Shown here: piece after piece, positions 1 through 64,000 of the stretch
Layout of the letters: each line of letters opens with the position of its first letter
How positions within the stretch are numbered: position 1 is the first letter of the stretch
Source of the DNA: a virus
Direction: 5' to 3' (one strand)
DNA length: 64,000 bases
Virus record (IMG/VR): IMGVR_UViG_3300033146_003955
Span: 1-64,000 of that record
Made by a program: the position numbers and the translations under genes
Notes under the pieces: generated by a model
The model's database searches: none
Told to the model about the DNA's origin: nothing
Seen by the model: only the letters and a program-made list of their open reading frames with translations

Positions 1-68
1 AATATTTTGTAAAGAATAAAAAGTATGAATTATATGTAATTATCTTTAAACTAATTAAAGATAATTAT

Positions 69-305
69 ATGAAATTATTAACTGTAGAATTACGCAATTG
101 TAATCAAGACAATCTCATCTCATACAGAAAGCAATGTATAGCCACATCTCACTTTATTAATGAAGACGGGTCACAAATCAAAATAGATTTCGAATATCAT
201 ATTGAAATGGATGCTCTTAATAAAAAAACAATAACAATAATATCTGATAATCCTCATGTTGAAAAACAACTAAAGAAATGGGTAAAGGAGAATGTAAAAT
301 TATGA
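69..305 (+). CDS. Small protein upstream of endolysin, unknown function
   Basis: A 78-residue protein I do not recognise. It begins MKLLTVELRNCNQD and is mixed polar/hydrophobic with no signal peptide or membrane segment. Its stop overlaps the endolysin start by four bases (ATGA), so the two are probably translationally coupled. A diverged copy of its first 19 codons occurs at 3154-3222, fused to the last codons of the endolysin, which suggests that this gene and the endolysin were once duplicated as one cassette. No clear Shine-Dalgarno precedes the ATG; the upstream 17 bases match those before the intron endonuclease at 48935. Confidence 0.7.
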   Translation: MKLLTVELRNCNQDNLISYRKQCIATSHFINEDGSQIKIDFEYHIEMDALNKKTITIISDNPHVEKQLKKWVKENVKL

Positions 306-1018
306 AAATAATACAAAAACTTCTAACTAAGAATGTTTGGTCTCGCCCTGGAAGAGTGGAAGACATTAAACCTATAAAAGCTATAGTTTTACATTGGCTA
401 GCTATGCCTCGTGGTACACCTACTGGTGTTTACAAATTCTTTGAAACTAGAAAGAAAGGTAAATCTGGTTATGGTTCTGCTCATTATTGTATTGGTATGG
501 ATGGTGATGGTCTTCAATATATTCCAGACAATGAAATGGCTTATCATGTAGGTAGTAAGGTATATACAGATTTTGGACTCTCACTCTCATCATACCCTAA
601 TAATTGTACTATAGGTATTGAAATGTCACACTTAAACTGGGAGGGCGAATTCACCGATGAAACTTGGGAATCAACTAAAAAATTAACAGCTCTTCTGTTG
701 ATGCAACATAATTTAACAGCGGAAGATATAACAACCCATATGAAAATTGTAGGTTGGAAAGATTGTCCCAGATGGTTTAAGATATTCCCAGAAGAATTAG
801 ATAGATTTAAAGGGGAAGTTAGAAAACTTTTAGTTCAAGGTATTAAGGGTGAAGTAACTGCTACATTTTTAAACGTTAGAGATGGAATAGGCGGTAAAAA
901 GTTAGGCAGTTTAAAAAAAGGAAACAAAATTACATTATTAGGCATCTATAACGGATGGTATAAAGTTGAATTTGGTAAAGAGAAAGGTTGGTGCTATTCT
1001 AAATATATAAAATTATAA
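302..1018 (+). CDS. N-acetylmuramoyl-L-alanine amidase endolysin with C-terminal SH3 domain
   Basis: A 238-residue lysin that should cut the amide bond between N-acetylmuramic acid and L-alanine in peptidoglycan. The N-terminal amidase_2/PGRP-type domain (about residues 20-175) has the expected zinc ligands: His31 in VLHW, His146 in THMK and Cys155 in KDCPRW. Residues about 184-238 form a bacterial SH3-like wall-binding domain (VTATFLNVRDG, GWYKVEF, GWCYSKYI). I place the start at 302 rather than an in-frame ATG at 278, because 302 overlaps the upstream stop as ATGA and has AAGGAG 11 bases upstream. No signal peptide is seen, so export would need a holin or similar. Family assignment is from recognisable motifs and domain order. 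Confidence 0.93.
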   Translation: MKIIQKLLTKNVWSRPGRVEDIKPIKAIVLHWLAMPRGTPTGVYKFFETRKKGKSGYGSAHYCIGMDGDGLQYIPDNEMAYHVGSKVYTDFGLSLSSYPNNCTIGIEMSHLNWEGEFTDETWESTKKLTALLLMQHNLTAEDITTHMKIVGWKDCPRWFKIFPEELDRFKGEVRKLLVQGIKGEVTATFLNVRDGIGGKKLGSLKKGNKITLLGIYNGWYKVEFGKEKGWCYSKYIKL

Positions 1019-1020
1019 TA

Positions 1021-1134
1021 TGGAATAAAGGCAATTGGGAAAAAGGTTATATTTATAATCCAAAAACTGGTAAACATGAATTTAGTAAATTACCACCTAA
1101 CAAATGTAAATGGAGCTTATCATATGAACAATAA
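1021..1134 (+). pseudogene. C-terminal remnant of a WxxGx repeat gene
   Basis: Immediately after the endolysin stop, an open frame without any start codon encodes two WxxGx-type units and then the tail YNPKTGKHE...KCKWSLSYEQ. This is almost identical to the ends of the two intact repeat proteins that follow. The next gene's ATG (1124) lies inside its last codons, exactly as in the intact tandem pair. I read it as the 3' end of a deleted third copy joined to the endolysin by recombination. Its retained sequence still supplies the start region of the next gene. Confidence 0.8.
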
Positions 1135-1612
1135 AGATTTAATAAAAACTATATTTACTCATCCTTATATAAACAAAAAATTATGGATATTCAAAGCTGA
1201 TGTAGATTGGAGTAAAACTGAGGTTGAAATAGATAAAGATGATGATAATTATATAAAATGGAAAAATGGTCAATGGAATAATGGTACTTGGAACGATGGA
1301 GTTTGGTATAATGGTTATTGGTATGATGGTACTTGGCAAGATGGTGAATGGTATGATGGTTATTGGATGAATGGTACATGGCAAAATGGTAATTGGCAAA
1401 ATGGTAGTTGGAATAATGGTACATGGCATGATGGAGTTTGGAAATCTGGTAGTTGGTATGATGGTATTTGGGAAAATGGTACTTGGTTAAATGGTACATG
1501 GCATGAAGGAACTTGGTTAAAAAGTAAAATTTATAATCCAAAAACTGGTAAACATGAACTTAGTAATTTACCACCTAATGAATGTAAATGGAGCTTAAGT
1601 TATGGACAATAA
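1124..1612 (+). CDS. WxxGx pentapeptide-repeat protein, copy A
   Basis: A 162-residue protein of unknown function. Residues 1-45 are a unique head (IFTHPYINKKLWIFKAD). Then come 18 consecutive five-residue units of the form W-x-[ND]-G-x, and a conserved tail ending KCKWSLSYGQ. Regular Trp/Gly spacing suggests a stacked beta-structure resembling MORN-type or solenoid repeats; that is inference. I chose ATG 1124 over 1076 because the next copy aligns from this point (MNNKDLIKTIF versus MDNKHKLIIDIF). The gene starts within the end of the preceding remnant, and copy B starts within its own end. The head resembles the small MORN-like protein at 6184. Confidence 0.8.
   Translation: MNNKDLIKTIFTHPYINKKLWIFKADVDWSKTEVEIDKDDDNYIKWKNGQWNNGTWNDGVWYNGYWYDGTWQDGEWYDGYWMNGTWQNGNWQNGSWNNGTWHDGVWKSGSWYDGIWENGTWLNGTWHEGTWLKSKIYNPKTGKHELSNLPPNECKWSLSYGQ
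1259..1528 (+). repeat. 15-bp tandem repeat coding WxxGx (18 units)
   Basis: Eighteen consecutive 15-base units, each TGG-NNN-NNN-GGN-NNN, inside repeat gene copy A. Units differ mostly at the variable codons, so this is a diverged minisatellite that could still expand or contract in frame by slippage or recombination. Confidence 0.85.
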
Positions 1613-2168
1613 ACATAAATTAATTATTGATATTTTCGTTCATCCATATATAGATAAAAAATTATGGATATTTAAAGCTAATACTGATTGGAATAAGACT
1701 GAAGTTGAAATAGATAAAGATGATAATAAATATATAGTATGGAATAATGGTATATGGAATAATGGTACATGGCAAGATGGTTATTGGTATTTTGGCACTT
1801 GGCATGGTGGTACATGGTATGATGGTGACTGGGGTGATGGTATTTGGCATAATGGTAATTGGTATGATGGTTATTGGATGAATGGTACATGGCAAGATGG
1901 TACTTGGGAAAATGGTTTTTGGTATAATGGTACATGGAAGAATGGAGTTTGGAAATATGGCACTTGGCAGGATGGTGCATGGTATGATGGTAAATGGATG
2001 AATGGTAGTTGGGAAGATGGCACATGGATGAATGGTAGTTGGCATGATGGAACTTGGATTAATGGTATTTGGATAAAAGGCAATATTTATAATCCCAAAA
2101 CAAACAAATATGAACCTAGCATAGTATCGCCTAATAAGTGCAAATGGAGCTTATCATATGGAAGATAA
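1602..2168 (+). CDS. WxxGx pentapeptide-repeat protein, copy B
   Basis: A 188-residue paralogue of the preceding gene: head IFVHPYIDKKLWIFKAN, 23 W-x-[ND]-G-x units and tail KCKWSLSYGR. Its ATG overlaps the last 11 bases of copy A, and its own last codons contain the ATG of the next gene at 2158. The overlap is thus preserved at each junction of the tandem set. No signal peptide, transmembrane helix or catalytic motif is visible. Function is unknown; the position next to an endolysin is suggestive only. Copy number of the repeats differs between A and B (18 versus 23), showing length plasticity. Confidence 0.8.
   Translation: MDNKHKLIIDIFVHPYIDKKLWIFKANTDWNKTEVEIDKDDNKYIVWNNGIWNNGTWQDGYWYFGTWHGGTWYDGDWGDGIWHNGNWYDGYWMNGTWQDGTWENGFWYNGTWKNGVWKYGTWQDGAWYDGKWMNGSWEDGTWMNGSWHDGTWINGIWIKGNIYNPKTNKYEPSIVSPNKCKWSLSYGR
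1740..2084 (+). repeat. 15-bp tandem repeat coding WxxGx (23 units)
   Basis: Twenty-three 15-base units of the same TGG-NNN-NNN-GGN-NNN pattern as in copy A. The repeat also opens long frames on the opposite strand (Ile/Pro/Thr-rich and His/Tyr-rich), which are artefacts of the repeat. Confidence 0.85.
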
Positions 2169-2475
2169 TATATTAAATAAATTTTTTCATTCGTATGATA
2201 AATCTATAGATAGTGATAAATATTTATATAATCAAATTGATTATGTTATATCAGAAGCACCTAAAAAAAATAAAATTATAAAACATTACATTTATATAGT
2301 TTATGATTTAGATGATAATTTATGTGTTGGTCCATATCTAGACGCTATAGATACCTTTTTATCATCAACAAAAATATCTTCTTCAGTATTAGATGATAAA
2401 ATTAAATACTCTTTTATTAAATATATTTTTGATAATGTAGACAAAATAAATAAAGTAATTAATAAATGGAATTAA
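2158..2475 (+). CDS. Hypothetical protein at end of repeat-gene array
   Basis: A 105-residue acidic, Tyr/Ile/Lys-rich protein with no recognised domain. Its ATG lies in the last codons of repeat gene B (ATGGAAGATAA), so it is probably translated by reinitiation and belongs to the same transcript. It carries no WxxGx units. Downstream, 2476-2640 has no convincing start site and is AT-rich, possibly decayed sequence. Confidence 0.6.
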   Translation: MEDNILNKFFHSYDKSIDSDKYLYNQIDYVISEAPKKNKIIKHYIYIVYDLDDNLCVGPYLDAIDTFLSSTKISSSVLDDKIKYSFIKYIFDNVDKINKVINKWN

Positions 2476-2641
2476 TATAATCATTCTTTTTGGTTGTTTT
2501 AGTAAATTATATAAATGTAAAGATAGAAAATAATCATTATGAAATAATTAAGCCTATAATAGGAATAATGTAAAATAGATTCAATGATTAAATAATTTTG
2601 AAATATATAAAAATTTCGATACAATAATTAATGATATAAAT

Positions 2642-3055
2642 TTGTTAAAAGAGTACGCTTCATTATATCTTATAATTGATTTTATACAGAAAAGCTTTTA
2701 TAATAAATATACAACTTTTGATAAATTATGGAAAGAATTGATAATAAGAGATCCAGAACCAGAGTTTAGAGTTATAATGAGAGATGCAATACCTTACGCT
2801 GAAAAAGGCAATTATAAAAAAGCTCTTGAACTGATGAAAACTCCGGATCACCAAGTACAAAAAATGATTGATATAGGATATACAGATATAGAAATAATAC
2901 ATAAAATATTGTTAAGTTATTATTTTTATAAAATGAAGTTAGAATATAGAAACAATATTGATGTTTTAAAAACGTATAATATTTTAAATAATTATATAAA
3001 TAACAATATAGAATCATTTAACAATTATTTGCGCACTAAGATTAATACTCATTAA
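2642..3055 (+). CDS. Hypothetical protein, possibly 5'-truncated
   Basis: A 137-residue frame beginning at TTG with no good ribosome site. The same frame stays open back to 2588 and reads like normal protein (NNFEIYKNFDTIINDINLL), but has no ATG. An ATG at 2584 lies in another frame. I suspect a start lost by a small frameshift, or a gene whose 5' end was removed by the recombination that scrambled this region. The protein is helical-looking with Lys/Tyr/Asn richness; no family is recognised. Its 3' end is antisense to a signal-peptide stub on the other strand. Confidence 0.45.
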   Translation: MLKEYASLYLIIDFIQKSFYNKYTTFDKLWKELIIRDPEPEFRVIMRDAIPYAEKGNYKKALELMKTPDHQVQKMIDIGYTDIEIIHKILLSYYFYKMKLEYRNNIDVLKTYNILNNYINNNIESFNNYLRTKINTH

Positions 3056-3085
3056 AAGTAACAAAATAATTATAATTTTTTTCAT
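3016..3085 (-). pseudogene. Truncated secreted-protein gene: signal-peptide stub
   Basis: On the minus strand, an ATG at 3085-3083 preceded by AAGGAG (plus-strand 3091-3096) opens a 23-residue frame. It is a textbook signal peptide: MKK, a run of Ile/Leu, then INLSAQ, ending with a TGA at 3014-3016. A full promoter lies just upstream. It therefore looks like the 5' end of an exported-protein gene whose body was lost and replaced by the + strand gene ending at 3055. The first codons (ATGAAAAAAATTAT) match those of the antisense lipoprotein at 27355. A functional micro-peptide is the alternative. Confidence 0.55.
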
Positions 3086-3105
3086 TTCTACTCCTTGATA
3101 ATATA

Positions 3106-3133
3106 ATTATACCATATTTAATCAATTATCCAA
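3106..3133 (-). promoter_or_regulatory. Sigma-70-like promoter TTGGAT-N16-TATAAT (minus strand)
   Basis: Reading the minus strand, TTGGAT (3133-3128) and TATAAT (3111-3106) are separated by 16 bases and followed by AAGGAG and an ATG. Hexamers and spacing are identical to the lipoprotein promoter at 27433-27406 and the ligase promoter at 59245-59272. Confidence 0.7.
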
Positions 3134-3153
3134 AATTATATTAAGATAATAGT

Positions 3154-3222
3154 ATGAAATTATTAACTGTTGAGTTACGTAAATGTGACCAAGACAGCCT
3201 GATCACATATATAAAATTATAA
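3154..3222 (+). pseudogene. Fused remnant of a duplicated lysin cassette
   Basis: The frame starts MKLLTVELRKCDQD, a diverged copy of the first residues of the gene at 69. After residue 19 it runs straight into the endolysin's last codons and stop (YIKL), plus the bases after that stop (AATATGGA). It thus looks like a second copy of the two-gene cassette at 69-1018 from which about 0.9 kb has been deleted, leaving a 22-residue fusion. It may be translated but is unlikely to have lysin activity. Confidence 0.75.
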
Positions 3223-3302
3223 TATGGATATACTATCTCTTGAAGATGTAAAAAATATCTAATATACATCTTTGAAGTGTATAATTACTTTACGGAGTGA
3301 AA

Positions 3303-3548
3303 ATGAAAGAATATATAGGTAAGTGGATACGTAAAAAGTCTTCGACTACAGTATATTACATATTAGGTGTAATCGGCGGGGAAGTAATAAGTATTATTAA
3401 AGACAACGCTTGGTCATCAAATATAGCTATATATATAAGAGATGTAAAAAGTTTCGATGATGTTATCGTAGAGAACGATATATCAAATAATTTTGACGAA
3501 AAAAAGGTTATAGAGCGTATATTTATAGATGCTGCATTCATATGGTGA
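3303..3548 (+). CDS. Small operon-family protein (IF-box type)
   Basis: An 81-residue protein beginning MKEYIGKWIRKK. I start it at ATG 3303 because GGAG lies five bases upstream; the GTG at 3297 would overlap that ribosome site. The C-terminal segment KKVIERIFIDAAFIW resembles the ends of several small proteins in the following operon (KVIEAVF, YIVRSIFN, SVIETIFN), suggesting a shared small fold. A TATAAT at 3280-3285 could be a -10 box but has no clear -35 partner. Function unknown. Confidence 0.6.
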   Translation: MKEYIGKWIRKKSSTTVYYILGVIGGEVISIIKDNAWSSNIAIYIRDVKSFDDVIVENDISNNFDEKKVIERIFIDAAFIW

Positions 3549-3609
3549 ACGCATATTCATTCTATGAAGAGTGTCTTCATCATATGAACGCTGGCGTTCA
3601 CGGGATGAA
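3544..3609 (+). promoter_or_regulatory. Alternative RNA hairpins in leader of small-gene operon
   Basis: Three mutually exclusive or nested pairings are visible. GTGAACGC (3544-3551) pairs perfectly with GCGTTCAC (3593-3600), enclosing a 7-bp hairpin 3563-3579. Alternatively 3584-3590 pairs with 3593-3599 as a tight hairpin, and GTTCA (3595-3599) can pair with TGAAC (3605-3609). There is no T-run, so a simple terminator is unlikely. The location just before the operon at 3689 fits a leader-type control element. Confidence 0.4.
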
Positions 3610-3635
3610 CCGATAAATATATAATAAATAGATCT

Positions 3636-3647
3636 TATATAAACATA
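3636..3647 (+). promoter_or_regulatory. Candidate promoter element ATATAAACATAA
   Basis: A 12-base string found again at 27491-27502, in both cases upstream of a + strand operon (starts 3689 and 27585). It is followed here by a duplicated leader: the pair 'ATAGGA(T/G)TTTACATTAT' occurs twice in a row, the second copy serving as ribosome site of the gene at 3689. Confidence 0.3.
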
Positions 3648-3688
3648 ATACTACTATAGGATTTTACATTATTATAGGAGTTTACATT

Positions 3689-4174
3689 ATGAGAAAAGAA
3701 GAAAAATTAATATCAGACTGCTTTACATATGATCTATATGATTATGTAAATCTTGAAGGTGAGAATATTAAACCTTATCTTGATATGGTTGAAAATTGGT
3801 TTGAAGTAAAACGCATTCTATTAGGCAATCCTATACGTGTTAATGGTAAGAATTATATACCTAAAAGATTTGATCTCCAAATGTTAGAAGTTGATGCAAT
3901 GATAGAATTGCTTGATGGTTCTATGCATTTCACTGGTGCAGTATATCTTAGAGGTTTTGATGATCCTATAGCTTTATTCATTGATACTAAAAATTTTAAA
4001 GTATATGATGTATCTGGAGCAAATATGGGAGGTCATGAAGATCTCCCTGAGGATTTTGAATTGTTAATGATTGATAATGATAAATTAATTGCATCCGTTA
4101 ATACAAAATCTATTCCCACAGGTCCTAATTCAACAGGAACAAAATATGGAAAAAGATACAAAGGAAGTATATAA
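3689..4174 (+). CDS. Hypothetical protein, first gene of small-gene operon
   Basis: A 161-residue soluble, acidic protein beginning MRKEEKLISDCFTYDLYDYVNLEGEN. It has a strong ribosome site (ATAGGAG, 10 bases upstream) and heads a run of more than 20 tightly packed genes reaching 10.9 kb. I recognise no domain. The C-terminus is Gly/Ser/Thr-rich (IPTGPNSTGTKYGKRYKGS) and may be flexible. Its stop overlaps the next start (TAATG). Confidence 0.7.
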   Translation: MRKEEKLISDCFTYDLYDYVNLEGENIKPYLDMVENWFEVKRILLGNPIRVNGKNYIPKRFDLQMLEVDAMIELLDGSMHFTGAVYLRGFDDPIALFIDTKNFKVYDVSGANMGGHEDLPEDFELLMIDNDKLIASVNTKSIPTGPNSTGTKYGKRYKGSI

Positions 4175-4473
4175 TGCATTGCGAATTATGGGCTTATGGT
4201 ACAAGATTAGTTGTAACTCCTCAAGATGGCGAATTTGGTTTAGTTATTGGATATGATCCATCTATGGAACAAATACCAGGTATGGATAGAGGTGGACCAT
4301 ATGCAGCTAAAGAATTAACTCTCCAAAGTGTCAATCATGACAGACCAGGTTTCGGTTGGAAGGAATACGGGTGGGATAAACTTCCGTTTAATATACCAAG
4401 CAAATACGCTTCGATTTTATTAACATTCCTATTTGACTATGGTAAATTTGTTGATAAGGTGAATAAAAAATGA
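4174..4473 (+). CDS. Hypothetical protein, 99 aa
   Basis: A 99-residue protein (MHCELWAYGTRLVVTPQDGEFG) with no recognised family. The start overlaps the upstream stop by one base and the end overlaps the next start (ATGA), so it is part of a coupled operon. Gly/Pro/Tyr-rich middle (GMDRGGPYAAKE, GFGWKEYGW). No membrane segment. Confidence 0.65.
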   Translation: MHCELWAYGTRLVVTPQDGEFGLVIGYDPSMEQIPGMDRGGPYAAKELTLQSVNHDRPGFGWKEYGWDKLPFNIPSKYASILLTFLFDYGKFVDKVNKK

Positions 4474-4778
4474 TTGAATCCTTCTTTTGGTATAATCAAA
4501 AAACGAAAACATATCACTATACTCAAATAATAGAAGAAGTTGATACCAATATATTTAGAGTTTTAGAATTTATAATTTATGGCGATGTAATATATGAAAA
4601 TCATACAACATACGCAATCAATGCTATTGAGAGGCAAAAGGCCCTAAAGATTGAAAACATTGGATTTATTAAAGCTGTTATAGGTAATTTATTTGGCGAT
4701 GGAAAGTTTAAATATACTATTCTCAATGATACAGATGAAGCGAAAGGTGTGTACTCGGAGACTATATATGAAAGGTAA
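4470..4778 (+). CDS. Small operon-family protein
   Basis: A 102-residue protein of unknown function. Its second half, IENIGFIKAVIGNLFGDGKFKYTIL, aligns with the end of the next gene product (GGFRDAFAILFDAPKFTYIKF), and both begin with an aromatic FWYN/YWYD strand. The two are therefore adjacent paralogues. Starts with ATGA overlap on the previous gene. Confidence 0.65.
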   Translation: MIESFFWYNQKTKTYHYTQIIEEVDTNIFRVLEFIIYGDVIYENHTTYAINAIERQKALKIENIGFIKAVIGNLFGDGKFKYTILNDTDEAKGVYSETIYER

Positions 4779-5076
4779 TATATACTGGTATGATATGCAA
4801 TTTTCTAATTATATATATACTGAAATTGTAGGTATGGATAGTGATGGATATGAGGTATATGAATATAAAATAAGTAAGGGTAATATACATGCCATACATA
4901 CGATATACAGTGAGAGTATGATAGATAGAGTAATTGATAAATCAGTTGATAGAAGGGGTGGTTTTAGAGATGCTTTTGCCATTCTATTTGATGCGCCAAA
5001 ATTTACTTATATTAAATTTGAAGACCTTGACGGTATATCAAATATAGATGTAGTAATAGATAGGACGGGAGATTAA
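4768..5076 (+). CDS. Small operon-family protein, paralogue of preceding gene
   Basis: A 102-residue protein starting MKGNIYWYDMQFSNYIY. I choose ATG 4768: CGGAG lies seven bases upstream and homology to the preceding gene begins here; an in-frame ATG at 4693 would overlap that gene by 86 bases. Ends with GFRDAFAILFDAPKF, shared with its neighbour. Function unknown. Confidence 0.65.
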   Translation: MKGNIYWYDMQFSNYIYTEIVGMDSDGYEVYEYKISKGNIHAIHTIYSESMIDRVIDKSVDRRGGFRDAFAILFDAPKFTYIKFEDLDGISNIDVVIDRTGD

Positions 5077-5685
5077 ATGTCAGAATCTCATAATCATGAA
5101 GTACTTAAACTCAAAGCAATTGAATTTTTGTACCAAGTGAAAAAGTGCAAACTCGTTGCAACAGAATTTTCTTTTGGACAGTATATCTACGATGTTATTG
5201 GAACTGACTTCAAACGTATTTATATAATAGAAGCTAAACAGGCTAAAGCGGATTTTAAAAGAGATTGCAATTCTCCGCAAGATATAAGAAAGAATGTTAA
5301 TGATTTTAAGAAACTTTTAAGAGAGAGTGGAGATACTAAATATATAGACCTAATAGCTAAGGAGAAAAGGAAGAGTACTAAATTTTATAATAAAGCTGTA
5401 TTTAAATTAGCTAACGAATGTTATATTATAGCTCCCGATGAATTAGTTGAAGAAGATGAAGTACCCCCGGAATGGGGACTCCTTAATGAAGAGCCAAGAA
5501 CCATAAAGAAATGTACCAATAGGAAGGTAGCAACTAAATGGATCACACGAGTTGTGGGAGAAATAGGGAAAAAACATACAAAATTGTACTTAAAAAGTAT
5601 AGGTGTTGAATTTCATGGAAGGAAGGTAATTTTCCCAGAACACTACCTTTTAGATAAAGATGAACAAATAAAGGAAGAAGAATAG
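5077..5685 (+). CDS. MmcB-like PD-(D/E)XK nuclease
   Basis: A 202-residue protein with the layout of the MmcB DNA-repair family, a restriction-endonuclease-like fold. An early Glu (TEFSFGQ) precedes Asp39 in YDVIG and the Glu52-Ala-Lys54 motif in IYIIEAKQAKADFKRD, and a YIIAPDELV...VPPEWGLL segment corresponds to the family's FAVPD...LPE..GLI region. The likely role is cutting or trimming damaged or foreign DNA. It sits alone among tiny genes of unknown function and ends in TAG, overlapping the next start. Catalytic activity is inferred from motifs only. Confidence 0.72.
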   Translation: MSESHNHEVLKLKAIEFLYQVKKCKLVATEFSFGQYIYDVIGTDFKRIYIIEAKQAKADFKRDCNSPQDIRKNVNDFKKLLRESGDTKYIDLIAKEKRKSTKFYNKAVFKLANECYIIAPDELVEEDEVPPEWGLLNEEPRTIKKCTNRKVATKWITRVVGEIGKKHTKLYLKSIGVEFHGRKVIFPEHYLLDKDEQIKEEE

Positions 5686-5933
5686 TGGTTGAGATGTTTA
5701 AGATATATAGAATACAGAGTAAAAATTATACAATCCCTATATATACTGAAAATTTTTATATTTATATAATTGAGGTACCAGGGAGTGTAGATTTAGCCTT
5801 GAAAGAGAAGGTTATTAGACGTCCTCCATACACAGATGATGTTAGTATCTATGAGACATCATTTGATAAACTTACAAATGGCCAAAGAATTAAAGTAATA
5901 GAAGCAGTATTCGGGAGTTTAAGATGGAAATGA
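5685..5933 (+). CDS. Small operon-family protein
   Basis: An 82-residue protein from a GTG at 5685 (AAGGAAG upstream); ATG 5694 is an alternative start. The C-terminus NGQRIKVIEAVFGSLRWK carries the I..IF-type ending shared with neighbours at 3303, 9931 and 10233. Tyr/Ile-rich beta-strand pattern in the N-terminal half. Function unknown. Confidence 0.6.
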   Translation: MVEMFKIYRIQSKNYTIPIYTENFYIYIIEVPGSVDLALKEKVIRRPPYTDDVSIYETSFDKLTNGQRIKVIEAVFGSLRWK

Positions 5934-6187
5934 GAAAAAGGATAACACAAACATTTGAACAATACGGATATGTTATGGTAGAATCATGTGAACCAGATAA
6001 TTCAGAATTATTAAATGATATTAAAACTTTTAATTTAGAATTTATAAATATGAATAATGGTTTTGATTGCTCTGAATATAAAATACAGGGTCTCCGCATG
6101 GATATTAAAGATATACTGAATATGCATTGGGGTAATAGTGAAGAGTATTTAGAAGAATTTGTAAATATTTCAAAGGGTGAAAAATGA
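5924..6187 (+). CDS. Hypothetical protein, 87 aa
   Basis: An 87-residue acidic protein (MEMRKRITQTFEQYGYVMVESCEPDN). GGAG lies about ten bases before ATG 5924. It overlaps the upstream gene by ten bases and the downstream gene by four. The segment ITQTFEQYG at the N-terminus is similar in style to the heads of the next two proteins. No domain recognised. Confidence 0.6.
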   Translation: MEMRKRITQTFEQYGYVMVESCEPDNSELLNDIKTFNLEFINMNNGFDCSEYKIQGLRMDIKDILNMHWGNSEEYLEEFVNISKGEK

Positions 6188-6435
6188 TAGTTAGAAAACA
6201 AATAAAATATTTATTCTCTCACCCTAAAGAAGCTATGAGAAGTGGTTTATGGTTTTCTGGTGTGGAGAAGGAAGGTGAATTCAAACTCTGGTGGAATAAT
6301 GGTAATCTTAGAATGCACTATTTCTACAAAGATGGTAGAGAGCATGGTCCTTATAAAGAGTGGAATAGGAGTGGTAAATTAAGAGCATACGGTACATATA
6401 ACGAAGGCGAAATAGTTGAGGAGTTTTTAATATGA
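6184..6435 (+). CDS. MORN-like repeat small protein
   Basis: An 83-residue protein. After the head RKQIKYLFSHPKEAM it has MORN_2/YwqK-like units: FKLWWNNGNLRMHYFYKDGREHG, then YKEWNRSGKLRAYGTY. Such repeats form beta-hairpin stacks and often mediate binding. The head and the WWNNG motif recall the WxxGx repeat proteins at 1124 and 1602 (IFTHPYINKKLW...WNNG), suggesting common ancestry. Adjacent gene 6432 is a second member. Function unknown. Confidence 0.65.
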   Translation: MIVRKQIKYLFSHPKEAMRSGLWFSGVEKEGEFKLWWNNGNLRMHYFYKDGREHGPYKEWNRSGKLRAYGTYNEGEIVEEFLI

Positions 6436-6686
6436 CATATAGACAAGAGGCTATTGCAGATATATTTGCTTCATATACATTAGGTCTTACCAGAGGTTTT
6501 TGGCTTGATGAAATTGATCATGGAAAATATTTATATTATGGTGGTGGTATATTAAGAAAAGAATGTGAATATGATTACCTAGGTAATTTAGTAGGAGAGT
6601 ATAAAGCTTGGGATAATAAAGGTAGATTAACTATTCATCAAATATATAAAAATGGTAATGCAGTGAGGACATATGACACAGAATAA
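6432..6686 (+). CDS. MORN-like repeat small protein, paralogue
   Basis: An 84-residue paralogue of the preceding gene, with repeats around HGKYLYYGGGILRKECEY and EYKAWDNKGRLTIHQIY. The N-terminus is EAIADIFASYTLGLTRGFW. Coupled by an ATGA overlap to the previous gene. The pair may act together, but nothing in the sequence fixes a role. Confidence 0.62.
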   Translation: MTYRQEAIADIFASYTLGLTRGFWLDEIDHGKYLYYGGGILRKECEYDYLGNLVGEYKAWDNKGRLTIHQIYKNGNAVRTYDTE

Positions 6687-6900
6687 TTTAATGTTTTGGA
6701 ATTGTTATGCGGAAGATGATTTTATAAACATTCCAGTGAGACAGGAGAATAATTATATTATTTATTATATGTTAGATAAACATAATATTCATGTTAGACG
6801 TTCAAATTTAGATGAACCTTGGGATTCTAATGATATTATAGAAGATAATAAAGTTATTACGTATATATTCGAAAGTAAGTTTACAAGTTTTATACAATGA
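6673..6900 (+). CDS. Small operon-family protein
   Basis: A 75-residue protein (MTQNNLMFWNCYAEDDF) ending NKVITYIFESKFTSFIQ, again with an I..IF-type C-terminal helix like its neighbours. It overlaps the previous gene by 14 bases and the next by four. Function unknown. Confidence 0.58.
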   Translation: MTQNNLMFWNCYAEDDFINIPVRQENNYIIYYMLDKHNIHVRRSNLDEPWDSNDIIEDNKVITYIFESKFTSFIQ

Positions 6901-7448
6901 CTCTTCCGGATCGACTTTTATTTGGTCAATTTTTAATAGATAATAAAAAAACATCACCAGCTATTTTAGAAAAAGCGTTAGAAATTCAGAAGATTGAACA
7001 TATGAGTGATACGCCTAGAATGCTTGGTAATATCCTTCTTAATGATTTTAAAACCTTTAAGGATAGGGTGGAACTACAACATTGTTTAAGAGATTTTGAT
7101 ACTTTCCAATTGGAAATGAAAAATATATTTCTTGAGGCTAAAAAGTATGGTGCGGACCCTGTAGACAAATTGCAGCAAGAATATGCAGATCTCTTAGAAG
7201 AGTTGGAAGCTGCACCAACAGCTAAAATACGTGAAGCAATAATAAGAATTGAGAAATTCAGAGTTGATATTAAAAGTGTTAAACGTCTCAAAAAAGAGAA
7301 TGAAACGCTTATAAAAGATAATGAGGCTAAATACTATGAAATAGAAAAGTTAAAATATAAGGTGGAATCATTAAATAATAATCTTAAGAAAAAAGATAAT
7401 AGTATTAAGAAATATGAACGTTTTTTACGAGATAAAGGTTGGGGATAA
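6897..7448 (+). CDS. MshEN-like helical head plus coiled coil
   Basis: A 183-residue protein. The first 70 residues contain two helix-turn units, LFGQFLIDNKKTSPAILEKALEIQ and RMLGNILLNDFKTFKDRVELQHCL. These resemble the paired LG..L.....I....L..AL..Q units of the MshEN/GspE N-terminal domain. From about residue 80 it is coiled coil (heptad-rich, KRLKKENETLIKDNEAKYYEIEKL). It is the largest member of this part of the operon apart from the MmcB-like nuclease. MshEN domains can bind c-di-GMP, but key residues cannot be confirmed by eye, so only structural similarity is proposed. Confidence 0.5.
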   Translation: MTLPDRLLFGQFLIDNKKTSPAILEKALEIQKIEHMSDTPRMLGNILLNDFKTFKDRVELQHCLRDFDTFQLEMKNIFLEAKKYGADPVDKLQQEYADLLEELEAAPTAKIREAIIRIEKFRVDIKSVKRLKKENETLIKDNEAKYYEIEKLKYKVESLNNNLKKKDNSIKKYERFLRDKGWG

Positions 7449-7681
7449 TGGTTAAATATTATAAAACATATTCAGAAGAAGATCAATATCTTTTATATGA
7501 CTTTAATAATGATTACGGTTTCTTTTTTAATAAATGGGGCGTTTTTGGATATACAGAAGGACAAAGTTATTTGTGTGATTTGAATGTTTCTTTTGACGAC
7601 TTTTATATTAATTTTGAGAAATCTATTGAAAGTAAACGGAAATCTAAAGCCCAAAGAAAATTGTTGAAGAGTATAATATGA
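7448..7681 (+). CDS. Small operon-family protein
   Basis: A 77-residue aromatic-rich protein (MVKYYKTYSEEDQYLLYDFNNDYGFFFNKW). I use ATG 7448, which overlaps the upstream stop as TAATG, instead of an in-frame TTG nine bases earlier. Ends in a basic stretch KRKSKAQRKLLKSII. No domain recognised. Confidence 0.6.
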   Translation: MVKYYKTYSEEDQYLLYDFNNDYGFFFNKWGVFGYTEGQSYLCDLNVSFDDFYINFEKSIESKRKSKAQRKLLKSII

Positions 7682-7941
7682 TTTTTGAAATATGTGAGGT
7701 ATATGGAGATTTAGTAATTAAACTGTATAATTTGTTACCGCAAAGTGATGTGCATGGCCATGGTTTTTGGTTTGGTTCAAGTCATATGTGGTCTTATACT
7801 GGTTTAGGTGTCGGCGGCGAAAAGTATAGCGAAGACGAAGTTGATCCTAATTTTCTAAAAGCAGCATTAGTAGAGTTATTCGAGCAAGATGATATGCAGC
7901 GATTGATAAATGATTTTTATGCATTTGAGGCTAAAAAATGA
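7678..7941 (+). CDS. Small operon-family protein
   Basis: An 87-residue acidic protein with a Gly/His/Trp-rich core (DVHGHGFWFGSSHMWSYTGLGVGGE) and helical end (FLKAALVELFEQDDMQRLINDFYAF). Overlaps both neighbours by four bases. Function unknown. Confidence 0.6.
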   Translation: MIFEICEVYGDLVIKLYNLLPQSDVHGHGFWFGSSHMWSYTGLGVGGEKYSEDEVDPNFLKAALVELFEQDDMQRLINDFYAFEAKK

Positions 7942-8225
7942 AGTTGAGTAATATAGAAATAGGTGATATAATAATTACTAAATATTCTAAACCACAAAGT
8001 GGTATAGCGGGTCATGCCTATATACATCTTTATAACGAAAAGTTTCTTCATGTGGCTAGTATTGATGCTTATGAAGATTGGCATGAAATGCTTAGTAATT
8101 TTTCTTATGTATGGGATCAGTTAACTACGTCTCATAGTATAGAGAAAGGAACAGTAGAGAAAGTGACTAAGCGAAAATTACATATAGCTGTTATGAAAAT
8201 ATTTGAACCAACGAGAGTTAAATGA
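7938..8225 (+). CDS. Small operon-family protein
   Basis: A 95-residue protein starting MKLSNIEIGDIIITKYSK. That opening has the same shape as the next two proteins (MKLRDLKPGTVFML and VKIKDIPDGTFFDY), which is a beta-barrel-like N-terminal strand pattern. Overlaps both neighbours by four bases. Function unknown. Confidence 0.6.
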   Translation: MKLSNIEIGDIIITKYSKPQSGIAGHAYIHLYNEKFLHVASIDAYEDWHEMLSNFSYVWDQLTTSHSIEKGTVEKVTKRKLHIAVMKIFEPTRVK

Positions 8226-8530
8226 AATTAAGAGATTTAAAGCCTGGTACTGTATTTATGTTAACTGTTAACACTTATAACAGGTTAAATAAGTTTGCAC
8301 TTTCTCGTTGTCTATATGAGAGAAATATAGGTACAAAATCTATAGTGTGGATATGGGTGGCTAATAGTAGTCAAAAAGTTCATAGACTTTCACTTGGCAA
8401 CAATACTTTAGTAAAAGAGATATTGAAAGAACATTATGTTCAGAAATTAATTGATATATTATTTAAGTCAGGTTTATACACAGATTATTATGTAAAAGAT
8501 GAAGAAATTGATTTCCGGGAAGGAAGATAG
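8222..8530 (+). CDS. Small operon-family protein ending in amber codon
   Basis: A 102-residue protein starting MKLRDLKPGTVFML, with late motif YVQKLIDILFKSG. It ends with TAG at 8528-8530. The next gene starts four bases later in the same frame, so UAG readthrough would give a 198-residue two-domain protein; this matters because the window carries a CUA-anticodon tRNA. As separate genes, both have plausible ribosome sites. Function unknown. Confidence 0.6.
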   Translation: MKLRDLKPGTVFMLTVNTYNRLNKFALSRCLYERNIGTKSIVWIWVANSSQKVHRLSLGNNTLVKEILKEHYVQKLIDILFKSGLYTDYYVKDEEIDFREGR

Positions 8531-8533
8531 TAT

Positions 8534-8818
8534 ATGGTATATGTAAAAATAAAAGACATCCCGGATGGTACGTTCTTTGATTATGACATTGAGAAAGCAA
8601 GAATTAAATTTGGTGCCGTTTGTAGCACTAGAGACATATTTTTTAAAATGGGTGAACATGATAAGAATAATTGTAGAGTAATACACTTTACTCAACGATG
8701 GGGGGTGCAATGGAAGTATCTATGGGTAAACAAACTAAAGTGTATAAATCACGGAGAGATAATCTCTCACATACAGTTATTGAAAGAATATTCATGGATA
8801 AATATAATTATAGCGTGA
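8534..8818 (+). CDS. Small operon-family protein, paralogue of preceding gene
   Basis: A 94-residue protein (MVYVKIKDIPDGTFFDY) resembling the start of the previous gene. GGAAG lies about eight bases upstream. It is in frame with the preceding TAG, with one codon (TAT) between stop and ATG. Function unknown. Confidence 0.58.
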   Translation: MVYVKIKDIPDGTFFDYDIEKARIKFGAVCSTRDIFFKMGEHDKNNCRVIHFTQRWGVQWKYLWVNKLKCINHGEIISHIQLLKEYSWINIIIA

Positions 8819-8831
8819 GTAGAGGACTTCA

Positions 8832-9089
8832 ATGAATTGGAAATATGATACATGGTATAAAGAAAAAACTAAAGCTGTTACAGATTGGAGTTATTCTATA
8901 TTTCTCGACCTCTATGGCAAAGTTTTCATAATAACAGTAAATCCTTACAGTGTTAGAACCTTCCAATATAATAAAGATGAATTCATCCCAGATGATGATA
9001 TTGATCACGAAGTTACAAGTCAACATGATTTGATATGGCTCAATAGAATATCTTCAAGTGGTTTATTTATTGATTGGGAAAAACTATAA
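8832..9089 (+). CDS. Hypothetical protein, 85 aa
   Basis: An 85-residue Trp/Asp-rich protein (MNWKYDTWYKEKTKAVTDWSYSIF) ending SSSGLFIDWEKL. AGAGGA lies about eight bases upstream of the ATG. A 72-base gap with no obvious hairpin follows before the next gene. No family recognised. Confidence 0.58.
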   Translation: MNWKYDTWYKEKTKAVTDWSYSIFLDLYGKVFIITVNPYSVRTFQYNKDEFIPDDDIDHEVTSQHDLIWLNRISSSGLFIDWEKL

Positions 9090-9161
9090 CAATAACATAT
9101 AATCTTACAAGATAACTTTAAATACTCAAATTGCTGCAAAGCAAATCTTAAGGAATTGAGA

Positions 9162-9596
9162 ATGGAGTTCAAAAAAGTACTGAATGAATCGTATCCCAGA
9201 TATACTCTACGCTATAAAAGCGTCAATCCAGGATATGAATTGCATGATAGTAAACCTTACATAATTGCTCTTGATCAGAAGTATAACACTGACGATAAGG
9301 GTTCCTCCATTCTAGCTTTAAACCTAAATTACCACGACGGAAACGTCGAAGACCTGATAGACCAAATAAATGCATTTGATAACGCTTCGGGGTTTAAAGG
9401 TTTTGAAGGGAAATTGAGCGTTAAAAAATTTCTCAAACAGAAAAATGTAGAAGAGTATGAGGTTAGGAAAAGAAAAAAACGTTATAACGAATTAATAGCA
9501 CAATTTCCTTTCCTTAAGAAATATATTAGAAGGTATAAATATAGCGGACCTAAAGGTACTGGTATCCAGAGTAAGAACCGGAGATTTAAGAAATGA
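9162..9596 (+). CDS. Hypothetical basic protein, possible virion assembly role
   Basis: A 144-residue protein starting MEFKKVLNESYPRYT; I use ATG 9162 with AAGGA ten bases upstream rather than TTG 9156. The stretch KPYIIALDQKYNTDDKGSSILALNLNYHDG resembles the P..I.L.......G.NLHYL pattern of small phage assembly proteins, but the match is loose. The C-terminal 50 residues are strongly basic (RKRKKRYNE, KKYIRRYKYSGPKG, SKNRRFKK), consistent with nucleic acid binding. Followed by an ATGA overlap. Confidence 0.55.
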   Translation: MEFKKVLNESYPRYTLRYKSVNPGYELHDSKPYIIALDQKYNTDDKGSSILALNLNYHDGNVEDLIDQINAFDNASGFKGFEGKLSVKKFLKQKNVEEYEVRKRKKRYNELIAQFPFLKKYIRRYKYSGPKGTGIQSKNRRFKK

Positions 9597-9930
9597 CAAC
9601 GCTGCAAGAGATAAACGATGTAAATATATATATATTCGCTTTTATTCGAAGAATAATTGTCACATCTATTTTGATGCCGGGGAGGTAAGTAGTATAACTA
9701 ATGGTGGTGGGACATTTACTTGGGCAGAGCAATGGATAATAAATATTGATACTTCCACAATTAAAGTTACTCGTGGAAGTAGATGGCCAAATGATAATGG
9801 TAATACATATTCATGGCAAAATATATATGTAGATGATGATTTGATGAAGAGAATGCTAGTTGCAATTGAAAAAAATGATAATAAAAATAGAGAATTTATA
9901 AAAAATATATTTAAGTATGATGGGAAATAG
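9593..9930 (+). pseudogene. Small operon gene frameshifted in a TA repeat
   Basis: ATG 9593 overlaps the previous stop as ATGA, but its frame closes after 31 codons. The adjacent frame is open to TAG 9928-9930 and encodes good protein (YFDAGEVSSITNGGG, TWAEQWIINIDTSTIKV, MKRMLVAIEKNDNKN). The two frames meet in the alternating TA tract at about 9626-9634; removing one TA unit restores a 111-codon gene that fills the space exactly up to the next ATG at 9931. It may be a true mutation, a slippage-controlled (phase-variable) gene, a programmed frameshift or a sequencing error. Confidence 0.7.
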
Positions 9931-10236
9931 ATGAAAGTAAGGGGAACAAATTTTCCAATTTTCGGTTTCAAGGTAAGCAAAAAGAATTGGTCATGTATAG
10001 ATTTTATAGATAGATATGGAAAGGATCAATTTGTTGTTTTATTAAGAGTAGCTTATGGTTATAGCGATAAAGGCGTTTTTTATACACCGAATGGACTATC
10101 TAACATCCCAATAAGTAGGTCAACATTTACTAAATATAAAGATGTTAATACATACTTGCATAAAGATGTTCAACACTATATTGTAAGATCAATATTTAAT
10201 GATAAAAGTGAAAAGAAAATAAAGGAATTGAAATGA
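9931..10236 (+). CDS. Small operon-family protein
   Basis: A 101-residue protein (MKVRGTNFPIFGFKVSKKNWSC) ending VQHYIVRSIFNDKSEKKIKELK, with the recurring I..IF C-terminal element. Its ATG directly abuts the TAG of the frameshifted gene and is in frame with it, the second such TAG junction in this operon. Function unknown. Confidence 0.6.
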   Translation: MKVRGTNFPIFGFKVSKKNWSCIDFIDRYGKDQFVVLLRVAYGYSDKGVFYTPNGLSNIPISRSTFTKYKDVNTYLHKDVQHYIVRSIFNDKSEKKIKELK

Positions 10237-10559
10237 ACATAAATAAATATAAATTACCGAATTTCTTTATTAAAAAGTTGGAAAAATATCGTTCTCACTC
10301 ATCAGACTACATTTATGATGGTAATATATTTTATGTTGATGGCTTTGACGATACGGTTACAGTAAAATTCACTATTAGTATAAACTTCCCAGGTGAGAAG
10401 ACTTTAGCAAGAAATAGTTCAAAAGTTTATAGCAAGGAAACATTTAATAAAATATTTTATCATATAAATAGGTTAGACAATTGGAAGAAATATAGTGTAA
10501 TAGAAACAATATTTAATAAGGAATCAGCAGAAGTCTTAAGGAGTATAAATGATATTTGA
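10233..10559 (+). CDS. Small operon-family protein
   Basis: A 108-residue protein with the ending NWKKYSVIETIFNKESAEVLRSIND, matching the preceding gene's I..IFN.KS pattern, and a beta-rich middle (NIFYVDGFDDTVTVKFTISI). It overlaps its upstream neighbour by four bases and its downstream neighbour by 11. Function unknown; paralogue of 9931. Confidence 0.6.
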   Translation: MNINKYKLPNFFIKKLEKYRSHSSDYIYDGNIFYVDGFDDTVTVKFTISINFPGEKTLARNSSKVYSKETFNKIFYHINRLDNWKKYSVIETIFNKESAEVLRSINDI

Positions 10560-10902
10560 TGGAGTATTAAATTCTATAAACGAAGCTACTCAAGAGACTG
10601 TAACCCTCCTAAATAAAATGGAAGAGTATTTTGATAATGGTGGATTTATGGAACTTTATCCTAAAATGAGGAAGAGAATAGATTCTGTTCGTAGAGAAAA
10701 TTATTTATATAAGAAAAAAAGTGGCAATTGGTTTGCTCTTCTTATAATATTAAAAAGTCGTCTTTATGACGAAGATAAAGAAGATGTAGTAGAAGTGATA
10801 AAAGATTTAGAAATTATAAAAGATAATAAATGCAAGGTTGAAAGAAACAATATTATTATTAAAATATTGTTAAAAGATATAATTGCAGTGAAGGGGGCAT
10901 AA
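10549..10902 (+). CDS. Helical protein before giant tail gene
   Basis: A 117-residue, mostly helical, charged protein (NSINEATQETVTLLNKMEEYFDN, VVEVIKDLEIIKDNK) and the last gene of the small-gene operon. The giant structural gene starts two bases after its stop. Similar small helical proteins follow fibre genes at 34556, 35259 and 40908, so a chaperone or assembly role is possible but unproven. Confidence 0.58.
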   Translation: MIFDGVLNSINEATQETVTLLNKMEEYFDNGGFMELYPKMRKRIDSVRRENYLYKKKSGNWFALLIILKSRLYDEDKEDVVEVIKDLEIIKDNKCKVERNNIIIKILLKDIIAVKGA

Positions 10903-10903
10903 A

Positions 10904-13900
10904 TTGGCACGTGTTAAAAAATGGTCTAGTGGAACAATCGGTAATGAATATCCCGACCATAGTGAAAGAGGTAATCCAAATACTAGTGGTTTGACCATAG
11001 AAGGTATTCCAGGCATTGAAGGATATATAGAAGAAGACCGTGTTATTGCTTATGAAGATAATCGTCCTTTAATTAATCTATCACAAAACGATCAAGTTCT
11101 AGAATCCAATCTTGCGTCAGTAGCATCTGAAGTAGATTATGGTGTTTTAAGGGGTGCTAACGAAGAATTTAAAGTTGAAGTATTTAACCAAAAAGGTTTT
11201 TATTCCGACCCAGATGGCGGGGATGATCTAATTGAAATAACACCTCTCAGAATTACAGCAGGACAATCAATCATTGACGGACAAGTTGTTGGTGTTGGTA
11301 ATCAAAAAATTATTTATTTTCTTAAAGATGATGGCTCTTATCTTTTTCCTAAATATGAAGATTACGAAGGTAATACAGTAATATCTGTTACAGATGATTT
11401 GTATAGGGGTGTATATAAACCAGTATATGATATTGTATCAGATGGTTTGCCAACTAATTTTGAAGATTATGAAATTAAAATTACTAATGAATATGATACA
11501 GATCCAACAAGAATACAATATTTTAAAGTTTATAGAAATTGGGAAGATATAATTCCTTTTCCGCCACAATCAAGTAATGTTGAAGGTGAAATAAATTTCA
11601 TTTATGATGAAAATTTTGGTCAAAATTCAGAAGGTCTTTGGCTTGAAGGTATATTGCCAGAAGGCGGTAGTATTGATAATGTTAAGGTCAGTGATGTAGT
11701 TGTTAAAAAAAATATTACAGTAAAAGATAAATTTCTTCCATTAGATAAGTTTATTGAAAATGGCGGAACATATGAACAATATATTATAACAGATGGTATT
11801 TTCTTCGACAATGTGCCTTGGAAAACTGAAATACAAGAAAACAAAGAAGTACAAGATCTTTATGTAACAGATAACGGAGATATATATTTTATTTATAAAT
11901 CTGATGGTACAGGTAATGATTATCTTTATTACCTTCCAAAAGGTTCAATACAAGTATCAAATAAATATTTGTCAAACACAAGTAATCAATATATCACTAA
12001 AATTATAGAAATAAATAATTTTATTTATATATTAGGTACTAATGGTTATTTTGCTACATTTGATTTAATAATTCAACCAGACGATATAAAAAAATATGAT
12101 TATTTTTCTACTATAAGTGAAAATTTTACTGATATAATACAATGGAAATATAAAATCTGGATTTCTACAGATAAAAATCTTTATATTTTAGATGGTGATA
12201 ATTCGGGAGCAGAAGACGCATTTAATCTTTGCGAAATAATTAATGTTGGGACTGAATTAGATACAATATCTAACACTACAAATCTATTAAATAAAATTAA
12301 TAAATTAAATATTGTTGAGGGTAATTTCTTTGTTGACTCATCATTAAAAAATGATATTAAAAATTATATAAAAAATCCATCATTTGAAAAAGGTGGATTA
12401 GGTCTTACTCCAACTTATTGGGACGTCGTGGGAACTGGTACTTTTGTTGTTTCTTCTTCTTTAGATGCCAAATATGGTGAATATAAAGCAGTATTGGAAA
12501 ACACTGACACACTTTTAGAGACTTTTCAAACTTTTGATATTAATTGCGAAACCGACCAAAAGTTTATTTTTTCTGTATATTTAAAATCCGTTAATGATAT
12601 TGATGTTATACTAAAAACTGAAGGGTTTGATCTTGATGGAATATTAATTAATTCTATTTATACAACAGTAACTATTACTGGTGGTGAAGATTGGACTCGA
12701 TTTAATAATATTCCGTACATAGCAGCTGAAGGTATTAAAACGGTAAAAGTTTCAATTATATTAGAATCGGTCGGAACTATTCAGGTTGATGCTGCTCAAT
12801 TTGAATTTGGTGATATATCTAATCAATTTGTAAATGGATTTGAATATCTTATGATTGGTTTTGAAAAAAATTTAAGCGATGTATCAAATCCTCCATTTGC
12901 TTTTATAGATAGCAAAAGAATAGATGCAATAAATTATCCAACTGGAATTTATGGTGAAATAAAAACAATTAATGATATTACTGCTATGGGTAACAATGAA
13001 ATATATTTTATTGATAATAATAGTATTTATTCACTTATTGTTCTCAACGATGAGGATGAATATTCTAGAATATCTATAAAAAATATATCTGATGAATACG
13101 AAGATTTAAATTTAAAAACTAAAATAGAAAAACTTAATACTATTACAACTTTTGATAATAGAATTTTCTTCGGTGGTAATATATTAAATAAAAGTATATC
13201 ATTTCATACAGAGGACTTTACAGAAAACCATGAAATAACTATATTAGACCCAACTGATTCTAGAGTTTTGGGAACAGGTGAATTAGAAATAAATGGTGTA
13301 TATTATAATATAACAAATATATTAGGAGAACCAACATATATAAAACAGCATGAAGAAGTTGCTTCTATGATTGAGTTCCCTAGAATAGAAGAAATCTATG
13401 AAATAGATGAAAACGCTATAAATACTACTGGTGTATACGTGCCAGGAGCAAATTATTTACTTGCTATACAAATTGATAATAACGAACCTATAATAATTAT
13501 TATTGAAATGCCTCCGCAAAATGAAGGCCCTATAAGTGTCCAAGAAATATACAATAAAATAATAGATGCATATACAGATTCAGTTATAGTTTTTAATATA
13601 GCCTATTCAAATAAAAAAGTTGAAGGTTTATATTCTATTGGTAAAAATAGTCTCACTCGTTATATCCGTGGTAATATAAATAAAATATTTAAGCAATTAA
13701 ATATTGATAAACAAAGTCATTATGATAAAGGTTTTTATATTATACGTGAAGATTCAATACTTCGTTCTAAATATGATACTAATGTTAAAAAAATTGGCGA
13801 TGATTATGCGACTCTTCCTACAATTGTAGGAGAAGTTGAAAATATAACTTTACTTCCTATATCGGCAAATATAAATGATGTTATACACGTTTTAGACTTT

Positions 13901-16900
13901 GGCTATTATAAGTGGGACGGTAATAGCTGGATTGATACACAATATATTTATAAATGGACTTTATATGATACAGATTATGAATTAAGAGAGTTTAAAAATA
14001 AATATAATCAACTTATAACTTTTTCTGATGATGCATTAAATAAAAACTGGGTTGATTTGTCTATTACTTCTGGTTACAAACTTACTCCGGGTTCTTTACG
14101 GGTTAAAACAAATGTTGATACTGAAATTGGTTTTTCAGAAAATGAAGATTACTTTGTAGATTATGAAAATGGGAAGATAATACGTTCAACATTAGTTAAT
14201 TATCTAAAAGACTCAAATTTTGAATTTGTGGATATATTGACAGATTGGCAAAAGTATATAAATACATCAAGTTCTGGTGAAATAAATTTAGAGAAAAGAA
14301 TTGAATCTTTTACATCTTTTGAAAACGAAGAAAATGTATTAGGTTCATATGCTTCACTTTTTATTACGTCTTCAAGTACTGACAACGGAGCAATTTATCA
14401 AATAGTAACTCCAACATCATTGAATGTAGGTGACACATATACTTTTTCAGTATCATTAAAAACCAATAAATTTAAAGAAAGTAAAATTAGAATATCAGAA
14501 TGTACTAATAGTAATACCGATGATTTTACTAATACTCTTCCAGGCTCTGAATTAGAATATAGAATATTTGATGAAGATGCTGATCCATATAATACCTGGA
14601 AACGTTACGTAATATCACATACTATAACTGATGTAACATCAACCAAATTACGTGTTGAAATACATACCGACACTGATAGTATTGAACAACTTTTTATAAA
14701 AGAAGCACAACTTGAAAGAAACCAAATTGTTACTCCATATGTTAGAACAAATATAAATTCAAGATTAGACGCTGGTGCTCCGGTTTGGGTTGATTATACA
14801 GAAACAAGAACTTTAACTGTTGGTAGTGATTATTCGTTTGATATTGAAAATAGAAAAGTTATATTATATAACGAACCACTTGAAGATACTCAACTTTATT
14901 TTGATTATAAATACGAAAAAATATTTAATCCAAAAATCTATGGTACATCAATTCCTAAATTTGAAATAACTTATGATGATAGAGATGACTATTTTCTTTA
15001 TTTGTATGAAGGCAGAATATGGGCAATAAATTTAGTATTAGCTCTTCTCTCTCAAGACGAAGATAACCCGCTTATTATTAATTATAATTATCACTATCCA
15101 CGTATTGATAAAATTAAAATAAGAAATATACCTGATATATATGGTAATTATATTTATATAGTTAAAGGTAAACAAGACAGTATAAATCCATATGGTCCTT
15201 ATGACAAAGGAACTCAACGTTTAACTCATGTTCAAGAAGTTGATAGAAATGAAATAGAAAATACGAAATCAAATGAAATGTTATATGAAATAAACGTTTT
15301 AGATAACGATTATAATAATAATGATATTTATGACAGACGTATTTTTATAGAATCTAGAGATCATAGATATTTTAATATATCTCTTTATGATCAAACTGTT
15401 GGGTATATGCCCTTCACAAAAGATTTTATGTCTACGTCAGGTATGAATCCAATCAACAAGCTTAATAATTCTAAAATTGTAGATATTATTAAAAATTTTG
15501 ATATTAAACAATTAGAAGAAATTGGTGCTTGGGGTTCTAATTATCAATTAGTTTTAAGAAATAAATTACAATATCCAGCTACAGCATTATCTATTTTTGT
15601 AGATACAGACGTTTATTCTGATGGTACTAATAAAGGATCTGATACTAATAGTGGTGTAGATAAATTTAATCCTCTTAAAACAATAAAAGAAGCAGTGAGA
15701 AGAATTAAAGAAGAAAGCGCTCCACCAAATATCATTGTAGTAAGTCAAAGTCTTATAATAGAAGATATTGAAATTAATCATATAGAAACAATAAATATAT
15801 TTGCTGAAACATACGCAAGATGGAAAGGTAATATACAAAATATAACTCCTTTAAAGATGCAAGGTTTTATATTTGAAAATCATAATTTTTATGTTGTGCA
15901 TGAATTAGATTTATATTATAATACATTTAAAAATTGTACAGTAAATAATTATATTCCAACTCATATTCATTTTTATAATTGTGAAATTGATAGTGGAAAC
16001 AATACATTTCTTTATATTAAAAATATTTTATTTCCATCACCTTTTTTACATCCTTATCAGAGGAATTTAAATGCAAACGATAACGTAGAAGGAGATCCTA
16101 TTTCTGTAGCAACAGAGGATTTAGAATCTATTTATCCTAATGTAGATTCATATAATAAATTACTTGTTGGTAACCCTTCAGGTGACTATAGATTTGAAAG
16201 ATGTTTAGTTAATGGTTTAAGAGATGATTTTGTTAGATATGATTTAACTGACGAAGAGCCATGGATTAGTAGTTTTACATTTGAAAGATCAACAATAGTA
16301 AAAAATGCAAATATATTTTATACCAATAAATCTTCTCAAAATATAATTTATAATGAGTGTATTTTGTGGGAAAATAAAGAAATACGTGGTACTGAATCTA
16401 AGATATTTGATTCACGTTCAAATATAACACTTCAAAATTGTTTTATAGATTTTAATTCAGACGAAAGTAGTGACACAATAAATTATAATTTCAATGGTGA
16501 TGTTTATGGTAGAGAAACATGTATTGACGGTTCTTTTAACATAGAGCCTGGATTTATAAGTACACAAGCAAGATTTGAAAATTATCGTCTTCGGTCTGAA
16601 GCTATGGGTTATTTAACAGACTCAATAAATATAGGTAAAGCAACAGATGGTCGTGACCTTGGTTGTTACGATGAATTAAGAGAAAGATTAGATGTTGAAG
16701 TACCTAAAAAGTTAAAATCATATTTTGCTTTCATTGATGAAGGTATTCATTACCCTATAATTCTTAATTCAGAAAAAATTACATTTACTCTTGAATTTAA
16801 ACCATCAAATTCATTTAATACTCCATCTGTATTATTTGATACTCGTTCGTCTGCTGACGATAAAGATTATATAATGGTTGTATATAACAATAATTCTGGC

Positions 16901-19900
16901 GATAAAATTACTGATATAGAGCCAGATCCTACAGCAGAAATAACAGATCCATATACATTTAAAATTATATTAGTAAATGAAGAAACTAAATATGTTGTTG
17001 TATCCCCTATTAATATGTATTCTGATGCAGATTATCAAGTATGGAATACTATATCTTTTACAGCAAATTATGAAAAAACTTTCAATGAAAAATCTACATT
17101 TGATGAAAAAGATAAGTATCAAAATATTATAACATTTTTTCATAATGAAGAATTAGCTGTAGAATCTTTTTTAAAAAATGACTTAAGTTATGATGACCAT
17201 AATACTATACTTGAAGGTTATAATAACGATAATACAAATGCTTGGAATTATAATAATATAAGTAAATTTATAACAATAAGTTCTTCATTTGATAATAAAT
17301 ATATTTTAACTGGTTATTATTCAGAATTAAGAATTGATAATAAATTTATAAATCGTAAAGAGCTTGAAGCTTGGAATAATAAAGTTGTACCGTTTAATGA
17401 TCCAATAACTTATATTGATCAGAACAATCTTGCACGGACATTTGATTCATCTATTATAAATGAACTGTGGACACTCAAAACAAAATTTGATGTTGGTGCT
17501 AAAGGCCACCATTTTAATGAACTTACTAATAAACGATTTACATATGATGAAGGTGAATTAATTTGGGTATTAACTGGACCTACTGAAAATTATCTTAATA
17601 ATGCTGATTTAAATGAATCTATATTTGCGTCAGTAGTAACTGATATACCACCAAATAACGATACAGAAGACCTTTTCCCAATTGTATTTGACCATGAAAT
17701 GATTATAAAAACTTCTGGTAATACTAATTTTGATTCAACTACTGGTATTGTTGTAGACTTTCTAGACGGTGGAACACAATTTTACTCCCATGAAGAATTA
17801 TATGTTTTTTTACAAAATGTATTAAATGATCCAGTAAATGTTGCTTCCAAAATTCAAATTGAACTATTAACCGATAAAAGATTTAGAATATCAACAAATG
17901 ATTATTCAGCGGAATCAATATCTATAGAATTTAAAAACGATGGTGACGCAGAAGAATTTGGTTTTATAACTCCTTTTACAGGTAATCCTCCAGACCCTGA
18001 TGACGATTATATAGTTACACAGGGTATAGGTTATGATGGTGTTGGGGTTTCTACCATTATTACAGGTTTTAAAAATATTAATTCTATAGTTATAACAACA
18101 GGGATTGTTGACACGTTATCTATGGAACATAATGCTTGGTTAGAATATGGAGAACAATATACTAATCTATCCCCGACATCATTAGGTATAAGCAGAATAA
18201 TAACATCTAATAATGATGATACTATTGAAGCCAACGATAATAATGAAGATAAGTATATTACTATTTTAACTCATAGAAAATCTTCATATGAAATATTAAG
18301 CTTATACGATGAGACAAGTATAGAACCTATAGAATATACTTATTCAATATACATGTATAGAAGAAGTAACGAATTTAGCCAAGATGATGTTAAAGTCGTA
18401 ATTATAGGAGATACGTTAATTGAAGGTATCATTGAACCAGATTACCAAGTAGAATATGAATTTGATACTATAGAAAATATATATGGTTACTGGTGGAAAG
18501 CCACAAAAAGAATCAGAATATTATCTGATCAGTCTCCAGACATAGGGATAATAGTTAAAGGTGAATTAAGTTTTTATATAGATGCTTTCCAATTAGAAAA
18601 AGGTACATTTGCTTCTCCTTTTGTTGTAGACAATAACTCAAATCATGGTATGCTTGAATTGGACAAAGCACTTCTTAAACCAGATAGAGGTGTTATATTT
18701 TTTAGATTTAAACCACTTTTTGACTATTATACCACAGAAAAAAAGGTATTGTTAGAAATGCTCTCTTCGGAAGAAGTGAACGGTGTAGATGTTATAGATA
18801 AAACAAAAGGATTTAGAATTTGGTATAAATATAATGAAGAAATACAAAAAGGAACTATACAATTTAGAACTGTAAAAATAGAAGACGACGGAGATTTACC
18901 TGATGATGCTGCCTGGGAAGTTGTTGTATTAGAACAATTTTTCACTAATTGGCATACTATTATATTATCATATGATTTTAATACTAAAAGATTTTTATAC
19001 TTTTTTGATTATTTTAAAAATGCGGTAGATACTGGTGTAAATCAATATGAATTTTTTACAAATTTAAATATTGGTAGTGATATAAGAGGTTACGAAACTA
19101 ATGGTGCTACGATACCTGAATTTTCAGCTTCAGCAGATATTATGGTGAAAGACGTATTAATAACTAACTATACAACATCTGATCAAGAATTAAAAAATTG
19201 GATTAATGCTCATGAATTTTATAAAGAAACGTTATTTAATAATTTACTTGATTCCTACCAACATGATATGCTCGATGTTATCAAAAGCATAGAAAATATT
19301 TCAGTTAATACTTATGACATAGAACAAAATATAAATCTTTTAAATTCTAGAATAACTTCACTAGACAGTATAGTTGATTCTGCTACAGATATTCAACTCT
19401 TAAAAGTTAGGCAAGATGAGTTAAGAGATGAAGTGTTTGGGTCGACATCAAGTATATTAACAAATATAACAGATTTAGATACAGCGAGAGCCGCACATAA
19501 TATTAGAATAAGTACAAATAGTGATAGTATAGCTGCTAATAATATTTTAATAATTGAAAATACAAATCTTATTGCGCAAGAAGTATCTGATAGAATAAAT
19601 TTAATAAATGATCTTATTGTTAAATTAGCATCAACCAATTTAGGTGATGGTGCCTCAACAATTGGTGTACATGATCCAAATAATAAATTTACTTCCACTG
19701 ATGTCGAGGCGGTATTGTTAGAGATAGAGGATCGTGTTTCTACTAATGAAAACGGTATAGCAAACATCAATAATGGTGTATTAGGTCTTCAAACGGAAAT
19801 CAATCAGATGCAGGAAGGTGATGGTTCTACTTATGAGTGGACTGCCGCTAAAGCAATAAATAATGGTTGGAATATTGGTTCTATAAGAACTGATATTAAT

Positions 19901-21406
19901 CAAGAATTAATAGATAGAGCTAATGCAGATACTCTTATCCGAAATGATTTAACTCTTTATACCGATAATGCTATTGATGATTTAGCTGGTACTGGTAGAA
20001 TAGCACAAACAATAAAAAGTAATTGGGACCTCATTCAAACAAATATAATTGCAATTTCAGATTTAACAACTGCATCTGGTACTTTGTTGGCAGAACAAAA
20101 TAAAATCAAAGATGGTCTAGATGGTACAACTTGGGTTGACACAATGAATCTCTTTGCTCATAATAATAGACTTGATGCGACTGAAAGCGCAACTGGTACT
20201 AACACTACTAATATAGGTATTAACGCAACTGATATAAGTACTAATGCGGATGATATAGATTTGTTAGAAGGCAGAGCAACAACATTGGAAACTAACTTAG
20301 GGCAGGAAGTGATTGACAGAGGAAACGCTGACACACTTATTCGAAGTGACCTTGCTTCATCAGCGAACGCTCTCGGTGCTTCGCTTATAGGTATTGAAGA
20401 TGTTGCCGGTAGTTATGTTGCTATAAATGTTGAAGATGCTCTCGCTGAAATTGATTCCAAGCTTCAAGCACTTGTTGGTTCCCTTTCTTGGAAAGCTTCG
20501 GTGGCCGATGTTGTCTCTCTTCCTACAGTTGATAATAACTTAGGTGATGCAAGAACTGTTATGGATGATGGCGACGGTAAAGCTGCACAATATATATGGG
20601 ATGGCTCTTCTTGGATTAAAGTAGCAGATATAGATTGGGGTTCATCCTCAGATATAAGTCATGACCCAGTAAATTCAGGTCTTTTAGCAACAACAGTTAA
20701 AGGTGCTATTGATGAGTTGTATGCTCGTTCTGCCGCACCTAACAATTCAGAAGTAGAAGTTACAACAGTAGATTGGATTCCAGATTCTGGTAATTATTAT
20801 GTAGATATATTACATGAACTTGGAACAACAAATATATCTATAAGAGCTGTTGATGCATCTGGCATGGAAGTTGGTGTTGAAGAGTATGAAAGATTAAATA
20901 ACGATACAGTAAGAGTGTGGGTACCAGCTCCAACGGATACAACATTTACCATCTTCGGCGCAAACAATTCATACTCAAAATTAATTGGCTCTTGGACTCT
21001 CTCTGGTGGAATGTATTTAAAGGATATCGTTCATAACTTCGGTACGCAACAAATCATGATATCAGCATTTAACATCATGACTGGTGAACTAATAGGAATG
21101 AATAGTGTTGAAATAATTGATGATAATGCTATACGTATTATGACGGATAATAATTCAGATGTTATTAACGTATTCATTTTAAACAAAACAAGTGATGCTA
21201 AAACTAAAGATTTAGAATACTGGGTACCAAATAACGGTATGTATGAATGTATTTTACCGCTCGCAGTTGATTATGACGCTGTATACTCCTTTTTTGACCC
21301 AATAACAAACAAAACGGTTGGTGTTGACACGGTTAAGTTTGAAAGTGGAATGTTGAAAATTGTAAAAACTAACAATACACCATTAAGAATGGTAGTGCTG
21401 AGATAA
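10904..21406 (+). CDS. Giant multidomain tail fibre/adhesin, 3500 aa
   Basis: Very large virion protein from a TTG start with AGGGGGC seven bases upstream. Modules in order: N-terminal unique region; carbohydrate-binding-like jelly-roll units opening NPSFEKGG (about 490-640) and LKDSNFEF (about 1095-1280); a parallel beta-helix/pectin-lyase-like region starting DTDVYSDGTNKGSDTNSG (about 1560-1920); a LamG-like domain (1937-2160); another jelly-roll (2407-2580); a second LamG-like domain (2582-2780); a long coiled coil with ISTN/ENTN repeats (2785-3165); a W-DG fibre repeat (about 3175-3280) like those in the 1689-residue fibre; and a C-terminal pair of repeats with HELGT/HNFGT. The likely role is host-surface glycan recognition at the tail tip. 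Domain names rest on fold-typical motifs. Confidence 0.85.
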   Translation: MARVKKWSSGTIGNEYPDHSERGNPNTSGLTIEGIPGIEGYIEEDRVIAYEDNRPLINLSQNDQVLESNLASVASEVDYGVLRGANEEFKVEVFNQKGFYSDPDGGDDLIEITPLRITAGQSIIDGQVVGVGNQKIIYFLKDDGSYLFPKYEDYEGNTVISVTDDLYRGVYKPVYDIVSDGLPTNFEDYEIKITNEYDTDPTRIQYFKVYRNWEDIIPFPPQSSNVEGEINFIYDENFGQNSEGLWLEGILPEGGSIDNVKVSDVVVKKNITVKDKFLPLDKFIENGGTYEQYIITDGIFFDNVPWKTEIQENKEVQDLYVTDNGDIYFIYKSDGTGNDYLYYLPKGSIQVSNKYLSNTSNQYITKIIEINNFIYILGTNGYFATFDLIIQPDDIKKYDYFSTISENFTDIIQWKYKIWISTDKNLYILDGDNSGAEDAFNLCEIINVGTELDTISNTTNLLNKINKLNIVEGNFFVDSSLKNDIKNYIKNPSFEKGGLGLTPTYWDVVGTGTFVVSSSLDAKYGEYKAVLENTDTLLETFQTFDINCETDQKFIFSVYLKSVNDIDVILKTEGFDLDGILINSIYTTVTITGGEDWTRFNNIPYIAAEGIKTVKVSIILESVGTIQVDAAQFEFGDISNQFVNGFEYLMIGFEKNLSDVSNPPFAFIDSKRIDAINYPTGIYGEIKTINDITAMGNNEIYFIDNNSIYSLIVLNDEDEYSRISIKNISDEYEDLNLKTKIEKLNTITTFDNRIFFGGNILNKSISFHTEDFTENHEITILDPTDSRVLGTGELEINGVYYNITNILGEPTYIKQHEEVASMIEFPRIEEIYEIDENAINTTGVYVPGANYLLAIQIDNNEPIIIIIEMPPQNEGPISVQEIYNKIIDAYTDSVIVFNIAYSNKKVEGLYSIGKNSLTRYIRGNINKIFKQLNIDKQSHYDKGFYIIREDSILRSKYDTNVKKIGDDYATLPTIVGEVENITLLPISANINDVIHVLDFGYYKWDGNSWIDTQYIYKWTLYDTDYELREFKNKYNQLITFSDDALNKNWVDLSITSGYKLTPGSLRVKTNVDTEIGFSENEDYFVDYENGKIIRSTLVNYLKDSNFEFVDILTDWQKYINTSSSGEINLEKRIESFTSFENEENVLGSYASLFITSSSTDNGAIYQIVTPTSLNVGDTYTFSVSLKTNKFKESKIRISECTNSNTDDFTNTLPGSELEYRIFDEDADPYNTWKRYVISHTITDVTSTKLRVEIHTDTDSIEQLFIKEAQLERNQIVTPYVRTNINSRLDAGAPVWVDYTETRTLTVGSDYSFDIENRKVILYNEPLEDTQLYFDYKYEKIFNPKIYGTSIPKFEITYDDRDDYFLYLYEGRIWAINLVLALLSQDEDNPLIINYNYHYPRIDKIKIRNIPDIYGNYIYIVKGKQDSINPYGPYDKGTQRLTHVQEVDRNEIENTKSNEMLYEINVLDNDYNNNDIYDRRIFIESRDHRYFNISLYDQTVGYMPFTKDFMSTSGMNPINKLNNSKIVDIIKNFDIKQLEEIGAWGSNYQLVLRNKLQYPATALSIFVDTDVYSDGTNKGSDTNSGVDKFNPLKTIKEAVRRIKEESAPPNIIVVSQSLIIEDIEINHIETINIFAETYARWKGNIQNITPLKMQGFIFENHNFYVVHELDLYYNTFKNCTVNNYIPTHIHFYNCEIDSGNNTFLYIKNILFPSPFLHPYQRNLNANDNVEGDPISVATEDLESIYPNVDSYNKLLVGNPSGDYRFERCLVNGLRDDFVRYDLTDEEPWISSFTFERSTIVKNANIFYTNKSSQNIIYNECILWENKEIRGTESKIFDSRSNITLQNCFIDFNSDESSDTINYNFNGDVYGRETCIDGSFNIEPGFISTQARFENYRLRSEAMGYLTDSINIGKATDGRDLGCYDELRERLDVEVPKKLKSYFAFIDEGIHYPIILNSEKITFTLEFKPSNSFNTPSVLFDTRSSADDKDYIMVVYNNNSGDKITDIEPDPTAEITDPYTFKIILVNEETKYVVVSPINMYSDADYQVWNTISFTANYEKTFNEKSTFDEKDKYQNIITFFHNEELAVESFLKNDLSYDDHNTILEGYNNDNTNAWNYNNISKFITISSSFDNKYILTGYYSELRIDNKFINRKELEAWNNKVVPFNDPITYIDQNNLARTFDSSIINELWTLKTKFDVGAKGHHFNELTNKRFTYDEGELIWVLTGPTENYLNNADLNESIFASVVTDIPPNNDTEDLFPIVFDHEMIIKTSGNTNFDSTTGIVVDFLDGGTQFYSHEELYVFLQNVLNDPVNVASKIQIELLTDKRFRISTNDYSAESISIEFKNDGDAEEFGFITPFTGNPPDPDDDYIVTQGIGYDGVGVSTIITGFKNINSIVITTGIVDTLSMEHNAWLEYGEQYTNLSPTSLGISRIITSNNDDTIEANDNNEDKYITILTHRKSSYEILSLYDETSIEPIEYTYSIYMYRRSNEFSQDDVKVVIIGDTLIEGIIEPDYQVEYEFDTIENIYGYWWKATKRIRILSDQSPDIGIIVKGELSFYIDAFQLEKGTFASPFVVDNNSNHGMLELDKALLKPDRGVIFFRFKPLFDYYTTEKKVLLEMLSSEEVNGVDVIDKTKGFRIWYKYNEEIQKGTIQFRTVKIEDDGDLPDDAAWEVVVLEQFFTNWHTIILSYDFNTKRFLYFFDYFKNAVDTGVNQYEFFTNLNIGSDIRGYETNGATIPEFSASADIMVKDVLITNYTTSDQELKNWINAHEFYKETLFNNLLDSYQHDMLDVIKSIENISVNTYDIEQNINLLNSRITSLDSIVDSATDIQLLKVRQDELRDEVFGSTSSILTNITDLDTARAAHNIRISTNSDSIAANNILIIENTNLIAQEVSDRINLINDLIVKLASTNLGDGASTIGVHDPNNKFTSTDVEAVLLEIEDRVSTNENGIANINNGVLGLQTEINQMQEGDGSTYEWTAAKAINNGWNIGSIRTDINQELIDRANADTLIRNDLTLYTDNAIDDLAGTGRIAQTIKSNWDLIQTNIIAISDLTTASGTLLAEQNKIKDGLDGTTWVDTMNLFAHNNRLDATESATGTNTTNIGINATDISTNADDIDLLEGRATTLETNLGQEVIDRGNADTLIRSDLASSANALGASLIGIEDVAGSYVAINVEDALAEIDSKLQALVGSLSWKASVADVVSLPTVDNNLGDARTVMDDGDGKAAQYIWDGSSWIKVADIDWGSSSDISHDPVNSGLLATTVKGAIDELYARSAAPNNSEVEVTTVDWIPDSGNYYVDILHELGTTNISIRAVDASGMEVGVEEYERLNNDTVRVWVPAPTDTTFTIFGANNSYSKLIGSWTLSGGMYLKDIVHNFGTQQIMISAFNIMTGELIGMNSVEIIDDNAIRIMTDNNSDVINVFILNKTSDAKTKDLEYWVPNNGMYECILPLAVDYDAVYSFFDPITNKTVGVDTVKFESGMLKIVKTNNTPLRMVVLR

Positions 21407-21651
21407 TGATATTATTTATGAACAGTAAAGTATTTGGCAGTAATAGATGGTTATTTGGTAAAGGTAATGTAGTTGAAAAGAACGGAGATGTTTATCAAAT
21501 AGATATTGATTGGATAATTGGCAACAGTGAAGCTGCTGAAAATACTCAAGGTCAATTTCATAAAGAATATGTATATGAAGAAAAAGACTTCGACAAAGAA
21601 AAAATAGTAATTGATTTATTATTTACTAGTAAAGAGATTTATAAATTTTAA
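21406..21651 (+). CDS. Small protein between fibre genes
   Basis: An 81-residue protein; ATG 21418 (MNSKVFGSNRWLFGKGNV) is an alternative start. Its ending KIVIDLLFTSKEIYKF resembles the I..IF-type ends of the small operon proteins at 3.3-10.9 kb, suggesting the family extends into the fibre block, perhaps as fibre assembly factors. A small hairpin (21652-21665, TGAGTT/AACTCA) lies just downstream. Confidence 0.55.
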   Translation: MILFMNSKVFGSNRWLFGKGNVVEKNGDVYQIDIDWIIGNSEAAENTQGQFHKEYVYEEKDFDKEKIVIDLLFTSKEIYKF

Positions 21652-21696
21652 TGAGTTTTAACTCAATGGATATATTCCAATAAAAGGAGATTAAGT

Positions 21697-23568
21697 ATGG
21701 ATTGGCAAGGAAAAATAAACTTTCACAAACCTATTACGATTAACGACAAACCACATGGTGTTGAACATGAAAATACATTACCTGCATGGACAAGTGGTGA
21801 TAATGGCAGGGTAGTACACGCAGAAGATACCGGGATTTTATGGTTTGGTACTTCAACCGAGTGGGTAGAATTAACACCAGGTGGTATTGGTACTCATGAT
21901 CATGATGACCGGTATTATACAGAAACAGAAATAGATGGTTTTTTTGACGGTGAAAACGGTGGAAAGAAAACTATTAATTATACTAACGTACAAAACAAAC
22001 CTACAACATTTCCACCTGAGGCTCATAATCATAATGACTTATATTATACTGAGACTGAAGTTGATAGTTTAATAAGCGCGATAGATATTGATGCAGCTAC
22101 TTTTGAGAAATTAGATAGTGGAGGCGATGTCGGATCTGGAGCTGATCAATTAGCGCCAGGAAATCACATTCATACAGCTGCAGCAATAACTTATGACAAT
22201 ACAGTTTCAAGTCTTACAGCTACTGATGTTAAAAGTGCTATAGATGAATTAAGTGTTGAAAAGGGCGTTGAGTTTACGGATACACTGTTTGTAGCAAAAA
22301 ATGGTAATGATTCAAATGATGGATCAATGGATAATCCTTTTTTAACAGTACAGGCAGCAGTAACAGCTGCTGGAGCTCTAGGTACTTATGCCGTTGTATT
22401 TGTTTACCCAGGTACGTATGAGGAGGATTTAACTCTTTTGCCATACGTTTGTATATATGCCTTCGGAAAAGAACCTACAAGAATTGGCACAAATTCTGGA
22501 ACACATACACTTATATTTTCTGGTAATGGTAGAACTTTTTATAGTGGTGTTAATTTTAGATTAAATACGTTTAATATTACACATGCTCCAGGTGCTGGTG
22601 GCTCGATATCGGTGTGGTTTGAAGATTGCTCTGCCGGTGAAATTACTGTAAATGGTTTAGGTTGGAATGATTATATACAATTTAGAGGTTCAATATACTT
22701 ATATGATAAATTAACAGTTCACTCAGCTCATCTTACATGGTTTAATGGCGAGAGCCAAGTAACACTTGGTAGTGGTGATATACAAATTGAAGTTGATGAT
22801 GACGGAGCCGAAGCTTGGGACACATTATCAGGTCAAGCATGTACATGCACATTGAGAGATATTGAAATTGAAAATAAATTATTATTTGAAGGTAAAGTCA
22901 CTGCTTCGCTTTATAACTGCGGGGTATATAATACTATAACAGCTAACGGTGCGGATACAATTGTTAATTATGATAATAGTTCTACACCTGCAAACAGAGC
23001 AGATTTAATAGCATTAAACTCAGCAACATTTATGAGATTGGATGAAGCTTATGCAATAGATTATAATAACACATCGTCAGGAATAGCGGCTGATAATATA
23101 CAAGATGCTATTGACGAAGTACAGGCCAATATTACTGCAGTAAATGCTGAAGCCGCTACATTTGAAGCTTTAGACGCAGTAGGTGACATTGGTACTCTCG
23201 CAGATCAAGTTGCACGTGGTGACCACAATCATGATACAGATTATTATACAAAATTAGAATTTAGTGCTGGACAATTGGATGGCAGATACTATACAGAGAC
23301 TGAAATAAATAATATTTTAACTAGTTATTCTTTAGACAGCCATGTACATACTGCATTAGATATAACTTATGATAATTCAACTTCTGGGCTGGCAGCAATT
23401 AATGTCGAAAATGCTATTGATGAAGTACATGTCAATAGGAATATTCTTCCTTTAACGTCTGGAGTTCCGTTAACGTCACCAGCTATAGGTACTACGGAAT
23501 TTGATGAAAGTACGAATACATTATATATATACAATGGAACAACATGGGTTTTTACAACATTAGTATAA
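21697..23568 (+). CDS. Tail fibre with beta-helix domain, 623 aa
   Basis: Fibre protein with typical phage motifs: HDHDDRYYTETEID (about residue 67) and HNHNDLYYTETEVD, with a further HNHDTDYYT near residue 510. These form triple-beta-spiral-like shaft units with His clusters. Residues about 197-420 (LFVAKNGNDSNDGSMDNPF, then repeated strand-turn units) look like a right-handed beta-helix/pectin-lyase fold. The repeated YDNT.SSL.A..V..AIDE units are common in large phage fibres. It ends with YIYNGTTWVF. AAGGAG lies seven bases before the ATG, and the next fibre follows in the same transcript. Confidence 0.87.
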   Translation: MDWQGKINFHKPITINDKPHGVEHENTLPAWTSGDNGRVVHAEDTGILWFGTSTEWVELTPGGIGTHDHDDRYYTETEIDGFFDGENGGKKTINYTNVQNKPTTFPPEAHNHNDLYYTETEVDSLISAIDIDAATFEKLDSGGDVGSGADQLAPGNHIHTAAAITYDNTVSSLTATDVKSAIDELSVEKGVEFTDTLFVAKNGNDSNDGSMDNPFLTVQAAVTAAGALGTYAVVFVYPGTYEEDLTLLPYVCIYAFGKEPTRIGTNSGTHTLIFSGNGRTFYSGVNFRLNTFNITHAPGAGGSISVWFEDCSAGEITVNGLGWNDYIQFRGSIYLYDKLTVHSAHLTWFNGESQVTLGSGDIQIEVDDDGAEAWDTLSGQACTCTLRDIEIENKLLFEGKVTASLYNCGVYNTITANGADTIVNYDNSSTPANRADLIALNSATFMRLDEAYAIDYNNTSSGIAADNIQDAIDEVQANITAVNAEAATFEALDAVGDIGTLADQVARGDHNHDTDYYTKLEFSAGQLDGRYYTETEINNILTSYSLDSHVHTALDITYDNSTSGLAAINVENAIDEVHVNRNILPLTSGVPLTSPAIGTTEFDESTNTLYIYNGTTWVFTTLV

Positions 23569-23580
23569 AGGAGAAAATAA

Positions 23581-26500
23581 ATGCCTAGAAATAGTAGTGA
23601 GTCTTCAATAAGAACACTGTGGGAAAATAATCCCGACACACCTTTAACAGCAGCGAATCTTTCACGGCTTCAAGATTTGACTGCTTCCTATCTCAACTCT
23701 GATGATCCGGTTTTATTTCCTGGTATCCATGTTGAAGGAAGTATTTTGTACGCAAACCCAGAAAATTCTTCACAATTAGTATTGAAGAGAGGTACAATAA
23801 TTCAAATAATAAATGAAGCTACTGATATGAGCGGTGATGCTATTATTCCTATTAATCAACAATATAGAGTATTTGATGTTGGTTTAGAAGATATTTATCT
23901 TACTTATTCTTTAACCGATGAAACTGAACAAAGCGGTACTACATGGGGTGGAGGGTTAAATGATTGGTTTGTTTATCTTTGCGATACAGATGACAGTACT
24001 ATATATAGTAAAACAGTCCCAAGTGATTATGGCGGTGGTGCACAAATTCTTATATCTAAAAGAAATACTTATCCTCTTGGTGATGTACCTGGTAGAGTTG
24101 GAACAGGAATAGCTGAAAGATATACAGAAAAAGATGTTCGTTTAATTGGTGGTTTTAAAACTAATGGTGACGTTATTATAACAGATTCAGTGTGGGATAT
24201 AGCTGGTAAAAGTCAAATAGCTAAAGCAAAAGCCTTTTATATATTAGATGAATATAATGTAAATGGCACAGTTTATAGACAGATTGAACTTCAGGACGTG
24301 AATACAACTGTACCAAATACCTTTAATTCTTCTCTAACTATTAATGGCAATTTAGATGTTTCAGATATAACTGGTAGGGATATAGCTGTTCAAAATATAA
24401 CATCTGTCGGAACGATAAATCAAACTGGTAATGTTAACATTGTTGGAGATACTAGCATTGACGGTGATACTGACATAACTAATGATTTTGATGTGCAAGG
24501 CGTTTCGACTTTAAATATTGTCAATGTCGATGGTATATTTAACATAGATGATAATTTTGTGGTTAACCCATTACTTTCAACAATTGAATCAAATTTTCCC
24601 TTCACACAAGAAGAAGTTTTTAATCTTAATGCTGATTTTTCACATATAGGTAATATTATACAACAAGGTAATGTAAGTTTAGGCAATCCCATAAGCGGTG
24701 ATAGTAATATCAATTTATTTGGAAATTTAACACACGATGGAACTGCAATATATAGTGGTTCATTTACTGTTAATAACGGAGACGAACTTAATCCTTACGA
24801 ATATTTTATAGTAAATCCTGATACGCAAACGATTGCATTAAACGCTTTAAGCGGCACTACAATTACAGGGCCATTGACGCTTGATGGTGAATTAGCTATG
24901 AATGCTGGTAATCAGCCCATTATTTTTAATACAACCGGCAGCATATCTTCTTCTGTTGGAACTGGAATTCCAAGAGGAGTTTGGGAACATTTAGGTGATT
25001 TTACAGTAAACAACGGTGTATTTACTGTACAACAAAACGATGGAAATCCTAGTATAGTAATAACTCCCGTGGGAGGAGCAACTCAACCAAATACTATAGA
25101 TATAACTGGTATAGTAACGACAACTATTCCGCAAAATGAAATTTTCTTAATACAGGATCATAATAATTTACCTATACTTGGTGCAGAGCAAAATTCGCCA
25201 ACTGAAAGAAGAGTGACAATAAATGATGTTCTTGAAATTAGTAATACAGGAACTGCAGATAATGCACTCTATGTAAATGGTAACTCGGACTTTCAAGGCG
25301 ATGTAACTATAAGTGGTATTTTAGATGCAAATATAAGTGGTGGGGCTACAACATCTGGCCAATGGTCAAATCCTTTAACTCTTAATTTTGTTGGAACTCA
25401 TATCGCTTCAGTTGGTGCTGTTGAGTTTGATGGAAGTGAAGGTTCTATTGATGTAACTCTTGAGGTGTATGATAATAGTCATAACCATACGAATTATCTT
25501 GAAGCTAGTAATTTCGATAGTACTATAAACGGAGGTGATGTAGTTGTTCATTGGGATCGGTTATCTAATCTTCCTTCTACTTGGACTCCTGCCGAGCATG
25601 ATAACGGAGCACATAGTGAAACTTATCTCACATGGGCTGATATAACGTTTTTAAATTTTAATAATTTAACCCTAATGGGTCCTGGAAGTGATCAATTCGC
25701 TATAGGTGATCACACTCATTCTGGAGTTTACTTAGAGGAAGTTGACGCAACAGACGTAAGTTTTGGTGCAAGTGATGTTGATACTGAACTTAATCGTTTA
25801 GACGGTGAACTTGCAAACTATATTCCTATTGACGGCGGTTCTGTATCAGTAGATACTGTACCAACTTTTACTGGTGGAATTTTAACAACTGGTATTGGTG
25901 AGAATATGAACAGAACAAATTATATATTTAGTAATATGTTGGCTACTAAAGCTGGTACCTATGATCCTCTTGCCATGGTAGGCATTCTATTTGGTGATGC
26001 AATAACCACTACTAATTCAACAGTTTTAGAGATTGGAACAAATCATATTCCTTATATAAGAGATTTAAGTACCAACCCATCAACTCAATATAGAATAGTA
26101 ACTTCTGATGGTACTGGTAATGTTGCTCCTTATGCTGCACGTTTTTCATCCCCAGTAAGTCTCAACTTTTTATCCTCGTCTAATGGTGTAAGTGGTGCGA
26201 CAATCACTGGCTCCGGTGGCGGTAGTGGTGCCATAGGTAATGGAGATGATTCAACGTTAGATATAGCACTTAATTTAGATATTGGAACTTCATCTACTCA
26301 AATAGCTGCTGGTGATCATGATCATACTTCTATAAGTGGTAGTGCTGCTAAGTTAACTTATTTAAGAAATATTTCACTGTCTGGTGATGTTACTGGTAAC
26401 GTTAATTTTAATGGCGCAAATGACGTAGTTATAGCTACTACTATTGATGGTACTAAACATACCCATAATACTCAATATCAAGCTAAAGAAGATGGATTTG

Positions 26501-26622
26501 TTTATGGGAGGGTATTTGCTGCAATGCCAAGTTCACCTAATAACGGTGATATATATATAGATCATTTTAGTGCGGCAGCATCTATGTATATAGGCGATTC
26601 TTGGAAACAAATAACAAACTAA
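23581..26622 (+). CDS. Tail fibre with WENNPDTP anchor, 1013 aa
   Basis: One of three fibres sharing an N-terminal motif, here LWENNPDTPLTAANLS, and an anchor-like domain ending IGGFKTNGDVIITDSVWD (about residue 190). The middle has many strand repeats (GNVNIVGDTSIDGDTDITN). The C-terminal part has DHDHTSISGSAAKL, TKHTHNTQY and an ending MYIGDSWKQITN. The common N-terminus suggests that these fibres attach to the same baseplate site or hetero-assemble. Its stop codon lies inside a 32-base perfect palindrome that likely terminates transcription. Preceded by AAGGAG. Confidence 0.88.
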   Translation: MPRNSSESSIRTLWENNPDTPLTAANLSRLQDLTASYLNSDDPVLFPGIHVEGSILYANPENSSQLVLKRGTIIQIINEATDMSGDAIIPINQQYRVFDVGLEDIYLTYSLTDETEQSGTTWGGGLNDWFVYLCDTDDSTIYSKTVPSDYGGGAQILISKRNTYPLGDVPGRVGTGIAERYTEKDVRLIGGFKTNGDVIITDSVWDIAGKSQIAKAKAFYILDEYNVNGTVYRQIELQDVNTTVPNTFNSSLTINGNLDVSDITGRDIAVQNITSVGTINQTGNVNIVGDTSIDGDTDITNDFDVQGVSTLNIVNVDGIFNIDDNFVVNPLLSTIESNFPFTQEEVFNLNADFSHIGNIIQQGNVSLGNPISGDSNINLFGNLTHDGTAIYSGSFTVNNGDELNPYEYFIVNPDTQTIALNALSGTTITGPLTLDGELAMNAGNQPIIFNTTGSISSSVGTGIPRGVWEHLGDFTVNNGVFTVQQNDGNPSIVITPVGGATQPNTIDITGIVTTTIPQNEIFLIQDHNNLPILGAEQNSPTERRVTINDVLEISNTGTADNALYVNGNSDFQGDVTISGILDANISGGATTSGQWSNPLTLNFVGTHIASVGAVEFDGSEGSIDVTLEVYDNSHNHTNYLEASNFDSTINGGDVVVHWDRLSNLPSTWTPAEHDNGAHSETYLTWADITFLNFNNLTLMGPGSDQFAIGDHTHSGVYLEEVDATDVSFGASDVDTELNRLDGELANYIPIDGGSVSVDTVPTFTGGILTTGIGENMNRTNYIFSNMLATKAGTYDPLAMVGILFGDAITTTNSTVLEIGTNHIPYIRDLSTNPSTQYRIVTSDGTGNVAPYAARFSSPVSLNFLSSSNGVSGATITGSGGGSGAIGNGDDSTLDIALNLDIGTSSTQIAAGDHDHTSISGSAAKLTYLRNISLSGDVTGNVNFNGANDVVIATTIDGTKHTHNTQYQAKEDGFVYGRVFAAMPSSPNNGDIYIDHFSAAASMYIGDSWKQITN

Positions 26623-26649
26623 AGAAAGGAACTAGTTCCTTTCTTTAGT
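26618..26649. terminator. Bidirectional terminator palindrome
   Basis: A perfect 32-base palindrome centred at 26633/26634 between the converging fibre (stop at 26622) and antisense lipoprotein (end at 26660). An A/T-rich tract flanks each side, so it can act as an intrinsic terminator for both strands. Confidence 0.75.
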
Positions 26650-26659
26650 AATAATATTT

Positions 26660-27355
26660 TTATTGGCGATTAAAAACTGATGTCGCAATTGTCAATATAT
26701 CCTCAGAAATATTAAAGCTATAAGTTTTATCAGCATATGCTTGATTTTCAAGGGTAACTATATTATTCGCTGTATTCCAAAAATTATATAATTCACTGTT
26801 ATCTATTTCATAAGTGCCATTGGCATAAAATTCAATGCTAAATGTACTTTGCCATTCTCCAACCAATCTGAAATCATGCTCTGCATCTATACCAAAAGTA
26901 ACAACTATCTCTTCTACATTTCCAATAGTATCTGTAGCTGTTACAATAACATATCCATAGCCATTAACAGGTTCGGTTACTAAACCGTTAGGAGCATTAT
27001 CAGACCATGTGACATCAAAATTAGAAGTGAGCTGAACAGTTGACGTATATAATACAGTTCCTTCTGTATAACCAGAAATAGTCAAATTTTCAGCTGTAAC
27101 AGTTATGGTATCTTTATAATTGTTATAGTCTGTAGCTATTACTTCAATTGAGCCAGCTTCTGTAATAGTTACTAAGCCGTTGGGAGCATTATTAGACCAT
27201 GTGACGGGAACATTAGCAGTAAGTTGAACTTTTGTTCCAACAGTTAAAACAGTTTCTTCTATATAACCAGAAATAATAACGTCTTCAGGAGGTTCCATAG
27301 CACAACTCATAAATATCACCATCACCAAAATAACTAAACTTATAATTTTTTTCAT
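26660..27355 (-). CDS. Antisense lipoprotein with two Ig-like repeats (moron)
   Basis: A 231-residue protein on the opposite strand to every neighbour. The signal sequence MKKIISLVILVMVIFMSC ends in a loose lipobox with Cys18 as the lipidation site, so it should be membrane-anchored after export. Two homologous Ig-like (Big_2-type) repeats follow: ISGYIEETVL...VTWSNNAPNGLVT and ISGYTEGTVL...VTWSDNAPNGLVT. Then comes a C-terminal domain starting LVGEWQSTFSIEFYANGTYEI, lipocalin/META-like in pattern. It has its own promoter (27433-27406) and terminator (26618-26649), the signature of a moron gene expressed independently of the lytic programme. Possible roles are superinfection exclusion or host surface modification; none is demonstrated. 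Confidence 0.85.
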   Translation of the reverse strand: MKKIISLVILVMVIFMSCAMEPPEDVIISGYIEETVLTVGTKVQLTANVPVTWSNNAPNGLVTITEAGSIEVIATDYNNYKDTITVTAENLTISGYTEGTVLYTSTVQLTSNFDVTWSDNAPNGLVTEPVNGYGYVIVTATDTIGNVEEIVVTFGIDAEHDFRLVGEWQSTFSIEFYANGTYEIDNSELYNFWNTANNIVTLENQAYADKTYSFNISEDILTIATSVFNRQ

Positions 27356-27405
27356 CTTATCACCTCTTATTCTTATTAAGCACCATCCGTGCTTTGTTAT
27401 GTTTA

Positions 27406-27433
27406 ATTATACCATATTCATGATCTTATCCAA
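27406..27433 (-). promoter_or_regulatory. Sigma-70-like promoter of antisense lipoprotein
   Basis: Minus-strand TTGGAT (27433-27428), 16-base spacer, TATAAT (27411-27406). The 5' leader contains a 6-bp hairpin (27378-27383 with 27389-27394), then AGAGGTGA before the ATG at 27355. The same hexamers and spacing occur at 3133-3106 and 59245-59272. Confidence 0.78.
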
Positions 27434-27490
27434 AATCATCTACCCTATACTCAAAAGTGCGCGAGCCGATAGCAATATATAATTTCTGTA

Positions 27491-27502
27491 ATATAAACAT
27501 AA
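27491..27502 (+). promoter_or_regulatory. Candidate promoter element ATATAAACATAA
   Basis: Second copy of the 12-mer seen at 3636-3647, here 82 bases before the fibre gene at 27585, in the 229-base gap that also holds the lipoprotein promoter. It restarts + strand transcription after the antisense unit if it is a promoter. Confidence 0.3.
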
Positions 27503-27584
27503 AATATTTAAACATTATTTTTAAATATGTCTGAAATGTAACGATTTATGTTAAACGTAAAAGATATAAATGGAGGAAACATAT

Positions 27585-29537
27585 ATGTCTAATAATAGTA
27601 AATCCACATTGATGTGGGAAAATAATCCAGATACACCACTTAACGCTCAAAATTTAAGTGAGACACTGGACTTCCAATCTCAGAGTAAATTTATAGAATA
27701 TACAGATTTATTATCAGATTATGAGTCTTGGGCTGATTATACAATAAATTATACATGGCCAGATCCCCTTACAGTAGGGACTGAGTATTTAAATAAATTA
27801 ACATACAATTATCAGGATGCCTCGGTTAGACGTCTTATATATAATTCAGATTTAAATGTTAATGAATGGGAAGAAGATTTACCCACTCCATTCCATAAAA
27901 TATTAAAAATTAAAGCTAAGACTAAAATATCTATGGATTATATCGATGTTGTTTTACAAAAAAGTAGAACATTAAACTTTGATTTCGGAGACGAGGACCA
28001 GATTTTTTCGATAGATGACTTAATTTTTCAAGATGGTGAAACACAAGATTTTGTAGCGAATGAAAATTATTTTTTATATATATTTACTCGATATTCAGAT
28101 AACGATTCTGCATATATAAAAATTTTAAAAGCATCTGAAGAAGAATTAGAATATTGGAAGAGTGATTATCCCGTTGAAAATTCTCCAACAGGGGATAATA
28201 TAATTGCTTATAGAAAATTAGGTGGATTTAAAACTTCTGCAACAGCTGAAATTGATGTTTCTTCTTTATGGGACCTCTCAACATATCATAAAGAAATGAT
28301 AGCTGATAAAATTAAGGTGTTAGACGGCGATGAAGTACGGGCACTCTCTGCTTCAGATTTTAATGTTATGGATTCTCAAAATTTGTTCTCAGGTCAAGAA
28401 TTAACAGTAGAAGAAGCGCTTTTTCAAACTAAAGCATTGATAAACAACCTTAATAATAAATTTTATACAAATAGAAAAATTGGTGTAAATGTACAGTTTA
28501 CACATGTTAAATCTGATATAAATGGATATAAATTAAATGAATTAAATGATGTAAGTATAAAAATAACACCTGGAATTATAGATGTTCTTGAAACACAAAT
28601 AACTATAGACGACGCCATTTTTCTAGCTGATCCTGATGTTGGTTTTATAATTAATGATGGTGCTAGTCTTGTATATAATGCTCGTCTTATATCTGAAGAC
28701 GATGGGAGTGGTGAGGTATTATACCCTGGTGTATGGTCTATATTTATAGATTTTAATGGCCAGTTCCATATAAAGCATGAAATTGAAGAAGGCGGTAGAG
28801 CTAGATGGAAATCTAATTATTTTGGTTGGTTTGATAGTTCAACCAAAAGAAGTATTGGTAAGTTTAGAGTTGTAGCTGATGGTGGCAACTATATACAAAA
28901 ATTTTCTGTTACAGATACTTTTGATATAAATGCAGCAACTAATTCAATTCATATTCATTATGGCACCTTGTGTCCAGATGGACTTTTACCTTGTGATGGT
29001 AAATGGCATGATGTTAATGGAATAGACCCTAGCACTTACCTGTTTGAAGAATTGCCTCTTGCAGCTAACTGGGGAGATTCATGGTATGAAGAAACTCCTA
29101 ATTATATAGGAAGAACAATAAAAGGTATGACTTCTTTTGATGGAGTTGGCGGACCTTATAATCCCTTAACAAATGCAGGAGGGGCAGATGATTATACTAC
29201 TCTTGGTGGTTCGAATGCTCATACGCATGAACATCCACATTCTCATGATCCCGGAGTATTAAATATTCTTGAATCAGGGGCGCATCCTGGAGCACATGAT
29301 GTTGATTTTAATAGTGGCGTTGAGTACGTTAATGTTAATACTACAACTGAGGGCGGTGTACATGTAGCTATAGAAAATCATGAGCATAATATAACAATTA
29401 CAGGTGGTAATCATTCTCACCAGGATGATAGCTTTTCTGGTAATACTGATTCCTTGAGTGGTAGTGCCGCAACGACTGATGCTGAATCTTCTTGGGCGCC
29501 TTATAGAGAAGCAATGATTTGTATTAAGAAAGTATAG
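27585..29537 (+). CDS. Short tail fibre/collar-domain protein with WENNPDTP anchor
   Basis: A 650-residue fibre. N-terminus LMWENNPDTPLNAQNLS, then an anchor domain ending LGGFKTSATAEIDVSSLWD (about residue 210), shared with fibres at 23581 and 29869. The C-terminal third is a phage tail-collar/gp12-like tip: GTLCPDGLLPCDGKWHDVNG (about 465), GRTIKGMTSFDG, His-rich metal-binding stretches NAHTHEHPHSHD and ENHEHNITITGGNHSHQD, and the terminal SSWAPYREAMICIKKV. These match receptor-binding trimers held by His-coordinated metal ions. Start at 27585, since the ATG at 27570 overlaps the GGAGG ribosome site. Confidence 0.9.
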   Translation: MSNNSKSTLMWENNPDTPLNAQNLSETLDFQSQSKFIEYTDLLSDYESWADYTINYTWPDPLTVGTEYLNKLTYNYQDASVRRLIYNSDLNVNEWEEDLPTPFHKILKIKAKTKISMDYIDVVLQKSRTLNFDFGDEDQIFSIDDLIFQDGETQDFVANENYFLYIFTRYSDNDSAYIKILKASEEELEYWKSDYPVENSPTGDNIIAYRKLGGFKTSATAEIDVSSLWDLSTYHKEMIADKIKVLDGDEVRALSASDFNVMDSQNLFSGQELTVEEALFQTKALINNLNNKFYTNRKIGVNVQFTHVKSDINGYKLNELNDVSIKITPGIIDVLETQITIDDAIFLADPDVGFIINDGASLVYNARLISEDDGSGEVLYPGVWSIFIDFNGQFHIKHEIEEGGRARWKSNYFGWFDSSTKRSIGKFRVVADGGNYIQKFSVTDTFDINAATNSIHIHYGTLCPDGLLPCDGKWHDVNGIDPSTYLFEELPLAANWGDSWYEETPNYIGRTIKGMTSFDGVGGPYNPLTNAGGADDYTTLGGSNAHTHEHPHSHDPGVLNILESGAHPGAHDVDFNSGVEYVNVNTTTEGGVHVAIENHEHNITITGGNHSHQDDSFSGNTDSLSGSAATTDAESSWAPYREAMICIKKV

Positions 29538-29545
29538 GAGTAAAT

Positions 29546-29857
29546 ATGGTTTATATACAAATGGCTAGGCCAATAAGAAATTTTAATATAGTAAGAATTA
29601 AAGAAATACATTTTTTTGATACAAATGAAATAAATATAAAAAAAGCTTTTGGTTTTAAATATCAAATATGTAAAATGGAAAAAGATAAATATATTAAATA
29701 TGAAGAAAAACATGTTTCTATATCTGATAAAAAAATAGTGAATAAAATATTAACGGGTAGTTCAGATTTAGGAGCATACGATTATATATGTCGACAATTA
29801 TTACAATATTTAATAGATGAATCAATAGAGATTGGAACATTAGAGCTTAAAAAATAA
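29546..29857 (+). CDS. Small protein between fibre genes
   Basis: A 103-residue basic protein (MVYIQMARPIRNFNIVRIKEIHFFDTN) with VSISDKKIVNKILTGSSDLGAYDYICRQLLQYL near the end. TAGGAG precedes the ATG. It sits between two WENNPDTP fibres and resembles the small operon family in size and helix-rich ending, so an assembly factor is plausible. No recognised domain. Confidence 0.55.
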   Translation: MVYIQMARPIRNFNIVRIKEIHFFDTNEINIKKAFGFKYQICKMEKDKYIKYEEKHVSISDKKIVNKILTGSSDLGAYDYICRQLLQYLIDESIEIGTLELKK

Positions 29858-29868
29858 GAGGTTTTAAA

Positions 29869-32800
29869 ATGAATAAAAAATTCAAATTGATGTGGGAAAA
29901 TAATCCAGATACACCAATAGACGCGTCTTCGTTATCTAAATTTGTGGATTCGTATTCAGAGAAAGGTGGTATATTATATAATGATATTCCTGAACTTATA
30001 CCCAATGGTACTTATAGTGATGGAAGATTAAAACTTAGAACAAATTCTAAAATAATAATGAAAAGTCCTCAAACACGTGCAATATTTTTTACTCTTAATG
30101 ATTCAGTAGTAAGTCATAATTCTCAATTTGGTTCTATAACTCCAGATAATGTAGTCTTCCTAAAAGATTCACTTGACGAAAGTATGTCTGCGTATATTGG
30201 TGAAGGTACTACGAATATGTTTTCAAATCCTGGATTTGAAAACGGGTTAAATGATTGGATAGTTCCACTTGAACAAGACCAGGGAAATCCTCCTCCAGGT
30301 TATAATGATATAATATGGGGTTCTGAATATGGAGCTAAAGTTGAAGTTATAACTCCTGGTTTTGAATCTAATAATTGTTTATATATGTTTAATGGGGCTT
30401 TTGGAGCGACACAAATTTCTAGAACATTTGATCTGACTGGATACACACGAGTGTCATTATCTTTTTATTACAAGTCAGAAGGAAATTTAAATATTCTTAT
30501 CAAAAGTGGTAGTCTTTACTGGAAAAACGGTATGTGGAATCCAACATCCTCTTATTATTATACTCTTCCATCAACTGAAGGCGAATGGAAAAGATATGAA
30601 ATTAAAAATATAACGACTGCATCTATAGCTGCATTTGCATATATAGTTGAAATGACAATATATTCTGATAATCAATACGCCGAAAATTATATTGATTCAT
30701 TTCAACTTGAAGATCATGATTTTGCTTCTCCATATGTTGATGGTATACGAACAGATGCATTGCTTAAATATACATCTAATATTATTAATATAAATAAAGG
30801 ATTAATAGACATCGCGGTTTTTCCAAAAAATAAAGCAGATTTTACCATCTTTTCTGCCGAAAGTAATTTGCCAGAAAATGCAATAGAGTTAAATTATATT
30901 GAAGCATCAGATGAATTTCGTTTTCGAATATATGATATAGTAGAAGAAGATTACATAGAAATAATATCAGCTGCTCGTCTTAATGAAAGAATAGATAATT
31001 GGATGAGAATTATTTGTTCTTGGAATAAAGATGAAGGGTTAAAAATAATAACAACTTCTGCACCAACTATACAAGCCAAATTAACAACCTTTACTCCAAT
31101 GGAAATAAGTAGAATACAAAATTTTGCTATTGCTTCTAACCGTGAAAACGAAATATTTAATGGATATATTGATGGATTTAAAATAAATGTTACTTCGAAA
31201 AAAGACGTCGATATTTATAAAGATTTTCAAGCTACAACTGTTTCTGTCGATAAAGACATATTTAAAATGTTCGAAGTTAAAGAAGAGGCTATAATAATAG
31301 ATGCATCAATGCTAGACACTGGTGCGGAGTTTCAAATAAATACAGATTATTTTTTATGGATTGTAGATGATTATAACCAAGATACTGGTTCTGTTGTTAT
31401 ATCTACAAGTGAAAATAGCCCAATTGATATATTGCCAGAAGATGCAAGATTGTTTGCAGGTTTCAAAACAGATCAAGCGGCAATGCCAATAATGTCTTCT
31501 CTTTGGGATACAACTACAAAAGAAGATGTTCGTATTAATACTGAAAGATTTATTGTAGCCGGCACAAACACGGACGTATATAATTTTGATATAAGAACAA
31601 TACCATATGCTGAAGAAAATGATATACGTTCTACTATTCCAATACATTTTTCAGATAATCTTTATGGTCGTCATATAACTGATAATGTTACTAATACTGT
31701 TAGTGGTTCACACAATGTTCAATACTTTGAGGTTAACACAGAAGGCTGGTTGGGTTTAGATAATATAAAAATTGATGGTAATACCATATCAACAAGAAAT
31801 TACGTTGAAGGGTCTGGTAACATATATAGTAATGATTTAGAATTAACAGTATATGATATAAACGAGGCGACTAGAGTATGGATACATGCATCTGAAATTG
31901 ATATAGATTCTGGTAATAGTGATATTAAACTTGATTCTCTAAGAATAGATGAAAATATTTTATATTCTAAAGATTTTACAGATTTGTATATAAATGCAAA
32001 TTATGTTGCTACTACTCATAGTAATGATATATATATGATTGCAAGAGATATTCACATTGAGCCTACTAATGATTTGGCGTTTAACGTAAATGCCGATTTT
32101 ATAGTTACTGCTGGAAGACATATAACTTTAACTTCAACTACTGGAATTATTACTCTTGATGATCTTCATATTGACAATCATCATTTATACAATCAAACTG
32201 ATATACACATCTACTCTGAAGACGATAATGTAGATATTGATTCCGGTACTAGTGGAACTATTCAACTTGATGATATAATAATAAAAGATAATTATATATA
32301 TAGAGATACAGGTGATATTCATATTGAAACACCAGACAGCATTTACATTGGTAAAGACGGTGAAGATGCTGACAATGTTTATATAAGATCTGAAAACTTT
32401 ATAGTTGAAAGTAATAACGTTATGTTTACAAATGTTGATTTAGGCGATTTTATAGTATTCGATAATATCAAAATTAGACAAAATGAAGTATATACAACTG
32501 GTGCAACTAGTTTACGGTTACGCTCTGAATCAAATATAGCGTTACAAACAGAAAATATTATCGAGTTCGAAGATTCGGCCGTTGCTCTTTTTATATCTAA
32601 AATAGAATCAACTTTTACTAAAGATTTAAATGTTAAAAATGTTATATTTACGGATACTGAGATCGCAGATACTATTTCACTTTTTACAGCAACAACTGGA
32701 GGAGTATCAACTCTTCATATGAGAACTAATCAGTTGAATGATGAAATTATAATTGAAAATGGTACAGACGGTACGTTAATAATAAATCAAAATGGTTTGA

Positions 32801-34020
32801 CTATAAATGGTAATTTAACAGTAACCGGTACTCAATCAACTGTTAATTCCGTAAATACAGATATTGCAGATTCTACTTTCACGATTAAAACTGCAGCGTC
32901 TCCTATAGACGGAGATGCTTCTTATGAAGTTCAAAGAGCGGTAAATAATGCTAAACTTCTGTGGAATGAAAGTGAAGATTATTGGAAGTTAGATATGGGA
33001 GACGGAATTCAACATAATATTATTTTTGATGGATATAATGAACAATTTGAAGATAATATAAATATAGTGACTTCAGCTCCAGCAGGTTTTAAACTTGAAA
33101 ATGACCATGCAATTGCAGGTATAGAACTTCTTAATCCTGATTTAACAAATACAAATCCTGGGGAAGGTATATTAAATTTAGGTCTTCATATGAATAAAGC
33201 AGAAGGCTTCATACAAAACAAATTAGGTTACGAAGCAGAATCTGTAGGAGCGTGGATATCAATCAATACAAAATTGAGTGAAAGAAGTTTTAAGTGGATG
33301 TGGGAAGACGTTAACTCATCAGTTGAAAAAGAGATGGCATCACTTAAATTAAATAATCAAAGTGTTGCACAAGGATTATCTACTCAATCAGATTTAGGAT
33401 ACTTTAAAACACCGTGGATTAGAACTTCTGCTGTTGAAGTATATGGAGAAGGGGGAGTTGCAAGTACCGGTTTGTTTATGGGTTCAGGTGCAACGACTCC
33501 TCACGGATATGTATTATCTGATGATGAAATTGTGCTATCTGTTAATGGTGAAAATAGTTTTCATATAGTTCCTTCCGGTGACGTGACAATATTACATGAA
33601 TTATATGCCGAAAAAGTACACAACGCAGTTTGGGGTGATATTGCTGAGTGCTGGATTAAATTAAATGGTTATGAATTTGATTATCATCAAGTTGTAGTAC
33701 GAACAGAAAATGGTGTAAGGCCTTCTAATAAAAGAGCAGAAAAAGCAACTATTGGTGTAATTTCAGACACATACGGTTATTTACTGAAGTCGGACGAATT
33801 TAACCCTAAAGATTTTAAGGGTTCTAAATCTGTTCCTATAGCTTTATCTGGTACTGTAAAATGTATTTTAAGTGGTAGAGCAAAAATTGGCGATGAAGTC
33901 GTATCATATAAAAACGGTAAAGTAATTAAAGCCAACTGGTTTGAACATATATTTATGAGAGACAGAATAATAGGTATAATTGATAATCTACAAAACGGTT
34001 GTATAGTAAAGGTAAAGTAA
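29869..34020 (+). CDS. Large tail fibre with WENNPDTP anchor and Peptidase_G2-like C-terminus
   Basis: A 1383-residue fibre. It begins KLMWENNPDTPIDASSLS. A jelly-roll module starting FSNPGFENGLNDWIV (about 118) and a LamG-like domain (to about 444) appear inserted into the anchor region, whose second half resumes at about 464-545 (LFAGFKTDQAAMPIMSSLWD). Residues about 580-1000 are repeated strand units (IKIDGNTIS, IRIDENILYS, IIIKDNYIYRD). The C-terminus from about 1250 (DIAECWIKLNGYEFDYHQVVV, ATIGVISD, GRAKIGDEVVSYKNGKV) resembles the Peptidase_G2/intramolecular chaperone domain that self-cleaves from phage fibres. The cleavage residues cannot be fixed by eye. Confidence 0.85.
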   Translation: MNKKFKLMWENNPDTPIDASSLSKFVDSYSEKGGILYNDIPELIPNGTYSDGRLKLRTNSKIIMKSPQTRAIFFTLNDSVVSHNSQFGSITPDNVVFLKDSLDESMSAYIGEGTTNMFSNPGFENGLNDWIVPLEQDQGNPPPGYNDIIWGSEYGAKVEVITPGFESNNCLYMFNGAFGATQISRTFDLTGYTRVSLSFYYKSEGNLNILIKSGSLYWKNGMWNPTSSYYYTLPSTEGEWKRYEIKNITTASIAAFAYIVEMTIYSDNQYAENYIDSFQLEDHDFASPYVDGIRTDALLKYTSNIININKGLIDIAVFPKNKADFTIFSAESNLPENAIELNYIEASDEFRFRIYDIVEEDYIEIISAARLNERIDNWMRIICSWNKDEGLKIITTSAPTIQAKLTTFTPMEISRIQNFAIASNRENEIFNGYIDGFKINVTSKKDVDIYKDFQATTVSVDKDIFKMFEVKEEAIIIDASMLDTGAEFQINTDYFLWIVDDYNQDTGSVVISTSENSPIDILPEDARLFAGFKTDQAAMPIMSSLWDTTTKEDVRINTERFIVAGTNTDVYNFDIRTIPYAEENDIRSTIPIHFSDNLYGRHITDNVTNTVSGSHNVQYFEVNTEGWLGLDNIKIDGNTISTRNYVEGSGNIYSNDLELTVYDINEATRVWIHASEIDIDSGNSDIKLDSLRIDENILYSKDFTDLYINANYVATTHSNDIYMIARDIHIEPTNDLAFNVNADFIVTAGRHITLTSTTGIITLDDLHIDNHHLYNQTDIHIYSEDDNVDIDSGTSGTIQLDDIIIKDNYIYRDTGDIHIETPDSIYIGKDGEDADNVYIRSENFIVESNNVMFTNVDLGDFIVFDNIKIRQNEVYTTGATSLRLRSESNIALQTENIIEFEDSAVALFISKIESTFTKDLNVKNVIFTDTEIADTISLFTATTGGVSTLHMRTNQLNDEIIIENGTDGTLIINQNGLTINGNLTVTGTQSTVNSVNTDIADSTFTIKTAASPIDGDASYEVQRAVNNAKLLWNESEDYWKLDMGDGIQHNIIFDGYNEQFEDNINIVTSAPAGFKLENDHAIAGIELLNPDLTNTNPGEGILNLGLHMNKAEGFIQNKLGYEAESVGAWISINTKLSERSFKWMWEDVNSSVEKEMASLKLNNQSVAQGLSTQSDLGYFKTPWIRTSAVEVYGEGGVASTGLFMGSGATTPHGYVLSDDEIVLSVNGENSFHIVPSGDVTILHELYAEKVHNAVWGDIAECWIKLNGYEFDYHQVVVRTENGVRPSNKRAEKATIGVISDTYGYLLKSDEFNPKDFKGSKSVPIALSGTVKCILSGRAKIGDEVVSYKNGKVIKANWFEHIFMRDRIIGIIDNLQNGCIVKVK

Positions 34021-34553
34021 TGATTGAGCATAATAAATTAAAATTTTTTAAAGTAGGTTGGCAAAAGACCTTGCATATTATAGGTGCTGGTCCATCTTTA
34101 AGAGGTTTTGACTTTAACTCTTTGAAACAAGAAGCCGTTATGACACTTAATAGTTCAATTTACCATCTTCCAATTAAACCAGATTACCATGTATATTGTG
34201 AACCTGTTGCAAAGGAAAGAGAACATTACTCAAAAATGAATGCATTTCAAAGAGTGAAAAAATTTTCAATACATGACTATCCAGAATGGTCTCATATAGC
34301 TCCGTTTCCGGGAATTGAAAATTTAGCTTTTCAAATTGCAATACTTTTAGGTAAGGAAATGAATTATAAGGAAATACATCTCTACGGTTATGATTTCTCA
34401 TTTATAGATGGTTGGATATATTGGTGGGACGAACAGCAAAGAAATATGGAAGATGTACAAGATAAATTGATAATATTGAATAAACAAAAAATAATATTTG
34501 ATAATTTTATTAAAAATATTTCAAATATTATTATACATACTAAAGAGGAATGA
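34020..34553 (+). CDS. MptE-like/DUF115 Rossmann-type protein
   Basis: A 177-residue protein. LHIIGAGPSLRGFDFNSLK (about residue 20), then AVMTLNSSIYHLPIKPDYHVYCEP, and later NYKEIHLYGYDFSFIDG. This matches the GxGPSL...N.....PDY...DP...I.L.G.DFS layout of MptE-like/DUF115 proteins, which include motility-associated glycan enzymes and relatives of sialyltransferases. Start 34020 overlaps the fibre stop (TAATG) and is preferred over an in-frame TTG at 33999. Lying directly after a fibre gene, it could modify fibres or sugars, but substrate is unknown. Confidence 0.6.
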   Translation: MIEHNKLKFFKVGWQKTLHIIGAGPSLRGFDFNSLKQEAVMTLNSSIYHLPIKPDYHVYCEPVAKEREHYSKMNAFQRVKKFSIHDYPEWSHIAPFPGIENLAFQIAILLGKEMNYKEIHLYGYDFSFIDGWIYWWDEQQRNMEDVQDKLIILNKQKIIFDNFIKNISNIIIHTKEE

Positions 34554-34555
34554 AG

Positions 34556-35257
34556 ATGAGCGATTACGATTTAGCAATAAAAGATTTTCTTAAAACCACT
34601 CGTGCAATGGAGACTAATATTGTTACTGTAATTTCTGATTCTAATAGAAATATTGAAGTAATATTAAAAGAGCTATTGATATATTTAGATGCTACATCTA
34701 AAAATTTAGAGAAAATATTAGTTTTTACAGATGATGAAAAAGCAAATAAAAATAAAAGTATTGAAATTGAAATAAAAATGATATCTGATAAAGTAAAACT
34801 TTACCATGATAAATTGTTAGATTTAGAAATTGAAAATACGAAAAAGATTTTATCCTTAGTTAAACAAGTTGGACTTAGTAATAACAAAATAATGAAACAG
34901 ATAATTGTTATTACTAATAAAATAGGAAAATCTTTGCAATCACAAGATATTGTATTAAATACAACGATAGAAAATATGAATGAAATTAAAACTTTGTTAA
35001 AAATTATAACTAATGAAGTTAAAGATACCAAAGATAATTTAAAAGCTAGTCAAGGTGATTTTGTTTCAGTTATAGATAATTTATTGGATTCAAATACAAG
35101 AGCAACAATAGCGAAAGAAACTGTTCATATACAAGAAATTAAAACTGATGAAGAAAAATTTAAAGCCAAGATTTCTCTTACAGCAAAAATTGCAGGTTTA
35201 TTATTAGGTTCAGGTTCTGTTATTTATTTAATAATAGATATAATGTTAGGAGGCTGA
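34556..35257 (+). CDS. Coiled-coil protein with C-terminal membrane helix
   Basis: A 233-residue protein, almost entirely helical with heptad-like Leu/Ile/Lys patterning. A single hydrophobic segment follows at the end, AKIAGLLLGSGSVIYLIIDIML, then GG. I choose ATG 34556 because GAGG is then about nine bases upstream; ATG 34550 is too close to it. A tail-anchored protein in the fibre block could be a membrane-associated assembly or lysis factor; nothing more specific is supported. Confidence 0.6.
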   Translation: MSDYDLAIKDFLKTTRAMETNIVTVISDSNRNIEVILKELLIYLDATSKNLEKILVFTDDEKANKNKSIEIEIKMISDKVKLYHDKLLDLEIENTKKILSLVKQVGLSNNKIMKQIIVITNKIGKSLQSQDIVLNTTIENMNEIKTLLKIITNEVKDTKDNLKASQGDFVSVIDNLLDSNTRATIAKETVHIQEIKTDEEKFKAKISLTAKIAGLLLGSGSVIYLIIDIMLGG

Positions 35258-35258
35258 T

Positions 35259-35831
35259 ATGGCTTTTGATAAAAGAATAACGGAATCATTTAATAATATG
35301 AAAAATAGAATATATAAAAGTGGAAATTTTCACGATAAATATAATTTTGATGAACTTGTAACAATTTTAAATAATGAAAACCTTAGTAAAGATGAGTTAG
35401 AAATTCTTAAACTTTTTAAAAAGTATATAAGTAATATAAAAGATATAGTTGAAGATATTGGTACTAAAATATGTGATTTACAAAAATTAGATTTTTATAA
35501 TAAAATTCGTGTTGAGGAGTTTATTAGAGAAATTATTTTGCTAATAGACGGGTTCATAGACGCTTTAAATGCAATTGGAGATGTAATTGAGTTCGAAGAT
35601 AACCGTATAAATATGATAACATCTCTTGCTAGATTAAAATCATTAAGACAAAGTTTAATACAGAAAATGGTTGAATACAATAGAATAACTGCTGGGATAA
35701 ATTTTTCTAATGATCAATCGAACATGATACAAGTTCTAATTGTAGATATTATTGACTCTATAATTATAGAAACTTTTAAATTAAGAATATTAAAACTTTA
35801 CGAAATATTAAGCAAGAAGGTTGTTGAGTGA
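35259..35831 (+). CDS. Helical protein in fibre block
   Basis: A 190-residue charged helical protein (FNNMKNRIYKSGNFHDKYNFDELVTILNNENLSKDELEILKLF). No membrane segment or recognised domain. AGGAGG lies upstream, and its end overlaps the next fibre start (GTGA). Similar in character to 40908; both neighbour the 1689-residue fibre, one on each side, so they may be fibre-specific chaperones. Confidence 0.55.
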   Translation: MAFDKRITESFNNMKNRIYKSGNFHDKYNFDELVTILNNENLSKDELEILKLFKKYISNIKDIVEDIGTKICDLQKLDFYNKIRVEEFIREIILLIDGFIDALNAIGDVIEFEDNRINMITSLARLKSLRQSLIQKMVEYNRITAGINFSNDQSNMIQVLIVDIIDSIIIETFKLRILKLYEILSKKVVE

Positions 35832-38800
35832 TAAAAAATATTGTTATAACGAAACAGGGCGATGAGGCTGAAAATTCAAATAATACTCTATTTATGTCTC
35901 CATCTTCTTGGATTGAAGGCGGTGCTAATCTCATCCTTTTTAAAAATGACAAAATACTCATTAACGGTACAGATTATTCAGTTAACGATTTTCAAAATAT
36001 TGAATTAGCAGCAAGTGCCAAGGCAGCAGATAATATAAAGTTTGTGATTACCCAGTTGGATGATCCTTCGGAACTTTTATCTTATGATGATAGAGTACAG
36101 CAATTAGACAGATTAAATAAAAAAACAGCAGGAAAAGCTCAAACATCAATAGAAAAAAGAGTAACTGAAGAAACAATACCATCTAAATTTATAATTCACT
36201 CTGATGATGTTTGGACTACTACTATTTCTTCAGATATTTCTACTGCTCTTCAAGAACAAGCAATAAATTTCCATACCAAATTATTCTTAAAAGAAGACAC
36301 AACAGTAGCTAATCAAAAAGGGTGGTATGCTACAACAGATAATACACTTGAAGGTAGAATAACAAATTGGGTTCCTGGAGATTTTGGTAAATCTTATATT
36401 GTAAGACTATATGACTTTAATGACAATGAAATACCATCATCAGATGGTATGAATTGGTACTGGGATTATCAATCTGGTTATTTAACAATACAAAATGATT
36501 TTGATTTCCCAACACCATTTAAGATAACAGGTGCTTCTTATAATGGTCGTTTTGGTATAGGTTCACTTAAAAATTGGAAAGAACCAGTTTTTTCAATTGC
36601 GGATCTTCCTCTTTACCACAATGATGATGGCGATGTCCGTCTTATTTTAACTGAAAACAAATTATATAGGTTTGATAGTCTTCTACCAGGATGGGAACCT
36701 CTTTCCTATGGTTCTCAAGCGTTTAAAGACCCCGTATTAAGTAATATGGATCTTCCGGATGTAAATAATATGCGTGGCGATATACGTCTTGTTATGGAGG
36801 AATCTAATCTTTACGTTTTTGACGATGCTATGGGTTTAAACGGTGGATGGGTTTTGTTAACTGGTCATGGTTTTAATCCATCTAACTTCTATGATAAAGA
36901 GCAAACAGATGCTCTTCTCAATTTAAAATCTAATACAGGTCACACTCATGATACTATTTACTTAAGAGATGAGGAAGTTAAAAATTTAGTTAGATGGAGA
37001 CCATCGAGAGCTGATTTTAATGATTTACCTCCTTATACAGAAAATAGAGATGGTGATGTAATTCTTACGCGAGATGATAATACTATTTATAGATGGTATG
37101 ATGATAATCCTAATCTGTCCCAAGGCCATTGGGAAGCTATTTTCCAATCTAATTTTTCTTGGAAAACACCAGTTACCATGGCTATAGATTTACCTACTGT
37201 AGGTAACGCGCCTGGTGAATGCAGATTGGTGACTGAAGAGCAGAAAATATATTTTTGGGACGGAGTAAACTGGTACGCAATAGTAGCTGATGCGGCACCA
37301 CACTATCATGATGATAGATATTTACTTAAAACGTCTCTCAACTGGAAACAACCTGTTAACAGTGAAGGGGATTTACCATCAATAAATAATAATGATGGTG
37401 ATATTCGCCTTACACTTGATACATCTATAATCTATAGATGGCATAACGCAACTTCTGAGTGGTTACAGGTAATAGCAGACATATCATGGCTTCCTCCAAT
37501 TACAACATTCGCTCAACTTCCATTAACAGCTAAAGATAATGATGTGGTATACATTAAAGAATATAATAAACTTTATGTATATGATGTTGACACATGGAAA
37601 CAAATAGAATCTGTAGGTTCAGGTCATGATCATGATGATTTATATTATTCAAAATCTGAAATAGATAATATTATAAATGTTATAACAGTTGATTTTGACA
37701 ATCATACACATGATGGTATAAACACACAAAAAATTAATTACAATAATCTCCTTAATATACCGACTTTCTATTGGAAAAATCCAGTAGTATTTGAATCTGA
37801 ACTTCCTATTGTTGATAATGAGATAGGAGATGCAAGAATAGTTGTTGATGCAAAATCCATATATGTGTGGGACGGTAATCAGTGGCAACTTGTATCTAAT
37901 GGTACTATTGTTGCAGAACATGACCACGATGACAGATACTATACCGAAGCAGAAGTAACTGCTCTAATTGATGCAGCTACTACAAATATCTTAATTCAAT
38001 TAAATGATAAATCTGATGTAACACATACACATGATGATAGGTATTATACTGAACTTGAAATGGATATTGCTCTTGCAGATAAAGCTGATAGAATACATTC
38101 TCACCCCTATGCTTCAGATACGCATCTTCACGATGATAGGTATTACAAAAAAATAGATTTACAAACAGCAGGTGGTGGAACAGTTCATTGGGACAATATA
38201 ACTAATAAACCTCTTTCGATAACTGATTCATGGCAAACACCAGTTCAATCAGAATCAAATCTTCCACTTATAAATAATAACACTGGTGATTTACGTCTTG
38301 TATTAGATACTTCTGACGTATGGAGATATGACGGTTCAGACTGGATTATTGTAGGACATTGGGCCGGTCCTTCTATTGATCATTGGGAAGCTCCAGTAGA
38401 ATTGGCATCTGAATTACCTTATGGCGGCAATTCAGATGGAGATATTCGTCTTGTAATGGATGAAGGTACTTTATATAGATGGGTACTTTTAACTTCAACA
38501 TGGGAACCTATGATTGGTGGTACAGCAGAATGTGATTGTCCTCCTCCAGGTAATGATGATGGTACTGGAATTGGTACCATGGAGATTCAAGTTTACATAA
38601 ATGGTTTACAAGGTTTCGAAGATGAAGATTGGGAACGTCCCACTTCAACATCTATACGAATATTAGCTGATGTTGGCCCATTAGATATAATATCAATATT
38701 AGTTATAGGTGACGAGGTAACAAGATATAATTTTAGAGGTGAGGCTGAAGGCCAAATTGAAATTAACCTCTCTACAACTTTTTATAGACAAGAATTAGAA

Positions 38801-40897
38801 CTTTCAGTTCAAACTTCTTTATTTACTATTCCAAACCCCTATCATCCAGGTCAAAAAGATTTAATTCTTTGGGTTAACGGTGTATTACAGAGAGTTGGTG
38901 AAGATTATACTGAATTATCATCTACACAATTTCTTTTCACACGAATGTTAGATATAGGCGACCGTATTTTAATTATAATTTTAGGTTCAACTAGTGGAAG
39001 TGAAAGTTATAGCAGAGAAGATTACGTAGTTAGCGAACTTAATCAAACAATGAGTATGATAAATGAATATGCTATGGGTACCCAACAGCTCTTGGTTTAT
39101 TACAACGGTCAGCTTCAGCTTGAAGGTGATGATTATACCGAACTTGATACGACAACTATAAGATTTGAAAATAGATTGTTGGAACTTGATGATTTTGTAA
39201 CATTTATTATTCTTAAAGGTTTAGCGGTTGGCGGTACTGGCGGCAGTATTATTAATTACGCATCTGACTTATTACTTGGTTGGCCAACAGATAATTCATG
39301 GTCTGATGGCTATGTAGAACTAGTTCCTACCATGAATGTCGCTGATGCCATCGACGAATTAAATGAAGCTGTTTTAGAATTAATACCATCAGAATTAATA
39401 TCATTAGAAGATATAAATCTTGAATCTGAAGGAATAGATTTAGTATCTGGTTTTGTTGCAGATGGTAATGCATATATTGAAGGACAACCTGGAGACTATT
39501 TCAATTATTTAACTAAAAATAGAGAATTCTATCTTTTGACACCTTTTGATAATTCTTTTGCTAAAGCTGATCAAGGTACACTTCGTCTTTTTGTTAATGG
39601 AATTGAAGTTGATAATTTTAGTCTAGAAGACGCATTTGTGGATAGTGATAGAAATGGGAATCAAACAGCTGCACATTATGGTCAAGTAAATGCTGGCGCT
39701 AACGCCAATGTTGGTGTTGCAGGTACTGGAGGTGCTATAAGAAATTCATCCAATGGTTTTATTCAAATAATGTCTATAAATAAATATAATTATAAAAAAA
39801 TACAAAAAGGATTTGTTAGATTTAAATTTTTTAATGGTCTTCTTCGACATGGATATAATTATATTTATGTTATTCATCAATATGGGAGTGTTGTTAACAC
39901 CACTAAACAATTTAAATTTTTTATGGATACTCAGCATGCATTTCCCGAATTTTCTGGGACTCAAACTTTTTTTCCTCAAAATATACAATCAAATAAATTT
40001 ACTTCTGGCGTTAAATATTATTCTATTGGAGACTCATTTAAAACTACATTAAGTTTTATCAATATGAGCTATACTGTATATTCAGCGGAGCCATTAATGT
40101 TAGATATGCCAGGACTAAAACCTACGCATATAGAATATAATGATTCACGTCTTTTAGGAGTAAGTAATCCACCACATAGAAACGACGGTAATGTAGAATA
40201 TCGTGGTGTATTTGTTTTGAACGAATTTAATGAATATTCTATTGATGCAACATTAACAGTAAAAACTAATACGCCATTTGGCCCAGGAAATGAATATGTA
40301 TTTATTACTAAAAATCGTTTAGTAAACACATATACTAACGGTTCATCTAATTTGGTTGAATTTTTTAGAGATGAAATTTTTCGTCTCTATGAAGGGGAAT
40401 ACGATACCGTTCCTGTACAACGAAATCATATTTGGAATTCTGTTCTCCCATTAGAAGAAAATCAAGCTCTTTTATTTGATAGAGGCTTGAGATATGCTAA
40501 TATGAGTTTTATAGATTATATGCCAGCACAAACTGTAGATTATTCTAACTTTACAGGACCACAAACTTATTACCGCGCATTTTACAAAATGCAACCGAAA
40601 AATAATGGTTATTTTATTATAGATGGAATCATTAAAAATGATTTGTTAGATAATAAGATAATAATAGATATTAAGCTTCCAACACAAACTGGTTGGCTTT
40701 CTTTAAATACATATTATGAAGTATCTAGTTTTAATGGCGAAGATGGTGATGGATGTTTAATTGATATTGTTGACAATAAATTTTATTATTCATCAGGAAT
40801 CTTTTCTACAGTTTATAGTGGTTTTTTGTTGATATTTAAAGTTACACTTCCAGATGAAACAGCACCGACTATGACGTATTTAGAATTAAGATGGTAA
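35828..40897 (+). CDS. Large tail fibre with nine W-P-GD-RLV repeats, 1689 aa
   Basis: Fibre from a GTG start overlapping the previous stop. N-terminal domain (about 145-245: WYWDYQSGYLTIQNDF, YNGRFGIGSL) is shared with the protein at 41999. Between about residues 250 and 900 there are nine copies of a roughly 45-residue repeat, W..PV....DLP...N..GD.RLV......YRW...W, interspersed with HDHDDLYYSKSEID-type shaft units. Further on are related units ending V-NG-LQ-GEDYTEL (about 995-1140). The C-terminal 500 residues are beta-rich and unique, presumably the receptor-binding tip. The same W-GD repeat occurs once in the 3500-residue protein. Confidence 0.87.
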   Translation: MIKNIVITKQGDEAENSNNTLFMSPSSWIEGGANLILFKNDKILINGTDYSVNDFQNIELAASAKAADNIKFVITQLDDPSELLSYDDRVQQLDRLNKKTAGKAQTSIEKRVTEETIPSKFIIHSDDVWTTTISSDISTALQEQAINFHTKLFLKEDTTVANQKGWYATTDNTLEGRITNWVPGDFGKSYIVRLYDFNDNEIPSSDGMNWYWDYQSGYLTIQNDFDFPTPFKITGASYNGRFGIGSLKNWKEPVFSIADLPLYHNDDGDVRLILTENKLYRFDSLLPGWEPLSYGSQAFKDPVLSNMDLPDVNNMRGDIRLVMEESNLYVFDDAMGLNGGWVLLTGHGFNPSNFYDKEQTDALLNLKSNTGHTHDTIYLRDEEVKNLVRWRPSRADFNDLPPYTENRDGDVILTRDDNTIYRWYDDNPNLSQGHWEAIFQSNFSWKTPVTMAIDLPTVGNAPGECRLVTEEQKIYFWDGVNWYAIVADAAPHYHDDRYLLKTSLNWKQPVNSEGDLPSINNNDGDIRLTLDTSIIYRWHNATSEWLQVIADISWLPPITTFAQLPLTAKDNDVVYIKEYNKLYVYDVDTWKQIESVGSGHDHDDLYYSKSEIDNIINVITVDFDNHTHDGINTQKINYNNLLNIPTFYWKNPVVFESELPIVDNEIGDARIVVDAKSIYVWDGNQWQLVSNGTIVAEHDHDDRYYTEAEVTALIDAATTNILIQLNDKSDVTHTHDDRYYTELEMDIALADKADRIHSHPYASDTHLHDDRYYKKIDLQTAGGGTVHWDNITNKPLSITDSWQTPVQSESNLPLINNNTGDLRLVLDTSDVWRYDGSDWIIVGHWAGPSIDHWEAPVELASELPYGGNSDGDIRLVMDEGTLYRWVLLTSTWEPMIGGTAECDCPPPGNDDGTGIGTMEIQVYINGLQGFEDEDWERPTSTSIRILADVGPLDIISILVIGDEVTRYNFRGEAEGQIEINLSTTFYRQELELSVQTSLFTIPNPYHPGQKDLILWVNGVLQRVGEDYTELSSTQFLFTRMLDIGDRILIIILGSTSGSESYSREDYVVSELNQTMSMINEYAMGTQQLLVYYNGQLQLEGDDYTELDTTTIRFENRLLELDDFVTFIILKGLAVGGTGGSIINYASDLLLGWPTDNSWSDGYVELVPTMNVADAIDELNEAVLELIPSELISLEDINLESEGIDLVSGFVADGNAYIEGQPGDYFNYLTKNREFYLLTPFDNSFAKADQGTLRLFVNGIEVDNFSLEDAFVDSDRNGNQTAAHYGQVNAGANANVGVAGTGGAIRNSSNGFIQIMSINKYNYKKIQKGFVRFKFFNGLLRHGYNYIYVIHQYGSVVNTTKQFKFFMDTQHAFPEFSGTQTFFPQNIQSNKFTSGVKYYSIGDSFKTTLSFINMSYTVYSAEPLMLDMPGLKPTHIEYNDSRLLGVSNPPHRNDGNVEYRGVFVLNEFNEYSIDATLTVKTNTPFGPGNEYVFITKNRLVNTYTNGSSNLVEFFRDEIFRLYEGEYDTVPVQRNHIWNSVLPLEENQALLFDRGLRYANMSFIDYMPAQTVDYSNFTGPQTYYRAFYKMQPKNNGYFIIDGIIKNDLLDNKIIIDIKLPTQTGWLSLNTYYEVSSFNGEDGDGCLIDIVDNKFYYSSGIFSTVYSGFLLIFKVTLPDETAPTMTYLELRW

Positions 40898-40907
40898 GGA
40901 GTTTACA

Positions 40908-41504
40908 TTGAGACTTAAAAAATTAACAAATAAATTTGAATTAAGCAAAAATTACGAAAATGAACAGAAAATGGTTTTATCTTCTATAATATCTCGTTTA
41001 AATAGAGTAGGTGATTTTTTTGATGTTATTATAAAATTAGAAAAATTTATAATAGAAGAAGTTCGTGATGAGTATACTGAATTAACAAATGTAAGAGCAG
41101 ATAAAGATAAAATTGTTATGAATGATAGTTTATTTGATTATACAAATAAACACTTTCTTCCAGCTGTTGATAATTTAAATAATAAGATTGAACTTTCAGT
41201 TCAAAGCTGGAACTATGTAGAAAGAGAATATACAACAGGTAAAATATATGGATTTGTAAGTGCTATAAAAAATTTTTATAAAGAATTAAACATGTTGGAA
41301 GGTCAAGATGATGAAAATGATTTACATCCTTCATCAACAACAGAAGCAATAAAAGATTTAATTAATGATTTCGATAGATTTAAAATATACAAGGCAATAA
41401 TGAGTGAAAACATAATTAATAGAATAGAAATTTTGTTATCAATGCAGGTAGATATATTAGAGTCTAATAGTGAGAGTAAAAAATTAACTTTAGACGATTT
41501 GTAA
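40908..41504 (+). CDS. Helical protein after fibre gene
   Basis: A 198-residue charged helical protein from a TTG start with AAGGAG eight bases upstream; the leader AGGAGTTTACATT is the same as that of the gene at 3689. Pattern (NRVGDFFDVIIKLEKFIIEEVRDEY, NRIEILLSMQVDILESN) is similar to the protein at 35259. No domain recognised; a fibre chaperone role is a guess from position. Confidence 0.55.
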   Translation: MRLKKLTNKFELSKNYENEQKMVLSSIISRLNRVGDFFDVIIKLEKFIIEEVRDEYTELTNVRADKDKIVMNDSLFDYTNKHFLPAVDNLNNKIELSVQSWNYVEREYTTGKIYGFVSAIKNFYKELNMLEGQDDENDLHPSSTTEAIKDLINDFDRFKIYKAIMSENIINRIEILLSMQVDILESNSESKKLTLDDL

Positions 41505-41514
41505 GGAGAAAAAT

Positions 41515-41751
41515 ATGGCAACGAAAAAGCAGGATGACGCAGTAAGGGCAATAGATAATTTATTACATAATTTAAATCGTCCTAAATTTATACCTCGAGA
41601 AGATATCGTTTACTTTTATAATGAAATAGAAACCAATTATAATAGTAATATAGATAGTATTGAAACTATTCTTTTTGAAGAAATTAAAGATGAAGAAAAA
41701 TTCGATAAATTAAAAAAAATTAGTAATTTGTTAGAAATTAATATATTCTAA
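41515..41751 (+). CDS. Small helical protein
   Basis: A 78-residue charged protein (MATKKQDDAVRAIDNLLHNLNRPKF) with AAGGAG before the ATG. Its stop overlaps the next start by one base. Second half (NIDSIETILFEEIKDEEKFDKLKKISNLLEI) is helical. Unknown function. Confidence 0.6.
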   Translation: MATKKQDDAVRAIDNLLHNLNRPKFIPREDIVYFYNEIETNYNSNIDSIETILFEEIKDEEKFDKLKKISNLLEINIF

Positions 41752-41993
41752 TGTCTATACAAAATTTACAAAATATAATTAAAGCTCGAGAAATACAACA
41801 GGGTCGTCCTATGACGGAAGAGGAACGACCCTCGCAAGTTGATGAAACAACAGAAATATTAAGATTAATGTTTGCTTATTTAAAAAAAACATTCGGCGAG
41901 ATAAACTCGAATATAACGCAAATGAATCAAGAAATTAATATAATTAAAATTCAACAACAGAAGATTATTGATATATATACTAAAGATAATTAG
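41751..41993 (+). CDS. Small coiled-coil protein
   Basis: An 80-residue protein (MSIQNLQNIIKAREIQQGRPMTEEERPS), with a C-terminal coiled-coil heptad pattern (NSNITQMNQEINIIKIQQQKIIDIY). It ends with tandem stops TAG-TAA, so UAG readthrough would add only one residue. Unknown function. Confidence 0.6.
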   Translation: MSIQNLQNIIKAREIQQGRPMTEEERPSQVDETTEILRLMFAYLKKTFGEINSNITQMNQEINIIKIQQQKIIDIYTKDN

Positions 41994-41998
41994 TAATT

Positions 41999-43084
41999 AT
42001 GAATGATGAAGAATATAAATTAGATAAAGTATATAAGGCAGCTCTCAATCGAGAATTCACGTCCACGAGTAAAGAGTGGTATGAAGAAACTCCTAGCAAA
42101 GAAGTACCTGTAAAATTATCTAATGTTTGGATTGATGATATACCTTCAGTACCTCCGCCTATAACAACTGAAGTTGTGGAGATGGTACAAGATTTAATAT
42201 TGACAGAGGATAGAACAGTTTTAGAACATAAAACATGGTTTACATGTGAAACACCCGGTCTCCTCAATACACGTCTACAAGATTTTATTCAACCTTCTAA
42301 GGGTTATGATATTAAGTATCATGTTAAATTGTATGATAATTCTGGTAAACAAGTTTATATCGGTGAAGAACTAGAATGGGAATTTGATTATTTAAGCGGT
42401 ATTGTTTTTTTTAAAGAAGATCCTCTTAATAAATATGTTCAACCCTTCCATTTATATGGATACAGATATGTTGGTCGTTATGGTTCACTAGACGATTTAA
42501 GTGGTGGTTCTGCTTCCGGTGAAACTGGTGCTACGACACTTGACGAAGCTTATGATGGCGGAAGAACAATTGAAGCTGACGAAGGACCCATACGAATAAC
42601 TGCGTCCAATGGTTCGTCATCTTTACAGGTCGATCCTATAAATTATACACCTGTTAATAATTTAGCTCCTGGACAAATAGTAAATAGGGAAGGTATATTA
42701 TACATCTACGATGAGTCAAGAGCTACCTGGATTTCTATGATTAGACAAGCTATAGCTTTTGGTGCTAAGAGAGCTGATGGTGTATTTATGAATCTATCAA
42801 ACTTCACATCTAATATGTCTGGCTGGCCAGCTTTAAGAAAAGGTATGATTGTCGGCATAACAGCTCAAGCTTCCGGTGGCTATTCGAGGAAACATATTGA
42901 CATAAAAATTAAAGGTGACGAAAATAATCTTTTCGGCTTCGACCTCTTTGACCATTACTACTCGAACGGAAATATGGATATCTCATTTAACGAAAACGAT
43001 TTACTTCAGATATTAGTATCCTCACAATATGAAATGACTTACGGATTAATTATAAACTTAGAAATTGCATGGAGACTTTCTTAA
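41999..43084 (+). CDS. Tail structural protein sharing a domain with the 1689-aa fibre
   Basis: A 361-residue protein. Residues about 75-165 (HKTWFTCETPGLLN..., KLYDNSGKQVYIGEELEWEFDYLSGIVFF, YRYVGRYGSLDDL) align with the N-terminal domain of the fibre at 35828. A short low-complexity linker GGSASGETGATT follows. The C-terminal beta-rich domain (YDESRATWISMIRQAIAFGAKR to the end) is unique. It probably docks at the same virion site as that fibre. Last gene of the fibre block; the GCATA motif and a new transcription unit follow. Confidence 0.75.
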   Translation: MNDEEYKLDKVYKAALNREFTSTSKEWYEETPSKEVPVKLSNVWIDDIPSVPPPITTEVVEMVQDLILTEDRTVLEHKTWFTCETPGLLNTRLQDFIQPSKGYDIKYHVKLYDNSGKQVYIGEELEWEFDYLSGIVFFKEDPLNKYVQPFHLYGYRYVGRYGSLDDLSGGSASGETGATTLDEAYDGGRTIEADEGPIRITASNGSSSLQVDPINYTPVNNLAPGQIVNREGILYIYDESRATWISMIRQAIAFGAKRADGVFMNLSNFTSNMSGWPALRKGMIVGITAQASGGYSRKHIDIKIKGDENNLFGFDLFDHYYSNGNMDISFNENDLLQILVSSQYEMTYGLIINLEIAWRLS

Positions 43085-43088
43085 TAAA

Positions 43089-43105
43089 GCATATTTAATT
43101 ATATA
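43089..43105 (+). promoter_or_regulatory. GCATA-type motif (GCATATTTAATTATATA)
   Basis: First and one of the best matches to the recurrent motif GCATAWTTAAWTATA, 67 bases before the outer-membrane protein gene. All copies I found lie from here to 58.5 kb. Confidence 0.6.
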
Positions 43106-43155
43106 TAAAATTGATTCTTTAATACTATATTAAAAAATAATATAAGGAGAAGCTA

Positions 43156-44493
43156 ATGAAAAAAATTTTATTTATAACGTTATTGATTTTAATATCAGTA
43201 ACAGCTCTATTCTCACAATCAGTGTTAACTGTTGCTGAAGGGAGAGGCGGAACAGGAGTTGCAAATCCCGGTCACTATCCTTCCTTCTTTATGAATCCAG
43301 CAGGGTTTGCACTTGATAGTGGTCTAACTATATTAGGTGTAAATGGCTGGGCTTATTCAGATCAAGCAACTATGGATTTAATTAGAAATCCGGAAACAGC
43401 TTCAGCAAATACAGATGCAGTAATAACAGATAATACAGCTGAAATCGAAGCTTGGTTTGATGACAAAAGCGATGAAGAACTTACTGCTATTATTCAAGAT
43501 GCAGGTTATACAGAACAAGATATTGCGAACTCAGACACAAATGGAAATCATTTAGACGATACATTAGAATTTTTTAACTCTTTAACAGATGACGAAATTA
43601 TCTCAATTATAGGTTTAGTTATAGCTGAGGATGACTTTCCACTCTCAGCTGAAGAATTAGGTCTCCCATCAGGAGCAATGAGATTAGGTACTTCAGCTGG
43701 TTTTGCTTTTACAGCTGGCGGTTTGGGTTTAGGTTTCTTTACAATAGCAGACTTCAATATTGAAGGCGATAACATCCTTGCTATTGAAGGTGCTGCTGAA
43801 GCTAAACTTCAACTTAATTTAGGTTACGCCCATGAATTTAATTTTGGCCTCTTTAAAGTTATACCTGGAATACAAGCTAGGCCGTTCACTTCTTTATTTG
43901 CACCAATTGATGTATCACTTATGACTGCCGTTATGAATGGTAATGATATGGTTAATACAATAATGTCTCTTAGTACAAGGCAGGGAAATGCTATAGCATT
44001 AGATGTTGGAGTTATTGTAGACATCTGGTGGTTTGATATTGGCTTTTCAGTATTTGACTTTTTTGGTACAAAAATAACATATCGTAATACTACGATGGGT
44101 GAAGCTCTAGATGATATATTTGCATCTGGTACTGATGGTGAATATATTATAGATCCAACTTACAACCTTGGTCTTGCGTTTAACCCTAGTATTCCAATAA
44201 TTAAAAGAATAATTGATCCAACTCTTTATATAGATTTTCAAAATTTGGGTGGAGTTATCGATGCTATGAATGATGATCCTGAAGCTGCTAAAGATTTAGT
44301 TTCTATAGGCTTGGATATGAAACTTTTAAATTTCTTAAATTTAAGAGCTGGGTATGCTGGTGGTTATTATACTCTCGGTACAGGATTTGATATATTGATA
44401 TTTGAAGCTAACATAGCTGCTAAGTTTGATGCATTAAATTACAATGATGTTTCTAATTTTGGTATTATGGCTGACTTAGTTATAAGATTCTAA
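43156..44493 (+). CDS. Outer-membrane beta-barrel protein, UPF0164/FadL-like
   Basis: A 445-residue exported protein. Signal peptide MKKILFITLLILISVTALFSQ is cleaved after residue 21. The mature start, VAEGRGGTGVANPGHYPSFFMNPAGFALDSGL, resembles the NPAG region of FadL-like barrels and the spirochaetal UPF0164 proteins. Repeated amphipathic strands fill the C-terminal half, and the last residue is Phe (LVIRF), the usual outer-membrane assembly signal. It has its own upstream motif, ribosome site (AAGGAG) and terminator, so it is an independent unit. A host-derived surface protein on a lytic phage could alter receptors or nutrient uptake; function is inferred. Confidence 0.8.
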   Translation: MKKILFITLLILISVTALFSQSVLTVAEGRGGTGVANPGHYPSFFMNPAGFALDSGLTILGVNGWAYSDQATMDLIRNPETASANTDAVITDNTAEIEAWFDDKSDEELTAIIQDAGYTEQDIANSDTNGNHLDDTLEFFNSLTDDEIISIIGLVIAEDDFPLSAEELGLPSGAMRLGTSAGFAFTAGGLGLGFFTIADFNIEGDNILAIEGAAEAKLQLNLGYAHEFNFGLFKVIPGIQARPFTSLFAPIDVSLMTAVMNGNDMVNTIMSLSTRQGNAIALDVGVIVDIWWFDIGFSVFDFFGTKITYRNTTMGEALDDIFASGTDGEYIIDPTYNLGLAFNPSIPIIKRIIDPTLYIDFQNLGGVIDAMNDDPEAAKDLVSIGLDMKLLNFLNLRAGYAGGYYTLGTGFDILIFEANIAAKFDALNYNDVSNFGIMADLVIRF

Positions 44494-44511
44494 GTATAAG
44501 AAAAATTTATT

Positions 44512-44539
44512 AAAAGGAGCTGAAAAGCTCCTTTTTTTT
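44512..44539 (+). terminator. Intrinsic terminator after outer-membrane protein
   Basis: A 10-bp stem (44512-44521 with 44526-44535), GAAA loop and a run of eight T. Followed within three bases by another GCATA motif. Confidence 0.9.
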
Positions 44540-44541
44540 GT

Positions 44542-44558
44542 GCATATTTACATATATG
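44542..44558 (+). promoter_or_regulatory. GCATA-type motif abutting a start codon
   Basis: GCATATTTACATATATG: the motif runs directly into the ATG at 44556, with nine bases between GCATA and ATG. Same arrangement at 58482. Confidence 0.5.
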
Positions 44559-44741
44559 GAAGAAAAAATTAGAGTGTATAAAGAAGTCATGTTATGGTTT
44601 ACACGTGATGAACATATACAGGAGTTGACCCTTCCTAAAAAGGAAGGTGAGGTTGAAGTGGAATATGTTAATGCCATTACCAGAGCTCAAAGACCAATAC
44701 TTCCAGAACACTGCGGCAGAAAAATAGATTTATATACATAG
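44556..44741 (+). CDS. Small hypothetical protein
   Basis: A 61-residue protein starting MEEKIRVYKEVMLWFTRDE. No Shine-Dalgarno precedes the ATG, which is embedded in the GCATA motif three bases after a terminator, so initiation may be leaderless or from an unusual site. Upstream TTG 44538 lies in the terminator tail and is rejected. Ends TAG. Function unknown. Confidence 0.55.
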   Translation: MEEKIRVYKEVMLWFTRDEHIQELTLPKKEGEVEVEYVNAITRAQRPILPEHCGRKIDLYT

Positions 44742-44749
44742 GAGATAAG

Positions 44750-45589
44750 ATGTACATAGAAAAATTAGACTTAGACATTAAAGATTTTACAGCAGCGGAT
44801 ATTGTTGATATGGATATAGTAGTGGAAAATGCTACTACTGAATCGCAAAAAATATATGATAATCCGTCTACTCGGAAGGGTAGAACTTTTGATGAAATAT
44901 ATAGAGTTTCATTACAGTCACATATAGCTGAGAAACACCTTATAGAGAAATATGATTTTGATGATGACCCTAGACCGTATATGGATGTTATTTATAATGG
45001 TCAAACTATTGATGTTAAAACATCTATTAATGGTATCATGAATTATAAACAGAAACATCTTGAAACGTTGGCTGAAAAAAATTTATGGCCTAATGTAGTT
45101 ATTACTGATTATGTCATGGGGTTTGATGTTAAGAATGAAATATATGAATATAAATTTTATGAGAAAGTGCCTACGGTAACATTCACCGTAATTGATAATG
45201 TAAAAGCTAGCGTTGTTGGCAATGATATAAAAGGCTTCTATAACCAGTTGAAATTTAATGATGATTATAACGAAAAACAGAATAAAAAATATAGTCATAT
45301 GAACACAAAAGAACGACATCTAGCTATGTTGACAAGTTTTGGTATTAAAGTTTCATATGATTATGGGTCTGTTTCTACTCCTGCCCCTATTTCTACTCCT
45401 GTCCCTATTTCTAGTACGTCATCTAAACAAGTTTTTAAAAAACGACCAAAATTTGTCGTAATAAACAAATCTCTAACTAAAAAAATTAATTATACTCCAG
45501 AAATACTTTATAATGGGCTTATTAAAAATGGTAAAACTGTTGGTCAAGCAATTAGTATTATGCGTGATTACGGTATAAAAGTTGTATAA
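44750..45589 (+). CDS. Restriction-endonuclease-like (PD-(D/E)XK) protein
   Basis: A 279-residue protein. The centre has the layout of a PD-(D/E)XK nuclease: Glu61 in HIAEKHL, Asp79 in PYMDVIYNG and Asp88-Val-Lys90 in TIDVKTS. A likely disordered linker rich in Pro/Thr/Ser (STPAPISTPVPIS) separates it from a C-terminal basic tail (FKKRPKFVVINKSLTKKIN). GGAG precedes the ATG. A phage nuclease of this type could process DNA or degrade host DNA; specificity is unknown. Confidence 0.6.
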   Translation: MYIEKLDLDIKDFTAADIVDMDIVVENATTESQKIYDNPSTRKGRTFDEIYRVSLQSHIAEKHLIEKYDFDDDPRPYMDVIYNGQTIDVKTSINGIMNYKQKHLETLAEKNLWPNVVITDYVMGFDVKNEIYEYKFYEKVPTVTFTVIDNVKASVVGNDIKGFYNQLKFNDDYNEKQNKKYSHMNTKERHLAMLTSFGIKVSYDYGSVSTPAPISTPVPISSTSSKQVFKKRPKFVVINKSLTKKINYTPEILYNGLIKNGKTVGQAISIMRDYGIKVV

Positions 45590-46097
45590 GCCTAAACCAT
45601 TTATAAAGCCATGGAAGGTACCAAATACTAATAATGTTAGTTCTAATATAGAACGTCTTCTTATTGATATAATAAAAAAATACCCTTATGATATTCCACA
45701 TGAACAGCTTGTTGCAGAGTTTGGTTTTGAACTGAAGATGTTGGATAAAGAAAAAAGCAAGGTTGGCGGTTCATACGATTTTAGAAATAAAGTTATAAAT
45801 ATAGTCGATTATTGGGAAGAATATAATGAGAGTACCTTCTGCCATGAATTCTCCCACCTTCTCCAAGATGTAGCAGATGAAAGTGATTTCTATAAAGATT
45901 ATAATAGAGGCAATACTCTTTTCTCACAAACAGTGAGACAGGAACAAGATGCTTGCAATATAAGCCTTCTTGTTTGGGAGTGGCTATACCCGGGGAAACC
46001 TTATTCTAAGTACTTAGTACCTTATTATGAAGCAGAAAGTATAAAATGGTTGGGCGAATATTATGCTCCTTATTTTGAAAATGATCTCCTAGCTTAG
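45582..46097 (+). CDS. HExxH zinc metallopeptidase-like protein
   Basis: A 171-residue protein from TTG 45582, overlapping the previous gene by eight bases. Motif FCHEFSHLLQD is a zincin HExxH site; the downstream RQEQDACNIS provides a likely third ligand Glu, as in ImmA/IrrE-like M78 and related peptidases. No signal peptide. ImmA-type peptidases cut regulators, so a regulatory role is possible but unproven. Ends with TAG overlapping the next GCATA motif. Confidence 0.7.
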   Translation: MYKPKPFIKPWKVPNTNNVSSNIERLLIDIIKKYPYDIPHEQLVAEFGFELKMLDKEKSKVGGSYDFRNKVINIVDYWEEYNESTFCHEFSHLLQDVADESDFYKDYNRGNTLFSQTVRQEQDACNISLLVWEWLYPGKPYSKYLVPYYEAESIKWLGEYYAPYFENDLLA

Positions 46098-46110
46098 CAT
46101 ACTTAAATAG
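46097..46110 (+). promoter_or_regulatory. GCATA-type motif (GCATACTTAAATAG)
   Basis: Copy of the recurrent motif 26 bases before the start at 46123, directly at the end of the upstream gene. Confidence 0.5.
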
Positions 46111-46122
46111 AGAGGTGATAAA

Positions 46123-46746
46123 ATGGTGAAAAATTATAAATCAAATAAATTTGTTCATAAAATTGAAATGAATTTAGCGAATATATCTGTTAAACCTACA
46201 GATAAATTTCAATTAATAAAGGCATACTATGATATTAATTGTTTTGATTGTGAATTATGCGGACATAAAAATGTTATGAATGCTTTTGAAGTAAAAAATC
46301 TCAAAACAAATAAAATAATTAAGGTAGGTTCTGAGTGTATACAACATTTTTCTGATAAAGGTGTCGATATAGATATTGCGCAAGGCCTTATGCGGAGAGT
46401 AATATCTGCATCCAATAAAGCTCGTCGTGATTTAAAGCGAAAGTTAGGTTATGAAGCTTTCTACTCCCTTCCAGAAAAAGAAAAAGCTACTGTAAAACCC
46501 TGGGATATTAGAGATAAAGCTGATGAACTTGGTAAAGAAGCTTATAAAAAATTGGATAGAAAGGTTAAACAGGAATTGGTCGTGAATGAATATCTTATTC
46601 TTCAAACTAAAGAACTTTTAGCTAATGTTGCTTATAACAATTCCATTCTTACAGAAGAGGATATTGAATTAATTTTTCAATTAGATATGCAAGAGGACAT
46701 GGACAAAGCACTTGTGACGAAGGAGAGAATGACTAAACGCAACTAA
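46123..46746 (+). CDS. Zinc-finger protein of phage type
   Basis: A 207-residue protein with one Cys4-like site: CFDCELCGHKN, followed by VGSECIQHF. The form C..CG.....V.....T....VG..C resembles small zinc-binding domains in many phage proteins. The rest is helical and basic (SNKARRDLKRKLGYEAFYSLPEKEKA). GAGGTG precedes ATG 46123. Possible nucleic-acid-binding role; not demonstrated. Confidence 0.6.
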   Translation: MVKNYKSNKFVHKIEMNLANISVKPTDKFQLIKAYYDINCFDCELCGHKNVMNAFEVKNLKTNKIIKVGSECIQHFSDKGVDIDIAQGLMRRVISASNKARRDLKRKLGYEAFYSLPEKEKATVKPWDIRDKADELGKEAYKKLDRKVKQELVVNEYLILQTKELLANVAYNNSILTEEDIELIFQLDMQEDMDKALVTKERMTKRN

Positions 46747-46757
46747 AGGAGTACTAC

Positions 46758-47390
46758 ATGGATTTGTACCAACTGTATAAAAGCATTAAAGTAGATATTG
46801 ATATAAAATTAGATGAGTTTAGCAGGTTATGGGATGAAGGGACGGATGATGATATTTTCAAGGAAATGGTTTTCTGTATGTGTACTCCACAGACTAGTGC
46901 TCGTAAGGGGTGGGAAGCTGCTACGCAATTAGAAGAATTAAATTACTTCTATAACGGTCATTTTGAGGAAATTGCTTGCACTATAAAAGATGCTGGCATA
47001 CGTTTTCATAAAAATAAGGCTAAGTACGTTCTCTCAAATAGAAATAAATTTATACCCTCTACTAAATCAATTATTCTTAAATATATAAATGGAAATATAT
47101 TAAATGCCAGAAATAATTTGGTAGATGATGTGACGGGGTGGGGTATGAAGGAAGCATCTCATTTCTTAAGAAATATAGGTTTCGGTTCTGAGGTATGCAT
47201 TCTTGATCGTCATGTTATGAGGCGGTTAAAAGAGTATGGTGTTATTACAGCAATTCCTAAAGTCTTAACTAAAAATGCTTATCTGGAGATTGAAGTTGAT
47301 ATGAAGCATTTTGCTTTGGAACAGGAGATACCTGTTGATGCTTTAGATTTTGTTTTCTGGTATCAATCTAAGGGCGAATTTTTTAAATAG
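46758..47390 (+). CDS. 8-oxoguanine DNA glycosylase/lyase, Ogg2 type
   Basis: A 210-residue base-excision-repair enzyme of the HhH-GPD superfamily. Clear family signatures: EMVFCMCTPQTSARKGWEA, GIRFHKNKAKYV, the helix-hairpin-helix segment TGWGMKEASHFLRNIGFG with catalytic Lys131, and ILDRHVMRRL with Asp150. The ending DALDFVFWYQSKGEFFK is also typical. Ogg2 is known mainly from archaea and some thermophilic and anaerobic bacteria. It should remove 8-oxoguanine and nick the strand. AAAGGAG upstream; same transcription unit as 46123. Confidence 0.93.
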   Translation: MDLYQLYKSIKVDIDIKLDEFSRLWDEGTDDDIFKEMVFCMCTPQTSARKGWEAATQLEELNYFYNGHFEEIACTIKDAGIRFHKNKAKYVLSNRNKFIPSTKSIILKYINGNILNARNNLVDDVTGWGMKEASHFLRNIGFGSEVCILDRHVMRRLKEYGVITAIPKVLTKNAYLEIEVDMKHFALEQEIPVDALDFVFWYQSKGEFFK

Positions 47391-47505
47391 AATAGTTAAA
47401 GTGATATCAGTTGGTAAAAAAGGTAGTTGGTAACCAATATGTCACTATGCTCTTGAGTGAAAGATTGGAAATTTGAAATAAAAAATATAAAGTTGAGGAG
47501 TTGAT

Positions 47506-47745
47506 GTGATTATTAGAGAAAAACAGAAGGTAGAAAGAACAATAGCGCTTAAGATTAAATGTGATATTTGTGGGAAGGAGTATAGTCTTCTTACAGATGA
47601 TAATTTGGAAGCTCAAGAATTTGTATATATAGAATTTGAAGCTGGATACGGTACAATCTTTGAAGATGGTGAAAATTATGAATTGCATATGTGCCAGCAT
47701 TGTCTGAAAGAGAAATTGGGTAAATATTTAAGGAGAGTAGAATGA
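47506..47745 (+). CDS. Small zinc-ribbon protein
   Basis: A 79-residue protein from GTG 47506 (GAGGAG upstream), with CDICGKEY and later HMCQHCLKEKLG: two CxxC knuckles about 50 residues apart, a zinc-ribbon pattern often found in phages. The 115-base gap before it contains an imperfect inverted repeat (AGTGAtat...atgTCACT, 47400-47447). Function unknown. Confidence 0.65.
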   Translation: MIIREKQKVERTIALKIKCDICGKEYSLLTDDNLEAQEFVYIEFEAGYGTIFEDGENYELHMCQHCLKEKLGKYLRRVE

Positions 47746-47948
47746 TTAGAATATGGATTTTTTTAGGACTTGCAGTTTTAGTTTTAGGAATAGTAACGGT
47801 CGCAAGGAGGATGTGGAAGAGAGCATCTGTAGAGCAGAAGCTTGAAGATGATACTATTGATATGGAGAATTACAATAGAATTAAAGACATCGATTTAAAT
47901 GAAGTTAAAAAACGTAAAGAGAAAGTAAAAAAGTACAAAAATTCATAA
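47742..47948 (+). CDS. Single-pass membrane protein
   Basis: A 68-residue protein with an N-terminal membrane helix (IWIFLGLAVLVLGIVTVA) followed by a charged cytoplasmic-type tail (RRMWKRASVEQKLEDD, KKRKEKVKKYK). It overlaps the zinc-ribbon gene by four bases and precedes the SPFH gene, so it could be a partner of that membrane scaffold protein. Confidence 0.6.
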   Translation: MIRIWIFLGLAVLVLGIVTVARRMWKRASVEQKLEDDTIDMENYNRIKDIDLNEVKKRKEKVKKYKNS

Positions 47949-47954
47949 AAAGGT

Positions 47955-47970
47955 GCATAATTAAATATAC
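47955..47970 (+). promoter_or_regulatory. GCATA-type motif (GCATAATTAAATATAC)
   Basis: Copy of the recurrent motif 39 bases before the GTG start of the SPFH gene. Confidence 0.6.
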
Positions 47971-47993
47971 AAAGAAATATTTAGGAGTGAAGA

Positions 47994-48713
47994 GTGAAGA
48001 AAATTATTATCCTGGCTGGAGCAATTATTGCGATTATACTTGTGATATCAATTGGTGGAAGTATTTTCTCCACCGTAGACGGTGGAGAAGTTATTGTTAA
48101 ACAGGCGGCAGTTACTGGTGATTTAACCATCTATACCGATGAAGGTTTATTTATGAGGATGTTTGGTAAGTTGACTAGATATTACAGAACTTATGATACC
48201 TATCTTTCTAAAGACCCTCTTGATGGTGGTAAAGGTATGGAAACTATGCCAACTACTGTAAGATTTGGAGATGGTGGTACAGCAGAAATTGGTTCCGTAA
48301 CTCAGTGGAGATTACCTCTTATTGATGAGCCTGTAACTAAAATACATAGAAACTTTCGTTCATCTATTGCCCTTCAGGCTCAGGTACGACAGTGGATTAT
48401 AGATGTTGAAAAGCAGACTGCTTCTATTTTTAAAGCAGATGAAACATACTCAACAAGACGTGGTGAGTTTGCACAGCTTATATCTGACCAAATTGTAAAT
48501 GGTCTTTATCAGACTGAAACTGTTCAAGTTGAAGTTGCAACTAATGAAGTTGATGAAGATGGTATAGTAATTATGTCTATGTCTAATAGAACAGTTATTA
48601 AAAGAGACAAAGACGGTACACCTTTTATTGTAAAAATTGGTATATTTAAAGAGTACGGCCTTGAATTGGTAAACCATACTTTAAAAGATATCGATCAACT
48701 TCAGGGTCGCGTT
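47994..48713 (+). CDS. SPFH/band-7 domain protein, exon 1
   Basis: First 240 codons of a split gene, from GTG 47994 (TAGGAG upstream). A membrane anchor (IIILAGAIIAIILVISIGGSIF) is followed by an SPFH/prohibitin-like domain: FSTVDGGEVIVKQAAVTGDLTIYTDEG, TVRFGDGGTAEIGSVTQWRLPL and a final VKIGIFKEYGLELVNHTLKDIDQLQGRV. Such proteins oligomerise on membranes. The frame meets TAG two codons after the proposed splice site GTT|GCATAG. Joined to 49831-50358 it gives a 415-residue protein of normal family shape. Exon limits are inferred from frame, P1 pairing and terminal G. Confidence 0.88.
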
Positions 48714-49830
48714 GCATAGAAATATGTGAATGAAAAGCTGTTTATATGCTGGAACCCCCTAAAGCCTTAATGCCGAAACAGTAATTGGAAACGATAAGCT
48801 GAGAGGAGCGAGAGCAGAAAAAAGTTTAAGGATTTTATCGGAGTTAAAAAATACTGATAAAGTATAATGGGAAATCAGCAGAGAAATTACCGTAAAAACC
48901 TGTAATAAAATAAAATTTCATGTAAGATAATTATATGAAAAGAATAGACTACGACGATACAGTTAGACAATTGATCTTTGATAGCTATAGAGAAGGGAAA
49001 TCAACAAGAGTTATAGCAGAAAATGTTGGTGTAAGTTTTCAAACAATAAACCGTTTTTTAAAAAGAGAAGGTGTAGTTTTGAGAACAACAAAAGAAACTT
49101 CGAGACGATATAGTTTTAACACTTCATTTTTTAATAAAATTGATAATGAAGAAAAAGCGTATTGGTTGGGTTTTATTTATGCTGATGGTTATTTAATTGA
49201 AAATCAACATAATGGTTTAGGTATAACTTTAGGAATAAAAGATAAAAATCATTTAGTAAAATTTAATGAAAGTTTATCATCAAATCATCCTGTAAAAGAA
49301 TACAGAGGAAAATCGGCTTATTCAAAATCTGGTTTTGTGAATTTCTGCAGAGTACATTTAATGGGTGAAGAAGTAAAAAATCAAGTAAAAAAACTTGGTG
49401 TCATTCCTAATAAAACTAAATTTTTAACGTTTCCAAATGATACAATAATTTCGAGTAATTTAATAAGTCATTTTATTCGTGGTTATTTTGACGGAGATGG
49501 TTGTATACATTTAGATAAATCAAATTGCTTCAGAGTAATTCTTGCTGGACAAAAAGTATTCCTTGATGTTATAGTTGAAAAACTTAACATTAAAGAATAT
49601 ACTATGAAAGAGCGTCAAGGTTGTTTCGAGTTGCAAATAAATAAACAAAAAAATATGAATGATTTTTTGTCTAAAATCTATTCAAACTCTACTATTTATT
49701 TAGATAGAAAATATAATTTATTTATTACAGGTTTACGGTAAACTCTCAACGACTACCATACGGCTATCCGAAAGGATAATGGTATAGTCTACTCCCTATT
49801 TTAAATATCTCGAAAGAGAGGGTATAAAGG
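48714..49830 (+). other. Group I intron in SPFH gene
   Basis: A 1117-base intron interrupting the SPFH gene. TTGCATA (48712-48718) can pair with TATGTGA across a GAAA loop to form P1, with the U.G pair at the splice site after 48713. Near the 3' end the conserved R box TCAACGACTA (49746-49755) and S box GGTATAGTCTA (49781-49791) form P7 around a CTATCC-GAAA-GGAT hairpin (P8). A Q-like AATGGGAAATC lies upstream near 48868. The last base is G. The gene-free 5' part (48714-48934) is structured intron core, and an endonuclease gene fills the loop between Q and R. Confidence 0.88.
48935..49741 (+). CDS. LAGLIDADG homing endonuclease in intron
   Basis: A 268-residue intron-encoded endonuclease. 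Two LAGLIDADG motifs: AYWLGFIYADGYL (about residue 75) and HFIRGYFDGDGCI (about 180). Ahead of them is a resolvase-like helix-turn-helix (REGKSTRVIAENVGVSFQTINRFLKREG), an accessory DNA-binding module. It would cut intronless SPFH alleles and so spread the intron. Its stop lies four bases before the intron R box, a compact arrangement. The 17 bases up to its start match those before the gene at 69. Confidence 0.93.
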   Translation: MKRIDYDDTVRQLIFDSYREGKSTRVIAENVGVSFQTINRFLKREGVVLRTTKETSRRYSFNTSFFNKIDNEEKAYWLGFIYADGYLIENQHNGLGITLGIKDKNHLVKFNESLSSNHPVKEYRGKSAYSKSGFVNFCRVHLMGEEVKNQVKKLGVIPNKTKFLTFPNDTIISSNLISHFIRGYFDGDGCIHLDKSNCFRVILAGQKVFLDVIVEKLNIKEYTMKERQGCFELQINKQKNMNDFLSKIYSNSTIYLDRKYNLFITGLR

Positions 49831-50358
49831 TATGATGAAACTATTGATGCTCTTATTTCACAGAAGAAAAAAGCAGAACAGGAAAAAGCGGTAGCTATTA
49901 CAAATGCTGAAAAAGCTCGACAGGATGCTATTACAGCAGTTGAAAAAGGTAAAGCTGATGTAGCCCAAGCTGAAGCTGAGGAATTAGTAAGTAAAATCCG
50001 CGCAACCACTACAGCACAGAAAAATAAAGAAGTTGCAGAGTTGAAAGGACAGCAGGAGCTTGAAGTTGCTCGTCTTGGTAGATTAGCTGCTGCTGAAAAT
50101 GCAGCTAAAGAACTAGAACTTAAGAAAGCAGATGCTGAAGGTGCTGCATTGTTGGTGAAAGCTGGACTTACTCCACTTGATGCTGCCAATATTCAGAAAG
50201 AAACAGCTATTGGAGTTGCAAGAGAGTTAGCTAAGATGAATGTTCCCCAGATATTTATAGCTGGTGGTAGTGACGGTGGTACTACGGCTGACCCATTTAC
50301 AGCGGTTGGTCTTCAGGCTATGTTAGACATAACAGCAAGTATGGCAAAGACAAAATAA
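49831..50358 (+). CDS. SPFH/band-7 protein, exon 2 (coiled-coil tail)
   Basis: The remaining 175 residues of the split SPFH protein, starting YDETIDALISQKKKAEQEKAV in frame with exon 1 after splicing. It is a long Ala/Glu/Lys coiled coil (NAEKARQDAITAVEKGKADVAQAEAEEL) ending in a Gly-rich segment FIAGGSDGGTTADPF and a last helix. This is the usual flotillin/prohibitin layout. There is no start codon near 49831; an internal ATG at 50041 is not needed. A strong terminator follows. Confidence 0.88.
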   Translation, partial: YDETIDALISQKKKAEQEKAVAITNAEKARQDAITAVEKGKADVAQAEAEELVSKIRATTTAQKNKEVAELKGQQELEVARLGRLAAAENAAKELELKKADAEGAALLVKAGLTPLDAANIQKETAIGVARELAKMNVPQIFIAGGSDGGTTADPFTAVGLQAMLDITASMAKTK

Positions 50359-50365
50359 ATAAAAT

Positions 50366-50387
50366 GAGGTCTTCGGACCTCTTTTTT
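50366..50387 (+). terminator. Intrinsic terminator after SPFH gene
   Basis: Six-base-pair stem GAGGTC/GACCTC with UUCG tetraloop followed by six T. Confidence 0.93.
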
Positions 50388-50398
50388 ATCCATTGATC

Positions 50399-50415
50399 GC
50401 ATATTTAATAATATA
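50399..50415 (+). promoter_or_regulatory. GCATA-type motif (GCATATTTAATAATATA)
   Basis: Recurrent motif directly after the SPFH terminator and 152 bases before the ribonucleotide reductase start. The leader between them is AT-rich with one small hairpin (50507-50511 with 50516-50520). I see no cobalamin riboswitch. Confidence 0.6.
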
Positions 50416-50550
50416 AAAAACGTATAAAACATCTAATTACATTTAAGTACAAAAATAAAACTTTTAATAAAAAAACTTAACCACACATTTAGAAAACATT
50501 CCTAAAGATACCACTGTATCGACAATAATATATTCAAGGGGGCTACAAGA

Positions 50551-52806
50551 GTGAGTCAGTGGAAATGGAAACAAAAATTATCTGAAGAAATATTTCATGA
50601 TAAATATATGATTAATGATGAAAAAAGTGAACAAGATGTATTTAGCGGAGTTGCTAAAGAAGTTGCTTCGGCCGAAAAAACAAAACAAAAAGTAAATGAG
50701 TGGCAACAAAAATTTTATGATGAAATTTCTACAGGAAGATTAATACCAGCAGGAAGGATTTTAGCTAATGCTAGACCAAATACCAAAATGCCATATTATA
50801 ACAATTGCTATACTATAGATATAGAAGATACTATAGAAGGTATAGGGCAATCACAACAAGAAGATTTAATAATTTCTGCTACCGGTGGAGGAGTAGGAAT
50901 TAATTTTTCTAAATTAAGACCTAAAGGTGCTTCACTATCTAAAGGTGGTAAAAGTTCTGGTGTTATATCTTTTATGAAGGGTTTCAATCAATATGCTAAG
51001 GTCATTGAAACTGGGGGATCGCGAAGAGCCGCTCATATTGGTATATTAAATATTGATCATCCAGAAATTGAAGATTTTATAGTCGCCAAGCAGGGTGATA
51101 TAAATAAAGCTTTAACACAATTCAATATTAGTGTTGGAATTACGGATGAATTCATTAATTGCGTGAAAGGTGACAAAGATTGGGATTTGAAATTTAATGG
51201 TAAAGTTTATAAAACAGTCAAAGCAAAAGATTTATATGAATTAATGACCAAAAATGCATTTGAACATAATGAACCTGGAATTCTAAATTTAGATATTATT
51301 AATAAATATAATAATGGTTATTATGATTTTAATATAGAATCTGTTAACCCATGTGGTGAAATTGTTATGCCTCCATATAGTCTATGTTGCTTATCATCTG
51401 TAAATTTAACAAAATTTATTTCTAATCCATTTACAGACCAGGCAAAATTTGACTTCGATTTATATAAAGAGACGATTAATATTGGTATAAGATTTTTAGA
51501 TAATGTATTAGATGTAACCAAATACCCGTTAGAGAAAATTGAAACTTTATCAAAGAAATGGAGAAGAGTAGGGCTAGGATTCACAGGCTTAGGCAATGTA
51601 TTTACTATGTTGAAAATTAAATATGGAAGTGAAGAATCTAAAAAATTATCACATTTATTGGGAAAAACTTTAAGAGATTATTCTTATAAGGCTTCAATTG
51701 AGTTAGCTAAAGAAAAAGGTATGTTTGATAAATGTGATACCAATAAAATAGTAAAATCAAATTTTATTAAACAATTACCTAAAGATATCGTTAAAGATAT
51801 TAAAAAATATGGATTAAGAAACATAGCATTAAACACAACCGCTCCAACAGGTGCAACATCATTATCGTTAGGAAATAATTGTTCTAGTGGAATAGAACCA
51901 ACATTTTCACTATATTACGATCGTTCTATTAGGACAGGAGTTGGAGATGAAATTAAAACAGAAAAAGTATATGATTACGCATGGTTACAATATTTAGAAT
52001 ATATGAAAAAAAATAATTTTGCTATTTCTGATACACCAGATTATTTTGTTACGACATTTGATGTAAATGAATATGATGCAATAGATATACAGGCGATATT
52101 TCAAAAATATATAGATCATAGTATAAGTAAAACATTAAACTTACCGACAGATATAACATATGAAAATTATAATAAATTATTTATGTATGCATACGATAGC
52201 GAATTAAAGGGTTTTACTACATTTAACAGTTCAGGCAGTGTACGCGGTATATTAAACACAGAAGAAAAAAAAGAATATATTAAAAGAACTGAAGCTCCTA
52301 CAAGACCAGATGAACTTGAATGTGATATTCATGAAATTACAGTACAAGGCAAAAAATTTATCATCCTTGTAGGTAAATTATATGGATCACTTTATGAAAT
52401 ATTTCTCGACTCAAATGATGATGGTACAATTGATGTTAATAATCACAAGACAGGTACTATTAAGAAAAACGGTAAAGGAAAGTATTCTTTAATAATTAAA
52501 AACGGAGTTGATAGAGTAGTTGTAGAAAACCTAGCCACATCTTTTGACGCAACATATGGAGTTTTAGCTCGTTTCATCTCTATGGGTTTAAGGCATGGTA
52601 CTCCTCTTCAATTTATAGTAGATCAATTAAATAGATCAAAACATTTCTTGGGATTTGAAAGAGCCGTAAGTAGAGTATTAAAGAAATATATTAAAGATGG
52701 TGAAATTGTTGAAACAAATGAAATATGCCCGGAATGCGGTAACAAAGAATTAAGATATCAAGAGGGATGTTTAGCATGCACATGTGGATGGAGTAAATGT
52801 TCGTAA
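50551..52806 (+). CDS. nrdJ: Class II (adenosylcobalamin-dependent) ribonucleotide reductase
   Basis: A 751-residue reductase that makes deoxynucleotides for phage replication, oxygen-independent, using vitamin B12. Signatures: PAGRILANA, NNCYTID (Cys about 85), ISATGGGVGINFSKLRPKGA, the active-site loop NPCGE (Cys268, Glu270), SLCCLSSVNL, and NTTAPTGATSLSLGNNCSSGIEP. A TSCPD-type region and a C-terminal Cys cluster (CPECGNKEL...CLACTCGWSKC) provide redox relay cysteines. Starts at GTG with AGGGGG upstream. No NrdA/NrdB or NrdD is seen nearby. Intact length is normal for the family. Confidence 0.96.
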   Translation: MSQWKWKQKLSEEIFHDKYMINDEKSEQDVFSGVAKEVASAEKTKQKVNEWQQKFYDEISTGRLIPAGRILANARPNTKMPYYNNCYTIDIEDTIEGIGQSQQEDLIISATGGGVGINFSKLRPKGASLSKGGKSSGVISFMKGFNQYAKVIETGGSRRAAHIGILNIDHPEIEDFIVAKQGDINKALTQFNISVGITDEFINCVKGDKDWDLKFNGKVYKTVKAKDLYELMTKNAFEHNEPGILNLDIINKYNNGYYDFNIESVNPCGEIVMPPYSLCCLSSVNLTKFISNPFTDQAKFDFDLYKETINIGIRFLDNVLDVTKYPLEKIETLSKKWRRVGLGFTGLGNVFTMLKIKYGSEESKKLSHLLGKTLRDYSYKASIELAKEKGMFDKCDTNKIVKSNFIKQLPKDIVKDIKKYGLRNIALNTTAPTGATSLSLGNNCSSGIEPTFSLYYDRSIRTGVGDEIKTEKVYDYAWLQYLEYMKKNNFAISDTPDYFVTTFDVNEYDAIDIQAIFQKYIDHSISKTLNLPTDITYENYNKLFMYAYDSELKGFTTFNSSGSVRGILNTEEKKEYIKRTEAPTRPDELECDIHEITVQGKKFIILVGKLYGSLYEIFLDSNDDGTIDVNNHKTGTIKKNGKGKYSLIIKNGVDRVVVENLATSFDATYGVLARFISMGLRHGTPLQFIVDQLNRSKHFLGFERAVSRVLKKYIKDGEIVETNEICPECGNKELRYQEGCLACTCGWSKCS

Positions 52807-52812
52807 GTTAAT

Positions 52813-52842
52813 AAAGAACCTCTATATATATAGAGGTTCTTT
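52813..52842 (+). terminator. Intrinsic terminator after nrdJ
   Basis: A 30-base perfect palindrome (52813-52842) with T-rich 3' side. The following 250 bases up to 53093 contain no gene except a two-codon frame, a GCATA motif and a hairpin described separately. Confidence 0.85.
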
Positions 52843-52991
52843 TGTTTTACATAAAGACAATTATATAGAATTTAAGGTTTAATAAAACGGAATACTATAA
52901 AATCAAATGATTGGTTAAGTATGAAGTCATGATTAAGATAATAAATAATTAAAACAACTTTTATAAATACGGTAATTCTTAATACTTTAAA

Positions 52992-53008
52992 GCATAATTA
53001 ATTATATA
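52992..53008 (+). promoter_or_regulatory. GCATA-type motif (GCATAATTAATTATATA)
   Basis: Strong copy of the recurrent motif, 32 bases before a two-codon frame and 102 bases before the gene at 53094. Confidence 0.6.
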
Positions 53009-53023
53009 GTAAGGAGGACAATA

Positions 53024-53080
53024 ATGTTGTAGATTAATTCATTATGAACTTATAATTTAATACAAATAAATTAAATTATA
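53024..53080 (+). promoter_or_regulatory. Minimal ORF (ATG-TTG-TAG) and leader hairpin
   Basis: AAGGAGG with ideal spacing precedes ATG TTG TAG at 53024-53032, a two-codon frame ending in amber. Downstream, TATAATTTAA (53051-53060) pairs perfectly with TTAAATTATA (53071-53080), a 10-bp stem ending exactly at the GGAG ribosome site of the gene at 53094. Together they look like a translational control leader; readthrough of the TAG would not reach a long frame. Confidence 0.45.
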
Positions 53081-53093
53081 GGAGACTATAAAA

Positions 53094-53468
53094 ATGGTAA
53101 AAATAAGTATTAAAGCAATGGCAACATTATTACGAGAAAAGAAAGAAGAACGCAAAGCAACTCAACGAGCATATTCAAAAATATATTTTAATGGCGAATT
53201 TAATTCAAAAACTTGGCTCAAACAACCTGAGAAATATCTTCAAATTAAACCAATCTTAAATAAAATGGTAGATACTCAATACCAACCTCAAACTATGAAG
53301 GAAGATTTCCGTACTCAGCACATTGTTGATTCAATGTGTAAGGGTAGAAGCATCTCCCAGATTGAGTCTAAGACTCGAGGTACTGAAGATTATAGAATAA
53401 TAAGAGAGAGGTGTTGTAGAGATGCTGTCTCCATCTTAGAAGATATGGGAAAAGAGTGGATTGATTAA
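53094..53468 (+). CDS. Hypothetical basic protein, 124 aa
   Basis: A Lys/Arg-rich protein (MVKISIKAMATLLREKKEERKATQRAYSK) with a helical C-terminal half (TQHIVDSMCKGRSISQIESKTRGTEDYRIIRERCCRDAVSILEDMG). The second half has a helix-turn-helix-like spacing, so DNA or RNA binding is possible. It has an unusual leader with a hairpin abutting the ribosome site. No family recognised. Confidence 0.6.
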   Translation: MVKISIKAMATLLREKKEERKATQRAYSKIYFNGEFNSKTWLKQPEKYLQIKPILNKMVDTQYQPQTMKEDFRTQHIVDSMCKGRSISQIESKTRGTEDYRIIRERCCRDAVSILEDMGKEWID

Positions 53469-53483
53469 GCATATTTAAAAGTA
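53469..53483 (+). promoter_or_regulatory. GCATA-type motif before tRNA
   Basis: GCATATTTAAAAGTA, starting one base after the stop of the upstream gene and 34 bases before the tRNA. A short inverted repeat with T-run (AAAGTAC...GTACCTTTTT) overlaps the 3' side. Confidence 0.5.
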
Positions 53484-53502
53484 CTTAAAGGTACCTTTTT
53501 AT

Positions 53503-53574
53503 GTCCTATTCGTCTAGTGGTAAGGCACTGGTCTCTAAAACCAGTCAACAACAGTTCGATTCTGTTATGGGACA
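53503..53574 (+). tRNA. Amber-suppressor tRNA, anticodon CUA
   Basis: Complete cloverleaf: acceptor GTCCTAT/ATGGGAC (7 bp), D stem GTCT/AGGC with loop AGTGGTA, anticodon stem CTGGT/ACCAG with loop CTCTAAA (anticodon CTA at 53535-53537, T before and AA after), variable TCAAC, T stem AACAG/CTGTT with loop TTCGATT, discriminator A at 53574; CCA is not encoded. CUA reads the UAG stop codon. The anticodon arm resembles tRNA-Trp (CTCCAAA to CTCTAAA by one change), while the D arm recalls tRNA-Gln/Glu, so the amino acid cannot be fixed. At least eight genes here end in TAG, so UAG is not simply reassigned. Confidence 0.92.
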
Positions 53575-53580
53575 CTACAT

Positions 53581-53740
53581 GGGGATTAGTATATAAGCTA
53601 GTACAGTCGTTAATCGAGTGTAACAGTATCTGGAAACCACTGCAGGGGCGGTACAGAAAAGCTATACACAGTATAGGAGTTGCAACTCTTGTACTTAAAG
53701 TGATTAAAGAAAGGAGAGAGGTTCATAGCCTCTTGTCCCC
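53581..53740 (+). ncRNA. Possible tRNA-like structured RNA
   Basis: The 190-base gap after the tRNA holds GGGGAT...(53581) that can pair with 53735-53740 (GTCCCC), a D-like arm GTAT/GTAC around ATAAGCTA, and a T-like arm AGAGG-TTCATAG-CCTCT (53717-53733) directly before the acceptor-like strand. About 85 extra bases lie between, with hairpins TATAC-ACA-GTATA and GAGTT-GC-AACTC. The T loop lacks the conserved A58. It may be a degenerate or intron-containing tRNA, a tRNA-like RNA, or chance. Confidence 0.3.
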
Positions 53741-53764
53741 CTTATTTTATAAAAGGAAAATATA

Positions 53765-54118
53765 ATGAGACAGATTAAAAGAGTACCGGAAAATGGCTTT
53801 ATTTATATAATTGCAAAACGTGATAAACATGATGTTTTAAGAGTTCATAGTACGGAAGGTTTATATGCACGACATAACAGTTTCGGTGAAAAAGAGGGAC
53901 TAGTTTATTTATATAATAAAAAAGAATTACTTAAAATTAAAACGAAGAAGGACGATTTTGTTATTAAGATAACATCTAAAGCTATAAAACAAATGTATGA
54001 AATAACACGTAAGAAAAGTTGGGATATATATTCTTATTATATTAAAGATAGAGTTGATCCTCTTTATAGGACGGCATTAAAATATGGAAATGGTAAACAT
54101 TCAAAGCATGTTGCATAA
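53765..54118 (+). CDS. Hypothetical basic protein, 117 aa
   Basis: A Lys/Arg/Tyr-rich protein (MRQIKRVPENGFIYIIAKRDKHD). AAAAGGA precedes the ATG. Begins as a beta-rich fold (GFIYIIAKR, GLVYLYNKKELLKIKT) and ends HSKHVA. No family recognised. Its stop overlaps a GCATA-type palindrome. Confidence 0.6.
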   Translation: MRQIKRVPENGFIYIIAKRDKHDVLRVHSTEGLYARHNSFGEKEGLVYLYNKKELLKIKTKKDDFVIKITSKAIKQMYEITRKKSWDIYSYYIKDRVDPLYRTALKYGNGKHSKHVA

Positions 54119-54188
54119 TTTATATTATGCAGAAAAGGCTAAAGCTTTATTATTAAGACCATATTGTTTCCATTGGAGTTCCAAATGA
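54108..54188 (+). CDS. Short frame with AK-LL motif, doubtful gene
   Basis: A 26-residue frame (MLHNLYYAEKAKALLLRPYC) overlapping the previous stop and, by ATGA, the next start. Its AEKAKALLLRPYC resembles the openings of the next two proteins (EEVKAKHLLLGSKC and ELAKQLLLGRDC), so it may be a truncated third member of that family. No good ribosome site. Confidence 0.35.
   Translation: MLHNLYYAEKAKALLLRPYCFHWSSK
54113..54130 (+). promoter_or_regulatory. GCATA-type motif forming a palindrome
   Basis: GCATAATTTATATTATGC, an inverted repeat and close match to the recurrent motif, 72 bases before the start at 54185. If the motif is functional, its symmetry here suggests protein-dimer binding. 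Confidence 0.4.
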
Positions 54189-54463
54189 ATGAGGAAGTGA
54201 AAGCTAAACATCTCCTTTTAGGAAGCAAATGTAGTAATTGTATATATTGTGGTGCTGAGCCTAATAAAATTAGTTGTGTTCTCTCTCAATCATCTATAGG
54301 TAAAAATCGTATTTTTATACATGAAAATTTTTGTAGTTTTTATCTCTCAGACAAACTTATGAAAAATGAAAATTTCCATAGCAAGGTATATTCTAATTTA
54401 AAAAATTTTGGAAATTTGGAGAATGTTGTTAAGGAAATGGAGACATATCGTGGAATTAGCTAA
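54185..54463 (+). CDS. Four-Cys cluster protein, copy 1
   Basis: A 92-residue protein starting MNEEVKAKHLLLGSKC. I use ATG 54185 (GGAG six bases upstream) rather than TTG 54164. Cysteines CSNCIYCG, then CVL and NFCSFY, follow the pattern C..CIY...C.L......C..Y, shared with the next gene. Such spacing occurs in small Fe-S or zinc proteins. Function unknown. Confidence 0.62.
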   Translation: MNEEVKAKHLLLGSKCSNCIYCGAEPNKISCVLSQSSIGKNRIFIHENFCSFYLSDKLMKNENFHSKVYSNLKNFGNLENVVKEMETYRGIS

Positions 54464-54725
54464 ACAACTTTTATTAGGGAGGGATTGTAAGAACTGTATA
54501 TATTATACTACTCGTGAAAAGCTTGTGAGCGATCGTTGTATGTTGGAACATTATCCTGGAAGGGGAGACGATTATCCAGGTCATAATTTGTGCACCTCAT
54601 ATGCTTCTTGCACTATACAGAATAATAATGATTTTATGCGTGCTATAATGCTTCGCAAGAATTACGTCACATTTGATGATATGAAATACTTTGTAGAAAA
54701 AGTAGAAGAATATAAAGATGAATGA
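54450..54725 (+). CDS. Four-Cys cluster protein, copy 2
   Basis: A 91-residue paralogue: MELAKQLLLGRDCKNCIYYTTREK, then RCMLEH and LCTSY. GTG 54450 has TGGAG upstream and aligns with the start of the previous copy; the ATG at 54408 would overlap it by 56 bases. Metal or Fe-S binding is inferred only from cysteine spacing. Confidence 0.6.
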   Translation: MELAKQLLLGRDCKNCIYYTTREKLVSDRCMLEHYPGRGDDYPGHNLCTSYASCTIQNNNDFMRAIMLRKNYVTFDDMKYFVEKVEEYKDE

Positions 54726-54736
54726 TTTAAAAATAT

Positions 54737-54916
54737 ATGAAGTATAGAAACGAAGTAAGATCTACAATATATGTAAGGCCGCTACATAATCCTAAACGAG
54801 GGAAATGTGATTTATGTTCTACTTATACTTGGACACATAATACAGAGTTTGAAGGTGAGGAATTATATCTTTGTAATAAATGTAAAGAGGATTTGTTTTA
54901 TCATGAAAGTAGGTGA
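54737..54916 (+). CDS. Small zinc-ribbon protein, 59 aa
   Basis: A short gene: MKYRNEVRSTIYVRPLHNPKRGKCDLCSTYTW, then ELYLCNKCKEDLF. Two CxxC pairs about 25 residues apart make a compact zinc ribbon. It overlaps the next gene by 14 bases. The strength of the CxxC pattern favours a real gene even though it is short. A longer frame from 54807 in another phase is its shadow. Confidence 0.6.
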   Translation: MKYRNEVRSTIYVRPLHNPKRGKCDLCSTYTWTHNTEFEGEELYLCNKCKEDLFYHESR

Positions 54917-55151
54917 TTGGCTTTTTGAGGCACATGATATAGGAGGAGATGAAATAAATATATTAATGGAAATTATATATATTGATAAAGATGAACTTGA
55001 AGTTATGTGGTATGATACGAAAGAAAGTTGGCCAGAAATAGATAAAGAAGTAATAGCAAGAGATGAAATAGAACGTTATTTAGACACAGGCGATATTGTA
55101 ATAATAAATGAAATAGAAGCAGCTAAATATTTATTAGCGGGGATAAAATGA
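54903..55151 (+). CDS. Small acidic protein with AK-LL-G ending
   Basis: An 82-residue acidic protein starting MKVGDWLFEAHDIGGDEINI and ending NEIEAAKYLLAGIK. AAGAGGA lies upstream of ATG 54903. The ending recalls the AK.LL.G openings of neighbouring small proteins. An in-frame ATG at 54807 would overlap most of the zinc-ribbon gene and is rejected. Confidence 0.6.
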   Translation: MKVGDWLFEAHDIGGDEINILMEIIYIDKDELEVMWYDTKESWPEIDKEVIARDEIERYLDTGDIVIINEIEAAKYLLAGIK

Positions 55152-55657
55152 CAAGCGGAAAATTAATTGAATTATTGAAAGAAGTAGATCCAGAAGGTAA
55201 ATATCATATAAGAGCAAGTGGTGGTGCAGTTTTAGATGTTGAGAGGAAACCTGGTTATTGGGACGGGATGTATAGATATTTTGATGAGGATGGTAATTTT
55301 GTAATTTCCACTGAAGGTGATAAAATTGATATTGATTCTATAGACCTAGAAACATGGATTTGGAATAGTAAAGGAAATGAAGATAAGGTTAAATTTGATC
55401 TAACTTACTTAGATGATGGTGAACACGAGAGAGATATTAAAGATAAAATCAAAGAATATGTAAAAGATAGAGACAGGTTAAGTGATCAATTTATGAAATC
55501 TTCTGTTTATGACATAATGTTGAAGATAAAAGGAGGCTGGAAAATTATTCAGAGGGGTGAAAAATGGTCTGGTACTTACTATGTTAAAGGTGTGAGAAAG
55601 AAGAAATTAACTGTGGGTGAAATAAGAACGCTAAAGGATTCGAAGCTCTTTAAATAA
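55148..55657 (+). CDS. Hypothetical phage protein, 169 aa
   Basis: A 169-residue protein (MTSGKLIELLKEVDPEGKYHIRASGGAVLDVERKPGYWDG). The opening SGKLIELLKEVDPEG...IR..GG.I is common in uncharacterised phage proteins. The middle is acidic (DIDSIDLETWIWNSKGNEDKV) and the end basic (GVRKKKLTVGEIRTL). ATGA overlap with the previous gene. No function known. Confidence 0.62.
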   Translation: MTSGKLIELLKEVDPEGKYHIRASGGAVLDVERKPGYWDGMYRYFDEDGNFVISTEGDKIDIDSIDLETWIWNSKGNEDKVKFDLTYLDDGEHERDIKDKIKEYVKDRDRLSDQFMKSSVYDIMLKIKGGWKIIQRGEKWSGTYYVKGVRKKKLTVGEIRTLKDSKLFK

Positions 55658-55723
55658 AAAAAAGGTAGATGGAAATTAATAGTTAAAATGTAATTAAATA
55701 CCTCCTCCCCCTAAAGATAGTAT

Positions 55724-55981
55724 ATGATATATTTCACACCGGAGTTGTATACTTTCTATTCATATGGAATTAATTATGAAACTCGTTACTATTATCACTT
55801 TGATGAGAGTATTGACGTTTGGTATTATTTAATTTATGAAAATGGTCGTATAATTAGAAGCCATGAATTTGATAAATTTCTTCGTCTTCGTTATGATGAT
55901 CACGATAAAATTGATTATGACCCCTCCAATAAAATATGTCATGAATTTTTTCAATTTGTATTTAGATTCGAAGGATTATAA
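55724..55981 (+). CDS. Hypothetical Tyr-rich protein
   Basis: An 85-residue protein (MIYFTPELYTFYSYGINYETRYYYHFDES) rich in Tyr, Phe and Asp. No Shine-Dalgarno precedes the ATG; the leader instead has a pyrimidine run CCTCCTCCCCC. The 66-base gap upstream is otherwise AT-rich. Weak start signals lower confidence. The 99 bases after it hold no gene but carry a GCATA motif. Confidence 0.5.
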   Translation: MIYFTPELYTFYSYGINYETRYYYHFDESIDVWYYLIYENGRIIRSHEFDKFLRLRYDDHDKIDYDPSNKICHEFFQFVFRFEGL

Positions 55982-56044
55982 TGGCAAATAGAAATGGAAG
56001 AAGGTGATCAAATAAGGAATAAGTAGAAAACAAACTTAATAAAA

Positions 56045-56061
56045 GCATAATTAAATATATA
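56045..56061 (+). promoter_or_regulatory. GCATA-type motif (GCATAATTAAATATATA)
   Basis: One of the cleanest copies of the recurrent motif, 36 bases before the GroES-like gene, followed by TAGGAG. Confidence 0.62.
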
Positions 56062-56080
56062 ACTAAAAGTAGGAGTAAAT

Positions 56081-56377
56081 ATGAAATTAAAAGTATTCGG
56101 CGATAGAATTGTTTTTAGAGCCCTTCCAGATGACCAAGTCATAGAAGAGAAATCAGCAGGTGGTATCATTATACCCCAAGCAGTCAGAGAAAATATGAAA
56201 GCTCAAAGACGTAACTACAAAGGTGAAGTAGTTATGGCGGGTGATAAATGCGAATTTGTTAAGGAAGGCGATATAGTTAGCTATGATGAATACGGTGTTG
56301 CATCCTTTTGGCATTTAGGTGAAGAATTGATAATTGTTCGTGAGAAGGATTTAATTGGAAAATATGACGAAGATTAA
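56081..56377 (+). CDS. groES: GroES-like co-chaperonin
   Basis: A 98-residue Cpn10 protein: VFGDRIVFRALPDDQVIEEKSAGGIIIPQ, then GEVVMAGDKCEFVKEGDIVSYDEYG and an ending EELIIVREKDLIGKY. The mobile loop (IEEKSAGGIIIP) that contacts GroEL is present. No GroEL is encoded in the window, so it presumably works with the host chaperonin, as T4 gp31 does for capsid folding. TAGGAG precedes the ATG. A homing endonuclease gene starts at its stop codon (TAATG). Confidence 0.93.
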   Translation: MKLKVFGDRIVFRALPDDQVIEEKSAGGIIIPQAVRENMKAQRRNYKGEVVMAGDKCEFVKEGDIVSYDEYGVASFWHLGEELIIVREKDLIGKYDED

Positions 56378-57456
56378 TGCCTTCTAAATTAACAACCAAA
56401 GAATTTATAAATAAAGCTAAACAAATACATGGCAACAAATATGATTATTCTTTGGTTGATTATAAAAATAATAAAACTAAAGTTAAAATAATATGTTCTA
56501 AGCATGGTATATTTGAACAGGTTGCATCGAATCATATGAACGGTTCGATTTGTCCAATTTGTGCAAATCGTGTTCAATACACAACTAAAGAATTTATAGA
56601 GAAAGCTAAACAAATACATGGTAACAAATATGATTACTCTTTGGTTGTATATAAAGGTAATAAAGGTAAAGTTAAAATAATATGTCCAGAACATGGTATA
56701 TTTGAACAAACGCCTAATAACCATTTAAGTAAAAAAGTTGAATGTCCAAAATGCAAAAATACTAAATATACAACTGAAGAATTTGTAGAGAAAGCTAAAC
56801 AAATACATGGCGAAAAGTATGATTATTCATTAGTTAATTATAAAAATATAAAAACTAAAATTAAAATAATATGCCCTAAACATGGTATATTCGAACAATT
56901 TCCGGTACATCATATTAGAGGCACAAAATGCGCTAAATGTGCAAATTCTAATTTGTATATGACTACCAATGATTTTATAAAAGAAGTCAAAAAAATACAT
57001 GGCGAAAAGTATGATTATTCTTTAGTTGATTATAAAGGTTATATATCAAAAATTAAAATTATATGTATAAAACATGGTATGTTTGAACAAGACACTTATT
57101 CGCATTTACACGGAAGTGGTTGTCCCAAATGTAAAGAAAGTCAAGGTGAAACTAAAGTTCGTTTATTTTTAGAAAAGAAAAATATAAATTATATACAAGA
57201 ATATAAATTTAAAAATTGTGTTTCGAAAGAATCATTAAGATTTGATTTTTATCTTCCTACTGAAAATATCTTAATAGAATATGATGGAGAACAACATTTT
57301 AAAGCTATGAATTATTTTGGTGGCATTGAAGCCTTTAATAGATTAAAAATACGAGATGAAATAAAAAACCAATATTGTATTGATAATGATATACAATTGA
57401 TAAGAATTAAATATGATGAAAGCGTAGAAGATAGATTAAATGAAAGTAATCTTTGA
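56377..57456 (+). CDS. Freestanding homing endonuclease with zinc repeats, copy 1
   Basis: A 359-residue protein. Four tandem units of about 60 residues, [FL]..KAKQIHG.KYDYSLV.YK....K.KIIC..HGIFEQ....H......CP.C, each probably a zinc-binding DNA-recognition module (DUF723 type). The C-terminal nuclease domain, SQGETKVRLFLEKKNINYIQEYKF, RFDFYLPTENILIEYDGEQHF and ending LIRIKYDE, is Vsr/EDxHD-like PD-(D/E)XK. This architecture belongs to the homing endonucleases described as I-Bth0305I-like. Its 3' end overlaps the next gene by 17 bases. A paralogue lies at 62368. Confidence 0.85.
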   Translation: MPSKLTTKEFINKAKQIHGNKYDYSLVDYKNNKTKVKIICSKHGIFEQVASNHMNGSICPICANRVQYTTKEFIEKAKQIHGNKYDYSLVVYKGNKGKVKIICPEHGIFEQTPNNHLSKKVECPKCKNTKYTTEEFVEKAKQIHGEKYDYSLVNYKNIKTKIKIICPKHGIFEQFPVHHIRGTKCAKCANSNLYMTTNDFIKEVKKIHGEKYDYSLVDYKGYISKIKIICIKHGMFEQDTYSHLHGSGCPKCKESQGETKVRLFLEKKNINYIQEYKFKNCVSKESLRFDFYLPTENILIEYDGEQHFKAMNYFGGIEAFNRLKIRDEIKNQYCIDNDIQLIRIKYDESVEDRLNESNL

Positions 57457-57742
57457 GAAAGTACCAAGATGTGATAAATGTCCATATTTTCATATGCATG
57501 ATGTTCCGTACGATGTAGAAATTGATGCGGAACAATGGTATGAATGTGGTTTAACAGATAAAATACTTATCTATTTTGAAAAGTTAGACGAATGGCAAAG
57601 AGAACATGAAATGAAATACCCTTTCACAATTCCAATTTGGTGTCCGCTTGAAAATTGGGACCTTTTTCATTACGCAATAGATGCTACAAAAGAGCAGCAA
57701 ATGATGTTATTTGCGGAAGAATCTAAAGATAAGCATAATTGA
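57440..57742 (+). CDS. Hypothetical protein with Cys motif, phage-common
   Basis: A 100-residue protein (MKVIFEKVPRCDKCPYFHMHDVPYDV...WYECGL...IPIWCPLENW). The CDKCPYF...WYECG...WCPL pattern occurs in small phage proteins of unknown function and could bind metal. Its start lies inside the end of the homing endonuclease, suggesting that the endonuclease invaded between groES and this gene. Its last codons overlap a GCATA motif. Confidence 0.65.
   Translation: MKVIFEKVPRCDKCPYFHMHDVPYDVEIDAEQWYECGLTDKILIYFEKLDEWQREHEMKYPFTIPIWCPLENWDLFHYAIDATKEQQMMLFAEESKDKHN
57733..57742 (+). promoter_or_regulatory. Degenerate GCATA-type motif
   Basis: GCATAATTGA, one mismatch to the core, 58 bases before the HNH gene. 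A short hairpin (57748-57752 with 57759-57763) followed by a T-rich stretch lies between and could be a weak terminator. Confidence 0.35.
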
Positions 57743-57790
57743 TGATGTTCCTTTTGCGAGGAATATATTTTTATATAGGAGGAGCCTAGA

Positions 57791-58432
57791 ATGCAAAACG
57801 TGTTAGACAGCAGAGTGTTAGTACTCAACAAAAATTATAGTCCAATAAGAACTACCTCAGTTAGAGAAGCCTTTACAAAAATCTTCTCAGAAGCTGCTGA
57901 AGTTATAACAGTGGAAGACGGAGTTTATATGAACTACGACTTTGGCTCATGGTCAGAGTTATCAGAGTTTAAGCAGCTCTATGATGCGGACGATACTGAA
58001 CTAGAATTTGTTGATTGGATTAATACCCCGAATACTAAACTTGTGGTTCCTCGTGTGATTAGACTTACTAAATATGATAAAATGCCTAAGTATCAATTAC
58101 GTCTAACTCGTAAGAATATTTATGAGAGAGACGGATATACTTGCCAATACTGTGGAAATAAATATGCGACTGAAGATTTAAATCTCGACCATGTTACACC
58201 TCGCTCTAAAGGCGGAAAGAATACTTGGACAAATCTTGTTTGTTCTTGTATCTCCTGCAACAGGAAGAAGAAGGCACATACTCTTAAAGAGGCTGGTATG
58301 AAGTTACGTAAGAAACCAGTTAAACCACATGAAAATTTCGCCTTCCGTGTGGGTTCTAAAGCTAAAAAGTATAAAGATTGGGAACATTTCCTATCAGACG
58401 CATATTTTAATGTTACATTAGACGAAAGTTAG
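57791..58432 (+). CDS. HNH endonuclease
   Basis: A 213-residue nuclease. N-terminal half (DSRVLVLNKNYSPIRTTSVREAFTKIFSEAAEVI) is the conserved region of the large bacterial HNH family. The HNH domain reads RKNIYERDGYTCQYCGNKYATEDLNLDHVTPRSKGGKNTWTNLVCSCISCNRKKKAHT, with two CxxC zinc knuckles and the DH...N...R catalytic pattern. AGGAGG precedes the ATG. It may be a phage DNA-processing enzyme or a homing nuclease; the long conserved N-terminus favours the former. A terminator follows. Confidence 0.92.
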   Translation: MQNVLDSRVLVLNKNYSPIRTTSVREAFTKIFSEAAEVITVEDGVYMNYDFGSWSELSEFKQLYDADDTELEFVDWINTPNTKLVVPRVIRLTKYDKMPKYQLRLTRKNIYERDGYTCQYCGNKYATEDLNLDHVTPRSKGGKNTWTNLVCSCISCNRKKKAHTLKEAGMKLRKKPVKPHENFAFRVGSKAKKYKDWEHFLSDAYFNVTLDES

Positions 58433-58440
58433 ATAAAATT

Positions 58441-58469
58441 AAGGAGTGAATAAAATCACTCCTTTTTTT
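58441..58469 (+). terminator. Intrinsic terminator after HNH gene
   Basis: Nine-base-pair stem (58441-58449 with 58456-58464), loop ATAAAA and a T-run. Followed 12 bases later by a GCATA motif. Confidence 0.92.
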
Positions 58470-58481
58470 ATTTATATTGTA

Positions 58482-58498
58482 GCATAGTTGTTTATATG
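58482..58498 (+). promoter_or_regulatory. GCATA-type motif abutting a start codon
   Basis: GCATAGTTGTTTATATG: nine bases separate GCATA from the ATG at 58496, the same geometry as at 44542, and again just after a terminator. Confidence 0.45.
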
Positions 58499-58924
58499 AC
58501 AGATGAAAAAGAAAAACAATTGACAGAACGATTTTCATTCCTTAGAACTAGTGGTGATCCGACGAAGGATTTAATGGTTCTCGGTTTCGCATGTAATGAC
58601 GGTTGGTTTCAGACCATCTGGGACCTTTGCGAAGATTTAGATAAGATGAATAAAGAAAGGATGAAAAACATCTCCCAAGATGAGATTGCTAAAGCCATTT
58701 TAGACCACGGGTACAATCCATATGAATTTAAAGTTGTACAAGTTAAAGAGAAATTTGGCTCTCTTAGATTTTATACCAACGTCGCTAATGATAAGATGTA
58801 TAAAAGAATTCGAGAAGCTGAGGATGCCACGACTGAAATATGTGAGGATTGCGGTGCACCTGGTTCTATAAGAAATAATGGTTGGATTAAATGCCAATGC
58901 GATAAATGTTTTGAGAATAAATGA
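58496..58924 (+). CDS. Phage protein with zinc ribbon
   Basis: A 142-residue protein. GWFQTIWDLCEDLDKM, then QVKEKFGSLRFYTNVAND and ICEDCGAPGSIRNNGWIKCQCDKCF. The combination VKEKFG.LRFY...AE..S/T..CE.CG..G........C..C is a well-known uncharacterised phage family with a C-terminal zinc ribbon. The ATG follows a GCATA motif directly with no Shine-Dalgarno. Function unknown. Confidence 0.72.
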   Translation: MTDEKEKQLTERFSFLRTSGDPTKDLMVLGFACNDGWFQTIWDLCEDLDKMNKERMKNISQDEIAKAILDHGYNPYEFKVVQVKEKFGSLRFYTNVANDKMYKRIREAEDATTEICEDCGAPGSIRNNGWIKCQCDKCFENK

Positions 58925-59241
58925 ATATGGAAGAAAACCAATTGGCCAAAGATCTCTTAACTGGTAGATCATCTATTACGTATGTAAAAAAGAATTATAG
59001 TATGAAATTTATGATGCGTGCATCTACTAAGAAAAAGGATTTATATTTCTTTAAAACTCTTTTTAGATATCTAACCCAAAAAAAATATTCGTCGCTATAT
59101 ACATGTAGAAAAATATATAATTTTAACTTTCCTTCAGATGAAAGTAGTTTCGTAATGATGGAAATAAAATTTGACAGGACATCTCCTTGCACTACTGCGG
59201 ACGATCGGTGGGAATCATATAAAAAATTAATGAAAAATTAA
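58921..59241 (+). CDS. Hypothetical basic protein, 106 aa
   Basis: A 106-residue Lys-rich protein (MNMEENQLAKDLLTGRSSITYVKKNYS). ATG 58921 overlaps the previous stop as ATGA; ATG 58927 is an alternative. The N-terminal NQLAKDLLTG matches the AK.LL.G element found in the small proteins at 54185-55151. Unknown function. The ligase promoter lies at its end. Confidence 0.58.
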   Translation: MNMEENQLAKDLLTGRSSITYVKKNYSMKFMMRASTKKKDLYFFKTLFRYLTQKKYSSLYTCRKIYNFNFPSDESSFVMMEIKFDRTSPCTTADDRWESYKKLMKN

Positions 59242-59244
59242 ATT

Positions 59245-59272
59245 TTGGATATGTACATAAATGTAGTATAAT
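59245..59272 (+). promoter_or_regulatory. Sigma-70-like promoter of DNA ligase
   Basis: TTGGAT (59245-59250), 16-base spacer, TATAAT (59267-59272), then AGGAG and ATG 59290. Identical hexamers and spacing to the two minus-strand promoters at 3133-3106 and 27433-27406, so early host-polymerase expression is likely. Confidence 0.78.
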
Positions 59273-59289
59273 AACATTAGGAGAATAAT

Positions 59290-60579
59290 ATGTTAAATGA
59301 TTTATACAATTTAGTAAAAGAATTAAATACTACAAACTCAAGTAATAAGAAGAAAGAGATATTAATAAAGTATCCTCAATGTAAAGAACTTCTTATATGG
59401 GTTTATTCATATAAAACGCTTTTTAATGTCACATCTAAGAATGTAAAAAAAAGGAGTGATTTAAAAGATGCAACTGCTTTTGAAGACATTATAGAACTTT
59501 TAACGGCCCTTAATAATAGAGATATTACAGGCCATGCTGCCATTTCAGCAGTTAATGCCTTCATAGAACATAACTCAGAATTTGAAGATCTCATTTATTT
59601 AATTATAGATAAGAATTTAAAAACACGTACAGACACCTCACTTATCAATAAAGTATGGCCGGGTCTTATACCTACATTTGACGTACAGTTAGCAATTGAT
59701 TATGAGAAGCAGAAACATAAAGTTGATTATGTAAAAGATGAATGGAGATCGAGTCGAAAATTAGATGGCGTAAGGTGTATAGTAAAATGTAACGATAGAG
59801 GAATACCGTCATTTTTTTCGAGGGAAGGTAGAGAGTTCACGACGCTTAATAATATTAAAGAAGATATTATGCATCTTCCTTTAGCATTAAGGAAAAATAA
59901 AGTTTTTGACGGTGAGATTTGTATAGTAGACGAGAATGGTAATGAAAATTATAAATCTATTATGAATGTTATTAAAAAGAAAAATTTTACCATTCCCAAT
60001 CCTCGTCTCATCCTCTTTGATTATTTGAAAATGGATGAATTTCTAACTAAAAAAGGGAAAATAATATTTTCTAAGAGATATGAAGCCCTCAAACTTCTTC
60101 CCTTCAATCCTAGATTTATAGTAGTTACAGACCAGATTCTTATTAAAGATGAAGACCATTTCCAAGAGTTGAGGGATGAAGCAACTGATAATGGGTGGGA
60201 AGGCTTAATAATAAGAAAGGATGTTGTTTACAAGGGAAAGAGAAGTAATGATATGCTTAAAGTTAAGAAATTCCACGATGCTGAATATACAGTTGTTGGT
60301 ATTGAAACTGGACTTTTTAGAATAATTGATAAAGTTACTAAACTTGAGAGAGAAGAAGATATGCTTACTAGGGTTAATATTCTCCATAAAGGCAATGTTG
60401 TTGGTGTTGGAAGTGGTTTTTCTATTAGTGAAAGGCAACGTTATTTTCTCCATCCTGAAGAAATTATCGGAAAGGAAATAACTGTACGCTATTTTGAAAC
60501 AACAAAAGACAAGAATGGAAAGGAAAGTTTAAGATTTCCAACTGTTAAGTTTATATTTGAAAATGGAAGAGATGTATGA
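59290..60579 (+). CDS. ATP-dependent DNA ligase
   Basis: A 429-residue ligase that seals nicks in phage DNA. Nucleotidyltransferase motifs are all visible: motif I RKLDGVR with adenylated Lys157, motif III FSREGREF, IIIa KVFDGEICIVDE, IV EGLIIRK and V NDMLKVKKF. The C-terminal OB-fold contains VGVGSGFSISERQRYF and KEITVRYFE. The N-terminal 130 residues are a helical DNA-binding domain as in T4 gp30-like ligases. It has its own sigma-70-like promoter and overlaps the next small gene by four bases. Confidence 0.95.
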   Translation: MLNDLYNLVKELNTTNSSNKKKEILIKYPQCKELLIWVYSYKTLFNVTSKNVKKRSDLKDATAFEDIIELLTALNNRDITGHAAISAVNAFIEHNSEFEDLIYLIIDKNLKTRTDTSLINKVWPGLIPTFDVQLAIDYEKQKHKVDYVKDEWRSSRKLDGVRCIVKCNDRGIPSFFSREGREFTTLNNIKEDIMHLPLALRKNKVFDGEICIVDENGNENYKSIMNVIKKKNFTIPNPRLILFDYLKMDEFLTKKGKIIFSKRYEALKLLPFNPRFIVVTDQILIKDEDHFQELRDEATDNGWEGLIIRKDVVYKGKRSNDMLKVKKFHDAEYTVVGIETGLFRIIDKVTKLEREEDMLTRVNILHKGNVVGVGSGFSISERQRYFLHPEEIIGKEITVRYFETTKDKNGKESLRFPTVKFIFENGRDV

Positions 60580-60749
60580 TAATTGAAATGGGGTCTATGC
60601 CGATAAACTGGCGGAGAGCAGATATAGTTTTAGTTCATAAAGATAAAGAAATTTATGAAGTAGGAAAGGATAGGCAAAATATATTTGCAAACCTGCCTAG
60701 CACTCTTCACGTAAGTGAAATAGCTAAAATGTTATTAGTGAGAACATAA
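60576..60749 (+). CDS. Small DLxLV-family protein
   Basis: A 57-residue gene (MIIEMGSMPINWRRADIVLVHKDKEIYEVGKDRQ) starting four bases before the ligase stop and ending by TAATG overlap with the next gene. The core RADIVLVHKD...YEV.KDR and ending SEIAKMLLVRT match the same segments in the proteins at 60749 and 61872 and the C-terminus of 61225. Function unknown. Confidence 0.62.
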   Translation: MIIEMGSMPINWRRADIVLVHKDKEIYEVGKDRQNIFANLPSTLHVSEIAKMLLVRT

Positions 60750-61045
60750 TGGATTTAAGCCAATATAAAAGTATTTTTATTACTAAATATAAAATTAATT
60801 ATACTGGAGCAAAAATACCTGATGACAAAGGTTCTGCTCTTAATACATATAGAGCTGATTTAATTTTAATTGATACTGGTAATAACGTTTTTAAAGTTGT
60901 TAAAGATAGATACGAAGCAGCAAATAACACAATAATAATAACTGATAATGAGATGGCAAAATTACAATTATTAGATAATATATTACAACCAATAAAAGGA
61001 ATTAAATTAAAACGAAAGCCAAGATGGTTATTGCAGTTAATATGA
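60749..61045 (+). CDS. Small DLxLV-family protein
   Basis: A 98-residue protein: MDLSQYKSIFITKYKINYTG, then YRADLILIDTGNNVFKVVKDRYEAAN, then DNEMAKLQLLDNI and a basic tail IKGIKLKRKPRW. The opening is shared with 61872 (MLDLTSYKNIVIARPRRN). It overlaps the next gene by four bases. Function unknown. Confidence 0.62.
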   Translation: MDLSQYKSIFITKYKINYTGAKIPDDKGSALNTYRADLILIDTGNNVFKVVKDRYEAANNTIIITDNEMAKLQLLDNILQPIKGIKLKRKPRWLLQLI

Positions 61046-61221
61046 TTAAGTTTATAAATATTTTAGCATCTATACTTGCAACAGTAATATTGTTACTGCT
61101 GATAGCAGACTCTCCAATAGCAGGTATAATGTTATTATTTTTTATATTATTGTCTTCAGATAAAGTTACAGATTTAATTAAATTTATAAGGTTAAATATA
61201 AAGAGTATGAGGACGAAATAA
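61042..61221 (+). CDS. Small two-helix membrane protein
   Basis: A 59-residue protein (MIKFINILASILATVILLLLIADSPIAGIMLLFFILLSSDKVTD) with two hydrophobic stretches and a basic C-terminus (KFIRLNIKSMRTK), the topology of a small holin or membrane anchor. I use ATG 61042, overlapping the previous stop; TTG/ATG starts further upstream lie inside that gene. It is far from the endolysin, so a holin role is only possible. Confidence 0.55.
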   Translation: MIKFINILASILATVILLLLIADSPIAGIMLLFFILLSSDKVTDLIKFIRLNIKSMRTK

Positions 61222-61224
61222 GTA

Positions 61225-61833
61225 ATGACTAAAGAAGATTTTAAGAAGAAACTTAAAGGAAGAGAATTAGATTTCGCCACTTTCGTTGCTGAGGCTATAA
61301 TTATGGACCCAACTATCGAGGATTTAGAATTTGAAATAGCAAAAGATAGGTTGGAAAGATATACGAAAGAAGAATTGATAAAGAAGTTAAAGGATATGAA
61401 TAATATAACAACTTCCTTATATACAGCTATACATAGTTGGAGTAATCATAATTGTAATCATGAAAGATGGAAGGATAATGCAATAGATATTTATGAAAGA
61501 GCAATTAAACATGGTCTTATATATGATCGTTTCGGCCTTTATAACGACAAAGAGGTGGGAGTAGATTTGAGGGAGTATAAGAAAATAACTGTTCATGAGC
61601 CTACAGGGAAGATTAATCTTGATTGGACTTATATAACTAATGGGGAGGGTTATACAACTCTTGAAAATGATATGTATCCTGATTTAGAGCTGGTTAGAAC
61701 TTATAATGATCCTAATAAATTTTATATTCTTCAAAATAACAAAGGACCAAGAGGGTGTTTAACAACCATAGATGAGAGTAAAATAATGGCTATAGCAGCT
61801 AAAAATAAGTTGGTTGAAGATGAAACTGAGTGA
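61225..61833 (+). CDS. Hypothetical protein with DLxLV C-terminal domain
   Basis: A 202-residue protein. The N-terminal 120 residues are helical and charged (KEDFKKKLKGRELDFATFVAEAIIMD, NHERWKDNAIDIYERAIKHGL). The C-terminal YPDLELVRTYNDPNKFYILQNNKGPRG...DESKIMAIAAKNKLV matches the small DLxLV proteins flanking it, so it looks like that module fused to a helical head. Function unknown. Confidence 0.6.
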   Translation: MTKEDFKKKLKGRELDFATFVAEAIIMDPTIEDLEFEIAKDRLERYTKEELIKKLKDMNNITTSLYTAIHSWSNHNCNHERWKDNAIDIYERAIKHGLIYDRFGLYNDKEVGVDLREYKKITVHEPTGKINLDWTYITNGEGYTTLENDMYPDLELVRTYNDPNKFYILQNNKGPRGCLTTIDESKIMAIAAKNKLVEDETE

Positions 61834-61871
61834 ATACAGGAATATTATTATAATAAAGCATATAGCTGATA

Positions 61872-62135
61872 ATGCTTGACTTAACATCATATAAAAATAT
61901 AGTAATAGCACGGCCTCGTAGGAATTTTGAAGAATTTAATGACGATGATAAAGATTTTAAATATTGTCCCCAAGTTTCAAATGAAGTATGGACTAAAACA
62001 GATCTTTTATTAGTACAAACTGAATATGATAATAAATATTACATTTATAAAAATAGATATGGAGATAAGGGTTGGAAAACGACTCTTACTGAAGAACAAG
62101 CTGCAAAAATATTTCTTACTACAAAACTTATTTAA
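61872..62135 (+). CDS. Small DLxLV-family protein
   Basis: An 87-residue protein: MLDLTSYKNIVIARPRRNFEEFN, then WTKTDLLLVQTEYDNKYYIYKNRYGDKGW and TEEQAAKIFLTTKLI. It aligns along its length with 60749. The ATG lies nine bases after GCATA (61858-61862), the same distance as at 44542 and 58482, though the rest of that motif is absent. No Shine-Dalgarno is evident. Function unknown. Confidence 0.6.
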   Translation: MLDLTSYKNIVIARPRRNFEEFNDDDKDFKYCPQVSNEVWTKTDLLLVQTEYDNKYYIYKNRYGDKGWKTTLTEEQAAKIFLTTKLI

Positions 62136-62202
62136 TTTTTATTAAAAATACTAATTTTATTAAAAATATATAAGATACTCTTAAGAAAACCGGGAGGGTT
62201 AT

Positions 62203-62367
62203 ATGTCTGAAAATCTTGAAAGATATGTCTTCATGTTTAAAGAATTACAACAACATGATTTAGAAGACCGACTTAGAAATAATTATGAAGATGAAATAAA
62301 TGAGTTGTATTATAATTTAAATGATGATGAATTAGAATATATAGCATATCATGAATTAGAAGTGTAA
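62203..62367 (+). CDS. Small acidic protein, 54 aa
   Basis: A short, highly acidic gene (MSENLERYVFMFKELQQHDLEDRLRNNYEDE) with GGGAGG before the ATG, ending one base before the following endonuclease start. Helical and Glu/Asp/Tyr-rich. A strong ribosome site and coding-like composition support it. Function unknown. Confidence 0.55.
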   Translation: MSENLERYVFMFKELQQHDLEDRLRNNYEDEINELYYNLNDDELEYIAYHELEV

Positions 62368-63438
62368 ATGAGAAAATTAACAACTAAAGAATTTATACAA
62401 AAAGCTAAATTAAAACATGGTAATAAATATGATTATTCTTTAGTTGATTACATAAATAATAAAATTAAAATAAAAATAATATGCCCTAAACATGGTATAT
62501 TTGAACAAACACCGAACAATCATTTAAATGGTACATTATGTTACAAATGTGTAAATATAGTAAAAACAACTAAAGAATTTATACAAAAAGCTAAGTTGAA
62601 ACATGATAATAAGTATGATTATTCTTTAGTAAAATATAAAGATTCAAAAACCAAAGTTAAAATAATATGTCTAGAACATGGTACATTTGAACAAACACCA
62701 AACAATCATTTAAATGGTAAAAATTGTTTAATTTGTGCTGGCCATGAAAAATTAACAACTAAAGAATTTATACAAAAAGCTAAGTTGAAACATGGTAATA
62801 AATATGATTATTCTTTAGTTGATTATATCAATAGTCAAACTAAAGTTGAAATAATATGTTTAGAACATGGTATATTTAAACAATTGCCTAATAGCCATTT
62901 AAATGGCATAGGATGTCCTACCTGCGGTGGTACTAAAAAATTAACAACTAAAGAATTTATACAAAAAGCTAAATTAAAACATGATAATAAGTATGATTAT
63001 TCTTTAGTTGATTATATCAATAGTCAAACCAAAGTTAAAATAATATGTTTAGAGCATGGTATATTTGAACAAACACCAAATAGCCATTTAAATGGCGTAG
63101 GTTGTCCTATCTGTAAATCATCCAAAGGTGAGCAACAAATAATAAATTATCTAAAAAGAAATAATATAAAATATATAAAAGAATATAAATTTAATAATTG
63201 TAAAAACATGAGACCATTACCATTTGATTTTTATCTCCCTGATAAAAATATATTAATAGAATATGATGGAATACAACATTTTAAACCTTTTACTTTTTTT
63301 GGAGGTGTTAATGGTTTAAATTATAGAATACGTAATGATAATATAAAGACTGAATATTGTAAAAATTATAATATAAAATTAATAAGAATAAAATATAACG
63401 ATGTTGTGAATAAAAAATTAAAAATTGATATTTTTTAG
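62368..63438 (+). CDS. Freestanding homing endonuclease with zinc repeats, copy 2
   Basis: A 356-residue paralogue of the protein at 56377. Four units TTKEFIQKAKLKHGNKYDYSLVDY...CLEHGIFEQTPN.HLNG..C..C, followed by the Vsr/EDxHD-like nuclease domain (SKGEQQIINYLKRNNIKYIKEYKF, PFDFYLPDKNILIEYDGIQHF, LIRIKYND). Its repeats are more alike among themselves than those of copy 1, indicating recent internal repeat duplication. It begins directly after a small gene and ends in TAG. Likely mobile by DNA cleavage at an uninvaded site. Confidence 0.85.
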   Translation: MRKLTTKEFIQKAKLKHGNKYDYSLVDYINNKIKIKIICPKHGIFEQTPNNHLNGTLCYKCVNIVKTTKEFIQKAKLKHDNKYDYSLVKYKDSKTKVKIICLEHGTFEQTPNNHLNGKNCLICAGHEKLTTKEFIQKAKLKHGNKYDYSLVDYINSQTKVEIICLEHGIFKQLPNSHLNGIGCPTCGGTKKLTTKEFIQKAKLKHDNKYDYSLVDYINSQTKVKIICLEHGIFEQTPNSHLNGVGCPICKSSKGEQQIINYLKRNNIKYIKEYKFNNCKNMRPLPFDFYLPDKNILIEYDGIQHFKPFTFFGGVNGLNYRIRNDNIKTEYCKNYNIKLIRIKYNDVVNKKLKIDIF

Positions 63439-63491
63439 CAAAAGTGTAAAGATATAATAAGTAAATAAACTATATCTTACGGAGGATTATT

Positions 63492-63932
63492 ATGGATTTT
63501 GGAAATTTCCTAAACGAATTGAATGAAGACAATAAACTTGTACGAAGAGTATCAAGTAAACAACTTAGAGAAGCAAACGGTGAATCTGCTTCAGCACTCA
63601 AAGAAGATGCTAAATGGTATTATGTACCTACAAAAGAATACGGTGGATTTCGACATATTGTTGTTGAGCATGGAAATGGATGGGGCGTATATTATTTAGA
63701 TCAAATTGCTGGTGCTGGTCAAGATGCTGCTGATGTATCTGGTTGGGGAGATGAATACGAAATGAGCAGAAACGAAGAAAAAGATTTAAACAATCTTAGA
63801 AACTTCCTTCTTAATGAAGCACAAGGTGAAGATAACGGAGTTGACCTTACTGGTTTCATCGTAAGAAGAAAAGTTGAAGGTGACTTTGCAACAGTTCTTA
63901 AAGAATGTGTAGAAATCGTTAAAAAAGGTTAA
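63492..63932 (+). CDS. Hypothetical protein, 146 aa
   Basis: A 146-residue protein (MDFGNFLNELNEDNKLVRRVSSKQLREANGESASALKEDAKWYYVPTK) with ACGGAGG before the ATG. Gly/Asp/Trp-rich centre (EHGNGWGVYYLDQIAGAGQDAADVSGWGDEYEM). A possible -10 TATAAT lies at 63453-63458 but the nearest TTGATA is 22 bases further, too far for a confident promoter. No family recognised. Confidence 0.62.
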   Translation: MDFGNFLNELNEDNKLVRRVSSKQLREANGESASALKEDAKWYYVPTKEYGGFRHIVVEHGNGWGVYYLDQIAGAGQDAADVSGWGDEYEMSRNEEKDLNNLRNFLLNEAQGEDNGVDLTGFIVRRKVEGDFATVLKECVEIVKKG

Positions 63933-63954
63933 TTCAAGAAAGGAGTATTTTATT

Positions 63955-64000
63955 ATGGATCTTAATGAAGAATTGAGAAGAAATCATAAAAAAATGCACT
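63955..64000 (+). CDS. Start of a gene cut by window end
   Basis: ATG with AAAGGAG 11 bases upstream opens a frame (MDLNEELRRNHKKMH) that runs off the end of the window. Only 15 residues are visible, helical and charged; nothing can be said of function. Confidence 0.5.
   Translation, partial: MDLNEELRRNHKKMH

Follow-up and report, generated by a model that had tools for sequence, protein, structure and literature searches.

The window, a 64,000-nucleotide stretch of viral DNA, covers positions 1 to 64,000 of IMG/VR record IMGVR_UViG_3300033146_003955, which is linear and 158,812 bases long. Downstream of a ribonucleotide reductase gene, and flanked by two small genes, lies a tRNA gene whose anticodon would read the amber codon UAG. 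It is followed immediately by a structured stretch of DNA (Table 1).

Table 1. Features discussed in the text, in record coordinates (identical to window coordinates up to 64,000).
Feature	Position	Strand	Remarks
Weak candidate readthrough pair	8222-8815	+	TAG at 8528-8530, then in-frame ATG of a small ORF at 8534; no family support
Weak candidate readthrough pair	9679-10233	+	TAG at 9928-9930, then directly the ATG of a same-frame 101-aa ORF
Large TAG-ended gene, 650 aa	27585-29537	+	next in-frame stop two codons downstream
Ribonucleotide reductase gene	50551-52806	+	next larger gene upstream of the tRNA; TAA stop
Terminator-like hairpin	52813-52842	+	after the reductase gene
124-aa gene	53094-53468	+	upstream of the tRNA; no family
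tRNA, anticodon CUA (53535-53537)	53503-53574	+	ARAGORN, Rfam, folding
Structured stretch	53581-53738	+	just 3' of the tRNA; fold z -2.56 over 53575-53765
117-aa gene	53765-54118	+	downstream of the tRNA; no family
Baseplate-domain gene, TAG stop	114043-114924		domain match
CCA-adding enzyme gene	135120-136139 (L005:15120-16139)	minus	Pfam

In the window, ARAGORN reports one tRNA only (53503-53575, plus strand; anticodon cta at position 33). The Rfam model RF00005 matches it end to end with 58.7 bits (cut-off 29; E 4.1e-10), about twice the family cut-off for a canonical full cloverleaf, and flags zero non-standard pairs. The cloverleaf is also the minimum-energy structure of the tRNA strand (z -2.5), with one of 200 shuffles scoring equally well. 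Arm by arm, the sequence reads GUCCUAU-UC-GUCU-AGUGGUA-AGGC-A-CUGGU-CUCUAAA-ACCAG-UCAAC-AACAG-UUCGAUU-CUGUU-AUGGGAC-A: a class-I tRNA with acceptor strands GUCCUAU/AUGGGAC, discriminator A73 and a variable loop of five bases. Its seven-base anticodon loop, CUCUAAA, has the U33 and A37 expected of an amber suppressor. The gene does not encode CCA, as A73 is followed by CAC. All three approaches bear out the complete cloverleaf with anticodon CTA described in the initial annotation, and the Rfam score gives no sign of the pseudo-tRNA that would have spoken against it. It is near certain that the phage record contains an intact CUA tRNA, which is phage-encoded and structurally sound and, by its anticodon, predicted to decode UAG. 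A tRNA model scan of the whole record found no other tRNA.

ARAGORN labels the gene "Pyl" because of its anticodon only. Pyrrolysine tRNAs have a short variable loop, and their D and T loops are without the customary GG and TUC, respectively. Here, GG in the D loop, UUCGA in the T loop and the five-base variable loop do not fit that identity.

The structured stretch begins and ends with GGGGAUU and UGUCCCC and contains a weak D-like arm, an 11-pair hairpin and a T-arm-like hairpin (AGAGG-UUCAUAG-CCUCU). ARAGORN calls it only as an intron-bearing tRNA-Leu under relaxed settings, the loosest of which also match random stretches, and searches for an Rfam family or a phage match returned none. By its features it resembles a shrunken tmRNA or an intron-bearing tRNA, although neither identity is established, and it may be a degenerate tRNA-like or tmRNA-like RNA. 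Among phages with related reductases, tmRNA genes occur near ribonucleotide reductase genes or tRNA clusters (L048:5239-5591, L055:3862-4111 and L122:12523-12807).

With a codon-usage scorer, we called 197 genes that cover 91% of the 158,812-base record. Their stops are TAA in 119 cases, TGA in 52 and TAG in 26 (13%), with TAG ending 10 of the 68 genes in the window; the earlier count of at least eight was thus sound. TAG-ended genes include baseplate and tail-fibre-like ones, and a 1159-aa gene, whose product has no relatives in our search, ends in TAG and lies near a gene that resembles those for major tail proteins. Some late genes end in TAG. Internally, the giant, tail and baseplate genes (3500, 2418, 1689, 1383, 1316, 1180, 1159 and 1013 aa) are free of TAG. 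The initial annotation had doubted full reassignment and proposed scanning the genome for genes that lengthen when TAG is read as sense. Across the full record, longest-ORF cover moves from 0.91 under code 11 to 0.92 with TAG as sense, and no interrupted gene appears; the doubt was justified.

Neither hallmark of code 15 is present: TAG is not found inside essential frames on the record, which may be incomplete, and it is not scarce or absent as a stop (26/197). The record has no match to release factor family PF00472 (code-switch proteins such as release factor 2 and a matching synthetase are common, not universal, in code 15 phages) or to the class-Ic, Glu/Gln-type synthetase family PF00749, and no synthetase of any kind is among its Pfam matches. 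The TAG stops are slightly scarcer than non-coding DNA predicts (26 observed, 37 expected; p 0.045). Backup by second stops is rejected, as stops close behind TAG show no excess over those behind other stops (p 0.19-0.31). We conclude that the phage uses the standard code across the record, which contains no phage gene that needs the CUA tRNA.

We then searched for the same tRNA architecture, defined by D arm CGUCUA together with loop CUCUAAA, in public viral contigs and in 84,980 bacterial and archaeal species, each represented by one genome. Once the anticodon stem is required to pair, ten viral contigs match and none of the genome contigs does, the genome pattern being stricter by two bases at its 5' end (TCGTCTA versus GTCTA). 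No bacterial genome matched a pattern taken from the tRNA's 5' half. Several of the matching contigs are plainly TAG-recoded. When TAG is changed from stop to sense, open-frame cover climbs in L020 from 0.63 to 0.92, in L035 (the class-I carrier) from 0.74 to 0.91, in L132 from 0.60 to 0.86 and in L130 from 0.44 to 0.85. The test can therefore detect recoding. Opposite homologues, the TAG codons of L035 fall on Gln in all three alignable places, a small count, and Q, K and E lead at TAG positions when all recoded carriers are pooled, again in small counts. A long variable arm combined with a Glu/Gln-like D arm characterises a group of CUA tRNAs in L007, L020, L023, L033, L042, L130, L131 and L132; several of these tRNAs sit in clearly TAG-recoded contigs, and phage phAss-1 has a copy.

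The arms of the CUA tRNA form a mosaic: the acceptor, D and T arms most resemble those of phage tRNA-Glu, and the anticodon arm is one base away from a phage tRNA-Trp arm. The best full-length phage matches of the body are tRNA-Glu genes. With the anticodon hidden, isotype scoring gives Glu 10.3 and the next isotype -0.3, on the basis of six tRNA-Glu sequences and a method that was correct in 63 of 117 tests (54%). Compared with jumbo-phage tRNA-Glu (for example, Salmonella phage 7t3), the likeness is 10/15 in the acceptor, 14/17 in the D arm and 18/22 in the T arm, whereas the anticodon arm differs (10/18). That arm instead matches a Brevundimonas phage tRNA-Trp at 17 of 18 positions, in agreement with the earlier remark that it is one mutation away from a tRNA-Trp arm. 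Because the same arm is common to the CUA suppressors of many phages, it need not imply descent from tRNA-Trp.

The E. coli suppressor su7 is a tRNA-Trp with a CUA anticodon, and the initial annotation had invoked it as a precedent. The parallel holds for the anticodon arm, likewise one base from the Trp arm. It fails for the body, which appears Glu-like by full-length matches and isotype score and is not Trp-like, and the discriminator is A in the phage and G in su7. With Trp likeness confined to the anticodon arm, we do not regard the gene as a su7-like tRNA-Trp suppressor. Because the body looks Glu-like and the anticodon arm alone is Trp-like, charging with Glu or Gln appears likelier than charging with Trp. 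A73 and G1-C72 differ from E. coli tRNA-Gln and count against this reading.

The phage carries a CCA-adding enzyme gene of its own. The gene is split, with its N-terminal part upstream of a 1.6-kb insert, and the locus extends to about L005 position 17800 on the minus strand. The insert contains, on its other strand, a homing-endonuclease-like gene and has no match to an Rfam intron family. The enzyme gene may need splicing to work. A phage CCA enzyme alongside a tRNA gene without CCA is suggestive, although host enzymes could equally supply the CCA.

CUA tRNAs without apparent use in standard-code phages have already been published. The cultured Xanthomonas phage XacN1 (AP018399) uses the standard code and has two CUA suppressor tRNAs, the anticodons of which we confirmed; its authors counted 18 amber stops and found no gene extended past them (PMC5852040). 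It resembles the present phage in combining the standard code with a CUA tRNA, but it has 56 tRNA genes compared to one here with an apparently Glu-like body. One clade of Zeta crAss-like phages carries CUA tRNAs without suppression, for which its authors consider either an incipient change of code or a weakening of the host (PMC12386605). Yutin and colleagues proposed that suppressors without reassignment are possible forerunners of code change and suggested an anti-defence use for them (PMC7886860). These crAss-like phages share with ours a CUA tRNA without TAG reassignment (PMC7886860; PMC12386605). Lera, ct1yV3 and ctE7s22 rarely use TAG as a stop, and where they do a second stop always follows shortly after (PMC12386605), whereas the present phage ends 13% of its genes in TAG with no excess of backups. 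PhAss-1 (OQ749652), in contrast, reads TAG as Gln in 41 ORFs (PMC10607447). Its class-II tRNA-Sup-CTA copy has the D arm, anticodon arm and loop CUCUAAA of the present tRNA together with a long variable arm in place of the five-base loop.

Could the tRNA serve the phage's own genes? Programmed or timed readthrough of certain TAG stops would yield extended proteins late in infection; the initial annotation had raised partial or timed readthrough, and three same-frame TAG junctions (8528, 9928 and 129115 on the minus strand) could be its sites. However, neighbours in the same frame are no commoner across TAG (1/26) than across TAA (8/117) or TGA (2/52). The one strong TAG pair, at 129115, is two separate genes, because residue 1 of the downstream protein aligns to residue 1 of its paralogue at 140426-143905; readthrough there is rejected. 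The fused products at 8528 and 9928 match neither a family nor a relative, and a search with the TAG-spanning product of 9679-10233 found no relatives. Around this second site (9156-10236), an open stretch follows GGAGG without an ATG, GTG or TTG start, possibly starting at ATA, and may represent a gene that is frameshifted or has an unusual start. A scan for coding on both sides of an in-frame TAG found no interrupted frame in the record, and the sequence beyond TAG stops scores as non-coding unless the next gene starts there. With backups not enriched either, partial or timed readthrough is unsupported across the whole record, and we consider it improbable. Alternatively, the phage could recode TAG, with the recoded head or lysis genes located beyond the linear record. 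Terminase was not found with four families in six frames, reading through stops, at E up to 1, and no capsid protein was recognised in the record. Since no terminase was found, recoded genes could lie off the record; the head genes may be missing from it or be very divergent. PhAss-1 has TAG-interrupted terminase, portal and tape-measure genes (PMC10607447), and several of the contigs that share this tRNA architecture are recoded. The tail, baseplate and giant genes of this phage are nevertheless TAG-free inside and some late genes are TAG-ended, and we consider off-record recoding just as improbable as readthrough.

We are about evenly divided on the account that we prefer: a real, chargeable UAG-decoding tRNA in an otherwise standard-code phage, recently gained or weakly active, tolerated, and perhaps of benefit by disturbing host proteins. 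The tRNA would be transcribed during infection, receive CCA from the host enzyme or the phage's own and be charged through the host's Glu or Gln route. Once charged, it would compete with release factor 1 at UAG, and some copies of the host and phage proteins that end at UAG would gain short tails. The slight scarcity of TAG and the absence of a backup-stop excess fit weak or recent suppression, which we favour over long, strong suppression because this is a sole tRNA and the TAG stops are unadapted. The same lack of adaptation, and the degenerate tRNA-like stretch next to a lone tRNA, would also suit a gene with no useful role in translation. Such a gene could be a remnant that is uncharged or poorly expressed, or it could act as a decoy for tRNA-cutting nucleases of the host. 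Against this stand the intact cloverleaf and loop, the acceptor, anticodon and T stems being free of mispairs. Decay is unlikely because a decaying gene would soon lose these features, and we regard the remnant-or-decoy alternative as unlikely, if worth keeping in view. Somewhat less probable still is that the phage keeps its sole tRNA as a translational weapon, with UAG readthrough in host messages, such as those for defence proteins, favouring infection; a host-directed role of this kind has already been published as a guess about crAss-like phages.

What is new here is a divergent phage whose record has no tRNA apart from the suppressor and whose TAG stops are unadapted to it. Unused suppressors are a known puzzle, seen as a first step of code change, a weapon against the host or baggage. 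With one tRNA, which is the suppressor, no recoding and unadapted TAG stops, this phage is an unusually clean case. Because its tRNA architecture is common to TAG-recoding phages, it may serve as a candidate example of "suppressor first, recoding later", provided that the host can be found.

Other genes of the record deserve mention. A search of 50,697 phage records returned no relatives of its full-length, eukaryotic-type DNA topoisomerase IB (record 156072-157799; L006:16072-17799; minus strand), which matches the Pfam N-terminal, core and C-terminal domains with E values of 2e-64 to 2e-21. With at least six HNH/homing endonuclease genes, several multi-kilobase tail genes and neither terminase nor capsid protein recognised, the record represents a divergent phage lineage.
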